Assembly (NCBI GenBank): GCA_003567855.1
Contig: PWYM01000144.1
Coordinates: 1-53,368 of the forward strand
Origin: Gammaproteobacteria bacterium
GTDB lineage: Bacteria; Pseudomonadota; Gammaproteobacteria; Steroidobacterales; PWYM01
DNA length: 53,368 nucleotides
Reading direction: 5' to 3'
In this document: piece by piece, positions 1-53,368 of the stretch
Layout of the letters: the number at the start of each line of letters is the position of its first letter
Position numbering within the stretch: the stretch's first letter is position 1
Translations under genes and position numbers: made by a program
The notes under the pieces: model-generated
The model's input: the letters and a program-made list of their open reading frames with translations, nothing else
Database searches by the model: none
What the model was told of the DNA's origin: nothing

Positions 1-662
1 ATCAGGAAATCGACGACCTCGGCGGGCAGCGTGCGCGCCATCGCCCAGCGTTGACGCTTGCGCTGGCCGGTCGCGTCCTGCAGCACGAAGTACATCGACA
101 TCATCGTCAGGATGCTGTCCTCGGCGCGCCACGGCTCGGGCGCCGCGCGCAGCAGGCGGTACTCCGGGGGCACGCCGTCGAGTGCCGCGAGCCCGGCGTT
201 GACGCCGGCGGCATAGGCGCCGAGCAGCCGGCGATACTCGAGCGGCCACGCGTTGAGTGCCCGGCCGGCCACGTCGCGCAGGCCGTGCCGCCGGTGGCTC
301 AGGTCGACTTCGACGGCGGCCTCGCCGAGCAGCGCCGCCAGCTCTCCGGATGCGAGCCGGCGCGCGAGGTCCATCTGAAAGAAGCGTTCCTGGGCATGCA
401 CGAAACCGACTGCACGGGCCTGGTCGAAACGGTCGTCGGCGCGCACCGTGACCGTGCCGTTGACGTCGCGTTCGACGTCCACGGCTGAGCGCAGGCCCGC
501 GACCGCGCGCTCACCGTCGAGCTGCGGACGGCTTGCGCCGAGCTGCTGCCAGGTGATCGCCGCCGCGGTGAGCGCGAGTACGACGCAGAACGCGCCGACG
601 AAGGGCAGGACCCGCGTCAGCAGCAGGCGCCCCGGCGCGGGCCGTGCGGAGTGCGTCGCCAT
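1..662 (-). CDS. Penicillin acylase family (Ntn-hydrolase) protein, N-terminal part, runs off the left edge
   Basis: Open minus frame from ATG at 662 to position 1, not in the ORF track because it lacks a stop: MATHSARPAPGRLLLTRVLPFVGAFCVVLALTAAAITW...DRFDQARAVGFVHAQERFFQMDLARRLASGELAALLG...YFVLQDATGQRKRQRWAMARTLPAEVVDFL; GFVHAQ-RFFQMDL-RR is typical of penicillin acylase precursors. Confidence 0.88.
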   Translation of the reverse strand, partial: MATHSARPAPGRLLLTRVLPFVGAFCVVLALTAAAITWQQLGASRPQLDGERAVAGLRSAVDVERDVNGTVTVRADDRFDQARAVGFVHAQERFFQMDLARRLASGELAALLGEAAVEVDLSHRRHGLRDVAGRALNAWPLEYRRLLGAYAAGVNAGLAALDGVPPEYRLLRAAPEPWRAEDSILTMMSMYFVLQDATGQRKRQRWAMARTLPAEVVDFL

Positions 663-670
663 CTTCCGCG

Positions 671-2797
671 TCACGCGAACAGCGTGCGGTGGCGGTCGGT
701 GCCCTCGATCTGGCGCAGCAGCAGGTCGGCGTAGTCGTCAGCCGAGAACGGTTCGCCGAACAGCATGCCCTGCACGTAGTCGCAGTCGTGCTCGCGCAGG
801 AAGGCGAGCTGTGCCTCGGTCTCGACGCCCTCGGCGACGACTTCCATCTCGAGGTTGTGGGCCATCTGGATCACCGTCGCGACGATCGTGGCGTTGTTGC
901 GGTCGGCGGGCAGGTCGCGGATGAAGCTGCGGTCGATCTTCAGCGTGCTGATCGGGAAGTGCTGCATCGCGCTCAGCGACGAGTAGCCGGTGCCGAAATC
1001 ATCAATGGCCAGGTGCAGGCCCATACGGTAGAGCGCCTCGAGCATGCGTATGGTGCGTTCGGCATCCTCCATCAGCGTGGTCTCGGTGATCTCGAGTTCC
1101 AGGCAGGTCGGCGAGACCTGGTGGCGGGTGAAGATGTCCTTCACCCGCTCGAGGAAGTTCTGCTGGCGAAGCTGCTTCAGCGACAGGTTGACCGATACCC
1201 GGCCGGGCGAGGCGATCGAGCGCTGCCAGTGGCGGTAGTCGGCGCAGACCTGGTCGAGCACCCATTCTCCGAGGTCGAGAATCAGGTTGGTTTCCTCGGC
1301 GAGCGGGACGAAGTCGGCGGGCAGCACCATGCCGCGCTCAGGCATCTCCCAGCGCACCAGCGCCTCGGCCCCCATGACGCGCCCGTCGTGGGTGCCATAC
1401 TTGGGCTGGTAGCGCAGAGTGAGCTCGTTGCGCTCGAACGCGCGGCGCAGCTTGCTCTTGAGCATCAGCCGCTCGACCGCCTCGGCGTTCATGTCGGGGG
1501 TATAGAACGCGTGGCAGTTCCCACCGACCTTCTTGGCGTGGTAGAGCGCGGCGTCGGCGTTGCGGATCAGGTCGATCACGTCGCCGCCGTCGAGTGGGTA
1601 GCGTGCCACACCCATGCTCGCGGTCAGGTAGAGCTCGTGGCCCTGAACGCGCATTGAACGGCCGACGCTGCGCAGTATGTCGGGAATCACGGTGTCGAGC
1701 GTTGCCATCATCGCATCGAGCGTGCGGAAGTCGCGCAGGCACACCGCAAATTCGTCACCGGCGAGCCGGCCGACGATCGCGGTGTCGGGCAGCACCTCGC
1801 AGACGCGTTGGCAGAACGTTTCGAGGCTGACGTCGCCGGCGAGGTGACCAAAGGTGTCGTTGACGTCCTTGAACCTGTCCACGTCGATGTAGAGCAGCGC
1901 CAGGTATTCGCCGCGCTTGCGCGCGCGCGCGAGTGCCCGCTGCAGCAGGTGCTGGAACTGCATGCGGTTGGGCACCTTGGTGAGCGAGTCGATGCGGGCG
2001 AGGTAACGGATGCGCTGTTCGGCCCGCTTGCGCTCGCTGATGTCGCGCGCGGAAATGATGCGCCCGCTGAAGTCCGTCTCCGGGTGGGTGACCCGTGAGC
2101 ACGTGAGCGAAACGGGGACCTGGGTGTCGTCACCGCGTACGAATACCGATTCGCGCGCGCGCTGGTCATCGTGGCCGGCGAGCGAGTCGCGACGATCCTC
2201 CGGGAGCAGCTCGGCGAGCGTCATGCCCTGCATGGTGTCGGCGGTCCGGCACAGCAGGCGGCATGCCGCGGGATTGGTGCGCACGATGCGGTCGTCGTCG
2301 TCGACGACGATCAGTGCCTCGTTGAGCCCGGCGAGCAGCTGGTCGAGGTAGTCGCGAGAGATCGTCGTCTCGCGCAGGCGCTCGCGCAGTTGCCGGAACG
2401 CGTGGCCCAGCTTGCCGAGCTCGTCGCGGCGACCGGTGTCGGCCGGTGGTGCGTAGTCGCCGTCACCGAGCTGACGGGCTTCGCCGGCGAGTTCGCTGAG
2501 TGGCCGAGTGATGCCGCGCATCGCGAGCGCGCCGATGCCGAGCGCCAGCACGAGCAGGCCGAGGCCGGCGAGCAGCGTCAGGTAGAGTGCATCGCGGCGC
2601 ATGTTTTGCTGCGTCGCATCAAGCCGGGCACGCCCCGCGGCGCGCTCGGCTTCCGGGTACTGCTGCAGGCTCTGTTCGATGAGGGCTTCGGTGGCGACGC
2701 GCGACAGGTGCAGGTGCAGCGCCGCGGTCGCGATCACGATCACCAGTGCGATCGTGACAACCGCGAGCATGAACTTGCTGACCAGGCGTCGACTCAT
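671..2797 (-). CDS. Membrane GGDEF/EAL protein with HAMP and PAS domains
   Basis: N-terminal TM, HAMP-like region, PAS, AGDEF motif (GRLAGDEFAVCLRD), canonical EAL motifs (GAEALVRW, NLSLKQL, ELEITETTLM, DDFGTGYSSL, KIDRSFI, VVAEGVET, DYVQGMLFGEP). Confidence 0.95.
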   Translation of the reverse strand: MSRRLVSKFMLAVVTIALVIVIATAALHLHLSRVATEALIEQSLQQYPEAERAAGRARLDATQQNMRRDALYLTLLAGLGLLVLALGIGALAMRGITRPLSELAGEARQLGDGDYAPPADTGRRDELGKLGHAFRQLRERLRETTISRDYLDQLLAGLNEALIVVDDDDRIVRTNPAACRLLCRTADTMQGMTLAELLPEDRRDSLAGHDDQRARESVFVRGDDTQVPVSLTCSRVTHPETDFSGRIISARDISERKRAEQRIRYLARIDSLTKVPNRMQFQHLLQRALARARKRGEYLALLYIDVDRFKDVNDTFGHLAGDVSLETFCQRVCEVLPDTAIVGRLAGDEFAVCLRDFRTLDAMMATLDTVIPDILRSVGRSMRVQGHELYLTASMGVARYPLDGGDVIDLIRNADAALYHAKKVGGNCHAFYTPDMNAEAVERLMLKSKLRRAFERNELTLRYQPKYGTHDGRVMGAEALVRWEMPERGMVLPADFVPLAEETNLILDLGEWVLDQVCADYRHWQRSIASPGRVSVNLSLKQLRQQNFLERVKDIFTRHQVSPTCLELEITETTLMEDAERTIRMLEALYRMGLHLAIDDFGTGYSSLSAMQHFPISTLKIDRSFIRDLPADRNNATIVATVIQMAHNLEMEVVAEGVETEAQLAFLREHDCDYVQGMLFGEPFSADDYADLLLRQIEGTDRHRTLFA

Positions 2798-3065
2798 CGG
2801 TGTGCTGCGTCCATCTCCTGGCCGTACGCACCTGCGTGGTCACGCTCGTTAGGTAACGGCCATCGTTGTTGGTGTTGTTGTCGTGCTGGCACAACCCGTG
2901 ACGCAAGGCGCCGGCGGCGCGGCCCGGCCTGGCGTCAAGAATCCGGTCTGGCGTCAAGAATAGCGCCGATCGGTGGGCCGGTACACAGTCGCGCCCGGCG
3001 GCGGGTATGGCCATCACCCGCCCGGGTAGACAGAATGGCGGCTTTTCGCACTGCCCGGACCGTAC

Positions 3066-4667
3066 ATGTCGGACGACCCGCCACCGCCCGGCCCCGTTGA
3101 GCGCAGCCAGCGTCGCGGCGCCTTCACCCGCTTCCTCGACACCGTCGAGTGGCTCGGCAACCTGCTGCCTCACCCGGTCACGCTGTTTGCGCTGCTCGCA
3201 CTCGCCGTGCTGCTGCTCTCGGGCCTCATGGGTGCGCTCGGCGTTGCGGTGCCGGATCCGCGTCCGGAAGGCGCCGCCGGACGTGCCGAGGACGGCATGA
3301 TTCGCGCGATCAGCCTGCTCAACGGTGACGGGCTGCGCATGATTGTGCTGAACCTCGTCGACAACTTCACGGGCTTCGTCCCGCTCGGCACGGTACTCGT
3401 CGCGCTGCTCGGTGTCGGCGTCGCCGAGCGCTCCGGGCTGCTCGGCGCGGTGATCCGCGGCATGGTGCTGCGCGCGCCGACCCACGTGGTCACGGTTGCG
3501 GTGGTGTTCGGCGGCGTGGTCTCGAACACCGCGTCGGAGATGGGCTACGTGGTGCTCGTGCCGCTGGCCGCGGTGGTCTTCTATTCGCTCGGGCGTCATC
3601 CGCTGGCCGGGCTCGCCGCGGCCTTCGCCGGCGTGTCCGGCGGCTACAGCGCGAACCTGCTGCTCGGTACCGTCGACCCGCTGCTCGCCGGCATCACGCA
3701 GGAGGCCGCGCGGCTGATCGACCCCGACTACGTCGTCGACGCGAGCGCGAACTGGTATTTCATGATCGTCAGCACGTTCATGATCACCGCGGTCGGCGCG
3801 TGGGTGACGATACGCATCGTCGAGCCCAAGCTCGGGCAATACGATCCGTCACTGGCCGAGGCCGACCTCGACGAGGAGTCGCGCCTCGAGCCGCTGTCGC
3901 GCGAGGAAAAGCGTGGCCTTGCCTGGGCGGGCGTCGCGGTGCTCATCGTCAGCGTGTTGCTCGCGCTGTCGGTGGTGCCCGAGTGGGGCGTGCTGCGCAA
4001 CCCCGACACCGGGGAAGTGCGCCACTCGCCGTTCCTGCGCGGCATCGTCGCGCTGATCTTCGTGTTCTTCCTGATTCCGGGAATCGCCTACGGCTGGGTG
4101 ACCGGCGAATTCCGCTCCGACCGTGACGTCATCAACGCGATGGCGCAGACGATGAGTACGCTCGGGCTGTACATCACGCTGGTGTTCTTCGCCGCGCAGT
4201 TCGTCGCCTTCTTCGGCTGGACCAACCTCGGTGCGATCACCGCGGTGACCGGCGCCGAGGCGCTCGAGACCATCGGCCTGACCGGCCCGCTGGTCTTCGT
4301 GCTGTTCATCCTGATGTGCTGCTTCGTGAACCTCATGCTCGGGTCGGCATCGGCGCAGTGGGCGGTGACGGCGCCGATCTTCGTGCCGATGCTGATGCTG
4401 ATCGGCTATAGCCCCGAGGTGATACAGGCCGCGTATCGTATCGGCGACTCCTCCACCAACATCATCACGCCGATGATGAGCTACTTCGGGCTGATTCTTG
4501 CGTTCGCATCGCGCTACATCAGAAACCTCGGAATAGGCACGCTCATCGCGACGATGCTGCCGTACTCGATTGCGTTCCTGACCGGATGGATCCTGCTGTT
4601 CTACACGTGGGTATTCTTGCTTGGCATGCCGGTAGGGCCGGCGGCACCGACCTACTACGGCAACTGA
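3066..4667 (+). CDS. AbgT family transporter
   Basis: Polytopic 533 aa; WLGNLLPHPVTLFALLAL, NFTGFVPLGTVLVALLGVGVAERSGL, YRIGDSSTNIITPMMSYFGLIL are AbgT family hallmarks. Confidence 0.92.
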   Translation: MSDDPPPPGPVERSQRRGAFTRFLDTVEWLGNLLPHPVTLFALLALAVLLLSGLMGALGVAVPDPRPEGAAGRAEDGMIRAISLLNGDGLRMIVLNLVDNFTGFVPLGTVLVALLGVGVAERSGLLGAVIRGMVLRAPTHVVTVAVVFGGVVSNTASEMGYVVLVPLAAVVFYSLGRHPLAGLAAAFAGVSGGYSANLLLGTVDPLLAGITQEAARLIDPDYVVDASANWYFMIVSTFMITAVGAWVTIRIVEPKLGQYDPSLAEADLDEESRLEPLSREEKRGLAWAGVAVLIVSVLLALSVVPEWGVLRNPDTGEVRHSPFLRGIVALIFVFFLIPGIAYGWVTGEFRSDRDVINAMAQTMSTLGLYITLVFFAAQFVAFFGWTNLGAITAVTGAEALETIGLTGPLVFVLFILMCCFVNLMLGSASAQWAVTAPIFVPMLMLIGYSPEVIQAAYRIGDSSTNIITPMMSYFGLILAFASRYIRNLGIGTLIATMLPYSIAFLTGWILLFYTWVFLLGMPVGPAAPTYYGN

Positions 4668-4677
4668 GCAGGCAGCC

Positions 4678-5298
4678 TTACTTCTGCTGCCAGTTGCCGT
4701 CGCCGTCGCGGTAGTACCAGCCGCTGCGCGCGCGCTCGATCCAGCGCCGGGCAAACACCTCGCGGATGCGCGACTCCCACTGCGGGTTGTCGTTGGCGAC
4801 GGCGATCTCGCGGTAGAGGTTGTTGCGGTCGGTGTTTTCGTCGGCGACCAGCCTGCGCACGTTGTTGCGCTCGGCGAGCGGGACCGCGTTGGCATCCCGG
4901 ATCTCGACGAGGCCGTCGCGGTTCAGGCCGACCGCGCCCGAGGCGTAGTAGGGCTCGAGTTCGCGATGGCGCGCCTGCATAGACGCCTCGATGCGGCGGA
5001 TCGCCGGGCTCGAGATGTCGAAGTCGGCCGGCTGCGCGTGCGCCGCGGGCAGCAGGAAGTTGCCGATCGCCGCGAACGCGGCGGCGCCGCGTGCCGGGGG
5101 CGCGAATGCACCCTCGGTGCCGTCCCCGGTGCGTGGTGCGTCACCTTCGCGGCGGCGCGTCTCGCTGCCCCAGACGCCGTCAATGAACTGGTCGGCGGCC
5201 TGCTCGGCGGCCGCCGCCGGGAAATAGACGTTGATCGTCACGCAGGCCGAGACCAGCGCGACGCAGCCGGCGAGGCCGAAGATCCAGCGGGTATTCAT
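4678..5298 (-). CDS. YdbL-like DUF1318 lipoprotein
   Basis: Lipobox (LVSAC) then VTINVYFPAAAAEQAADQFIDGVWG, the DUF1318/YdbL signature. Confidence 0.85.
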   Translation of the reverse strand: MNTRWIFGLAGCVALVSACVTINVYFPAAAAEQAADQFIDGVWGSETRRREGDAPRTGDGTEGAFAPPARGAAAFAAIGNFLLPAAHAQPADFDISSPAIRRIEASMQARHRELEPYYASGAVGLNRDGLVEIRDANAVPLAERNNVRRLVADENTDRNNLYREIAVANDNPQWESRIREVFARRWIERARSGWYYRDGDGNWQQK

Positions 5299-5449
5299 GT
5301 TGGACTCACTTCACATGCAGGGGGCGGGGCTTCACCCGGATATCGTCCGATTATCCGCGGCGGGCCGGGTGTACGCCAGCGCCGTGCCGGGAGTCTTCAT
5401 GGCCACTGTGCGCCGCGTTGCCTGAACGCGCGCTGAAGGCGTGGTCCGG

Positions 5450-7588
5450 TCAGCGGATTACCGCCTCGTCGAGCTGCTGCAGGCTTGCGAGCTGCTGGAG
5501 CAGCAGCGGCCACGCGACCCGGTCGGCGCTGCCGATGACGTCGATACGCGGCAGGCCTCGGCCGCGGACGAGGTAGTAGCCGCCATTGGCTGCGCCGGCG
5601 CCGCCCATGTGGCACACCTCGTTGCGCAGCGTGCAGCTCAGGCCGATCTCGGCGTAGTTGAACTCGTCAAAGAAACGCATGAACCCCCCCGACAGTGCCC
5701 CACCCATGCCGCCGGTGCCGATGCTAGAGAGGTTGTCGATCGCGCGCTGGCTGATCCGTCGCCGGCCGGTGTAGCCGGGCGTCGTGTAGAGCCGCGCGCG
5801 AAACGCGCTCGGCTGCCAGTTGACCAGCCGCAGGCCGAGCAGCTCGCCGTCGACGCGTCCGGAGATCTGCCCGAAGGCGAAGGTCCCGGTGAGCGTCTCG
5901 AGGTCGAGCTGGCGCATCGTCACGTCGGCCTCGAGGCGCGGCAGCGGGCTGAGCAGCCCCTCGATCCGCAGGTTGTCTACGGTGATGTCGCCGTCGAACA
6001 CCCTGGCGCGCAGCGTCCCGTCGGTGGTCAGCGTCCTGTCGTGGTAGGCGATGCCCGGTAGCGAACCGGCCAGCGTGCCACGCATCTCGGGCCACTCCAG
6101 CGCGGCGGTCAACCGGCGCAGGCTGATCGGCTCGAGCTCGGCCTCGACACGAAGTCGGGGCGCGCCGTCGGCAAGGCCGGTGAGCGCAAGCTCGCCAATG
6201 ACCATCGCGCCGTCGAGCACCGGGATGCGCTGCCGGCCGGGTGCGCTGACCTGGTCACCGGCGGCGCGGAACTCGAGCCGGCTGGGGCCGAGCGCCATGC
6301 GCAGCAGGCCCCCGCCCGACCACTCGATCCACGAGCGTCGGGCTTCGCCTGCGCGCGACCAATGCACTTCGGCGCCGAGCCCGTCGAAGTCGAGCCGCTC
6401 CTGCCGGTCGGTGATCGACGCGTCGCGCAGGTAGGCGGTGAGTGAATCGATACCGCCGTCGCGCCACCGCACGCTGGCCTGCAGCGTGCCGCGTGGAGTG
6501 AGCGTGTCCAGCGGCGTACCGAGCAGGAACGGCTGGGCGTAACGCGCATAGGCGCCCTCGAGTCCGGCGTCGATCCGTTCGACGTCGAAGTGCCCGGCTC
6601 CATCGGCGGTGAGGGCGCCACGGCCGTCGACGGCGAGTACTTCGGGGTCGCGGTAGCGCAGGCGGGTGAGGACCGGCTCGGCGTCGGGGCCTTCGCGGTG
6701 TCCGGCGATCTCGAACTGCACCGGCCCGTCGTCGAAGTCGAGGAATACAGGCTCGAAGTAGGCCTGGCCACGCACCATGCGCACGAGGCCGCGGAACTCG
6801 ATGCGCGCGTCGAGCCGTCCGTGCAGGTGCGCATCGACGGTCATGCCGATGTGCTCGGCGGCGAGTGAACCGTCCGCATCGGAGAAGCCGACATGTTGGG
6901 GCATCGTCGTCGCCCGCACGTCGACAGCGCCGTCCGCGCCGACGCGCGCCACCACGTTACCGTCGAGCCGGCCCGTGACCGCAAAGCCGTCGGGCAGCGG
7001 CAGTAGGGCAAGCCATGCCCGCGGTGTCTGTTCGACGTCGAGGTCGCGCAGTCGCAGTTCGGCGCGCAGCGCGCCGTTGCCACGCCGGTTCAGCGTCAGC
7101 GACACCTGGCCGCCGGCGACGCCCACACCGGTCAGTTCGGCGCGCACGTGTCCGTCGGTGACGAGCTCCAGCGACAGGCGTGCGTTGCTGGTGTCGATCT
7201 CGGGCCATGGCCCCTGCAGTCGTCCGTCGCCGCAGCTGACGCCGTTGCGGTGCACTCGCAGGGTCCCGCACTGCAGGGCGACGGGGCCCTGCGTGCCGGT
7301 CGGCGGCGGCAGTTCCAGCGCGCCGATGCGCAGCACGCCGGCGAACGCGTCGTCGGCCGGCGTGAGCGCGACGGTGACGTCGCGCGCGGCGAAGCCGGGG
7401 CCCGTGACGTCGGCGAGCGACAGCTCGAGCGACGCGGCCCCGGCGCAGTGCGCAGCGAACGCCCACACCAGTGCGAGCGTGCCCGCCGTGGCGCGCGGCC
7501 GCCCGGTCCGGCGCAGCCGGAGACGCTTACGGGCGGCGTCGGTGAATGCGACGGTCGTCCTCGTCTGCAGCGGCGGGCGGGCTATCAT
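5450..7588 (-). CDS. YdbH-like / AsmA-like repeat envelope protein
   Basis: 712 aa beta-repeat protein with N-terminal signal anchor, immediately upstream of the DUF1318 gene as in ydbH-ydbL loci; C-terminal FDEFNYAEIGLSCTLRNEVCHMGG segment. Confidence 0.65.
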   Translation of the reverse strand: MIARPPLQTRTTVAFTDAARKRLRLRRTGRPRATAGTLALVWAFAAHCAGAASLELSLADVTGPGFAARDVTVALTPADDAFAGVLRIGALELPPPTGTQGPVALQCGTLRVHRNGVSCGDGRLQGPWPEIDTSNARLSLELVTDGHVRAELTGVGVAGGQVSLTLNRRGNGALRAELRLRDLDVEQTPRAWLALLPLPDGFAVTGRLDGNVVARVGADGAVDVRATTMPQHVGFSDADGSLAAEHIGMTVDAHLHGRLDARIEFRGLVRMVRGQAYFEPVFLDFDDGPVQFEIAGHREGPDAEPVLTRLRYRDPEVLAVDGRGALTADGAGHFDVERIDAGLEGAYARYAQPFLLGTPLDTLTPRGTLQASVRWRDGGIDSLTAYLRDASITDRQERLDFDGLGAEVHWSRAGEARRSWIEWSGGGLLRMALGPSRLEFRAAGDQVSAPGRQRIPVLDGAMVIGELALTGLADGAPRLRVEAELEPISLRRLTAALEWPEMRGTLAGSLPGIAYHDRTLTTDGTLRARVFDGDITVDNLRIEGLLSPLPRLEADVTMRQLDLETLTGTFAFGQISGRVDGELLGLRLVNWQPSAFRARLYTTPGYTGRRRISQRAIDNLSSIGTGGMGGALSGGFMRFFDEFNYAEIGLSCTLRNEVCHMGGAGAANGGYYLVRGRGLPRIDVIGSADRVAWPLLLQQLASLQQLDEAVIR

Positions 7589-7619
7589 GCGCGCATGCTA
7601 CCCCGCCCGTGGAGCCCTG

Positions 7620-8843
7620 ATGGCCGCAAAGCGTGCGCTCATCGTCGACGATTCCGCCACTGCCAGGCTCGTGCTCGGCCGGTTGCTGACCGGGCACGGC
7701 ATCAAGGTGGACGGCGCGCGTTCGGCCGAGGAGGCGCTGGAATACCTGGAGCACGCGCGTCCGGACGTGGTGTTCATGGACCACCAGATGCCGGGCATGG
7801 ACGGCCTCGAGGCACTGCAGGCGATCAAGGCCAATCCCGACACGGCGACCATCCCGGTAATGATGTACACCTCGCAGGAGGGCGAGGTGTACGTGGGGCA
7901 GGCGCGCGCGCTCGGGGCGATCGGGGTGCTGCCCAAGCAGGTCGCGCCGGTGGAGGTCTCGGAGATCCTGCGCTCGCTCCGGCTGATCGGCGACGCCGCC
8001 GCGGCCGACGATGCATCGCTGGAATCGGCCGCTGAAGCTGCCGAGGCGGCACTCGAGTCGCTGCCCGAAGACGGTGGCAGCGCCGAGTTGCGCGACCTGC
8101 TCCGGACGCTGTTCCGTCAGCAACGTGACCTGTTGCGTCGTGAACTGGAGTCGGTGCGCGCCGCCACAGCGGCGGCGCAGCCCGGGCGGGGGCCCTGGCG
8201 CGCGCTGAGCCTGGCGCTGGCGGTGGTTTCGGTCATCATGGCCGCGCTATGGGTCGATGCGCGGCGTGCACCGCCGCCGACCGACATGGCTGCCGGCGCC
8301 CAGCCGCCCACTGCGGCCGCCGCGCCTGCGACTGCGCCGCCTGCCGCCACCGCTTCTGGCGAGGTCATCGAGGCTCTGGGCTGGGCGTTGGGTCAGAACA
8401 GCACCTTCGGCATCGACGAGGCGCCTCTGGACGCGCCTCGCGCGGCGATGCTCGAGTCGCTGTTCGACCGGCTCGACGCGCTGGGTTTCGCCGGCACCGT
8501 CGTGCTGCGCACCCACCTCGGACGCTTCTGTCTCGTCGAGGGTGCCGATGGCGGCTGGTTGTTGCCGCCACCGGGGGCGCTGCTCGGCGACTGTGACCGG
8601 CTCGGCTGGCCGGAGTCGGAGGCGGTGCGCCTCGGTGGGCGACAGACGCTCGGGTTCGCCAACGGCGTCGCCCGGCTCGCGACCCGGCATGGTGAGCGCA
8701 TCAGGCTCGAACTCGAAACCGCCGGCGGCGAGGCGCCCCGCAGCGCTTATCCGGAACCCCACGAGGCGCTGCCGGTCTCGGAATGGAATACCATCGCTGC
8801 CGACAACCAGCGCGTCGAGATCATGCTGTTTCCCGATGACTGA
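7620..8843 (+). CDS. Response regulator: REC domain, predicted TM helix, C-terminal extracytoplasmic domain of unknown function
   Basis: In-frame ATG at 7620; canonical REC residues (LIVDDS, VVFMDHQMPGMDG, MYTSQ, LPKQ), then RALSLALAVVSVIMAALWV TM segment, Ala/Pro linker and ~160-aa C-terminal domain. Confidence 0.85.
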   Translation: MAAKRALIVDDSATARLVLGRLLTGHGIKVDGARSAEEALEYLEHARPDVVFMDHQMPGMDGLEALQAIKANPDTATIPVMMYTSQEGEVYVGQARALGAIGVLPKQVAPVEVSEILRSLRLIGDAAAADDASLESAAEAAEAALESLPEDGGSAELRDLLRTLFRQQRDLLRRELESVRAATAAAQPGRGPWRALSLALAVVSVIMAALWVDARRAPPPTDMAAGAQPPTAAAAPATAPPAATASGEVIEALGWALGQNSTFGIDEAPLDAPRAAMLESLFDRLDALGFAGTVVLRTHLGRFCLVEGADGGWLLPPPGALLGDCDRLGWPESEAVRLGGRQTLGFANGVARLATRHGERIRLELETAGGEAPRSAYPEPHEALPVSEWNTIAADNQRVEIMLFPDD

Positions 8844-9888
8844 TCCGTTGTTCCAACGTTTCCCCGTCGACCGCCGCTACCGTCCCCCGCCGGGGCTCGG
8901 CAGCCCGCACCTGCAGTCGATGCTCGCCAGTTTCCGGCTGCGCCGCCCGCTCGTTGAGGGCCGGGCGCGCTCGTTGCTGGCGGGCAGCCAAAGCGTGCTG
9001 CTGGAGTGCGCGGACGGCGTGCGCCTGATGGGGGAATACACGCCGGGCGCCGGCCGCGGGCTCGTCGTCCTGATTCATGGCTGGGAGGGCAGCGCGTCGT
9101 CGTTGTACATCATCGGTGCCGGTGCCGAGCTGTTCGCCGAAGGCTATGACGTGTTCCGCCTGAACCTTCGCGATCACGGGCCCACGCATCATCTCAACGA
9201 GGGGCTGTTCCACTCGTGCCTGATCGACGAGGCGGTGGCAGCCGCCGCGGCGATCGAGGCGCGCTACGCACCGAAGGCGATGCACCTGGTCGGCTTTTCG
9301 CTCGGCGGCAATTTCGCGCTGCGCATCGCCGCGCGCGCACCGGCCGCCGGTATCGGGCTCGGGCGCGTGGTCGCGGTGTGCCCGGTACTCGACCCGGTGC
9401 GCACGATGCACCGGCTCGAAACCGGCTGGTTCGGGTATCGCCAGTACTTTCTCGCGAAGTGGCGACGCAGCCTGAAGCTGAAGCAGTCGCTTTTTCCGCA
9501 CCGCTACCGGTTCGGTGATCTGCGCGGGCTGGCGACGCTGACCGCGACCACCGAGTTTTTCGTCGAGCACTACACCGACTTCGCGCACATCGACGACTAC
9601 CTCAACGGTTACGCAATCACCGGTGATGCGCTCGCGGGGCTGGCCGTCCCGAGCCGGATCCTCTTTGCGCGCGACGACCCGGTGATCCCGGCCGAGGATC
9701 TGCTCGAGCTCGCATGCCCCGATGCGCTGGAGGTGGTGCTGACCGAGGCCGGCGGGCACTGCGGCTTTCTCGCTGACTGGCAGCTGCGCAGCTGGGTCAA
9801 CGGCGCGATCGCGGAGACCCTGGCGGAGCAGCCGTTCGGGGCGCCGGCCGCCAATGGGGGCGCGGCCGCAGCCGGCTACTTGTGGTAG
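8836..9888 (+). CDS. YheT-family alpha/beta hydrolase
   Basis: MTDPLFQRFPVDRRYRPPPGLGSPHLQSMLASF..., LVVLIHGWEGSASS, LVGFSLGGNFALR nucleophile elbow; start overlaps the end of the upstream CDS. Confidence 0.85.
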   Translation: MTDPLFQRFPVDRRYRPPPGLGSPHLQSMLASFRLRRPLVEGRARSLLAGSQSVLLECADGVRLMGEYTPGAGRGLVVLIHGWEGSASSLYIIGAGAELFAEGYDVFRLNLRDHGPTHHLNEGLFHSCLIDEAVAAAAAIEARYAPKAMHLVGFSLGGNFALRIAARAPAAGIGLGRVVAVCPVLDPVRTMHRLETGWFGYRQYFLAKWRRSLKLKQSLFPHRYRFGDLRGLATLTATTEFFVEHYTDFAHIDDYLNGYAITGDALAGLAVPSRILFARDDPVIPAEDLLELACPDALEVVLTEAGGHCGFLADWQLRSWVNGAIAETLAEQPFGAPAANGGAAAAGYLW

Positions 9889-10226
9889 CCGTATCCCAGT
9901 CGCTCTATCCTCACCAGTCGGCCGTTCTCGAAGCGCAGTTCGCGCATCAGCCGGCGCGGGCCGAAGTTGTACAGCCAGGTCTCGATCGTCACTTCCTCGA
10001 GATTGACCGCTGGACCGGACACGAGCCGGCCTTCGATCAGGCGTACCGCGGGAGCGCGGCGCACCGCCACGCGCCTTTCGATACTGGTCGGCTCACCGCA
10101 GTGGGAGAGCACCCGTCCCTTCGGGTCACCGTCGGAGATCAGGCGGCCATCACAGCGCAGCGCCTGCGCCGGTGCGGCCACGAGCGCGAACAACAGCGTG
10201 AACGCAACGCAGCAGGTGACACGCAT
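9876..10226 (-). CDS. DUF2845-like secreted protein
   Basis: Signal peptide then LRCDGRLISDGDPKGRVLSHCGEPTSIERR...ETWLYNFGPRRLMRELRFENGRLVRIERLGYGY. Confidence 0.8.
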   Translation of the reverse strand: MRVTCCVAFTLLFALVAAPAQALRCDGRLISDGDPKGRVLSHCGEPTSIERRVAVRRAPAVRLIEGRLVSGPAVNLEEVTIETWLYNFGPRRLMRELRFENGRLVRIERLGYGYHK

Positions 10227-10246
10227 TACCGCAGCCTCCGGCCCGC

Positions 10247-11044
10247 TCAGCGCATGCCCATTTCCATCGACCGATAGCCGCGCGGCACTTCGAAATAACC
10301 GGGGTCGACCGTGGTGCGCTCGATGCGCAGCAGTTCGGTTTCGATCGCATCTTCCTCGTCGTCGCGCTGCTCGAACGAACGTATGGGCAGGCCCGACAGG
10401 TCGGTGAGCGGCAGGATCGGGTTGGCCGGCAATATCATCGGCACCCGTCCGGCCATCTGTGACAGCAGTTCCTCGTAGAACTCGCCCATCGCCGACATCA
10501 TCGCGAGCATGTCCTCGCCGCCGGGGACGTCGGTATGGGCCGCGACGCATGCCCGGCCGATGGTGCGATCTTCCTCGAGGATGTCGTACCAGCGGCAGTC
10601 GATGCCGGCCGCGGAACCGCGTTCGTCGGTTTCGCTGAAGGTGCGCTCGGGCGGCGCTTCGGTGGTGTCGCCGAACATCGAACCCATCTGCTGTTCGATC
10701 ATCTCGCGCTGCTGCGGCGGCATCTGGTCGAGCTGGGCGCGCATTTCCTGCATCGCGCGATCGATCTCGTCGACCATCACCGAGACGTTGTCGCGGTTGA
10801 GTTCGAGGTAGGCGCGATCATCGTGATCGATGGTGATCAGAGAGCCGCTTTCGCGCACGAAGATCATCGTGACCTGGCCGTCTTCGTTCATCGACGCGAG
10901 GCGACCTTCGGAGACCATCATGCGGATTTCCTCGATGTCGTCACCGTGGCGCTCCTCGAGCGTGAGCACGACGTCGTCGGCGAGGGCCGGGGCGGTCGAC
11001 GCCAGGAACAGCAGCACGGCGGAGAGGGTTATCGTTCTCATCAT
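10247..11044 (-). CDS. Secreted protein of unknown function, DUF4412-like
   Basis: Signal peptide (MMRTITLSAVLLFLASTAPALA), acidic/amphipathic 265-aa protein. Confidence 0.65.
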   Translation of the reverse strand: MMRTITLSAVLLFLASTAPALADDVVLTLEERHGDDIEEIRMMVSEGRLASMNEDGQVTMIFVRESGSLITIDHDDRAYLELNRDNVSVMVDEIDRAMQEMRAQLDQMPPQQREMIEQQMGSMFGDTTEAPPERTFSETDERGSAAGIDCRWYDILEEDRTIGRACVAAHTDVPGGEDMLAMMSAMGEFYEELLSQMAGRVPMILPANPILPLTDLSGLPIRSFEQRDDEEDAIETELLRIERTTVDPGYFEVPRGYRSMEMGMR

Positions 11045-11187
11045 GGAATCCTCTGCAGGGTCTGGAGGGCAGGACCCGATGGCCCGCGTTCAGGTCATCA
11101 GGATACCAGACGCCCGCGGCGCCTTGACCGGCCGTCGGGCGCGGGCAAGACTCCATGACGGCATAGGGATGTGTAAGGGGTGAGGGC

Positions 11188-11463
11188 ATGGATGGCGCCG
11201 CACAGCACCTCGAAGACCCGCCACCGCCCGGCGTCGGCGCGCCGCCGCCGGCGTGGCTGGCATGGACGCGGACACTGCTCGCGGCGGGCGTCGCGCGCAA
11301 TGCCGACGGGCCGTACACCGGACAGCTCGCGACGGTCGACGCGGCGGGTGCGCCAACGGTTCGCACCCAGATCAATGTGCTGCGGCTGTCAGCCGACGGG
11401 CACCGGCGGCTGCGCTTTGCATTCGACGGCGAAGGCTTCCAGGGTACGTGGGTGCTGCCGTGA
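11188..11463 (+). CDS. Small ORF with weak resemblance to the N-terminus of PNPOx-like FMN-binding proteins
   Basis: 91 aa; PPPAWLAWTRTLLAAGVARNADGPYTGQLATVDAAGAPTVRTQINVLRL; stop overlaps the GTG start of the photolyase gene (GTGA). Confidence 0.5.
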   Translation: MDGAAQHLEDPPPPGVGAPPPAWLAWTRTLLAAGVARNADGPYTGQLATVDAAGAPTVRTQINVLRLSADGHRRLRFAFDGEGFQGTWVLP

Positions 11464-13871
11464 GCGGGCACGCCGACATCGGGCCGCTGCCCCCGCACCT
11501 CGCCGTGCGTTGTGACGTGCTGCGCTCGGCGCCGCCATACGCCGGGGGTTACGTCCTGTGGTGGGCGCATCATGCGCTGCGCGACCATGACAACGCGTGC
11601 CTGGACGCGGCGTTGTGGCTCGGGCAGCGGCTGGGTCTGCCGGTGCTCGCCTACGCGGGGCTGCACGGCGCACATCCCTATGCGAGTGACCGTCACCACG
11701 CTTTCATCCTCCAGGCGCTGGCCGACTGGCAGAGCGCGCTCGAGGCGCGCGGGGTGCACACGCGGGTGTCGTTGCCTGTCGGCGGCGCGCGCAGTCCCCT
11801 GCCGGCCCTGGCCGCCGATGCCGCAGCGGTGGTCGTCGAGCAGTTCCCGGTGCCGCCGATGGTGGCGTGGACCCGTCGTCTCGCGCATCAGGCGCGCGGG
11901 CCGGTGTGGGCAATGGATGCCCGCTGCATCGTGCCCGCGCCTGCGGTTGCGGGGCGGCACACGCGCGCGTACCGCTTTCGTGATGCGATCGCGGCGGCGT
12001 TCGATGCGGCGCTGGCCTCGCCGTGGCCCGCGTGCGAGGACGAGCCGCGCCCGCACGCGTTGCCAGCGCTGCCGGGAGCGGGCTGGGTACGCCCGGCCGA
12101 CACCGATCTGGCGGCGCTGCTCGCGGCGATGCCCATCGATCACGCCGTGGGCCCCGTCGCCGATACGCCGGGCGGAATGGCGGCCGGCTATGCGCGCTGG
12201 CATGCGTTCCGTGACCAGGGCCTGGCGCGGTATCACCGGGACCGTAACGACCCGGTGCTGGCGCCGCCGCAGGGTGTCAGCCGACTGTCGCCGTACCTGC
12301 ACTACGGCTGCGTCTCGGCGCTCGCCATCGCGCGCGAGGCGCACGCGTTGGGCGGTCCGGGCGCGCGCAAGTTTCTCGACGAACTCGTCGTCTGGCGGGA
12401 ACTCGCCCACCATTTCTGCCGCCACGCGAAGTCGCTGCGCACGCTGGACGTGCTGCCGGACTGGGCGCGCGAAACCCTGCTTGCCCATGCCGACGACGCG
12501 CGCGAGCGCGAACCGGGCTGGGAGGCGCTCGCCCGGGCGCGCAGCGGCGATGCGCTGTGGGATCTCGCGCAGCGTTCGCTGCTCGTGCATGGCGAGCTGC
12601 ACAACAACATGCGCATGACCTGGGGCAAGGCGATCGTGCAGTGGACCGACGGGCCGGCGCAGGCGCTCGACTGGCTGCTTGATCTCAATCACCGCTATGC
12701 GCTCGACGGCTGCGATCCGAACTCGTGGGGCGGGCTGCTGTGGTGCCTGGGCCAGTTCGATCGGCCGTTCCCGCCCGAGCGCCCCGTACTCGGCACCGTG
12801 CGACCGCGGGATACCGCGACGCATCGTCGGCGCCTGACGCCCGAGCGATGGGCGCCGCGCATCGACAGACCGAACGGGGCGCCGCTGCGGATCGCGGTGA
12901 TCGGCGCCGGCGCCGCCGGTGCGATGGCGGCCCGCACGCTCGCCGACCACGGCCACGCGGTCTGCGTGCTCGACAAGGGCCGTGGCCCCGGCGGCCGCAC
13001 CGCGACGCGGCGCGAAGGTGCGCTGCGCTTCGACCACGGTGCCCAGTACCTGACCTTCGATGACCCGCGGCTGGCACGGCTCGTCACGGCCTGGCGCGAG
13101 GCCGGCCTGCTGGAGCCGTGGCCGGCCGCCGGCAGCGACGGGCGCCGCGTGGTGCCGGTGCCCGCAATGAAGGCGCTCGTCTCGCACCTGCTCGCCGACA
13201 TCGACGACTGCCGCTTCGCGACCGAAATCGTCACTCTCGAGCGTCGCGATCGCCAGTGGGTGCTGCACACCGCTGACGGCGCGCTGGCGCCGGCGTTCGA
13301 CGTCGTACTCGTCACCGCGCCTGCGCCGCAGGCGGCCACGCTGCTCGAGGGTGCTTCGCCGGAGTTGTCCCTCGCAGCGGCAGGGGCGCAGGTCGCGCCG
13401 TGCTGGACGCTGATGATCGCGGACCCGACGCTCGCGCTCGCTGCGGGCGGCGACACCCATCGCGGCGCCAGTGGCGAGTCGATCGCCTGGGCCGCGCGCG
13501 ATGCCGGCAAGCCGGGACGCGACGCCGCCGGTGGCACCTGGGTCGTACAGGCGTCGGTGGACTGGAGCATGCGCTGGCTCGAGCTCGACCGCGATGCGGC
13601 CGGCGAAAAGCTCTGGGCCGAGGCCGCGCCGCTGTTCGGGGTCGCCGCCGACGCGCCGCCGCCCGGCTTTCTGCGGGCGCATCGCTGGCGTTACGCGCGC
13701 GTGATTCGGGCACTGGACCGCGAGGCGTTGTGGGATGACGCCCGTGCGGTCGGCGCCGGTGGTGACTGGTGCCTGGGGCCGCGGGTCGAGTGTGCGCTGC
13801 TGTCGGGGGCAGCACTCGCCGGCCGCGTTCTGTGCCATGCCGCGCTGGCGGCTGCGAGGGTCGACGGCTGA
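11460..13871 (+). CDS. Fusion protein: class II-like DNA photolyase + C-terminal FAD-dependent oxidoreductase (COG3380/renalase-like)
   Basis: GTG start at 11460 in a continuous frame. Photolyase motifs GGYVLWWAHHALRDHDNACLDAALWLG, FLDELVVWRELAHHFC, WGKAIVQWTDGPAQAL, YALDGCDPNSWGGLLWCLGQFDRP; then Rossmann/FAD motif IAVIGAGAAGAMAARTLADHGHAVCVLDKGRGPGGRTATRR and DHGAQYLT. Confidence 0.88.
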   Translation: MSGHADIGPLPPHLAVRCDVLRSAPPYAGGYVLWWAHHALRDHDNACLDAALWLGQRLGLPVLAYAGLHGAHPYASDRHHAFILQALADWQSALEARGVHTRVSLPVGGARSPLPALAADAAAVVVEQFPVPPMVAWTRRLAHQARGPVWAMDARCIVPAPAVAGRHTRAYRFRDAIAAAFDAALASPWPACEDEPRPHALPALPGAGWVRPADTDLAALLAAMPIDHAVGPVADTPGGMAAGYARWHAFRDQGLARYHRDRNDPVLAPPQGVSRLSPYLHYGCVSALAIAREAHALGGPGARKFLDELVVWRELAHHFCRHAKSLRTLDVLPDWARETLLAHADDAREREPGWEALARARSGDALWDLAQRSLLVHGELHNNMRMTWGKAIVQWTDGPAQALDWLLDLNHRYALDGCDPNSWGGLLWCLGQFDRPFPPERPVLGTVRPRDTATHRRRLTPERWAPRIDRPNGAPLRIAVIGAGAAGAMAARTLADHGHAVCVLDKGRGPGGRTATRREGALRFDHGAQYLTFDDPRLARLVTAWREAGLLEPWPAAGSDGRRVVPVPAMKALVSHLLADIDDCRFATEIVTLERRDRQWVLHTADGALAPAFDVVLVTAPAPQAATLLEGASPELSLAAAGAQVAPCWTLMIADPTLALAAGGDTHRGASGESIAWAARDAGKPGRDAAGGTWVVQASVDWSMRWLELDRDAAGEKLWAEAAPLFGVAADAPPPGFLRAHRWRYARVIRALDREALWDDARAVGAGGDWCLGPRVECALLSGAALAGRVLCHAALAAARVDG

Positions 13872-14025
13872 CTCTATAATGCGCGCACCGCGGACGCGCT
13901 GGTCGTCGCGGTACGCGACCATTCACGCTGCACGGACGCATCGAGCATGCCCCATCCCCGCGACCCCGGCCGCCCCGGCTCGCCCGCACTGCCCGGCACA
14001 CCTGCGCCGGCCAGGCTGCGCTGAT

Positions 14026-15603
14026 ATGCTGGAACTCGCGCGACGGCGGCTCGAGCGGCTCGGCGCCGCCGCGCAGGGTGTGATCGCCGGCGGGCTGCGC
14101 GGCGTCGAGAAGGAGGCGCTGCGCATCGCGCCCGATGGTCGGCTCGCGGCGACGCCGCATCCGCGCGCGCTCGGGTCCGCGCTGACCCACGCGTACATCA
14201 CCACCGACTACTCCGAGGCGTTGCTGGAATTCGTGACGCCACCGATGCCGAGCTCGGTCGAGGTTATCGACTTTCTTGCCGATCTGCACCGCTACACCGC
14301 CACGCGTATCGGCGACGAACTGCTGTGGGCGACGAGCATGCCGTGCATGCTCAGCGGCGATGACCATATCCCGCTCGCGCGGTACGGCGATTCGAACGTG
14401 GGCCGCATGAAGACCATCTACCGTCGTGGCCTCGGCTATCGTTACGGGCGCACGATGCAGACGATTTCCGGTGTGCATTTCAACTACTCGCTGCCGGAGT
14501 CTTTCTGGGCGGTTTACCAGGCCGTGGAAGGCCATGCCGGGGGTATGGAGGCGTTGCGCTCGGAGGCCTACATGGCACTGGTGCGAAACTTCCACCGCCT
14601 GGGCTGGCTGGTGCTTTACCTGTTCGGCGCATCGCCTGCCGTCTGCCGATCGTTCTTCGCGGGTCGCGAGTCGGGCCTCCAGGCCTTCGACAGCGGCACC
14701 GTCTACACGCCGTATGCAACCTCGCTGCGCATGAGCGACCTCGGCTACAAGAACCGTGACCAGGCGCGGCTGCGCATCCCGCTGAACAGTCTTGAGGAAT
14801 ACATCGATGGCCTCACGCACGCCATCGCGACGCCGAACCCGGCCTACGAGCGCATCGGCGTCGAGGTCGACGGCGAGTGGCGCCAGCTTTCGACGAGCTG
14901 GCTGCAGATCGAAAACGAGTACTACAGCGTGATCCGTCCCAAGCGCGTGGCGCGTTCGGGCGAGCGCCCGACGCAGGCGCTGAAGCGCTGCGGCGTGCAG
15001 TACGTGGAGGTGCGCGCGCTCGATGTGAACGCCTTCGAACCTGTAGGTGTCAGCGCCTGCCAGTTGCGTTTTCTCGAGGCGCTGCTGCTGCACTGCATGC
15101 TCAGCGAGTCACCGCCGATTCACGACAGCGAGTACGACGCCATTGAGCGCAACCAGCGGCGCGTGGCATGGGAAGGCCGCCGGCCGGGTTTCATGCTCGA
15201 GCGTGGTGGCGGGGAGGTCGCGCTGGCGGAATGGGCCAGCGAGGTGCTCGACCACGTCGCCGAAGTTGCCGAGCTGTTAGACGCGCCCGGCGACGGCAGT
15301 TACACGCGTGCGGTCGCCGCGCAGCGCGCGGTGCTCGAGGACCCGGCGCGCCTGCCCTCGGCGCGCCTGCTCGCCGAGATGGCCGCCCACGACGAGTCGT
15401 TTTTCCAGCTCGCGCGGCGGCTGTCTGCCGATCACGCCTCGGCGCTGCTGGCCGATGCCGCCGATCCGGCACGCGAAGGCTGTTTTACCGCCGAGGCCGA
15501 ATCGTCGCTGGAACGCCAGCGGGCGCTAGAGGCGGCTGAGCGCATCGACTTCAGAACGCACCTCGCCAACTATTACGCCGGAGTCGACACCGTCGGCGGC
15601 TGA
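14026..15603 (+). CDS. gshA: Glutamate-cysteine ligase
   Basis: GLRGVEKEALRI, ALGSALTHAYITTDYSEALLEFVTPP, MKTIYRRGLGYRYGRTMQTISGVHFNYSLP; 525 aa from ATG at 14026. Confidence 0.96.
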   Translation: MLELARRRLERLGAAAQGVIAGGLRGVEKEALRIAPDGRLAATPHPRALGSALTHAYITTDYSEALLEFVTPPMPSSVEVIDFLADLHRYTATRIGDELLWATSMPCMLSGDDHIPLARYGDSNVGRMKTIYRRGLGYRYGRTMQTISGVHFNYSLPESFWAVYQAVEGHAGGMEALRSEAYMALVRNFHRLGWLVLYLFGASPAVCRSFFAGRESGLQAFDSGTVYTPYATSLRMSDLGYKNRDQARLRIPLNSLEEYIDGLTHAIATPNPAYERIGVEVDGEWRQLSTSWLQIENEYYSVIRPKRVARSGERPTQALKRCGVQYVEVRALDVNAFEPVGVSACQLRFLEALLLHCMLSESPPIHDSEYDAIERNQRRVAWEGRRPGFMLERGGGEVALAEWASEVLDHVAEVAELLDAPGDGSYTRAVAAQRAVLEDPARLPSARLLAEMAAHDESFFQLARRLSADHASALLADAADPAREGCFTAEAESSLERQRALEAAERIDFRTHLANYYAGVDTVGG

Positions 15604-15688
15604 AATGTGAGCTGCATCGGGCCGGCACCGCGCGGTGCGTGGCACCATGTCGACGCTTGTTCACCGTTCGAGGTCGACGATACACACC

Positions 15689-16360
15689 ATGGCGAAGCGC
15701 CGTTTCAGGGTCTACAGGTGGCTGTTCACGATCGGTCTGCTCGGCGGCGCCGCGGCGACGCTGTGGCTCGCGACGAACTGGTCGTGGGTCGAACACCCGC
15801 GTGTGCGCGCCCATATCGACGTGCGCCAGAACGGGGGCGCCGAGGAGCACTTCGTGATCCGCCTGCCGCGCGACCGCATCGTCGACGGTGGGCGCGAAGG
15901 TAGCTTGCCGGCGGCGTACCCGGCGGGCGTATCGCTGCCCGCAGCGGTGCAGGATGCCGGTCACGTGGAGCAGTTCAAGCTGCGTGATCGCGAGGGCGAG
16001 GTCGTCGGCGTGGCGGTCCGGCACGCGCTGCGCGACGGTGACGCCGAGGATGCCGGCTGGATCCTGTTCCTGCCCGCCCGTGGCGCGCTGATGCTGCAGC
16101 ACGCCGAAGGCGGTGGCGGACTCGCCGGCGCGCTGTCGCGGGCGGGTCTGCGCCCGGGCAATGCGTGGACCGGCAACCTGGAGCTGCAGCGCACCGCCGG
16201 CCCGGTCGACGGCGGTCGCGGTCGCGTCGTAGGCGGCACGCGGGAGTTCTCGCGTCACAGCGGCAGTTACGCCGAACGCTGGCGGCTCACCGGCATGGAC
16301 GAACAGGGCGTGCTGCGCGGCACGATCGAGCTGGAGACGCTGACGGTGATCGGACGATGA
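15689..16360 (+). CDS. Membrane-anchored protein of unknown function
   Basis: MAKRRFRVYRWLFTIGLLGGAAATLWLATNW N-terminal anchor; overlaps the next CDS by ATGA. Confidence 0.7.
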   Translation: MAKRRFRVYRWLFTIGLLGGAAATLWLATNWSWVEHPRVRAHIDVRQNGGAEEHFVIRLPRDRIVDGGREGSLPAAYPAGVSLPAAVQDAGHVEQFKLRDREGEVVGVAVRHALRDGDAEDAGWILFLPARGALMLQHAEGGGGLAGALSRAGLRPGNAWTGNLELQRTAGPVDGGRGRVVGGTREFSRHSGSYAERWRLTGMDEQGVLRGTIELETLTVIGR

Positions 16361-17094
16361 AATACCTCCTGACGCTGCTGCTCGGCATGCTCGCGGGCGC
16401 GGTGCTCGCGGTCGCCGTGATCTGGTTCAATCCGTTCGTCGGGGAACGTGGTGCGCCGGTGACGCCCGAGGGCGCGGTCACCGACCGCTGGCATTTCGAC
16501 CTCGACGCCGGGGCGACGCCGGTGATCGCGCACAGCGGCGAGCGCCGCCTCGTGCGTCGTCCGGAGGCGGTGTCCGAGTTGTGGGAGACACCGATCCGCG
16601 GCGTCACCAGCGGCGTGATCGTGATGCGCGGCGAAGACGATGTGATCGCCGGCGTCGCGAGCCGCGTCGGCGCGTGGAGTCGAGACGCCGATCCGCTGCG
16701 CTCTGGCGCGCTCTACGACTCGGTGTGGCTGCTGACGTTGCCGGGCCGGGGGCTCGCGTTCGTGACGCAGCGTGAGGATTACTGGTCGCTGCTGCGCGAG
16801 GTCGCCGTGCCGTCCGCGGTGCGCCGGGAGGCGTGGCAGGGCAGTTTCGAGACCTCACCGGCCGCGGGCCCGGCGTCCGGCGGCGCCGCGCGCGTGCACG
16901 GTGCGAGCGGCGCACTCGACGGCCTGCAGGGCAGCCTGGTCGCACGCTATGCGCTCGGCGCCTACGACCCGCGCGTAGGTCCGACCTCGATGACGGCCGA
17001 GCTGCTGGTGTCGCTGGCACCGTCCGAATCCGAATCCGAGCCCGAACCTGACGCAGAACCTGCGGGGTCAGACGACGCCCCCGTCGCCGACTGA
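16357..17094 (+). CDS. Membrane-anchored protein of unknown function with acidic tail
   Basis: MKYLLTLLLGMLAGAVLAVAVIWF anchor; translationally coupled to the previous CDS; C-terminal SESESEPEPDAEP tail. Confidence 0.7.
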   Translation: MKYLLTLLLGMLAGAVLAVAVIWFNPFVGERGAPVTPEGAVTDRWHFDLDAGATPVIAHSGERRLVRRPEAVSELWETPIRGVTSGVIVMRGEDDVIAGVASRVGAWSRDADPLRSGALYDSVWLLTLPGRGLAFVTQREDYWSLLREVAVPSAVRREAWQGSFETSPAAGPASGGAARVHGASGALDGLQGSLVARYALGAYDPRVGPTSMTAELLVSLAPSESESEPEPDAEPAGSDDAPVAD

Positions 17095-17103
17095 GCGCCC
17101 GGC

Positions 17104-18327
17104 TCAGTCTTCAGCGGCGTCGCGCAGCGACGCCGACGCATCCGCGAGCCGTGCGAGGTTCACCCGCACCGGTCCGTCGGCGAGCAGCTTTTTCGCCTGC
17201 ATGAAGTCGCGAGGCTGGTTGACCGCGTCGACCGCGAGCAGCAGGTCGTCGCGCAGGTAGCACGCCGAAAAACTCCGCTGTTCCGGGTCACCGCGTACGA
17301 CGACGCGGTCGTGCTCACCGGTCAGCCCGGCGATCTGCAGCTTCACGTCGTACTGGTCGGACCAGAACCACGGCAGCTGCGTGTAAGCGCGCGGTTGGCC
17401 GCAGAGGCTCGCGGCGGCGGTGCGCGCCTGTTCGAGTGCGTTGTGCACCGACTCCAGCCGCAGCCGACGCCCGAGCAGTGCGTTGGGGTGGCGCGTGCAG
17501 TCGCCGGCAGCGTATACGTGCGCCGCACTGGTGGCGGCGTACTCGTCGACGCAGATTCCGTCGTCGCACGTCAGCCCCGCGTCGGCGGCGATGCCGGTCA
17601 CCGGCACGATGCCTGCGCCGATGATCACGAGGTCTGCCGGGAGCACCTCACCGGCGGAGACGCGCACCCCCTGCACGCGGTCGCCACCCTCGAAACCCTG
17701 GACCGGCGTGCCCAGGCGCAGGCGTACGCCCGCGGCCTCGTGTAGCGCCTGGTAGAACGCGGAGATTTCGGGGCAGACCACGCGCGCCATGACCCGGTCG
17801 GCCATTTCGACGACGGTGACGTCGAGACCGAGCTCGCGTGCGATCGCGGCGACCTCCAGGCCGATGTAGCCGCCGCCGACGACGACCAGCCGGGCACCCT
17901 CGCGCAGCGAGGGCTGGATCGCGCGCACGTCGTCGATCGTACGCAGGTAATGGATGCCGGGCAGGTTGACCTCGGGCACCGGGATCCGGCGAACGGCGCT
18001 GCCGGTGCACACGAGCAGGCGGTCGTAATCCACATGGTTGCCGTCGGCCATGCGCACCCGGTGGCCGGCGACATCCAGCGACTCGGCAGGACACCCCAGG
18101 CGCAGCGTCGCGCCCTTCTCCGCGTACCAGCCCTCGGGCTTCACGTACAGGCGTTCGACCTCGAGATCGCCGGCGAGGAACTTCTTCGACAACGGCGGGC
18201 GCTGGTAGGGCGGGTAGCGCTCGTCACCGAGCACCGTGATCGGTCCCGCATGGCCGAGTTGACGCAGGCTCACCACCGCCTGTCCGGCGGCCTGGCCGGC
18301 GCCAAGAATTACGATCCGTTCGTCCAT
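17104..18327 (-). CDS. FAD/NAD(P)-dependent ferredoxin reductase-like oxidoreductase (rhodocoxin reductase type)
   Basis: IVILGAGQAAGQAVVSLRQ, PPYQRPPLSKKFLAG, LVVVGGGYIGLEVAA, YAAGDCTRHPNALLGRRLRLESVHNALEQ. Confidence 0.92.
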   Translation of the reverse strand: MDERIVILGAGQAAGQAVVSLRQLGHAGPITVLGDERYPPYQRPPLSKKFLAGDLEVERLYVKPEGWYAEKGATLRLGCPAESLDVAGHRVRMADGNHVDYDRLLVCTGSAVRRIPVPEVNLPGIHYLRTIDDVRAIQPSLREGARLVVVGGGYIGLEVAAIARELGLDVTVVEMADRVMARVVCPEISAFYQALHEAAGVRLRLGTPVQGFEGGDRVQGVRVSAGEVLPADLVIIGAGIVPVTGIAADAGLTCDDGICVDEYAATSAAHVYAAGDCTRHPNALLGRRLRLESVHNALEQARTAAASLCGQPRAYTQLPWFWSDQYDVKLQIAGLTGEHDRVVVRGDPEQRSFSACYLRDDLLLAVDAVNQPRDFMQAKKLLADGPVRVNLARLADASASLRDAAED

Positions 18328-18377
18328 GTCATGCTCCCTGCCGGCGGCGCGCGGACCGCCTGTCCCCTCGGCGGCGG

Positions 18378-19154
18378 CTACATCGCGCTGATGCCGCCGT
18401 CCACCTTGATTTCCGCCCCGGTCACGAACTTCGATTCGTCCGAGGCGAGGTAAAGCACCGCGTAGGCGACATCGTCCGGATCGCCGACGCGGCCCAGCGG
18501 CACCTGGCGGCCGAGCTTTGCGAGTGCCGCCTCGCGCTCATGCGCGCCGACAATGTCGTCGAGGATAGGCGTGTCGATGAATACCGGGTGCACCGAGTTG
18601 CAGCGGATGTTGCTGCCGTCGCGCGCGCAACCCAGCGCCACCGACTTGGACAGGTGACGTACCGCCGCCTTCGCACTGTTGTAGGCGGCGAAGTTGTGGC
18701 CGGCGATGATGCCCGAGATCGACGAGATGTTGACGATGGAACCGCCGCCACTTTCACGTATCAGCGGTATAGAGTACTTGCAGCCCAGGAAGACGCTGTC
18801 GAGGTCTATGCGGTGCAGTCGCTGCCAGTCCGTGTAGCTGGTCTGCTCTACGGTTCCGGTAAAGCCGATGCCGGCGTTGTTGACCAGGACGTGCAGCCCG
18901 CCGAAGGTGCCCCGGATGGCGGTGAGCACCTCCTGCCAGCGCTGTTCGTCGGTGACGTCCTGTGTCATCGCCATCGCCACGGACGCGCCGCCGGACGCGG
19001 CGTTGATCTCCGCGGCGAGCTGCTCGGCGCCGTCGGCGTTGATGTCGGTGATGACCACGCGCGCACCCTCGCGTGCGAGCAGCGCCGCGGTGGCCGCGCC
19101 CAGTCCCTGCGCCGCACCGGAAATCAGCGCGACCTTGTTCGCAACGCGCCCCAT
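18378..19154 (-). CDS. SDR family oxidoreductase
   Basis: ALISGAAQGLGAATA, NNAGIGF, SSISGIIAGHNFAAYNSAKAAV (YxxxK), 258 aa. Confidence 0.93.
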   Translation of the reverse strand: MGRVANKVALISGAAQGLGAATAALLAREGARVVITDINADGAEQLAAEINAASGGASVAMAMTQDVTDEQRWQEVLTAIRGTFGGLHVLVNNAGIGFTGTVEQTSYTDWQRLHRIDLDSVFLGCKYSIPLIRESGGGSIVNISSISGIIAGHNFAAYNSAKAAVRHLSKSVALGCARDGSNIRCNSVHPVFIDTPILDDIVGAHEREAALAKLGRQVPLGRVGDPDDVAYAVLYLASDESKFVTGAEIKVDGGISAM

Positions 19155-19270
19155 GGTGTCCTGTTTCCTCAGGTCTACGTCGTGTGATTGTATCCGAAGC
19201 GTTGCCGGCCGCGCGGGGCGCCGCGGCGCCGCTGCTAGAATATCCGGCGGCCTGAGCCTGGAGTACAGCG

Positions 19271-20248
19271 ATGCCCGGAGCGATACGCTTTCACGAGCCC
19301 GGTGGCCCCGAAGTGCTGCGGTGGGAGCACGTCGAGGTCGGTGAACCGGGTCCCGGCGAGGTGCGCGTGCGCCATACGGCGGCCGGTCTGAACTTCATCG
19401 ACACCTACCATCGCAGCGGGCTGTACCCGCTGCCGCTGCCGAGCGGTCTGGGCAGCGAGGCCGCGGGGCGTATCGAGGCCGTCGGCGTCGGCGTGACCGT
19501 ATTCGCCCCGGGCGACCGCGTCTGCTACGTGCACCGCCCGCCCGACAGCTACACGGAGGCGCGCAACCTGCCCGCCTCGAGCGTGCTGCACGTGCCCGAC
19601 GCGATCGACGACGAGACCGCGGCTGCGATGCTGCTCAAGGGGCTCACGGCGTGGTACCTGTTGCGCCGCAGTTATCCGGTACAGCGCGGTGACAGCGTCC
19701 TGCTCTACGCCGCGGCCGGCGGCGTGGGCCAGATCGCGGCCCAGTGGGCAAACCACCTCGGCGCGCGCGTGATCGGCGTGGTTTCCAGCGACGCGAAGGC
19801 CGAGCAGGCCCGCGCCGCCGGCTGCAGCGAAGTCCTCATGGCCGACGAACCGGTCGCCGAGCGCGTGCGGGCCCTCACCGACGGTGAGGGCGTGGCCGCG
19901 GTCTACGACTCGGTGGGTCGCGACACCTTCTTCGCGTCGCTCGATGCGCTGCGACGCCACGGCACGATGGTGAGCTTCGGCAACGCGTCGGGGCCGGTCG
20001 AGCCGTTCGCGCTGCTCGAGCTGGCCCGCCGGGGCTCGCTGTACGTCACCCGACCGGTGCTGTTCGACTTCATCGACACGCGCGCCGGGCTCGAGGCCGC
20101 CGCCGGCGAACTGTTCGACGTGGTCGGCAGCGGGATCGTTCGCGTCGGCGTGAACCAGCGCTACGCGCTGCGTGACGCGGCGCGTGCCCATGCGGACCTC
20201 GAGGCCAGGCGGACCACCGGATCCAGCGTGCTGCTTCCGGACGCGTAG
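19271..20248 (+). CDS. NADPH:quinone oxidoreductase (zinc-independent MDR family)
   Basis: GLNFIDTYHRSGLYPLPLPSGLGSEAAGRIEAVG, LLYAAAGGVGQIAAQWA. Confidence 0.93.
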   Translation: MPGAIRFHEPGGPEVLRWEHVEVGEPGPGEVRVRHTAAGLNFIDTYHRSGLYPLPLPSGLGSEAAGRIEAVGVGVTVFAPGDRVCYVHRPPDSYTEARNLPASSVLHVPDAIDDETAAAMLLKGLTAWYLLRRSYPVQRGDSVLLYAAAGGVGQIAAQWANHLGARVIGVVSSDAKAEQARAAGCSEVLMADEPVAERVRALTDGEGVAAVYDSVGRDTFFASLDALRRHGTMVSFGNASGPVEPFALLELARRGSLYVTRPVLFDFIDTRAGLEAAAGELFDVVGSGIVRVGVNQRYALRDAARAHADLEARRTTGSSVLLPDA

Positions 20249-20341
20249 CCGCGCCGGCCGCCGCACGTGGCGGGAATCTTTCGAGCCGGTAACGCTCTGA
20301 GACAGTATGACCTGTCGCGTCCACTGACGGGGGACTGCCCG

Positions 20342-20902
20342 ATGAACCGCCTGCATCTCGTGCTCTACACCCTGGTTGCCACGGCAGCCGTCGCGTCGGT
20401 TGCCGCCCACGCGCAGCCGACCGGCACGCGCATCAAGGAGAGCGGGTCCACCCAACCGCTGGCGGTGCTGCAGCTGGACATCGAGAGCCAGTTCGAAAGC
20501 ATCCGTCATGCGCTCGCGAGGGGCGATGTCGACGACGCCGAGCGCAAGGCCCGGACGCTGCTGATCATCGACCAGCAGCCGTCGACGCGCTACGCGGCAC
20601 TGAACGCGCTGTGCGCGGTCAGCAACCAGCGCCGCGACTGGTCGGAGGCCGTGGCCCGCTGCGGCCAGGCGATCGACATGCGCCCGCGGCACTGGATGGC
20701 ATGGAATACCCGCGGGACCGCATACCTGATGAGCGGCGACACCGAGGCCGCCGCGGCCGATTACCAGCGGGCGCTGGAACTGCTGCCCTCCGGGCATCGC
20801 ATGGGCGACGCCGTGCGCCACAACATCGAGCTCGCCGAGCGCGTGATGCGCGGTGAACTCACCATAGGCGGCGAGCCGGGCGCCGCCGGCGATCGCGGCT
20901 GA
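20342..20902 (+). CDS. TPR-repeat secreted protein
   Basis: Signal peptide from internal ATG 20342; TPR-like MAWNTRGTAYLMSGDTEAAAADYQRALEL. Confidence 0.8.
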   Translation: MNRLHLVLYTLVATAAVASVAAHAQPTGTRIKESGSTQPLAVLQLDIESQFESIRHALARGDVDDAERKARTLLIIDQQPSTRYAALNALCAVSNQRRDWSEAVARCGQAIDMRPRHWMAWNTRGTAYLMSGDTEAAAADYQRALELLPSGHRMGDAVRHNIELAERVMRGELTIGGEPGAAGDRG

Positions 20903-20943
20903 CCGGCGCCGGGCGTGCCCGGTGTTTGCGCCGGCAGGTTGCG

Positions 20944-22503
20944 TCAGTTCGGCGGGTAGACGTAGCTCGCGCCGAACCCGAGCGGCAGCCCGGTTGCCCA
21001 GTACAGCAGGAGGAACGCGGTCCACAGCACCGCGAACATCACCGAGTACGGCAGCATCATCGCGACCAGCGTGCCGATGCCCGAGTCGCGCACGTACCGG
21101 CGGCAGAAGACGACGATCAGCGGGAAGTAGGGCAGCAGTGGCGTGATGATGTTGGTCGCCGAGTCACCGACGCGGTAGGCGGCCTGGGTCAGGTCCGGCG
21201 AAATACCCAGCTGCATGAACATAGGCACCAGGATCGGCGCCAGCAGCGCCCACTTCGCCGACGCCGAGCCGACCAGCAGGTTGACGACGCCGGTGATCAC
21301 GACGAAGCCGATCAGCGTGAACTGCGGCGGCAGCGCAAGCGCGCGCAGCCAGTTCGCACCCTCGATCGCGATCAGCGCCCCGAGGTTCGACTGTCCGAAC
21401 GCGTAGATGAACTGCGACGCACAGAACGCGAGCACGATGTAGTAGGCCATGTCGCCCATCGACTTGGTCATGCCCTCGACGATGTCGCGATGCGAGTTCA
21501 CGGTGCCCGCCGCGTAGCCGTAGACCACGCCCGGCAGCAGGAACAGCAGGAAGATCAGCGGCACGATCGACTGCATCAGCGGCGCCGAGAACGCGGTCAG
21601 CGTGCCGTCTTCGCCGCGCCAGGAAGACCCCGCCGGCAGCGCGGTGATCACGACGAATACCAGTCCCGCAAGCATTGCGGCGCCTGCGAAGGTCAGCCCG
21701 CGCCGCTCGCGCGCGGTGAGCGGCTCCATCGTCGGCATGTCGGTCATGTCCCCGTCGACGGCAGTGCGCCGCAGGCGCGGCTCGACGAACAGGTCGGTCA
21801 GGGCCCAGGCGCCGAGGATCAGCGGCAGCGCCGACGCCGTCGTGAAGAAGTAGTTGTTCAGCGTGTTGAGCTGCAGCGCCGGGTCGAGGATCTGTCCGGC
21901 GGCCTGCGAGATGCCCTGCAGCAGCGGGTCGAGCGCCGAGGGGACGAAGTTCGCCGAGAACCCGCCCGAGACGCCGGCAAATGCCGCCGCGATGCCTGCC
22001 AGCGGGTGCCGGCCGGCGGCGTAGAAGATCACCGCACCCAGCGGCACCACGAGCACGTAGCCGGCGTCTACCGCGATGTTGGAGACGATGCCGACGGTAA
22101 TGACCATCGGCGTGAGCAGCCAGCGCGCGGTGAACGACAGCATCGCCCGCAGCGCGGCGTTGATGAAGCCGGTGTGTTCGGCGACGCCGATGCCGAGCAT
22201 TGCGAGCAGGACCACGCCGAGCGGATGGAAGCCCACGAAGGTGCTTACCATGTCGGCCATGAAGCGGGTCATTGCCTCGCCCGACAGCAGGTTGTTGACG
22301 ACAAGCGGATCGCCGCTGCGCGGGTCTATGGCGGTGAACGAGACCGGCGCGAGCAGCGCCGAGATGACCCACGTCAGCAGCATCATCAGCACGAACAGCA
22401 CTGCCGGGTCGGGCAGCTTGTTGCCGGCCCACTCGATGCCGTCGAGGGCACGCGTGAGCCAGCTTCTCGGCGCGGGGGCCGCTTCGGGTCCGGTGTCGCT
22501 CAT
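20944..22503 (-). CDS. AbgT family transporter, second copy in window
   Basis: Start MSDTGPEAAPAPRSWLTRALDGIEWAGNKLPDPAVLFVLMML at 22503; YRVGDSATNIITPLLPYFPLIVVFCRRYV. Confidence 0.93.
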   Translation of the reverse strand: MSDTGPEAAPAPRSWLTRALDGIEWAGNKLPDPAVLFVLMMLLTWVISALLAPVSFTAIDPRSGDPLVVNNLLSGEAMTRFMADMVSTFVGFHPLGVVLLAMLGIGVAEHTGFINAALRAMLSFTARWLLTPMVITVGIVSNIAVDAGYVLVVPLGAVIFYAAGRHPLAGIAAAFAGVSGGFSANFVPSALDPLLQGISQAAGQILDPALQLNTLNNYFFTTASALPLILGAWALTDLFVEPRLRRTAVDGDMTDMPTMEPLTARERRGLTFAGAAMLAGLVFVVITALPAGSSWRGEDGTLTAFSAPLMQSIVPLIFLLFLLPGVVYGYAAGTVNSHRDIVEGMTKSMGDMAYYIVLAFCASQFIYAFGQSNLGALIAIEGANWLRALALPPQFTLIGFVVITGVVNLLVGSASAKWALLAPILVPMFMQLGISPDLTQAAYRVGDSATNIITPLLPYFPLIVVFCRRYVRDSGIGTLVAMMLPYSVMFAVLWTAFLLLYWATGLPLGFGASYVYPPN

Positions 22504-22835
22504 CGGGAGAGTTCCGTCGTTGGTGTACGCTGCCGTGGGTGGGCGATGCGCGTCGCCCGTGGCAAGCCTAGCCGGTTTGGGCGCGATGTGCAGCGTGCGC
22601 GCGTGGCCGCCGAGGCGGTGGCCGGCTCGCGGGCGCCGCATCTGCGCACCGTGTCTTTTCCCGCGCCATGCAAACGCGCTAGCATTCACGCGTCGAATAA
22701 CAAAAGCGCAAGCATGCGCTCCTGGCCTCACGGGCCGCAGGGGGAACAGATGTTCCGGACTCTGAATTCCACGGGCCGTGTCGGGTTCGTGGGCGCATGC
22801 CTCGGCTGCGTGGTGTCCGCGTATGGGCGCGCGCG

Positions 22836-23558
22836 ATGAGCGCACGGCTGCTGGTCGTCGAAGACCAGGTCGACGTGCGCCATGCCGTCTGCAACTACCT
22901 GCGCCTGCGCGGCTACTCGGTGACCGAGGCGTCTACGGGCGGCGCCTTCGTCGCCGCACTGCGCGATGACGCGTTCGAGCTCGTACTGCTCGATCTGAAC
23001 CTGCCCGACGCCGACGGCCTGCAGCTGCTGCGCGAGGCGCGCACCGAGTCGAATGCGCCGATATTCGTCGTCTCCGGTCGCTGCACCGAGGCCGACCGCA
23101 TCCGCGCGCTCGAATACGGCGCCGACGACTTCGTCGTCAAGCCGTTCAGCATCCGCGAGCTGGAGCTCAGGATCCGCAACTTTCTGCTGCGCCAGACGCT
23201 GCGCACGCGCCAGGAAGACGATGCAGAGGTGTGGACCTTCGCTGACTGGCGCGTGGATCTGCCGCGCCGCGTCGTCGTTTCGCTCACCGGCGAGCCGGTC
23301 GCGCTGACCCGGGGCGAGTTCGAACTGCTCTGCTGCCTGGTGCGTGCCGAGGGCGCCGTCGTGAGCCGGCGCGCCATCCTCGAGGCCCTGCACGACACCG
23401 GCGTGCTCATGGGGGACGAATCGCTGACCACGCTCGTCTACAGGCTGCGCCGAAAGCTCGGTCGTGACGACGCCGGGGGTGCGCTGATCGAGACCGCGCC
23501 CGCGGTCGGGTTCCGGATCGCGGTCCCGGTATACAGGGGTGCGATCACCGGCGACTGA
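22836..23558 (+). CDS. OmpR-family response regulator
   Basis: LLVVEDQVDVRHAV, LVLLDLNLPDADG, DDFVVKPFSIREL; C-terminal winged helix (LTRGEFELLCCLVRAEGAVVSRRAIL...TLVYRLRRKLG). Confidence 0.93.
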   Translation: MSARLLVVEDQVDVRHAVCNYLRLRGYSVTEASTGGAFVAALRDDAFELVLLDLNLPDADGLQLLREARTESNAPIFVVSGRCTEADRIRALEYGADDFVVKPFSIRELELRIRNFLLRQTLRTRQEDDAEVWTFADWRVDLPRRVVVSLTGEPVALTRGEFELLCCLVRAEGAVVSRRAILEALHDTGVLMGDESLTTLVYRLRRKLGRDDAGGALIETAPAVGFRIAVPVYRGAITGD

Positions 23559-23697
23559 GCGCCGCTCCCGGAACCCGTTCGCATTCCGCTGTGTCGCCGC
23601 GGCCCGTTCAGGTCCTGTCGAGTTCACGTTCAGGACAGGTCCAGCTCGTCATGCCTATGGTCCGGGGGTCGTGGCCGAGCCGCATACGGGAGATGTC

Positions 23698-24918
23698 GTG
23701 GGTACCGTCCTTCTGCTCGATGACGACGCACTCGTCGCACGCACCGTCCAGGCGATCGTTGCGTCCTCCGGGTTCCGACTGGTGGCCTGCACGACGGCAG
23801 ACGCGTTCTTCGACCTCCTCGACAGCGGTCCCGACTACGTCATGGTCGACCTGGTGATGCCGGACACGGACGGCGTGGAGGTGATCCGCAGGCTCGCCGA
23901 GCGCCCCGCGCCGCCGCCGGTGATCCTCTATTCGGGCTCGGCGCCGGATGTGCTCGAAGCCGCGCGGCGCATCGCGTGCGAGCGGCGACTCGAGGTGCTC
24001 GGTGCACTGCGCAAGCCCTTTGTGCCTGCGGCGCTGCGTGATCTCCTCACTGGCCGCGATGCTGCGCCGAGCACCGAGGACAGATCGCAGGCCGCGGCGC
24101 GGGCGGCGGATCTCGGCACGACCGCGTTCGCGCTGATGCCACGCCGTGATGCAGCCGGTCGGCTGCGGGGCCTCGAGCTGGCGCCGGCGGGTCGGGCGGG
24201 CTCGGCCGACATCCCGTCTACTGCGCGTGACGCGCACACCGACATCCGGCGTCGGGCCGTACGCGAGGCGATCGCATGGCTCGGCAGCGTGGATGCCCGC
24301 AGCGACACCACGCTGTCGCTCGACCTGGGTGAATCCGATCTGCTCGACGTCGGCGTCGTCGACGCGCTGTGCGCGCATTGCGCCGAGAGCGGCGTGGAAA
24401 CCGCGCGCATCGTCGTCGAACTCCCTGAGAGCCAGAGCGTGACGACCGCGGCCAGCGCCCTCGACGTGCTGACGCGGCTCAGCCTGGCCGGCTTCCAGCT
24501 CGCGCTCGATCACTTCGGCACCGGCCATTCCTCGATCACGCACCTGGCCCGGCTGCCGCTTTCGGAACTCAAGCTCGACCACAGTTTCGTCGCCGCCGCG
24601 CTCGAGTCGCGCTCGGCGCTTGCGATCGTGCGCACCAGCATAGGTCTGGCCCGCAATCTCGGACTGCGCTCGGCTGCCGTCGGCGTCGACGACGGTGAAA
24701 TACTGCAGCTGCTGGTCAGCCTGGGGTGCGACCTGATGCAGGGCGCCGCGGTCGGCGGCGTGCTCCACCCCGCGCAGGCGCACCGCCTGGTCGCCGCGTG
24801 CGCCAGCGCGGAGGCGCGACGGACCGACCCGATGGGCTGCGCCGAACATGCGCGCGACGGGGCCGACGCCGCGCGCGGCACCCGTGCCCCCGCCGGCGCC
24901 GCGGGGTCCGCAGAATAA
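23698..24918 (+). CDS. REC-EAL protein with degenerate EAL domain
   Basis: GTG start at 23698 inferred from an upstream GGGAG (longer in-frame ORF begins at 23539); REC VLLLDDDALVART/VMVDLVMPDTDG/LRKPF; EAL remnants ELPES, DHFGTGHSSITHL, KLDHSFV, DLMQG. Confidence 0.85.
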   Translation: MGTVLLLDDDALVARTVQAIVASSGFRLVACTTADAFFDLLDSGPDYVMVDLVMPDTDGVEVIRRLAERPAPPPVILYSGSAPDVLEAARRIACERRLEVLGALRKPFVPAALRDLLTGRDAAPSTEDRSQAAARAADLGTTAFALMPRRDAAGRLRGLELAPAGRAGSADIPSTARDAHTDIRRRAVREAIAWLGSVDARSDTTLSLDLGESDLLDVGVVDALCAHCAESGVETARIVVELPESQSVTTAASALDVLTRLSLAGFQLALDHFGTGHSSITHLARLPLSELKLDHSFVAAALESRSALAIVRTSIGLARNLGLRSAAVGVDDGEILQLLVSLGCDLMQGAAVGGVLHPAQAHRLVAACASAEARRTDPMGCAEHARDGADAARGTRAPAGAAGSAE

Positions 24919-24958
24919 AAAAAGGGGAAACCCGGGCCAATGGCCGATGGGTTTCCCC
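24914..24958 (-). terminator. Rho-independent terminator for the minus-strand KamA-family gene
   Basis: Stem GGGGAAACCC (24924-24933)/GGGTTTCCCC (24949-24958); read on the minus strand it is followed by TTTTTTTA. Confidence 0.85.
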
Positions 24959-25008
24959 GGACTACCCCGGCGAAGAAACGGGGCTGCTTCGAAGTCTGCT
25001 GTAGGGCG

Positions 25009-26349
25009 TCAGCGCAGCGGCATCTCGTCCTCGAAGAAGAATTTCGGTTCACCGAAAGCCGGCTGCAACTGGTTGAGCCAGGTCGCCGTTTCGTCGTAGC
25101 GGGCGAAGAAGGGGCGTTGCACCCAGTCGGCGTTGCGGCCCTGGATGAAGCGCAGCACGAACACCTTCTCGCCGCCGATTTCGGTGACGCCCTGCACCTC
25201 GACCTTGCCGGGGTTGGCGCTCATCGACGGCCCGCGCGCGGTGCGCCCGAGGCCCGAGACCTGTTTGATCGCCCCGCGGTAGATTTCCCAGGCGCGCGCC
25301 AGCGGTACCTCGAAATAGCGCCGGGCACCGGTGTCTCGCTCGACGAACATGTAGTAGGGCACGATGCCGAGGCGCACCTGTGTCTCCCACAGCCGTGCCC
25401 AGGTGTCGGCGTCGTCGTTGATGTGGCGCAGCAGCGGCCCCTGCGCCCGCACGACTGCACCGGTGGCGCGCACGCGGCGGATCGCTTCGCGCGCGATCGG
25501 CGTTTCGAGCTCGCGCCAGTGGTTGTAGTGCGCCATCAGCGCGACGTGCTTGCCGGCACGTACCAGGCGTTCGAGCAGGCGCAGCAGGTCGTCGGCATCG
25601 GCATCGCTGACGAACCGATAGGGCCAGAAGGTCAGGGCCTTGGTGCCGATGCGGATGGTCTGGATGTGGTCGTAGGCCGGCTGGGTCAGCGCGTCGAGAT
25701 AGCCCTCGAGGTGGTGTGTCTTCATCACCATCGGGTCGCCGCCGGTGACGAGCAGGTCCGAGAGCTCCGGGTGCGCGGCGAGGTAGCGGTGCAGCTTGTC
25801 GGCTTCACCCAGCGCAAAGCGCAGCTCCTTGTCGCCCACGAACTGCGCCCATCGGAAACAGAACGTGCAGTAGCTGTGGCAGACCTGGCCCTGGCTGGGG
25901 AAGAACAGCACCGTTTCGCGGTACTTGTGCTGCAGACCGTCGACCGTCTCGTCATCGAGCCGGGGCACGTTGAGTTCCATCTGCCCCGCCGGATGCGGGT
26001 TGAGGTCGCCGCGCAGCTCGGTGGCGAGCGCGCGCACCTCGGCGCGTGACGGGTCGCCGCGCAGCAGATCGGCCATGCGCGAAAACGATTCGGGCGCGAG
26101 CATGTCGCGCTGCGGAAAGACCAGCTGGAAAATCGGATCGTCGGGCACGCGGTCCCAGTCGATCAGGTCTTCGATCACGTATTCGTTGACCCGGAAGGGC
26201 AGCACGTTGGCGACCACCTGCATCTCGAAGCGCTGCTCCGCCGGGAGTCCGGCCAGTGCCGGGATCTGGTCGAGCTGGTGGTGCGTGTAGACCTTGAACT
26301 TGCGCGGTTCCACCGCGTGCAGTCGGCGTGCATCGCGTGCGTATTCCAT
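25009..26349 (-). CDS. KamA/lysine 2,3-aminomutase family radical SAM protein
   Basis: CHSYCTFCFRW radical SAM motif, LLVTGGDPMVMKTHHLEGYL, RIGTKALTFWPYRF, IVPYYMFVERDTGA. Confidence 0.9.
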   Translation of the reverse strand: MEYARDARRLHAVEPRKFKVYTHHQLDQIPALAGLPAEQRFEMQVVANVLPFRVNEYVIEDLIDWDRVPDDPIFQLVFPQRDMLAPESFSRMADLLRGDPSRAEVRALATELRGDLNPHPAGQMELNVPRLDDETVDGLQHKYRETVLFFPSQGQVCHSYCTFCFRWAQFVGDKELRFALGEADKLHRYLAAHPELSDLLVTGGDPMVMKTHHLEGYLDALTQPAYDHIQTIRIGTKALTFWPYRFVSDADADDLLRLLERLVRAGKHVALMAHYNHWRELETPIAREAIRRVRATGAVVRAQGPLLRHINDDADTWARLWETQVRLGIVPYYMFVERDTGARRYFEVPLARAWEIYRGAIKQVSGLGRTARGPSMSANPGKVEVQGVTEIGGEKVFVLRFIQGRNADWVQRPFFARYDETATWLNQLQPAFGEPKFFFEDEMPLR

Positions 26350-26858
26350 CGCTGCTTCCTCCTTGGCGTGTCGCGGCTCGGGCGACGGCGAAAGCCGTCC
26401 CGCAGGCGCCGTCAGTGACGATGGCGCTTAGGCGGCCTGTGCCGCGGCCTGCTCGTAATCCAGTGATGCCCCGCCGGGGCCCGGTCAGCCGGACATTGCG
26501 CCCGGCCAGTGGCGTCTCGCTTGCCCGGCTGGTCGGTGTGCGCTTGCCGTCACCTGGGGTGCCGACCGTGACCGATGGGGCGCGATCCAGACGGTTGCAA
26601 GCATAGCGACTGCGCTGCCATCTGGCCACAGCAAGCGCGAAAATATCTCAATCGGGCATAAAAAAACGCGAAAATGCTGCTAACTGTTCGTATCGTCCAT
26701 GTGCTCGCTGCTTCGAATGCCGGCAGTGAAGATGCAGGCCGCAGCGGAGTTTCTTCCGGAAGCGCCCGAATAGTGCGCTCGGCGCGCTGCGGGGGGTGGT
26801 CTACCGTGTGTCACGCGGCCCGGCGTGCGGGCCGGGCAAGGATGCCGGGAGGTCACAC

Positions 26859-27323
26859 ATGCACCGACGTCGTTTTCGCCTCGAGGTCGAGGCGCCGCTC
26901 GAACACGTGCACACCGCCCTCGCCGCCGTGCACTGGCCCCGGCTGGAGTCCGATGCACGCCTGCGGCCGGGGCTCCGGTTCACCCGCCGTGAGGGTCGTG
27001 TCGAATACCGCGGGCGCATCATCGACTGTCAGTCGCCGCTCAGGCTCACGCTGCGGGAGTTGCTTCTGGCGCCTTGGCCGGTGCTGCGAATGTATGCGCG
27101 CTACAGCCTCGAACCCACGCGTACCGGCACCCTGGTGCTCGTCGAGTGGCGCCTGACATTGTTCGCGCCCGGTCGCGTCGCGCCCTGGCTGTGGGTGGCG
27201 CGTGCCACCGAGGAGGCGCATTACCGCCTGCGTCGCGCGCGCGTACACGCCGAGTTCGCGGCCGAGCGGGCATTGCGCGGCCAGGGGGCGGCGCCTCGCG
27301 CGGCCGGGGGCGTGGCGCGTTAA
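26859..27323 (+). CDS. SRPBCC/polyketide cyclase-like small protein
   Basis: 154 aa from ATG 26859; FRLEVEAPLEHVHTALAAV...VLVEWRLTLFAPGRVAPWLW resembles SRPBCC by eye. Confidence 0.5.
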   Translation: MHRRRFRLEVEAPLEHVHTALAAVHWPRLESDARLRPGLRFTRREGRVEYRGRIIDCQSPLRLTLRELLLAPWPVLRMYARYSLEPTRTGTLVLVEWRLTLFAPGRVAPWLWVARATEEAHYRLRRARVHAEFAAERALRGQGAAPRAAGGVAR

Positions 27324-27424
27324 GTGCCGGGTCCCGGCGCCGCCGGTGTGCAGACGGGACTACCGGGCACCGGGCTTTTCTGGCAGCTTGAGCGCTTCGT
27401 CGCCGCCGGAGCCCAGCGCGCCTG

Positions 27425-29287
27425 ATGCCCGCCCTGCCTGATCCACACGCGCTGGCCGCGCTGCTGCTCGCTGTCGGCGCGCTGGTGCTGTTCTCGCGCG
27501 ACCGCATCCCGCTGGAGGCCACGGGCCTGGGCGTGCTGCTCGTGCTGCTGCTGATGTTCCAGCTGTTCCCGTACGAGGTGCGCGGCCAGGCCCTCGCGCC
27601 CACGGTTTTCCTCGCGGGCTTCGGTAACTCCGCCCTGATCACGATCATCTCGCTGCTGATCTGTGCCAAGGGGCTCGAGTGCACGGGGGCCCTGCAGCCG
27701 GTCGCCCAGACACTGGCGCGTAACTGGAAGACGCATCCACGGCTCGTATTCCTCGCCACGCTGGTGCTCGCGGCCGTGCTGAGCATGTTCCTGAACAACA
27801 CGCCGCTGGTGGCGATGCTGCTGCCCATCCTGGTGACGGTCTGCCTGCGCACCGGTGTGCCGTCTTCGGGTGTGCTGATGCCAGTCGGGTACGCGACGAT
27901 CATCGGCGGCATGTGTACGACGATCGGCACTTCGACCAACCTGCTGGTCGTCGGGCTCGCGTCGGATTTCGGCGTCGCCGACTTCGGAATGTTCGACTTC
28001 TTCGTGCCGGCGGTGCTTGCCGCCAGCGTGGGCATCGTGTTTTTGTGGCTGGTCGCGCCGAGGCTCGTGCCCAACCGCCGGCCGCCGATGCCGGACAATT
28101 CGCCGCGCGCGTTCCGCGGGGTGCTGCGCGTGGAGGAAGACAGCTACCCGGCAGGCCGCTCGCTGATGGAGGTGCTCGCGCGCACCGACAACCGGATGCG
28201 CGTGGACCGCATCGAGCGCGGCGAGGGCGGGCCACGTCTTGCGCGGCTGCCCAACGTGCACATTCAGCCGGGAGATCGCCTCTACGTCGTCGACACGCCC
28301 GAAAATCTCAAGGAGTTCGAGAAGCTGTTGCAGGCGCCGCTCTACGGCGGTGTGGACTTTTCTCGCCAGGTGGCCGAAGGCGCCGAACTCGATGCCGGCG
28401 GGGAACGTCTCGCCGAAGTTGTGGTGCGACCGGGCTCGCCACTGGACGGCCAGCGGCTCGACCGCGCCGAGTTCCTCAACCGCTACCGGTTGCAGCCGCT
28501 GGCGGTACATCGCCCGCGCGCGGCCGAAGGGCAGGAGGAAGGCGAAGATCCGGCGCGCATGGATCCCGCCCGGCTGCTGCGCGGCGGCGACGTGGTGCTG
28601 GTGCAGGGCAACCGCCGCCACATCCGCGCGTTGCAGGCCAGCGGCAAGCTGCTGGTGCTCGACGGCCAGATGGACCTGCCGCGCACCGAGAAGGCCACCC
28701 TGTCGCTGATGATCGTCGGTGCGGTGGTCGTTTTCGCGGCCTTCGGGCTGGTGCCCATCGCGGTCGGTGCGGTCGCCGGCGTGGCGGCGATGCTGGTCAC
28801 GCGGTGCCTGGACTGGGCGCAGCTGCGCGAAGCCCTGGACCGCAAGCTCATCATGGTGATCGTCGCGGCACTGGGGCTTGGCCAGGCGCTGTTCGTCACC
28901 GGTGCCACCGACTGGCTCGCGTCGTGGTTCGTGTTCACGGTGGGTGACCTGCCGGTGCCGCTGGTGCTCGCCGGGCTGATGCTCGCGTGGGCGCTGCTCA
29001 CCGAGCTCGTCACCAACAACGCCGCGGCGGTGATCGGTACGCCCATTGCCATCGCGATTGCCCAGCAGCTTGGCGTGGATCCCGTGCCTTTCGTGCTCGC
29101 GGTGCTTTTCGCCGCGAACATGAGCTATCTCACGCCCATGGGTTACCAGACGAACCTGCTCGTGCTGTCGGCCGGCGGCTACCGCTTTACCGACTTTTTC
29201 CGCATCGGCATTCCGCTGCAGCTGCTGATGTGGCTGTCGCTGTCGCTGCTGCTGCCGCTCCTGTACGACCTCACGCCGATCGGTTGA
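27425..29287 (+). CDS. SLC13/DASS family permease with TrkA-C (RCK_C) domains
   Basis: LFSRDRIPLEATGLGVLLVLL, MFLNNTPLVAMLLPIL, IIGGMCTTIGTSTNLLVVGL, LTELVTNNAAAVIGTPIAIAIA; cytosolic insert with RCK_C-like repeats. Confidence 0.93.
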   Translation: MPALPDPHALAALLLAVGALVLFSRDRIPLEATGLGVLLVLLLMFQLFPYEVRGQALAPTVFLAGFGNSALITIISLLICAKGLECTGALQPVAQTLARNWKTHPRLVFLATLVLAAVLSMFLNNTPLVAMLLPILVTVCLRTGVPSSGVLMPVGYATIIGGMCTTIGTSTNLLVVGLASDFGVADFGMFDFFVPAVLAASVGIVFLWLVAPRLVPNRRPPMPDNSPRAFRGVLRVEEDSYPAGRSLMEVLARTDNRMRVDRIERGEGGPRLARLPNVHIQPGDRLYVVDTPENLKEFEKLLQAPLYGGVDFSRQVAEGAELDAGGERLAEVVVRPGSPLDGQRLDRAEFLNRYRLQPLAVHRPRAAEGQEEGEDPARMDPARLLRGGDVVLVQGNRRHIRALQASGKLLVLDGQMDLPRTEKATLSLMIVGAVVVFAAFGLVPIAVGAVAGVAAMLVTRCLDWAQLREALDRKLIMVIVAALGLGQALFVTGATDWLASWFVFTVGDLPVPLVLAGLMLAWALLTELVTNNAAAVIGTPIAIAIAQQLGVDPVPFVLAVLFAANMSYLTPMGYQTNLLVLSAGGYRFTDFFRIGIPLQLLMWLSLSLLLPLLYDLTPIG

Positions 29288-29348
29288 CCGGTGGCCCGCA
29301 CGTGTTCCAATTGCCGTTGCGGCGTAACCCCCCGGAGTCCCTGACCCG

Positions 29349-30443
29349 ATGCGGACATTCACCTGTACCTGTGGCAACCGCCTGTTCTTCGAGAACCACC
29401 GCTGCGTGGCCTGCGGCCGTGATACCGGTTTCGTTCCGGAGTTCGGCGAGCTGGTGGCCATCGAGGGCAGCGACGCCGCGGGCTGGCGAGCGCTGCATCC
29501 GAGGCTCGCCGGCCGCCAGTTCCGCCGCTGCTCGAACTACGCGCACCAAGGCGTATGCAACTGGATGGTGTCGGATGACGAGGATCACGCGTTCTGCCAG
29601 GCGTGCCGGCTCAACCAGGTCATTCCGGACCTCACGCGGCCCATGCATCGGCTGTACTGGGCGCGCATAGAGGCAGCCAAGCGACGCCTGATCTATGAAC
29701 TCAACGTGCTGGAGCTGCCGGTTTTCTCGCGGATGGTCGATCCCGAGAAGGGACTGGGCTTCGCCTTCATGGCGGATGCCGCGCCGGTGCAGGAGTTCAG
29801 CGACCCGCTCGAGGGCAACTCGCGTGTATTGACCGGCCACAACCAGGGGCTGATCACGATCAACATCGCCGAAGCCGACGACATCGCGCGCGAGAACATG
29901 CGCCAGAGCATGGGCGAACGTTACCGGTCGCTGCTCGGACATTTCAGGCATGAGATCGGGCACTACTACTGGCTGCTGCTGGTCAGCGATGCGCCGGCGC
30001 TGCTCGAAGCGTTCCGGCAGTCCTTCGGCGACGAGCGTGCCGACTACCAGCAGGCGCTCGATGCCTACTACGCGAACGGACCGCTCACGGACTGGCCACA
30101 ACACTTCATCAGCGCCTATGCTTCATCCCATCCGTGGGAAGACTGGGCCGAAACCTTCAGCCACTACCTGCACATGACCGACACGCTGGAAGCCGCCGTG
30201 CAGCTGCGTTTCAGTGCCGTGGATCTCTCCGACCGGAGCCTCGGCAACTTCGACGCGTGGCTGTCGGCTTGGGTCGAGCTCACCACCGGGCTGAACGAGC
30301 TCAACCGCTGCATGGGTCACAGCGACCTGTATCCCTTCGTGCTGTCACCGGGCGCACGCGCGAAGCTGTACTGCGTGCACGAGCTGCTGACCGTCAATTC
30401 CGCCCGACCGCTGCGAGAACTCGGGGTCGTGACCCATGCCTGA
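29349..30443 (+). CDS. Zinc-ribbon putative metallopeptidase (COG4307-like)
   Basis: N-terminal CTCGNRLFFENHRCVACGR and C-x(n)-C pairs; HFRHEIGHYYW (HExGH-type) motif; FISAYASSHPWEDWAETFSHYLHM. Confidence 0.88.
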   Translation: MRTFTCTCGNRLFFENHRCVACGRDTGFVPEFGELVAIEGSDAAGWRALHPRLAGRQFRRCSNYAHQGVCNWMVSDDEDHAFCQACRLNQVIPDLTRPMHRLYWARIEAAKRRLIYELNVLELPVFSRMVDPEKGLGFAFMADAAPVQEFSDPLEGNSRVLTGHNQGLITINIAEADDIARENMRQSMGERYRSLLGHFRHEIGHYYWLLLVSDAPALLEAFRQSFGDERADYQQALDAYYANGPLTDWPQHFISAYASSHPWEDWAETFSHYLHMTDTLEAAVQLRFSAVDLSDRSLGNFDAWLSAWVELTTGLNELNRCMGHSDLYPFVLSPGARAKLYCVHELLTVNSARPLRELGVVTHA

Positions 30444-31896
30444 TCTCCTGCACGGCTACGATCCCGGTGCCTGCTGGGATGAGCTGCTCCGCGGCGACGG
30501 CCGCGCCCGGCCCGGCGCCGCGAGCCTGATGACGTACCTTGCGTCGCTGGACCCCGATGAACTGCTGGTGCGCCAGGACGCCGCCGATCTCGCGATCAAG
30601 GCGATGGGCATCACCTTCACGGTCTACCACCAGGAGGAAGGCTCCATAGACCGCGCGTGGCCGCTCGACATCATCCCCAGGGTGCTGTCGGCGCGCGAGT
30701 GGTCGCGTATCCACAAGGGCCTGGAGCAGCGCGTGCGCGCGCTCAACTGCTTCATCGATGACATCTACCACGATCGGCGCATCGTCGCGGACGGCTGGTT
30801 TCCGGGCGGCTACATCGACGACAACAGCAACTACCGCGCCGAGTGCCAGGGCGTGTCGCCACCGCTCGGGGTATGGGCGCACGTCTGCGGCAGTGACCTG
30901 GTCCGCGACGCCGACGGCACCGTGTATGTGCTCGAGGACAACCTGCGAGTGCCGTCGGGCGTCGCCTACATGCTGGAGAACCGCAAGGTCATCAAGCGCG
31001 TGTTCCCGGAGCTCTTCGAGCGCAGCACCATTCTGCCGGTCGACGACTATCCGTCGCAGCTCTTCGATACGCTAGCGGCGCTGTCGCCGCGACCCGCCGA
31101 CTACCCGGAGGTGGTCGTACTTACGCCGGGCATCTACAACTCCGCCTACTTCGAGCACACTCACCTCGCGCAGCAGATGGGCTGTGAACTCGTCGAGGGC
31201 CGTGACCTCGTCGTCGGCGACGACGACTGCGTCTACCTGCGCACGGTCGCCGGTCTGACGCGCGTCGACGTCATCTACCGGCGCGTCGACGACCAGTTCA
31301 TCGACCCGGAGGTATTCCGCGAGGACTCGATGCTGGGCGTGCGCGGCCTGATGCGCGCATGGAAGGCGGGCAACGTCGCGCTGGCCAATGCGCCCGGCGC
31401 GGGCGTCGCCGACGACAAGCTCGTCTATACCTACGTCCCCGACATGATCCGCTACTATCTGGGCGAGAAGCCGTTGCTGCCGAACGTGCCGTCGTGGCGC
31501 TGCGCGGACGCCGAAGCGCGCGCCTACGTGCTCGACAACCTGCATGATCTCGTCGTCAAGCCGGTCAACGAGTCGGGCGGCTACGGCATGCTGATCGGTC
31601 CCGCATCGACGCGCGCCGAACGCGACGAGTTCGCCGCGCGCGTCAGGCGCCGGCCGCGCGACTACATCGCCCAGCCCACGCTTGCGCTGTCGACGACGCC
31701 TACGCTGGTCGGCAATCGGATCGAACCCCGCCACGTGGACCTGCGCCCGTTCATCCTGTCCAGTGACCGCTGCCAGATCACCACCGGCGGGCTCACGCGG
31801 GTGGCGATGCGCAAGGGCTCGCTGATCGTGAACTCCTCGCAGGGCGGCGGCAGCAAAGACACCTGGGTGGTGTCGGCTGCACGGGGGGTGCGCTGA
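30436..31896 (+). CDS. Circularly permuted ATP-grasp protein
   Basis: AIKAMGITFTVYHQEEGSIDRAWPLDIIPRVLSAREW, FPGGYIDDNSNYRAECQGVSPPLG, YVLEDNLRVPSGVAYMLENRKV, VVKPVNESGGYGMLIGP. Confidence 0.93.
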   Translation: MPDLLHGYDPGACWDELLRGDGRARPGAASLMTYLASLDPDELLVRQDAADLAIKAMGITFTVYHQEEGSIDRAWPLDIIPRVLSAREWSRIHKGLEQRVRALNCFIDDIYHDRRIVADGWFPGGYIDDNSNYRAECQGVSPPLGVWAHVCGSDLVRDADGTVYVLEDNLRVPSGVAYMLENRKVIKRVFPELFERSTILPVDDYPSQLFDTLAALSPRPADYPEVVVLTPGIYNSAYFEHTHLAQQMGCELVEGRDLVVGDDDCVYLRTVAGLTRVDVIYRRVDDQFIDPEVFREDSMLGVRGLMRAWKAGNVALANAPGAGVADDKLVYTYVPDMIRYYLGEKPLLPNVPSWRCADAEARAYVLDNLHDLVVKPVNESGGYGMLIGPASTRAERDEFAARVRRRPRDYIAQPTLALSTTPTLVGNRIEPRHVDLRPFILSSDRCQITTGGLTRVAMRKGSLIVNSSQGGGSKDTWVVSAARGVR

Positions 31897-32840
31897 TGCT
31901 GTCGCGGGTCGCAGAAAACCTCTACTGGCTCGCCCGCTACATGGAACGCGCCGAGAACACCGCGCGGCTGATCCTCGTCAACGCCAACCTGCTGCTCGAC
32001 CTGCCACGCGGCGTGTCCCCCGGCTGGGCGCCGCTGGTGCGCATCGTCGATGGCATCGAGGCGTACCGCGAGAGCGGCCGCAAGTTCACCGAGCGTGGCG
32101 TGACCGGCTTCCTCGTCGGTGACGTGTCCAACCCCGGTTCCATCGTCTCGTGCCTGTCGTCTGCGCGCGAGGATGCGCGCACGGTGCGTGACAGCATCCC
32201 GCGTGAGGTGTGGGAGCACGTGAACGACCTGCACCTGTACGCGCTGGCGCACCTCAAGGGCGGTGTGCTCAAGAGCGAGCGTCACCGGCACCTGCAGACG
32301 GTGATCCAGGGCGCCCAGACCTTCACCGGCATGCTCGAGGGCACGATGAACACGGGCCTGGGCCACGCGTTCCTGTGCACCGGCCGCTACCTCGAACGCG
32401 CCGACATGACCAGCCGCATCGTCAACGTACGCTCCGAGCCGCTGTTGCAGGACGAGGGTATAGAAGGCCTGCGCCCGTTCGAGAACATCCAGTGGATGAG
32501 CGTGCTGAAGTCGCTCACCGCCTACCAGATGTATCGCCTGCGGATGCGGATGCGTGTCAACCAGGCGGCGGTGCTGCAGTTCCTCGTGCTGGATGAGGAG
32601 TTCCCGCGTGCGCTGCTGTACTGCGTGAATGCGGCCGAGGCGCAGATTTCGCGCCTGCCCGAGCCCGATGACACGCTGCGCGTGATCGCGCGCGTCAAAC
32701 GCCAGCTGCGTGAGAGCCGGTTACAGCGCGTGACGGTGGACAGCCTGGGCGGCTATATCGACGCGCTGCAGGCGGGGCTGGCGGAGGTGCACGATGCGCT
32801 GGTCGCCGCCTACTTCGACCCCGACATCACGACCGACTGA
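31896..32840 (+). CDS. Alpha-E domain protein (DUF403)
   Basis: [79 protein letters not shown]. Confidence 0.95.
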
Positions 32841-33607
32841 GCGGCTTCCACGCGCTGTGGGCCGGGTGCTGCACTGTCTCCGGCGCCGCCGAAGTCCATC
32901 AGGTGTATGCCGCATTCGCGGCGCAGCCCGAAGAACCGCAGTTCCGACGGGTCGTCGACCTCGTGCAGCGCGCGGGTGGTGTGCACGTCACCGATGGACG
33001 CGTAGCCGCGGTGCCAGAGCGGGTGGTAGGGCAGGTCGTGGTCGCGCAGGTAGCGGTAGATGTCGCGGTCGGTCCAGTCGGCGATGGGGTGGACCTTGCA
33101 GCGTCCGCCGCGTGCCACCAGCAGCGACGTCTCGGCGCGTTCATCCGCCTGGCTGCGCCGCAGGCCCGCGAACCACGTACCGACGCCGATCTCGTCCAGC
33201 GCGCGCTGTAGCGGCTCGACCTTGTTCTCCAGGTTGTACGCGTCTATGCCCTCGGCGCCGTGTTCCCAGCGCCGGCCCGCTACGGCTTCCTGCCATGCGG
33301 GGCTGCGCCGCGCGCGGTAGACCCTCAGATCCAGCGATAGCCGGGTCGTGAGCGTGTCGATGAAGCGGTAGGTCTCCGGAAACAGGTAGCCGGTATCGAC
33401 GAGGATCACCGGTATGTCCGGTCGCTCGCGCGTGACCAGGTGCAGCATCACCGCCGACTGCGCACCGAAACTCGATGTGAGTGCGAAGGCACCGGGCAGG
33501 TGTTCCAGCGCCCAGCGTACGCGCCCCCGCGCATCGAGGCGCGCAAGCGTGGCTTCGACGCCGCTGGCGTCTGCGTGCGCCCGTGGTGCGCCGGAACCGT
33601 CAGGCAT
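32810..33607 (-). CDS. cysH: Phosphoadenosine phosphosulfate reductase (PAPS-type)
   Basis: [74 protein letters not shown]; no APS-reductase Cys pairs seen. Confidence 0.93.
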
Positions 33608-35303
33608 CGGCCCGGCCTTCGCCGCCCGCATGCGCGCCGAGCACGCCCGAGCGGTGCAGAAAATCGCCGAAGGGCTCATCGGTGTCGCGCTCGGCGGAGT
33701 ACTTGGCGAACAGCCCGTCGAGCGTGTCGAGGATCCGGTCCTCGGGCAGGTTCTCGGCGTAGAGCCGGTTGAGCCGTTCACCGCGCAGGTCGCCGCCGAG
33801 GTGGAGGTTATAGCGCCCCGGCGCCTTGCCGACCAGCGCGATCTCCGCGAGGTAGGGGCGCGAGCAGCCGTTCGGGCAGCCCGATACCCGCAGCGAAACG
33901 GGCTGGTCGCCGAGCCCGTGGCGCTCGAGGCGGGCATGCACCTCGCCCGTGAGCGAGGGTAGCGCGCGTTCGGCCTCGGCCATCGCCAGCGCGCACGTCG
34001 GCAGCGCCACACAGGCGATCGCACGCGCCTCGAGCGGGTGGGCAGGCTGCAGCGCCGCCAGCCCCGATTCGGCGAGCAGCGCATCGACCGTTTCACGGCT
34101 GGCTGCATCGATCCCGGTGACGACGACATTCTGGTTGCCGGTGAGGATGAAGCCTCGGGCGTGATCTTCGGCGAGCTGCTCGAGCGCGCGCAACGAGCGC
34201 ACCTTGTCGTTGTCGAGCAGCCGGCCGCCAGGCACGAACAGCGTCAGGTTCCATCGGTCATCGTCGCACCGGGTCCAGCCGAACGCGTCGCCGTTCGTTT
34301 CGAAGGCCGTCTCGCGGGGCGGCTGCAGCGCGAAACCTAGCCGTGCCTCGACCTCGCCCCGGAACCAGTCCAGGCCGCGGTCGGCGATTGTGTACTTCAG
34401 TCGCGCATGCTTGCGGTTGCCGCGGTCGCCATAGTCGCGCTGCACGCAGACGACCTGCTCGGCCACTGCGACGACCTGGTCGCGCGTCACGAAGCCGAGT
34501 GGATCAGCCAGCCGTGGATAGGTTGCGTCGTCGCCGTGCGTGACGCCCATGCCCCCGCCGACGGTGACGGTGTAGCCGGCAAGCGCGCCATTTTCGACGA
34601 CCGCGACGAAGCCGAGATCCTGCGCGTACACGTCGACGTCGTTGACCGGTGGGATCGCGAACGAGATCTTGAACTTGCGCGGCAGGTAGGTGGCGCCGTA
34701 GATCGGTTCCTCGTCGGTTTCGCCGGCGAGTTTTTCACCGTCGAGCCAGATCTCGTGGTAGGCGCGGGTGCGCGGCAGCAGGTGCTCGCTGACCGCACGC
34801 GCATCAGCGACCGCGGCCTCGTGCACTGCGGCGAGCTCACTGCGAGCGGTGACCATCACGTTGCGATTGACGTCGCCGCATGCCGCGATGGTGTCCAGCA
34901 GGGTGGCGTTGATGCCCTGCATCGTCGCCTTGAGCTCGCGCTTGATCACGCCGTGATACTGGAACGCCTGGCGGGTCGTCAGCCGGAGCGTGCCGTTGGC
35001 ATGGGTGCGTGCCAGCGCACTCAGCGCCAGCCACTGTTGCGGCGAGCACAGCCCTGCAGGCATGCGCACGCGGATCATGTACGACCACGCGGGCTCGAGC
35101 TTGCGCCGCAGGCGCTCGACGCGAAGGTCACGGTCGTCCTGCTGGTAGAACCCGTGGAACTTGCCGAGCTGCGGGTCGCCCTCGCGCAGCGCGCCGGTGA
35201 CGGCGTCGTCGAGGCTCTGCTCCAGCGTGCCGCGCAGATGGCGGCTGCGTTGCTTGAGGTGCTCGACCTCGGAGCGCTGGTCGTCGTTGCTGTCCTGGCT
35301 CAT
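33600..35303 (-). CDS. cysI: Sulfite reductase (NADPH) hemoprotein beta-component
   Basis: [72 protein letters not shown]. Confidence 0.96.
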
Positions 35304-35367
35304 ATGCGTGATCCGTCGCCCTTCGTCCCTGGCGTGCGCGTGGCAGGCTGCCGGCGCAACGTCCGTG

Positions 35368-37164
35368 TCAGTAGACGTCCTTGCGGAACCGGCCGTCGAT
35401 GCGCAGGCGCCTGACCGCCTCGCGTGCTGCCTCGTCGTCCAGCGCGCGGTGCTCGCAATGCACGTCGACCAGCGCCTGCTCTACCGCCGGCGCCATGCGC
35501 TCGGCGTCGCCGCACAGGTACAGGCATGCGCCGTCGTCGAGCCAGCGCAACAGTTCGGCGCCGTGTTCGCGAACGCGGTCCTGCACGTAGACCTTCTGCG
35601 CGCCGTCACGCGAGAACGCGACGTCGAGCCGCGACAGGTCGCCGTCCTTGAGCGCCTGCTGCCACTCCAACTGGTAGAGAAAGTCGTCGCGGAAGGTGCG
35701 GTCGCCATAGATCAGCCAAGCCGGGCCGCGGGTGCCGAGTGCGCGGCGGTGCTGGACGAAGGCGCGATACGGTGCGACGCCGGTGCCGGCGCCGATCATC
35801 ACGATAGGCACCGCGGGGTCGTCGGGCAGGCGGAAATCAGGGTTTCGCTCGACGTAGACCGACACCTGCCCGGCGCGGTGCGCGAGCGCCGTCGACGCGC
35901 AGCCCGGCTGGGGGCGACCGAAGCGCGCCGATTCGACCACCGATACCGTGAGGTGCACATCGTCGGGATTGGCCTCCGGGCTGCTCGCGATCGAATACAG
36001 GCGTGGCGCGAGCCGCGGCAGCAGTGCGACGAGCGTTGCCGCGTCGACGTCCACCGGGTGTTCGGCGAGCACGTCGGCGAGCTGACGTGCTCGCAGGAAG
36101 GCTTTAAGCGCGGCCGGATCGAGCGCTTCGAGGCGTTCGGCCAGTCCGCGCGCACCCGCCTCGGCGGCGAGCTTGCGCAGCACCCCGGCGGTCAGCCGGG
36201 TGAGCTCGCGGTGGCGAGCGAGTGCATCGCCCAGCGCGATCGCCTGGCCGTCGACGCTGACCTGTGTGGCGGCATCGAGGCCCGTGAGTTCGAGGACCGC
36301 GCTGACAGCGTCCGGCGGATTCTCGGTGAAGACCCCGAGTGCGTCACCGGGCGCCCACTCGAATCCCGAGTCCTCGAGCGAAATCTCGAGGTGGCGTACA
36401 TCCTTGCTCGAGTCCACGCCGGTGATCGGCTGGTTGACGAGCACTTCGGCGACGAACGGGTGGTCGCGGTCATGGCGTGGGCGCTGTGACAGCACCGTGA
36501 GGTGCGGTGCGCTGCCGGCGCGCGGCGCCTCGGCGGCGACGCTGCGGGCATGCTCGAAGCGCGCATTGCTCCATTCGGTGGCCGGGTCTTCGTAGTCGAC
36601 GTCGCAGGTCTGCACCGGCGCGAGGCGCCGGGCGCCAAGTTCTGCGAGGCGCTCGTCGAGCTGCACGCCGGTCGCGCAGTACTGTTCGTAGCTGCTGTCG
36701 CCGAGCGCGAGCACCGCGTATTCGAGGTGTTCGAGTTTCGGTGCGCGCTCACCGAGCAGGCCGTCGAAAAAAGCGACCGACGAATCCGGCGGCTCGCCGT
36801 CACCGTGGGTGCTGACGACCGCGAGCAGGCGCGCGGTCTTCTTCAGCCGTGCGACGGGGAAGTCACGCGCGTCGGTGAGGCGGCTCGCGAGGCCGTCGGC
36901 GGCCATGCGCTCGTGCAGGCGTTCGGCGACGCGCCGCCCGTTGCCGGTCTGGCTGCCGTAGAGAATCACCCATTCGGGCTGCGCGTCGGCCTGCGTGCCC
37001 GGTGCGGCCGCGGGTGCGCCGCCGAGCGCGGCGGCCCGGCCGGCGAGATAGCCGCTCGCCCAGACGAGCTGGGTCGCGTCGAGTCGCTGCGCGAGCGCGT
37101 CCAGCGCGCCGACCTCGTCGGCCGCGAGCAGCGCGTGGGCCGCGGTGATGTTCGCCTGCGTCAT
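35368..37164 (-). CDS. cysJ: Sulfite reductase (NADPH) flavoprotein alpha-component
   Basis: Start [13 protein letters not shown] at 37164; flavodoxin [55 protein letters not shown]. Confidence 0.95.
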
Positions 37165-37394
37165 GGTGCCTTCCTCCTGAGCCGGCATTAGAGCGGCGTG
37201 CGCCCGCGCTGTGAAAGACCGGCTGGTTATCCACTTATGCTTCGCAACGCCGCCAGCGCGTATCGGGGGCGTCGGTCGGGTCGCCGCCAGCGCCATCGCC
37301 GGCCACGGCATAAGCTGATAAGCAAGCGGTATTGGACGCTGCAGGCGTTGCCCGGCCGAATGAGCGCTCGGCCCGGATCATGGAGAGCAACGCG

Positions 37395-38864
37395 ATGGAT
37401 TACCTGCCGGTGGCGCTCGAGCTGCGCGGTCGAGCCGTGCTCGTCGTCGGCGGTGGCGAAGTCGCCGCGCGCAAGGTGTCGCTGGTGGCGCGTGCCGGCG
37501 CGCGCGTCACCGTGCTCGCGCCTGCACTGTGTGAGGGCCTTGCCCGCATGGCCGGGCGCGGCGAGCTCGAGCACGCGGCAGCGGACTGGGACGAGCGGCC
37601 GCTGACCGATTACTGGCTGGTGATCGCCGCTACCGACGATCCGGCGGTCAACGCGGGCGTAAAAGCCGCCGCCGATGCGGCCGGGCGCTACTGCAACGTG
37701 GTCGACGACCGTCCGCTGTGCAGCTTCATCATGCCGGCGATCGTCGACCGATCGCCAATACAGGTCGCGATCTCCACCGGCGGCGCATCGCCGACGCTGG
37801 CCCGCCGCCTGCGCGCGTGGCTGGAGACCGCGCTGCCACAGAATCTCGGAGCGGTCGCGCGCTTCGCTGACGGCTGGCGCGATGCCGCCAAGCGCGTGCT
37901 GCCCGACGCAGCCGCGCGGCGCGCATTCCAGGAGCGCCTCGTCGAGGGCGCGATCGCCGATCACGTGCTGGCCGGGCGCGAGGCCGATGCGCGTCGCCAG
38001 GCCGCACGTGAACTCGATGCGCTCGCCGGCGGTGCGACGCCGTCGGGCGCCGGCGAGGTGCGCCTGGTCGGTGCCGGCCCCGGTGATCCGGGGCTGCTGA
38101 CGCTGCATGGCCTGCAAGCGCTGCAGTGGGCTGACGTGATCCTGCACGATCGCCTGGTCTCAAGGGACGTGCTCGACCTCGCGCGTCGCGATGCTGAGTG
38201 CATCTCGGTCGGCAAGGCGAGCGGCCGTGGCTACGATCGCCAGCTCGAGATCAACGCGAGGATGGTCGCAGAGGCCCGCGCGGGACGGCGCGTAGTGCGC
38301 CTGAAGGGGGGGGATGCGACGCTGTTCGCGCGACTCGGCGAGGAAATCGCAGCGCTCGACGCCGCCGGCATCGCGTGGCGCGTCGTGCCCGGTGTCACCG
38401 CCGCGTCCGGCTGCGCCGCCTATGCCGGCATTCCGCTGACCGACCGCGACGCCGGCCAGGAAGTGAGTTTCGTCACGGCCCACGGCCGCGACGGGCTGGA
38501 CCGCCTCGACTGGGCGGCGCTGGCGCGCCCCGGCCGTACCGTCGTGTTCTACATGGGGGTGTCGCGCGCCGGCCACGTGGCCGCGAGCCTGGTCGCCGCG
38601 GGCGCATCGCCCGACCGCCCGGCCGCGGTGATCGCCAGCGGCACGACCGCATCCCAGGTCGTGCGGCGCGGAAGTCTCGCCGAGCTCGAGTCGCTCGCCG
38701 AGGGCCTGGCACCGCCGGCGCTGCTCGTCGTTGGCGACGTGGCGAGGGCGGCGCGGCAGGGTCTGCCTGCGGCCTTGCCGGATTCGGATCCGTGGTCGGA
38801 TACCGCGTGGTGCGGGTCCGCGGTCGGCGCCGTGGCGCCCGTCGGTACGCCTGCGGCCGGCTGA
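37395..38864 (+). CDS. cysG: Siroheme synthase (multifunctional)
   Basis: MDYLPVALELRGRAVLVVGGGEVAARK; VRLVGAGPGDPGLLTLHGLQALQWADVILHDRLV; RLKGGDATLFARLGEE. Confidence 0.96.
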   Translation: MDYLPVALELRGRAVLVVGGGEVAARKVSLVARAGARVTVLAPALCEGLARMAGRGELEHAAADWDERPLTDYWLVIAATDDPAVNAGVKAAADAAGRYCNVVDDRPLCSFIMPAIVDRSPIQVAISTGGASPTLARRLRAWLETALPQNLGAVARFADGWRDAAKRVLPDAAARRAFQERLVEGAIADHVLAGREADARRQAARELDALAGGATPSGAGEVRLVGAGPGDPGLLTLHGLQALQWADVILHDRLVSRDVLDLARRDAECISVGKASGRGYDRQLEINARMVAEARAGRRVVRLKGGDATLFARLGEEIAALDAAGIAWRVVPGVTAASGCAAYAGIPLTDRDAGQEVSFVTAHGRDGLDRLDWAALARPGRTVVFYMGVSRAGHVAASLVAAGASPDRPAAVIASGTTASQVVRRGSLAELESLAEGLAPPALLVVGDVARAARQGLPAALPDSDPWSDTAWCGSAVGAVAPVGTPAAG

Positions 38865-38924
38865 AGGCCTTCCCGGAACGCGGCGCCGGCGCCCGCCGGT
38901 TCGGTAGAACTACGCGTCATTCAG

Positions 38925-38970
38925 TCGGTAGATACCGATATCCTGTTTCTGCCGATTCGTCGAGAATCGG
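38925..38970. promoter_or_regulatory. Two consecutive inverted repeats upstream of the PAS-like gene
   Basis: TCGGTA-GA-TACCGA (38925-38938) and CCGATTC-GTCGA-GAATCGG (38952-38970). Confidence 0.45.
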
Positions 38971-39001
38971 TGCCTTATCTGGAACCGGTAAGTCGTGCGC
39001 C

Positions 39002-39577
39002 ATGAGTCGAGCTTCCGACACGATCGTCTACGTGCTTGACGAGCATGACCGCATCATCGCGGTAGACGGCCCGTGGGACCGGATTGCACGCGAGGGCGGT
39101 GCGCCGACGCTGACCGCCAGCAGCGTGATCGGCACCGCGCTCCTCGATTACGTGAACGGGGACTCGCTTCGTCACCTGCTGTCGCGGCTGCTCGCGCGGG
39201 TGCGCGTCGAGCGTGAGCCGATACAGCTTGCTTGCCGGTGCGACTCGCCTACACAGCGGGCCGCGCTCGAGCTGGAACTCAAGTCGGACGACGGCATGCG
39301 CGTGCGCGTCAACAGCCGGATAGTCTTCGAGGCCCTGTCGGAGGAGACCGCAACGCCCGCCGCCCCGCGTTCGGCCGACACGGTACAGATGCTGTCGATG
39401 TGCGGTTGGTGCAACCGCTGCTTCGTCGATGGCCGGTGGCTTGAACTCGAGGATGCGGCTGCGCGCCTGGGGCTGCTGCGCGTCGACATCGTCCCCGATT
39501 TCTCGCACGGGCTGTGCGGCGACTGCGCCGCGTCGCTCGAGGCGGAGGTTCACGACCGGCGGACGAGCTCCCGCTGA
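39002..39577 (+). CDS. PAS-like sensor protein with C-terminal Cys-rich module
   Basis: MSRASDTIVYVLDEHDRIIAVDGPWDRIA...; C-terminus MLSMCGWCNRCFVDGRWLELEDAAARLG...FSHGLCGDC resembles the CSWCK...W..LE...SHGICPDC tail of some sensory proteins. Confidence 0.7.
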   Translation: MSRASDTIVYVLDEHDRIIAVDGPWDRIAREGGAPTLTASSVIGTALLDYVNGDSLRHLLSRLLARVRVEREPIQLACRCDSPTQRAALELELKSDDGMRVRVNSRIVFEALSEETATPAAPRSADTVQMLSMCGWCNRCFVDGRWLELEDAAARLGLLRVDIVPDFSHGLCGDCAASLEAEVHDRRTSSR

Positions 39578-39733
39578 TCAGGCGCTGAAGAAGTCCGCGT
39601 GCGGCCGATCCTCGGGGTCAAGGCTGGGCTCGATGAGGTCGATGCGCTGCCTGTGCGTCCCGGCCGCAATACTGCCGACCCCCTGCAGGTGCGCCAGCAT
39701 GCCCCGGTACGGGGTGCCGGCGATGATGCTCAT
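39578..39733 (-). CDS. Small ORF (51 aa), coupled to the NTF2-like gene
   Basis: MSIIAGTPYRGMLAHLQGVGSIAAGTHRQRIDLIEPSLDPEDRPHADFFSA*; ATGA overlap with the upstream stop; absent from the ORF track (likely a length cutoff). Confidence 0.45.
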   Translation of the reverse strand: MSIIAGTPYRGMLAHLQGVGSIAAGTHRQRIDLIEPSLDPEDRPHADFFSA

Positions 39734-40140
39734 GACAGCCCACCCTGCAGCTGGTGCCAGATCCGATAGGTACGGTGGGCGAAACGCCAGCCGTTCGCGG
39801 TACGCGTGTAGCGGTCATCGTAGCGGCCGAACAGGTCGAGCCGGCTGCCGTCCTCACTGCTGACCAGCGTCTCGCGCACCCACACGCGTCCATCTCCGGA
39901 GTCACCGTCGAGCGCGATCGGTCCCGGCTGGCAGAAGAAACCGACGAACGAGTACGGTGACATCGCCTCGCGCCACGTCGCGAGGATGCGGTCGCGGCCC
40001 TCGATGGTGTTGCCGAGCAGGTCCCAGCTCGCATCCTCGGCCCAGGTGGCAGCCCATGCGTCGCCGTCGCGGCAGAACACCGCGTCGGCGTAGGTCTCGA
40101 TCAGCGCCCGGATCGCGTCGCGGTCTTCGGTGCCGGTCAT
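39730..40140 (-). CDS. NTF2/SnoaL-like domain protein
   Basis: DRDAIRALIETYADAVFCRDGDAWAATWAEDASWDL...GRYDDRYTRTANGWRFAHRTYRIW. Confidence 0.88.
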   Translation of the reverse strand: MTGTEDRDAIRALIETYADAVFCRDGDAWAATWAEDASWDLLGNTIEGRDRILATWREAMSPYSFVGFFCQPGPIALDGDSGDGRVWVRETLVSSEDGSRLDLFGRYDDRYTRTANGWRFAHRTYRIWHQLQGGLS

Positions 40141-40185
40141 CGTGTCTCCTTCGTCAAAGCAACAGCAGTACTTGCGCCCGCCGGA

Positions 40186-42546
40186 TCACAGGGGGCGCAG
40201 CGGCCAGAATATCGGCAGCACGAGGAAGGTCGCGATCATCACGACCGTCGCCACGGGCACGCCGAGCTTGATGTAGTCGCGGAAGCGGTAGCCGCCCGGT
40301 CCCATCACGAGCACGTTCGCCGGATGCGAGATCGGGCTCATGAAGCTCGCGGCGGCCATCGCGATGGCCATCATCGCGGTATGCGGCGCGATGCCCATGC
40401 TGACGCTGACCGAGATCGCGATCGGCGACATCAGCACCACGAGTGCGGGCACCGGCATCACCAGCGTGCCCAGCGCGGTCGCGACGTACAGGCCCACGAT
40501 CACGGTCCACGGGCCGAAACCGCCGAGGGCGTCGAGCAGCACTTCCGACAGGTAGGCATCGGCGCCGGTCTGCTGCATCGCCGCGCCCAGCGGCAGCATG
40601 CCGGCGATCAGGAAGATCGCGCGCCACTCGATCGCGCGGTACGCGCCTTCCATGTTCAGGCAGCCCGTCAGCACCATCAGCGCGGCGCCGCTGATGGCGG
40701 CGATGTAGATGGGTACGAAACCGGTGAGCACCGCGATCACCACGCCCGCCATGATCGCCGCAGCCAGGGGCGCGCGCCCCAGGTTGGTCGGACCGCTGGA
40801 CAGGCCTGTGAGCACGAGGAAGTCCGGGTCGCGCTCGAGCATCTGCAGGCGCTCGCGCGGCCCGAGCAGCAGCAGCGCGTCGCCGAGCTGCAGCACCATC
40901 TGGTCGAGATTGGTGCGAATGGTGTTTCCGTGACGCCAGATACCGACCAGCTCCAGACCGTAGCGTTCGCGGAAGTTGATGTCCTGTACCGGCTTGCCGA
41001 CGTGGTCCGAGCGCGGCTCGAGCGTGGCCTCGAGCATCGCCAGGCGGTCGGACTGGAACTCGCCGATCATCGGCACGTTGGTCGGCTCTACGTTGAGCGC
41101 CTGCAGCCCGCGCAGCACCTCGATGTCGTCGGGCCGCCCCTGGATGATCAGCAGGTCGCCGCCCTTCAGCGGCAGGTCCGGGTCCGGCATAGTCGTCAGT
41201 TCGCCTTCGCGGAACAGCGCCAGCATGCGGAAGTCGAACGCATCGCCGAGCCGGCTGCCCGCCATCGTGCTGCCGGCAAGCTCCGATTCCTTCGGCACGC
41301 GCGCGACGAATACCCGCTCCTGCAGCCGGTAGGTGTCGCGCAGCTCGTCCTCGGTGACCGCGCGCATGTCGGTGAAGTCCGGCGATGCCTCCAGGTCCTC
41401 GAGGATGTCCTCGTTGCCCTGCAGCAGCAGCACGTCGCCGGCACGCAGCGGCACATACGCGAGGTTCACGCGGCGCACGAGCTCGCCGCGGCGTATCGCG
41501 AGCACGTTCGCGTCGTAGCGGCGCCGGAACTCGCTGTGGTGCAGCAGCTCCGACACCAGTGCCGAGTTCTTGGCGACGGTGGCCTCGGCGAGACGCACGC
41601 GTTCGGACATCAGCGCCGCGAGCACCGGCGCCTCGCGCTCGATCACCAGTTCCGACCAGCGACGGAAGTCGTTGAAGCGGTCGAGCCGGCCCTGCACGAG
41701 CAGCCGGTCGCCCGCCTGCAGCACGGTCTGACGGCTGGGCAGCGTCTCGGTACGTCCGCCGCGCACCAGCGCGAGCACGATCAGGCCCGCCGCGGTGCCG
41801 ATGCGGCTCTGGCCCAGCGTGCGCCCGACCAGCGGCGAATCCTTGCCTATGGTCATGTTGAAGGTCTTGGCCTGCAGCCCGTACTGCGTGCGCAGATTGC
41901 GCTGGCTGAGGCGGCGGGTGTCGCGCTTGGGACGGACCTTGGGCAGCAGGAAGCGCCCGATGAACGCGACGAACAGCGCCCCCGCGATCAGCGCGACGCC
42001 GCCCACCGGCGTGAAGTCGAACAGCCCGAACGGCTCGAAGCCGGCTTCCTGCAGCGCGCTGCTGACAATCAGGTTCGGCGGCGTGCCGACCTGTGTGGTC
42101 AGCCCGCCGAGCAGCGTCGAGAACGCCATCGGCATCAGCAGTCGCGACGGTGCAAGGCGCGTACGGCGGGCGAGGTCTATGGTGACCGGCAGCATCAGCG
42201 CGGCGACGCCGATGTTGTTCATGAACGCCGACAGCCCGCCGGCGGTGATCATCAGCACGACGATCATCCGGAACTCGCTCGGCCCGGCAAGGCGCAGCAC
42301 CCAGCGCCCGATGATCCCCGAAATGCCCGTGCGCGTGAGTCCTTCGCTGAGGATGAACATCGCCCAGACCGTGATCACCGCGGGGTTGCTGAAGCCGGCG
42401 ATCGCGCCTTCAGGGTCGACCAGCCCGGTGAGCGCGAGCGTCGACAGCACCAGCAGGGCGATCAGGTCGACCCGCAGCCGCTCGCTGATGAACAGCACGA
42501 GTGCGACCAGCAGGATGGTCAGGACGAGGGCGATTTCGAGGGTCAA
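40186..42546 (-). CDS. SLC13/DASS family permease with RCK_C (TrkA-C) domains, second copy in window
   Basis: AFMNNIGVAALMLPVTIDLARR, FSTLLGGLTTQVGTPPNLIVS, MSPISHPANVLVMGPGGYRFRDYIKLG; large cytosolic insert with RCK_C-like repeats. Confidence 0.94.
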   Translation of the reverse strand: MTLEIALVLTILLVALVLFISERLRVDLIALLVLSTLALTGLVDPEGAIAGFSNPAVITVWAMFILSEGLTRTGISGIIGRWVLRLAGPSEFRMIVVLMITAGGLSAFMNNIGVAALMLPVTIDLARRTRLAPSRLLMPMAFSTLLGGLTTQVGTPPNLIVSSALQEAGFEPFGLFDFTPVGGVALIAGALFVAFIGRFLLPKVRPKRDTRRLSQRNLRTQYGLQAKTFNMTIGKDSPLVGRTLGQSRIGTAAGLIVLALVRGGRTETLPSRQTVLQAGDRLLVQGRLDRFNDFRRWSELVIEREAPVLAALMSERVRLAEATVAKNSALVSELLHHSEFRRRYDANVLAIRRGELVRRVNLAYVPLRAGDVLLLQGNEDILEDLEASPDFTDMRAVTEDELRDTYRLQERVFVARVPKESELAGSTMAGSRLGDAFDFRMLALFREGELTTMPDPDLPLKGGDLLIIQGRPDDIEVLRGLQALNVEPTNVPMIGEFQSDRLAMLEATLEPRSDHVGKPVQDINFRERYGLELVGIWRHGNTIRTNLDQMVLQLGDALLLLGPRERLQMLERDPDFLVLTGLSSGPTNLGRAPLAAAIMAGVVIAVLTGFVPIYIAAISGAALMVLTGCLNMEGAYRAIEWRAIFLIAGMLPLGAAMQQTGADAYLSEVLLDALGGFGPWTVIVGLYVATALGTLVMPVPALVVLMSPIAISVSVSMGIAPHTAMMAIAMAAASFMSPISHPANVLVMGPGGYRFRDYIKLGVPVATVVMIATFLVLPIFWPLRPL

Positions 42547-42737
42547 CGGCCCGCTCCCTGCAGCGATCGGCGGGGGTCGGGGCGGAGGCGGTGGGCGGGA
42601 CCGGTGGCGGAGGGGTGGCTTCGCCGACGTGAGGGACCCGCCATGGATCTATAGCACTGCCGTGGCTCGAGGATGCCGATGCCACTAGTGTAATACGAAT
42701 CGTTGCGCGTCGAGCGGGCGGTGACGCCACGCAGTGA

Positions 42738-43805
42738 TCAGTCGGCGGCACCCTCGCGGCGCGCGAATGCCGCCTTCCCTTCGAGGATCAGGTCGTAGAG
42801 CTCCTGGGCGCGGCCGCCGATGCGCCGGATCAGGCGCGGGTGTTCCTGCCATGCGCGCTCGGCCCACACCGCGCGATTCGCATCGCTCCATTCGTGCACT
42901 TCTATACCGCTCTGCACGAGGTGCTCGAGCGTTTCCTCCACCGACGCGCGGGCCACCCCGCGCACCCGCTCGTGGCCGCCGAAGGCGTGGCGCAGCACCT
43001 CCTGGTCGGCCGGGTCGAGCTGCTCGAACCAGCGCGCGTTGGCGACGATCGCGCCGAAGTCGTAGCTGTGGCGGCTGAGCGAGAGGTGGCCGGCCTCGTC
43101 GCGCACGCCACCGTAGTGGTACATCGTGATCGAGGTCGCGCCGCCGCGGATCAGCCCGGTCTGCAGCGCCGGCACGATTTCGGTGAACGGCAGCGGCTTG
43201 GTGTCGGCGCCGATGGTCTCGACGAAGTGCAGCGCTGCGAGTGACGATGCCGCGCGCAGCGGGTAGCCGCGCACGTCGTCGAGTTCGACGATAGGCTTCT
43301 GCGCGTAGATGTTGACCCAGCCGACCTCGGTGTACTGGAACAGCACCACGCCCTGTTCGGCGAACAGCTCGGCGAGCGGCTCGAAGACGTACTCGTCCAT
43401 GACGAAGTCGACTTCCTCGACACTGTCGAACAGAAACGGCGCCGAGATCACCGCGATCTCCGGCACGATCGTGGCCATGCCCTGGAACGAGCCGCCGGCA
43501 ACCTGTATGCGCCGGCCGCGGCGCATCTCGGCGATCATCGACTCTTCCGGCCCGGCCTCGCCACGGATCAGCATCGCCGGCTTGAGCCGGCCCTCGGTGC
43601 CCTCGATGATGCGACGCTCGAAATCGCGCCACAGCCGCTCGTCGGGGGAGCCCGGCATCGAGAACCCGCCGACCGCGACCCGCTGCGGTGCATCGGGGTC
43701 GGGGGTGTCGCAGCCGCCGAGCGCCAGCGCCGCGGCGCCGAGCAGCGCGAGCGACGTCAGCCGTGCGCCTGAACGCCGAGCGCGGCGGAGCACGCCGCGC
43801 GTCAC
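42738..43805 (-). CDS. TRAP transporter DctP-family substrate-binding lipoprotein
   Basis: Lipobox LALGGCD; VPEIAVISAPFLFDSVEEVDFV, GWVNIYAQKPIVELDDVRGYPLRA. Confidence 0.82.
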   Translation of the reverse strand: MTRGVLRRARRSGARLTSLALLGAAALALGGCDTPDPDAPQRVAVGGFSMPGSPDERLWRDFERRIIEGTEGRLKPAMLIRGEAGPEESMIAEMRRGRRIQVAGGSFQGMATIVPEIAVISAPFLFDSVEEVDFVMDEYVFEPLAELFAEQGVVLFQYTEVGWVNIYAQKPIVELDDVRGYPLRAASSLAALHFVETIGADTKPLPFTEIVPALQTGLIRGGATSITMYHYGGVRDEAGHLSLSRHSYDFGAIVANARWFEQLDPADQEVLRHAFGGHERVRGVARASVEETLEHLVQSGIEVHEWSDANRAVWAERAWQEHPRLIRRIGGRAQELYDLILEGKAAFARREGAAD

Positions 43806-44689
43806 TCGTGGCCCGCCTCGTCGAGGTCGATCTCGCCGTCGAGCACCTTGCGGAACAGTGTCCAGCTCGTCTCCGACGGCTCACTCCATTCCTCAGGCGC
43901 CCGCAGGTACTTCGGATAGTCCTGTTCGATCGCCTCGCGCACGTGGTCGGGCAGTTCCGCGGCGCCGTCCATGAGCTTGACCGAGCGCCCGTGGTAGACG
44001 AGCCACCCCGGGCGGTTGCCCATCTCCATCCACGGCAGCCAGGGCCCGACGCGCGTCCACGAGCCGGTGCCGGGCGCCGAGGTGATCTCCGGATCCTCGA
44101 GATCGGCGAGGCTCACGAAGTTGTTGAACAGTTCCATCGCCTCGTACCAGTCGCCGGTCGAGTGCAGCGGGTACTCCGAATACGGCAGCGGATTCGGGTA
44201 GCGCAGCGGGATCTCGCGGTAGAAGGTCACGTGGTCGCCGTGGCGCATGTAGTTCACCGACCAGCCCCCGCCCTGTTCGTCAATCACGTGGCGGCGGTTC
44301 ACCGGGTCGTTGAGTACGGGGATCACGCGCACCTCGCGGTCGATCCACGGGTTGTGCCAGCTGTCGAGGATCTCGCCGGTATCCGGATCGGTGTAGAACG
44401 CGATCTCGCGCTGGACGCGCTGCCAGCCGCCCTCGATACGCTCGTAGCGCTTCACGCCGACGACTTCCATGCCGAGGATCGGGCGACCGCGATGGCCCGG
44501 CACGAACGCGAACACCGTGCTCTGCGCATAGACCATGGTCTCGCGTTCGGACGTGTCACCGACGGTCTTCACGTAGGCGTCGAGCAGCTGGTGCGGGTCG
44601 TCGAGGTCGAGTCCGTCGGCCGACGCGGCCGTGGTGAAGGCAAGCAGCGTGGCCGCGAGCGCGGCGCGCGGGCAGGAGGTGAAGTTCAT
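43802..44689 (-). CDS. DUF1838-like secreted protein
   Basis: Signal peptide; FAFVPGHRGRPILGMEVVGVKRYE...FYTDPDTGEILDSWHNPW; overlaps the TRAP gene start by 4 nt. Confidence 0.75.
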   Translation of the reverse strand: MNFTSCPRAALAATLLAFTTAASADGLDLDDPHQLLDAYVKTVGDTSERETMVYAQSTVFAFVPGHRGRPILGMEVVGVKRYERIEGGWQRVQREIAFYTDPDTGEILDSWHNPWIDREVRVIPVLNDPVNRRHVIDEQGGGWSVNYMRHGDHVTFYREIPLRYPNPLPYSEYPLHSTGDWYEAMELFNNFVSLADLEDPEITSAPGTGSWTRVGPWLPWMEMGNRPGWLVYHGRSVKLMDGAAELPDHVREAIEQDYPKYLRAPEEWSEPSETSWTLFRKVLDGEIDLDEAGHE

Positions 44690-44717
44690 CCGGTGCGCTC
44701 TCCCTGGTCGTCAGAGT

Positions 44718-45386
44718 TCATTGTGTATCGATTCGCTCGAAGCGGTAGCCGCCGTCGGCGGGGCCCCAGACGTGGTTGTCGTCGTCGTCGAAGCCGCGGT
44801 CCCAGTTCTCGAAGCGCCCGGACTCGATGCGCGAGACCGAACGCATGTAGCTCGCGCCGCGCCACGCGTTGCGGCAGCGTCGCCCGTCGGTGCCGCCCTC
44901 GAACACGCCGGGCGCGGTCTGGCGGTAGAAATTGTCGCAGTCGGGGTCGGCCTCGAGTGCGTCGCGTTCGAGGCCGGCGAGCTTCGATGCGTCGCGCCAC
45001 GCGCCGACATGGCGTTCGGGCGACGCCAGCGTGTACACGCGCAACCGGATGCGCCCGTCTGAATCGCGGAACAGCTGCTGCACGCGCTGTCGGTACGGCG
45101 TCTCCTGGCCTTCGATCTGCTGCTCGGTATAGAACCAGTAGCCATCGCCGGCGTCCGGCCAGATGCGCGTCGTGCGGTAGTGCACGAGCAGGTAGGTGCC
45201 GTCTTCGGCGGCCTGCGCCTCGGAACTGAAGACGCCGGAGTAGTGGTCGGCGAGCAGCGAAAGTTCGTCATCGGCGGCAGCGGACTGAGATGCCAGCATA
45301 CAGGCGATCAGGGCAGCGAGCAGTATCCGCACCTGGCGCGCGCGACGTGGGGGTCGTGTGTGGGTCACGAAGGGCTCCGGCGGCAT
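44718..45386 (-). CDS. CpcT/CpeT-like chromophore lyase family protein
   Basis: LADHYSGVFSSEAQAAED...RTTRIWPDAGDGYWFYTEQQIEGQETPYRQRVQQLFRDSDGRIRLRVYTL...GCRN-like RRCRNAW; start chosen at 45386 (ORF extends to 45434). Confidence 0.75.
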   Translation of the reverse strand: MPPEPFVTHTRPPRRARQVRILLAALIACMLASQSAAADDELSLLADHYSGVFSSEAQAAEDGTYLLVHYRTTRIWPDAGDGYWFYTEQQIEGQETPYRQRVQQLFRDSDGRIRLRVYTLASPERHVGAWRDASKLAGLERDALEADPDCDNFYRQTAPGVFEGGTDGRRCRNAWRGASYMRSVSRIESGRFENWDRGFDDDDNHVWGPADGGYRFERIDTQ

Positions 45387-45499
45387 GGATCGGGGACGCA
45401 AATATACCGCGCGCACCGGCACGCGTGCGGCCACCCGCCGGTCCGCGTCGCCGGATCGTGATCGCTACAATGGTTGTTTGTGGATGAACGGAGCAGCCC

Positions 45500-46399
45500 T
45501 TGGGCACACGACACGGAACCTACGAGGCCCGCCGGCCACCCGGGCGGCATTTCGTCGATCTGCGGGGCATGCGCTACCGGTTATGGACCTGGGGGCCGGA
45601 AGCGGGCATGCCGGTCGTGCTGCTGCATGGCTGGGGCGACTGCGGCGCGACCTGGCAGTTCGTCGCCGATCACCTGCCCGAACACTGGCGACTGGTCGCC
45701 CCGGACTGGCGGGGCTTCGGCGACAGCGCGTGGAGCAGCGGCGGCTACTGGTTTCCAGATTATCTGGCCGATCTGGACGCGCTGCTGCACACGCTCTGCC
45801 CCGATCGACCCGTGGCGCTGGTCGGGCACAGCATGGGCGGCAACGTCGCGTCGATCTACGCCGCGGCCCGGCCGGAGCGCGTCGCGCGCATCGCCAACCT
45901 CGAGGGCTTCGGGCTGCGCGATGCCGACCCGGTCGAGGCGCCTGCGCGCTACCGGCGCTGGCTCGATGAGCTGTCCGAACCGGTGCCGTTCAGTACGTAC
46001 AGAGATATCGATGCGCTCGCTCGCCGCCTGGCGCGCCGCAACCCGCACCTGCCGCACGACCGCGCGCTTTTCGTCGCCGAAGCCTGGACTGCGCCGACCG
46101 CGACCGGAGAGCGCGCGCTGCGCACCGATCCGGCACACCGTCGCGTCAACCCCATCCTCTACCGGCGGGCCGAGGCCGAGGCCTGCTGGCACGAAGTCGC
46201 GGCGCCGGTGCTGTTCATGGTCGCGCGCGACTCGCATTTTCTCGAGCGCGGGCGCCAGCAGTTCGTGGACCCTGACTTCGGCGCGGCGCATTACCGCGAC
46301 CTGACCGAAACGTGGCTCGACGACTGCGGCCACATGATGCACTGGGAGCGCCCCGAGGCCGTCGCCGAGGCACTGGCGGCGTTCATCGACCCGGGTTGA
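45500..46399 (+). CDS. Alpha/beta hydrolase
   Basis: VVLLHGWGDCGATWQF, APDWRGFGDS, LVGHSMGGNVASIYAAARPERV. Confidence 0.92.
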   Translation: MGTRHGTYEARRPPGRHFVDLRGMRYRLWTWGPEAGMPVVLLHGWGDCGATWQFVADHLPEHWRLVAPDWRGFGDSAWSSGGYWFPDYLADLDALLHTLCPDRPVALVGHSMGGNVASIYAAARPERVARIANLEGFGLRDADPVEAPARYRRWLDELSEPVPFSTYRDIDALARRLARRNPHLPHDRALFVAEAWTAPTATGERALRTDPAHRRVNPILYRRAEAEACWHEVAAPVLFMVARDSHFLERGRQQFVDPDFGAAHYRDLTETWLDDCGHMMHWERPEAVAEALAAFIDPG

Positions 46400-46412
46400 G
46401 CGTCGGCGCGGC

Positions 46413-46428
46413 CTGTATGTACATACAG
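46413..46428. promoter_or_regulatory. Putative LexA (SOS) box
   Basis: CTGTATGTACATACAG, a perfect 16-bp palindrome matching CTGT-N8-ACAG, ~47 bp upstream of the helicase start at 46475. Confidence 0.75.
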
Positions 46429-46474
46429 ATACCGCGCGTCTATAGTCGCCCGAGGTTTGCGCCTGCCGATACCG

Positions 46475-48565
46475 ATGACCGAAACCCGAGCCGATCCGTT
46501 CGCCGGCCTGAATACGGCCCAGCGCAGCGCCGTCGAACACGGCGAGCGCACGCCGCGCGGGGTCGACGCGGCCCCGCTGCTGGTGATCGCCGGCGCCGGC
46601 ACCGGCAAGACCGCCACGCTCGCCCATCGCGTGGCCTGGCTCGTGCTCGCCGGCGTCGATCCGGCGCGCATCCTGCTGCTGACGTTCAGTCGACGCGCCG
46701 CGCTCGAGATGCACCGGCGCGCCTGCGGCATCGTCGCCGCGGCGCTGCGCGCACCGCAGGGCGCCGCACCCGAGGTGCGCCTGCCCTGGTCGGGTACTTT
46801 CCACGCCATTGCCAACCGCCTGCTGCGCGGTTACGCGGCGAACCTCGGGCTCGCGCCGGGGTTCTCGGTGCTCGACCGCGGTGACGCGGCCGACCTGATG
46901 GACGTGGCCCGCCAGGACACCGGCGTTGCGCGCGGCCACCGCCGGTTTCCGCGCAAGCAGACGTGCCTCGACATCTACTCGCGCGTCGTCAACGCGCAGG
47001 CCGAACTCGACGACGTGCTGCAGTCGCGGTTTCCGTTCTGCGCCGAGTGGTCCGACCGGCTGCGCACGCTCTTTCGCCGCTACACCGAGCTCAAGCAGGA
47101 GACCGACGTGCTCGACTACGACGACCTGCTGCTGTGCTGGGTCCACCTGATGCGCGAGCCGGCACTTGCCGCCGATGTTGCCGGGCGCTTCGACCACGTG
47201 CTCGTCGACGAGTACCAGGACACCAATCGCCTGCAGGGCGAGATCGTCCGGCGGCTGCGTCCCGACGGGCGCGGCGTGACCGTCGTCGGCGACGATGCCC
47301 AGAGCATCTACGCGTTCCGCGCCGCCGACGTCGGCAACATCCTCGACTTTCCGGCGCAGTACGACCCGCCGGCCCGTGTCGTCACGCTCGAGCAGAACTA
47401 CCGCTCGCGCAGTCCGGTGCTCGACACCGCGAACGTGCTGATCGGCCAGGGTGCCCGCCAGTATCCGAAGCGGCTGTGGTCGGCACGCGGCACCGGTGAG
47501 GCGCCCGCCTACGTGTGCGTCGAGGATGAGCACGCCCAGACCGATTACGTCGTCGCCCAGGTGCTCGCCCGCCGCGAGGCCGGCACGCTGCTGCGCGCGC
47601 AGGCGGTGCTGTTTCGCAACGCCCATCACGGCGACGCGCTGGAGCTCGAACTCGTCCGGCGCAACATTCCCTACGTGAAGTACGGCGGCCTGAAGTTCCT
47701 GGAGGCGGCACACGTCAAGGACCTGCTCGCGCTGCTGCGCCTGGCGGAGAATCCGCGTGACCGGATCGCGGTGTATCGCGTGCTGCAGCTGTTGCCCGGC
47801 ATCGGGCCGGCGAGCGCCGAACGCTGTTACCGGCACCTTTCGGCGAGCGACTGGCGGCTCACGGCGCTGTCGGGTTTCACGCCGCCGCCGGCAGCACGCG
47901 AGGATTACGCGACGCTGTGCGCGCTGTTGGCGCGTCTCGACGTGGCCGACACGCAGGCCGCATGGCACCCGCAGGTGGGCCTCGCGCGGGCGTGGTACCA
48001 GCCGCAGCTCGAGCGTCTCTACGACGGCGCACTGGCCCGCGCCGGTGACCTCGACCAGCTCGAGCAGGCCGCGTCGCGCTACCCGTCGCGCGAACGTTTC
48101 CTCTCGGAGCTCGTGCTCGACCCGCCACAGGCCACCGGCGACCTGTCCGGCGCGCCGCTGATCGACGAGGACTTCCTGGTGCTGTCGACGGTGCACTCGG
48201 CAAAGGGACAGGAGTGGGACACCGTGTACGTGCTCAACGTCGCCGACGGTCATTTCCCCAGCGAGTTCGCGACCGGCAGCGATACGCTGATCGACGAAGA
48301 GCGTCGGCTGCTCTATGTCGCGATGACGCGTGCGCGGGAGTCGCTGCATCTGCTCGCGCCATTGCGCCATTACGTGCCGGGCCAGGCGCGGCACGGCGAT
48401 CGGCACGTCTACGGCGCGCGCAGCCGCTTCATCACGCCGGAAGTGCTCGCAACGATGCGACGCGTGTTCCATGCACGCGATGATGCGATGTCCGGTGACG
48501 GAGGCGGCGGCCGCCGGCCCGCGGTCACCGTCGACGTGGCCGCGAAGCTGCGCGCGCAGTGGTGA
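46475..48565 (+). CDS. UvrD/Rep-like SF1 ATP-dependent DNA helicase
   Basis: LVIAGAGTGKTATLAHRVAWL, LLTFSRRAALEM, HVLVDEYQDTN, VVGDDAQSIYAFRAAD, LSTVHSAKGQEWDTVYVLN, EERRLLYVAMTRARESL. Confidence 0.96.
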   Translation: MTETRADPFAGLNTAQRSAVEHGERTPRGVDAAPLLVIAGAGTGKTATLAHRVAWLVLAGVDPARILLLTFSRRAALEMHRRACGIVAAALRAPQGAAPEVRLPWSGTFHAIANRLLRGYAANLGLAPGFSVLDRGDAADLMDVARQDTGVARGHRRFPRKQTCLDIYSRVVNAQAELDDVLQSRFPFCAEWSDRLRTLFRRYTELKQETDVLDYDDLLLCWVHLMREPALAADVAGRFDHVLVDEYQDTNRLQGEIVRRLRPDGRGVTVVGDDAQSIYAFRAADVGNILDFPAQYDPPARVVTLEQNYRSRSPVLDTANVLIGQGARQYPKRLWSARGTGEAPAYVCVEDEHAQTDYVVAQVLARREAGTLLRAQAVLFRNAHHGDALELELVRRNIPYVKYGGLKFLEAAHVKDLLALLRLAENPRDRIAVYRVLQLLPGIGPASAERCYRHLSASDWRLTALSGFTPPPAAREDYATLCALLARLDVADTQAAWHPQVGLARAWYQPQLERLYDGALARAGDLDQLEQAASRYPSRERFLSELVLDPPQATGDLSGAPLIDEDFLVLSTVHSAKGQEWDTVYVLNVADGHFPSEFATGSDTLIDEERRLLYVAMTRARESLHLLAPLRHYVPGQARHGDRHVYGARSRFITPEVLATMRRVFHARDDAMSGDGGGGRRPAVTVDVAAKLRAQW

Positions 48566-48585
48566 AGGCGCGGGTGTGCATCCAG

Positions 48586-48605
48586 GCGCCACCTGAAAGT
48601 GGCGC
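48586..48605. terminator. Stem-loop between convergent genes
   Basis: GCGCCAC-CTGAAA-GTGGCGC; no U-tract. Confidence 0.5.
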
Positions 48606-48619
48606 GATGCCGGCGGGCT

Positions 48620-49159
48620 TCAGTTCAGGCGCCAGATCTCGAAGTTGAGCGCGAGCGCGAAGCTTGCCCAGACGAGGTAGGGCACGAGCAGCGCACCCGC
48701 CACCGTAGCGACACGGAAGAACAGCGCACATGTCAGCGCGAGCACCGCCCAGACGGCGGTCAGCGTGAGCAGCGCGCCGCCGATGTCCTGCGCGCTGAAG
48801 TACATCCATGACCACAGGGCATTGAGGATGAGCTGCAGTGCGAAGGCCGCAAGTGCGGGCCAGCGCAGCAGGTGCAGGTGATGGCGCCAGACGATCCAGG
48901 CGCCGACCGCCATCATCACGTGCAGCAGCGTCCAGATCGGCGCGAACAGAGCCCGGGGCGGGGTCCATGGAGGCTTGGTGATCTGCGACTGCCAGTCGCC
49001 TGGCATGTACACGGTGCCGAAGAACGCCACCACCAGGCTGACCACGACGAACAGCGCGAGTACGAGGTGGCGATGCCGCCGCTTCTTACGCCGCAGCACC
49101 ATCGTGCGCGTGAGATCCGGCCTGGCGCCCGTTCGGGTGTTCAAACAGTTCCCCCGCAT
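48620..49159 (-). CDS. TspO/MBR family protein
   Basis: GDWQSQITKPPWTPPRALFAPIWTLLHVMMAVGAWIVW, QLILNALWSWMYF; start may lie downstream of 49159. Confidence 0.92.
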   Translation of the reverse strand: MRGNCLNTRTGARPDLTRTMVLRRKKRRHRHLVLALFVVVSLVVAFFGTVYMPGDWQSQITKPPWTPPRALFAPIWTLLHVMMAVGAWIVWRHHLHLLRWPALAAFALQLILNALWSWMYFSAQDIGGALLTLTAVWAVLALTCALFFRVATVAGALLVPYLVWASFALALNFEIWRLN

Positions 49160-49360
49160 CGGCGTGGAACGCCGCTGGCAGCAATATGTCGTTATGAGTG
49201 CCAGTCGGCTGTTGCAAGTCCTCCCAGAATAATACAGTGCACCGAGTTCGCGAAAGCTTTTTCCGGAAGCCTTAAGACGCTATAAAAACAACATACAGGC
49301 GACTGAAAGTTCTGTTTTTCCGGACGACCTTCGCAGAAGCGCAACCGCAGGAGGCAAGCG

Positions 49361-49996
49361 ATGCAGGCACGACAGGGCCCCACGGGCAGGGTCGTCGCGG
49401 TGGAAAGCCTCGCGGCGTTTTTCCAGGAGTCGATGCAACGCGCGCTCGAACGCCAGCAGGTGTCGGTGCACGATCAGACGGCGCATTACGTCGTCAACCT
49501 GCTGACGCTGTTCTCGCGCTCTGAAGCCCTGCATGCGCAGGATTGCGAAGGGCGGCGCATGCGTCCGCTTGCGTTGATGCTCGCCGACGCGATGGAGGCG
49601 CCCAGCGACGAAGAGCGCAGTTTCCTCCTGCAGCGGCTCGGTGACGTTGCGCTGTTCATCGCGGGGTTCTTCGCCGATTCACTGTCACACCGCGCAGTCG
49701 ACGTGGACTACTACATCCGCATGGGTGGTGGTGCCTACGGGTCACTGTCGGACCAGGTCCGCGGCACGCGGCGCGGGCGGGCGTTCGCGCCGGTATTCGG
49801 TGAGCTCGCCGAGAAATTCCAGCCCATCGTCGATGTGCTCAACGATGTCAGCGAGTCGGCACGCGGTCACAACAGCCGCGACGTGCTCAGGCTATACGAA
49901 CTGTGGATCCGCACCGGCAGTCGCCGCGCGCGCAGCCTGCTGCGCGATCTCGGCATAGAGCCCACGCGCGAAGCGGTCACCCGCTTCGAGCACTGA
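49361..49996 (+). CDS. Conserved-looking protein of unknown function
   Basis: 211 aa, mostly helical: VAVESLAAFFQESMQRALERQQVSVHDQTAHYVVNLLTLFSRSEAL...GDVALFIAGFFADSLSHRAVDVDYYIRMGGGAYGSLSD. Confidence 0.8.
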   Translation: MQARQGPTGRVVAVESLAAFFQESMQRALERQQVSVHDQTAHYVVNLLTLFSRSEALHAQDCEGRRMRPLALMLADAMEAPSDEERSFLLQRLGDVALFIAGFFADSLSHRAVDVDYYIRMGGGAYGSLSDQVRGTRRGRAFAPVFGELAEKFQPIVDVLNDVSESARGHNSRDVLRLYELWIRTGSRRARSLLRDLGIEPTREAVTRFEH

Positions 49997-50001
49997 CGCA
50001 C

Positions 50002-50694
50002 ATGCACGACGCGCCCCTGTCCGGTGCAGTACCGGATCGCGCCCAGGCCGATGTACTCGGTGCACTCGAGACGCTGCTGAAGGATCTCTACGACGCCGAC
50101 AGTCCGCACCGCGCGGTCGACTTCGTGATCACCGATGCGGCGCTCGCCGGGGGGCTGTCCGGCGGCGCGCCGCTGCGGTCACAGGAAACGCTGCTCGTAC
50201 GCCAGGCGCCGGATGGCCTCGACCTGTCGCTGTACCTGGACGCCGATGTGCTCAGCGGTCTCGTGCGCGAAAACCCGCTGCAGGCACTCGGTGATGCCAA
50301 CCTGCAGGACTTCTGCACGGTGCTCGAGGGGCTCAGCCATTTCCTGTACGTGTCCTGGAACGCGGGCTTCGACCGCGCGGTCACGCCGCTGGAGCTCGAG
50401 ATGCAGGCCGAGGTCGACAAGTACGTGAGTGCAGTGCTGCTCAGGCGGCACCAGGGCAGTGACTGGGACACGCTGCACACTCACCTGTTCGAGGCGTTCC
50501 GGCTCGTCGACGACCTGTCGCCGGCGCTCGCTGCGCGCTACTTGGATGCCAGCCGACTCGCGGCGCGTTACTGCCTCGCGCTCAGGCAGCGTTTTCTTGA
50601 GCAGGGTGATATCGGCGGACTGCTCACCGAGCTGCGCCGCTTCTGGCGGCTGACCCGCGACGCGAAGATCCGCCACATCCATGCGGGCCACTGA
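50002..50694 (+). CDS. Conserved-looking protein of unknown function
   Basis: 230 aa from ATG 50002, 6 nt after the previous stop: LDLSLYLDADVLSGLVRENPLQALGDANLQDFCTVLEGLSHFLYVSWNAGFDRAVTPLELEMQAEVDKYVSAVLL. Confidence 0.8.
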   Translation: MHDAPLSGAVPDRAQADVLGALETLLKDLYDADSPHRAVDFVITDAALAGGLSGGAPLRSQETLLVRQAPDGLDLSLYLDADVLSGLVRENPLQALGDANLQDFCTVLEGLSHFLYVSWNAGFDRAVTPLELEMQAEVDKYVSAVLLRRHQGSDWDTLHTHLFEAFRLVDDLSPALAARYLDASRLAARYCLALRQRFLEQGDIGGLLTELRRFWRLTRDAKIRHIHAGH

Positions 50695-50702
50695 CGCGGA
50701 AC

Positions 50703-50731
50703 GGCCGGCACCCGCGTGACGGGCGCCGGCC
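50703..50731. terminator. Strong GC stem-loop between convergent genes
   Basis: GGCCGGC-A-CCCG-CGTGA-CGGG-C-GCCGGCC, 11 bp stem with one mismatch. Confidence 0.55.
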
Positions 50732-50738
50732 CCGGGAC

Positions 50739-50954
50739 TCAGGCGCCGGGCGTGCCGGCATCTCCGCCGACCGGTCCCCCGGCGCGACGTTCGAGCGGCC
50801 ATTCGCTGAACGCCAGCCAGACCAGCATGCCGAGGTTCACGAGCGGGACCAGCATCAGCAGTCCCAGCCACTGGTTGTTGCCGGTCTTGCCGAAGATCCG
50901 GACCCAGATGTAGGCGAACAGTGCCGCGAGTGCGAGAGTAATCAGAAGCTCCAT
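50739..50954 (-). CDS. Small membrane protein (71 aa)
   Basis: MELLITLALAALFAYIWVRIFGKTGNNQWLGLLMLVPLVNLGMLVWLAFSEWPLERR; AGGAG upstream of ATG 50954. Confidence 0.75.
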   Translation of the reverse strand: MELLITLALAALFAYIWVRIFGKTGNNQWLGLLMLVPLVNLGMLVWLAFSEWPLERRAGGPVGGDAGTPGA

Positions 50955-51011
50955 GTAACCTCCTGGTCTGTTGGCGGGAGAGAACGGGACAGGCCGCAAC
51001 GCGATGCGCGA

Positions 51012-51224
51012 TTACGGGCCTTCGAAGTCGTCGTCGGGGGGCGGGAGCGCGCGGGGGTTGCGGTGGGCCGGCCACTCGGCGGTTGCGAGCCAGACCAGCA
51101 GTCCGAGCTGCAGCAGCGGCACCGCGAGCAACAGGCCGAGCCAGCGGTTGTGCCCGGTGCGCTCGACGATGCGTATGCCGCACCATGCGAGGATGCCGAT
51201 GATCAGCGCGGTAATGACTGGCAC
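51012..51224 (-). CDS. Small membrane protein (70 aa), paralog of the adjacent small protein
   Basis: GTG start; ITALIIGILAWCGIRIVERTGHNRWLGLLLAVPLLQLGLLVWLATAEWPAHR. Confidence 0.75.
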   Translation of the reverse strand: MPVITALIIGILAWCGIRIVERTGHNRWLGLLLAVPLLQLGLLVWLATAEWPAHRNPRALPPPDDDFEGP

Positions 51225-51355
51225 GCGGTGTTTCTCCGTGAACCGTGCGATCTGAACCGGCTTTCATTGTAGGGGCTGTACCCGGGCGCGTCAGGTCGGC
51301 GTGGGTGGCGCTCTGCGTGGCATAATCCGCGACCGCTTTGCATGGGGTGACGCGC

Positions 51356-52549
51356 ATGGCCGACCTGACCGTGTTCCTGCGCAAGGGCAGGGAAGCCTCG
51401 CTGCTGCGCCGCCACCCGTGGGTGTTCACGGGCGCCATCGACCGGGTCACCGGTGAACCGGCAAGCGGCGAGACCGTAGAGGTGCGCGCCGCCGATGGCC
51501 GCTGGCTGGCGCGCGGCGCCTGGTCGCCGGCATCGCAGATCCGCGTGCGCATCTGGACTTTCGACGAGGACGAGGCCGTCGACCGGGACTTCCTGCTCCG
51601 GCGCGTGCAGTTCGCCGCCGGGCATCGCCAGGCGGATCCGTGGCTTGCCGATACCGACAGCTGGCGCGTCGTCAACAGCGAATCGGACGGTCTGCCCGGG
51701 CTCATCGTCGACCGCTACGTCGACACCGTCGTGTTCCAGCTGCTGTCGGCCGGTGCCGAACACTGGCGTGACGCCATCATCGAGGTGCTCGAAGGCGTGC
51801 TGCGCCCCGTGACGCTGCACGAACGCTCCGACACCGACGTCAGGCGCAAGGAAGGGCTGAAGCCCAGGCGTGGCCATGTCAGCGGCACGCCGCTCGACGG
51901 CCCGGTGCTGATGCGCGAAGGCCCGGTGCGCTACGCGGTCGACTGCATCGCGGGTCACAAGACGGGTTTCTACCTCGACCAGCGCGCCAACCGCGCGCTC
52001 ATGGACCGGCTGGCCAGCGGCGGACGCGTGCTGAATGCTTTCTCTTACACCGGCGGTTTCGGCGTGCGCGCGCTTGCGGCCGGCGCCGCCGGCGTCACGC
52101 ACATCGACAGCTCGGCCGATGCGCTGGAACGCGCACGCGGGAATTCGCAGCTCAACGGCCACGATCCGGCGCGCATCGAGCTGCTTTGCGGCAACGCCTT
52201 CGAACAGCTGCGGGCGCTGTCGCGCGTGGAGCGGCGCTTCGACGTCGTCATCCTCGATCCGCCGCGCTTCGTGTCCTCGGCGGCGCAGCTGCGCCGCGGC
52301 GCGCGCGGCTACAAGGACATCAACCTGCAGGCGCTGTCGCTGCTGCCGCGCGGCGGCTGGCTGGCGACCTTCTCGTGCTCGGGCCTGGTCGAGCCGCGAC
52401 TGTTCCAGAAGATCGTCGCCGACGCCGCGCTCGATGCGGGCCGCACGCTCGACATCGTCCACTGGCTGCACGCCGATGGTGATCACCCTGTCCGTGCAAG
52501 CTTTCCCGAGGGACAGTACCTCAAGGGTCTGCTGTGCCGGGTTGGCTGA
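51356..52549 (+). CDS. RlmI-like 23S rRNA m5C methyltransferase (class I SAM, PUA domain)
   Basis: LRKGREASLLRRHPWVFTGAI, LPGLIVDRY, TGFYLDQRANRALM, VLNAFSYTGGFGVRALAAGA, VILDPPRF. Confidence 0.93.
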   Translation: MADLTVFLRKGREASLLRRHPWVFTGAIDRVTGEPASGETVEVRAADGRWLARGAWSPASQIRVRIWTFDEDEAVDRDFLLRRVQFAAGHRQADPWLADTDSWRVVNSESDGLPGLIVDRYVDTVVFQLLSAGAEHWRDAIIEVLEGVLRPVTLHERSDTDVRRKEGLKPRRGHVSGTPLDGPVLMREGPVRYAVDCIAGHKTGFYLDQRANRALMDRLASGGRVLNAFSYTGGFGVRALAAGAAGVTHIDSSADALERARGNSQLNGHDPARIELLCGNAFEQLRALSRVERRFDVVILDPPRFVSSAAQLRRGARGYKDINLQALSLLPRGGWLATFSCSGLVEPRLFQKIVADAALDAGRTLDIVHWLHADGDHPVRASFPEGQYLKGLLCRVG

Positions 52550-52644
52550 AGCGGCCGCGATTGACAATAATCAGGCACGGCGCGTGCGACAATCGGGCGC
52601 AGGCCCGCGCGGTGCACTCCGCGTCCCGACGAAGGAGGTCCATC

Positions 52645-53368
52645 ATGAACAGGTTGCTGCTGTCTCTCTGCCTCGCACTGGTGCTTGCCGCGTGTGAACG
52701 CGACGCACCCCCGGACCCGATCGCCGACGCCGACCCACCGGCCGAAGTGCCGCCCGATGCGATGCCGGCCGACGCCGCGCGCGAGCCCGCGACGCCGGCC
52801 GACGACGCTGCCGCGCGCCTGCAGACCATCATCGATGGTGACCACCGCAGCGACGAGCAGCGCGCGCGCGACCGCTACCGCAACCCGCTCGAGACGCTGA
52901 CCTTCTTCGGGCTGACGTCCGACATGACGGTCGTCGAGATGTGGCCCGGCGGCGGCTGGTACACCGAGATCATCGCGCCGTACGTCGCGGCGGACGGCCA
53001 GTACATCGCTGCGCACTGGTCACCGGATGCCGAGCAGGATTTCTTCCGGCAGGGGCTCGAGCGCTATCGCGATCGCTTCCTCGGTGACCCGGATCTGTAC
53101 GGCGAGCCCCGCATCGGTGTCGCGATGTGCCCCGATGAATTCGACATCGCCGAGCCCGATTCCGTTGACCTGGTGCTCACGTTCCGCAGCCTGCACAACT
53201 GGATGGGCGCCGGTTGCCTGGAACGCGTGATCGACGAAATGCACCGCGTGCTGCGCCCCGGCGGCACGCTCGGTGTCGTGCAGCACCGCGCGCGCGACGA
53301 TGCCGAGCAGGACCCCGAAGCACCGACCGGTTACGTGCGCGAGGACTGGGCGATCGAGCGTTTCGAGG
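52645..53368 (+). CDS. Predicted SAM-dependent methyltransferase with lipoprotein signal (COG4798-like), truncated by the right edge
   Basis: MNRLLLSLCLALVLAACE lipobox; RNPLETLTFFGLTSDMTVVEMWPGGGWYTEIIAPYV; VDLVLTFRSLHNWMGAGCLERVIDEMHRVLRPGGTLGVVQHR; open to 53368. Confidence 0.88.
   Translation, partial: MNRLLLSLCLALVLAACERDAPPDPIADADPPAEVPPDAMPADAAREPATPADDAAARLQTIIDGDHRSDEQRARDRYRNPLETLTFFGLTSDMTVVEMWPGGGWYTEIIAPYVAADGQYIAAHWSPDAEQDFFRQGLERYRDRFLGDPDLYGEPRIGVAMCPDEFDIAEPDSVDLVLTFRSLHNWMGAGCLERVIDEMHRVLRPGGTLGVVQHRARDDAEQDPEAPTGYVREDWAIERFE

Follow-up and report, generated by a model that had tools for sequence, protein, structure and literature searches.

Introduction

The closest described relatives of the gene examined here are separate proteins. 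In the class II CPD photolyase of Methanosarcina mazei (PDB 2xry, 4cdn and 8oet), roles have been assigned to the residues that bind the CPD and to those that act in the DNA bubble (PMC6126647). The tryptophan triad W381/W360/W388 of the same enzyme serves the photoreduction of the flavin, while Tyr345, Tyr380 and Glu387 are accessory in electron and proton transfer, E387 and Y345, located at the water cluster and acting in secondary electron transfer, being those that aid flavin photoreduction (PMC5885780). Renalases, in turn, act on inhibitors of dehydrogenases: they oxidise the 1,2- and 1,6-dihydro (2-/6-dihydro) isomers of NAD(P)H and leave the normal 1,4-NAD(P)H untouched (PMC7660482). 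The bacterial enzyme from Pseudomonas (PDB 3kkj, 4zcc and 4zcd; Hoag et al. 2015, as cited in PMC7660482) is a stand-alone protein.

Two described gene clusters bring photolyases together with redox enzymes. In the light-inducible LitR cluster of Pseudomonas mendocina, a photolyase gene lies beside genes for an SDR and an FAD-dependent oxidoreductase (PMC9758184), and the photolyase genes of the Shewanella RpoE2 system, which is under photo-oxidative stress control, likewise include one beside an SDR gene (PMC4336711). The mix of genes in both resembles the surroundings of the fusions and solo renalases found in other genomes (see below), yet these clusters consist of separate genes, in contrast to the single fused gene described here, and the oxidoreductase of the P. 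mendocina cluster may be a renalase or else the other flavin protein that accompanies furan fatty acid genes.

The present work analyses a stretch of 53,368 nucleotides, hereafter the window, from a gammaproteobacterial draft genome (contig PWYM01000144.1), in which a class II photolyase and a bacterial renalase are joined in one reading frame.

Results

The gene and its surroundings

Positions 11253-13871 of the forward strand constitute a single open frame devoid of stop codons; the first-pass annotation had likewise read the gene as one uninterrupted frame. Within this frame, the GTG at 11460 is the likely start of the fusion gene (11460..13871, + strand; 803 aa, TGA stop), because homology starts there, because the stop (TGA) of a 91-aa ORF upstream shares letters with this codon, and because the GC content of codon position 3 shifts at this point, from 0.58 in the extension upstream of 11460 to 0.85 in the photolyase half and 0.87 in the renalase half. 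The 91-aa ORF (11188..11463, + strand) abuts the fusion with a GTGA overlap and is a remnant of a PNPOx-like gene (PF12766, about 211 aa where intact in sister species), relative to which it has lost the middle ~120 aa in frame. The fusion is followed by the glutamate-cysteine ligase gene gshA (14026..15603, + strand; PF04262, E 1e-162, and synteny), the start of which was placed at an in-frame ATG, and is preceded by a divergent gene (10247..11044, - strand) with no Pfam match or assigned function, which is kept at the same locus across the genus. No light-stress cluster surrounds the fusion in the window. The genome, a fragmented draft of 302 contigs, codes for one class I-type photolyase and contains no second class II photolyase.

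Identity of the two halves

The N-terminal half (residues ~5-470; 11472..12869, + strand) is a class II CPD photolyase, as first proposed. Residues 98-529, numbered from the 11253 frame, match NCBIfam TIGR00591 (E 1e-81) over profile positions 22-445 of 453; the score of 275.6 bits lies below the curated cut-off of 550, as do the scores of all 46 of the 46 fusion genomes, solo class II genes included (best 528 bits). Matches to the solved M. mazei (8oet, 2xry) and rice enzymes were also obtained, and a Foldseek search with the whole-chain model retrieved 4cdn at a TM-score of 0.90 by target length. The C-terminal half (residues 477-796; 12888..13847, + strand) is a bacterial renalase, which bears out its earlier assignment to the renalase-type oxidoreductases: residues 546-865 in the numbering of the 11253 frame match 4zcc/3kkj over 320 residues (E 4e-43), and the fold matches 4zcd, renalase with NAD+, at a TM-score of 0.90 by target length. 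The solved structures closest to this half are those of renalase with NAD+ or NADH bound. Between the two lies a linker of about six residues, RPNGAP (471-476; 12870..12887, + strand), in agreement with the domain boundary of about 12880 given by the first-pass annotation; in the model two short helices (452-458 and 461-469) precede it and a strand (477-481) follows it. In fusions whose domain matches are cleanly separated, the gap between the matches is 15-20 residues. No solved chain among the matches listed covers both halves.

Conserved residues

The residue roles established for M. mazei (PMC6126647 and PMC5885780) were placed on 80 fusions from other loci. The M. mazei enzyme and the photolyase half share about 25% identity and a full-length fold, the second domain being restricted to the fusion. 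Residues R164, R256, E301, W305, M379, D428, R429 and R441 (M. mazei numbering) are retained in 80/80 fusions, W421 in 79/80 and N257 in 75/80, and the window protein carries the complete set of CPD-binding residues (R164, R256, N257, E301, W305, M379, W421) together with D428 and R441 of the bubble. The bubble-intruding residues are common to both proteins except for W431, which is replaced by F. The tryptophan triad W360/W381/W388 is intact in every one of the 80 fusions. Y345, Y380 and E387, in contrast, are not conserved in the fusions: the positions of Tyr345 and Glu387 are occupied by P and Q in the window, while solo photolyases have Y in 21/21 and E in 18/21. Considering the unconserved E387 and Y345, the photolyase half of the fusion may deviate from the textbook enzyme. 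Relative to M. mazei, L380, N383, A391, F437, R450 and R458 (window numbering) are specific to the fusions.

The renalase half shares with the Pseudomonas enzyme a full-length fold, about 35% identity and the FAD motif, a GxGxxG at residues 482-487. At 28 of the 31 positions conserved among solo renalases the window protein is identical, the other three being F to L changes. To these the fused renalases add conserved R492, D496, A785 and G788, which, together with R450 and R458 at the photolyase end, are conserved in fusions only.

Predicted arrangement of the chain

AlphaFold2 modelled the window protein with a pTM of 0.95 and a pLDDT of 95.5, and the fusion L121, a divergent relative that is the first fusion to split off in the photolyase tree as drawn, with a pTM of 0.92. 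For domains of 470 and 330 residues such values need a confident relative placement; the models therefore imply a defined placement of one half against the other. R450 and R458 lie near the junction in sequence, and R492, D496, A785 and G788 are found in the renalase half, on its first and its last helix. The two halves probably meet at a conserved interface. If some of the fusion-only residues contact the photolyase half, their loss from renalases that stand alone within the fusion clade is the expected pattern; in the five such renalases found, D496 and G788 are lost in 5/5 and R492 in 4/5, and A785 is retained.

Distribution of the fusion

The first-pass annotation had proposed profile searches and a survey of domain architectures; the contigs of other genomes were searched with an alignment of four fusions, and 80 further loci with an uninterrupted fusion, a few of them clipped by contig ends, were retained from at least seven phyla. 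Since the search patterns represent the photolyase half of fusions, the figure of 80 fused out of 80 describes the fusion clade and not photolyases at large. Planctomycetota (27) and Pseudomonadota (26) dominate, followed by Thermodesulfobacteriota (9), Myxococcota (5), Bacteroidota (3), Rhodothermota (2) and Gemmatimonadota (2), with six unplaced records; cultured Halochromatium and Thiohalocapsa are among the carriers. Within the genus of the window, the relative in genome G002 is 57% identical across both halves, and two further relatives belong to other families of the class. The fusion is rare within the sampled groups yet widespread across phyla: among 399 sampled Pseudomonadota genomes the window carried the only one, two fusions besides it occurred in 369 genomes of its class, and ten were found in 294 Planctomycetota genomes, a figure that includes the genome at the centre of that sample. 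Viral contigs searched for relatives of the fusion contained none. About 13 of the 32 fusion genomes examined also encode a separate class II photolyase. A solo renalase was absent from all 32 of the 32 fusion genomes searched, which, at a background of roughly 7-10%, could be due to chance. In the planctomycete locus L121, a separate class II photolyase (4428-5987) lies directly upstream of the fusion (5914-8316) in the same direction, with the frames touching.

Origin and loss

In a tree of the photolyase halves of 80 fusions and 21 solo photolyases, the fusions fall on one side of a single branch (SH-aLRT 100), and they again form one clade (SH-aLRT 99) among 38 fusions and 41 solos, the latter including the most similar solo photolyase genes found. 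This grouping makes a single origin of the fusion probable.

The tree of the renalase halves differs in that five solo renalases nest within the fusions, three from the genus of the window and two (G011 and G024) from another family. Constraining all solo renalases together was rejected (AU p = 0.0009); holding the main solos together with the genus solos only gave p = 0.024, and with the G011/G024 pair only, p = 0.078, all of these being optimistic values, since the groups were named after the tree was seen. The nested solos are most simply read as fusions that shed their photolyase half and retained the renalase, an event which probably occurred twice. This reading of loss rests on the trees; counts of changes alone cannot tell gain and loss apart, and a search beside the nested solo renalases yielded no remnants of a photolyase. 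In G011, what at first resembled the end of a photolyase interrupted by stop codons failed on closer look.

The locus is syntenic across the genus, with the divergent gene upstream and gshA downstream. Sister species of the window carry an intact PNPOx-like gene followed by a solo renalase, where the window has the shrunken PNPOx-like gene followed by the fusion. The three genus solos (L151-L153) come from three species and occupy this syntenic site.

Neighbouring genes

Renalase and photolyase-family genes are recurrent neighbours also when unfused. A photolyase/cryptochrome-family gene occurs within a few kb at 8 of 40 solo-renalase loci, against 0.36 expected (Poisson p about 5e-9), and another photolyase-family gene near 15 of 80 fusion loci, against 0.61 expected; the expectation assumes three photolyase-family genes per 3.5 Mb and the genomes, being in part related, are not entirely independent of one another, so that such p-values are rough. 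Other neighbours recurring beside both fused and unfused renalases are SDR, DUF2256, DPRP (PF04244), SOUL and DUF2237 genes, and of the 9 loci in which the cluster with DUF2256 occurs, 8 have a DUF2256-type gene close behind the fusion. At locus L069, DUF2256 and DUF3253 share a single reading frame (2357-2881) immediately 3' of the fusion. Near two solo renalases (L159, 6924-8258; L177, 2196-3449) are photolyase-family proteins of ~420-445 aa which contain the FAD-binding domain and in which no PF00875 antenna domain is detectable.

Discussion

With modest confidence, we favour the explanation that the fusion is a light-stress enzyme with two activities, the repair of CPDs and the removal of dihydro-NAD(P) isomers, both of them predicted. 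The N-terminal photolyase would cleave pyrimidine dimers in DNA with the help of FADH- and blue or near-UV light, while the C-terminal renalase would return 2- and 6-dihydro-NAD(P), dead-end isomers which inhibit dehydrogenases, to NAD(P)+. Each half would possess its own FAD and substrate and be able to work alone, the very short linker and the probable conserved interface fixing their arrangement, and one gene would thereby join two functions that bacteria repeatedly set side by side, perhaps with some benefit from the physical link. The existence of the renalase half alone inside the fusion clade speaks for this explanation. Against it, fully independent halves leave the conserved interface and the single retained arrangement in need of another reason. 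The suggestion of a common induction by light relies on other genomes, because the neighbours of the fusion in the window are not a light-stress cluster.

Two of the roles that the first-pass annotation had offered for the C-terminal half bear on this. That of a partner in the same light-stress setting is supported by the neighbourhoods in other genomes; that of mainly feeding electrons to the photolyase is weakly supported. In the latter, the renalase half would take hydride from dihydro-NAD(P) and pass the electrons across the interface, so that the FAD of the photolyase would be kept as FADH- in the dark. The role is weakened because solo renalases nest within the fusion clade and because the tryptophan triad is intact in all fusions; in addition, with normal 1,4-NAD(P)H not being a substrate of renalase (PMC7660482), the supply of electrons would be scarce. 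It is still conceivable in view of the confident predicted arrangement and because the fusions have lost E387 and Y345, two aids to photoreduction in M. mazei, and the fusion-specific conserved residues at the photolyase end and on the renalase also agree with it. On balance we consider this relay improbable, and a shade more so the proposal that the two halves form a physical redox couple, the renalase collecting electrons from damaged NAD(P)H and handing them on to the flavin of the photolyase.

About as doubtful as the relay is the proposal that the renalase fold has a different substrate, such as a flavin, deazaflavin, pterin or fatty-acid product that arises under light stress. Identity to the characterised renalase is only about 35%, the solo relatives of this half are diverse, and the recurrent neighbours are SDR, SOUL and DUF genes rather than known enzymes of NAD salvage. 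The identity at 28 of 31 conserved renalase positions, however, and the NAD+ or NADH in the nearest solved structures point back to the renalase reaction.

Markedly less probable still is a light switch, in which the photolyase half would have given up repair and become a cryptochrome-like sensor controlling the oxidoreductase half. The defined domain arrangement predicted would suit a switch, and in the roughly 13 of 32 fusion genomes with a separate class II photolyase repair may be covered elsewhere. Yet a sensor has no need of the CPD-binding and DNA-bubble-insertion residues, which are invariant or nearly so, and in the window genome the class I-type gene is the sole photolyase gene besides the fusion. 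A frameshift or misassembly, which the first-pass annotation had weighed and which the fragmented draft might have invited, or a chance read-through, is ruled out by the same uninterrupted junction at 80 loci from other assemblies, cultured Halochromatium and Thiohalocapsa included, and by a codon-position signal alike in both halves.

Conclusions

Both enzyme families were already known; their fusion forms a family that is widespread and probably arose once. No published description of it was found in PMC open-access full texts, in accord with the earlier statement that no characterised protein of this architecture is known. Through the fusion, bacterial renalases, which are little understood, are linked to light damage, and a concrete system becomes available for two questions, namely why bacteria retain renalase and what reduces the photolyase flavin in the cell. 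Its presence in cultured purple sulfur bacteria (Halochromatium and Thiohalocapsa) makes it testable. Were the redox couple true, metabolic photodamage would be turned into reducing power for the photorepair of DNA, and the photolyase would have a dedicated electron donor.
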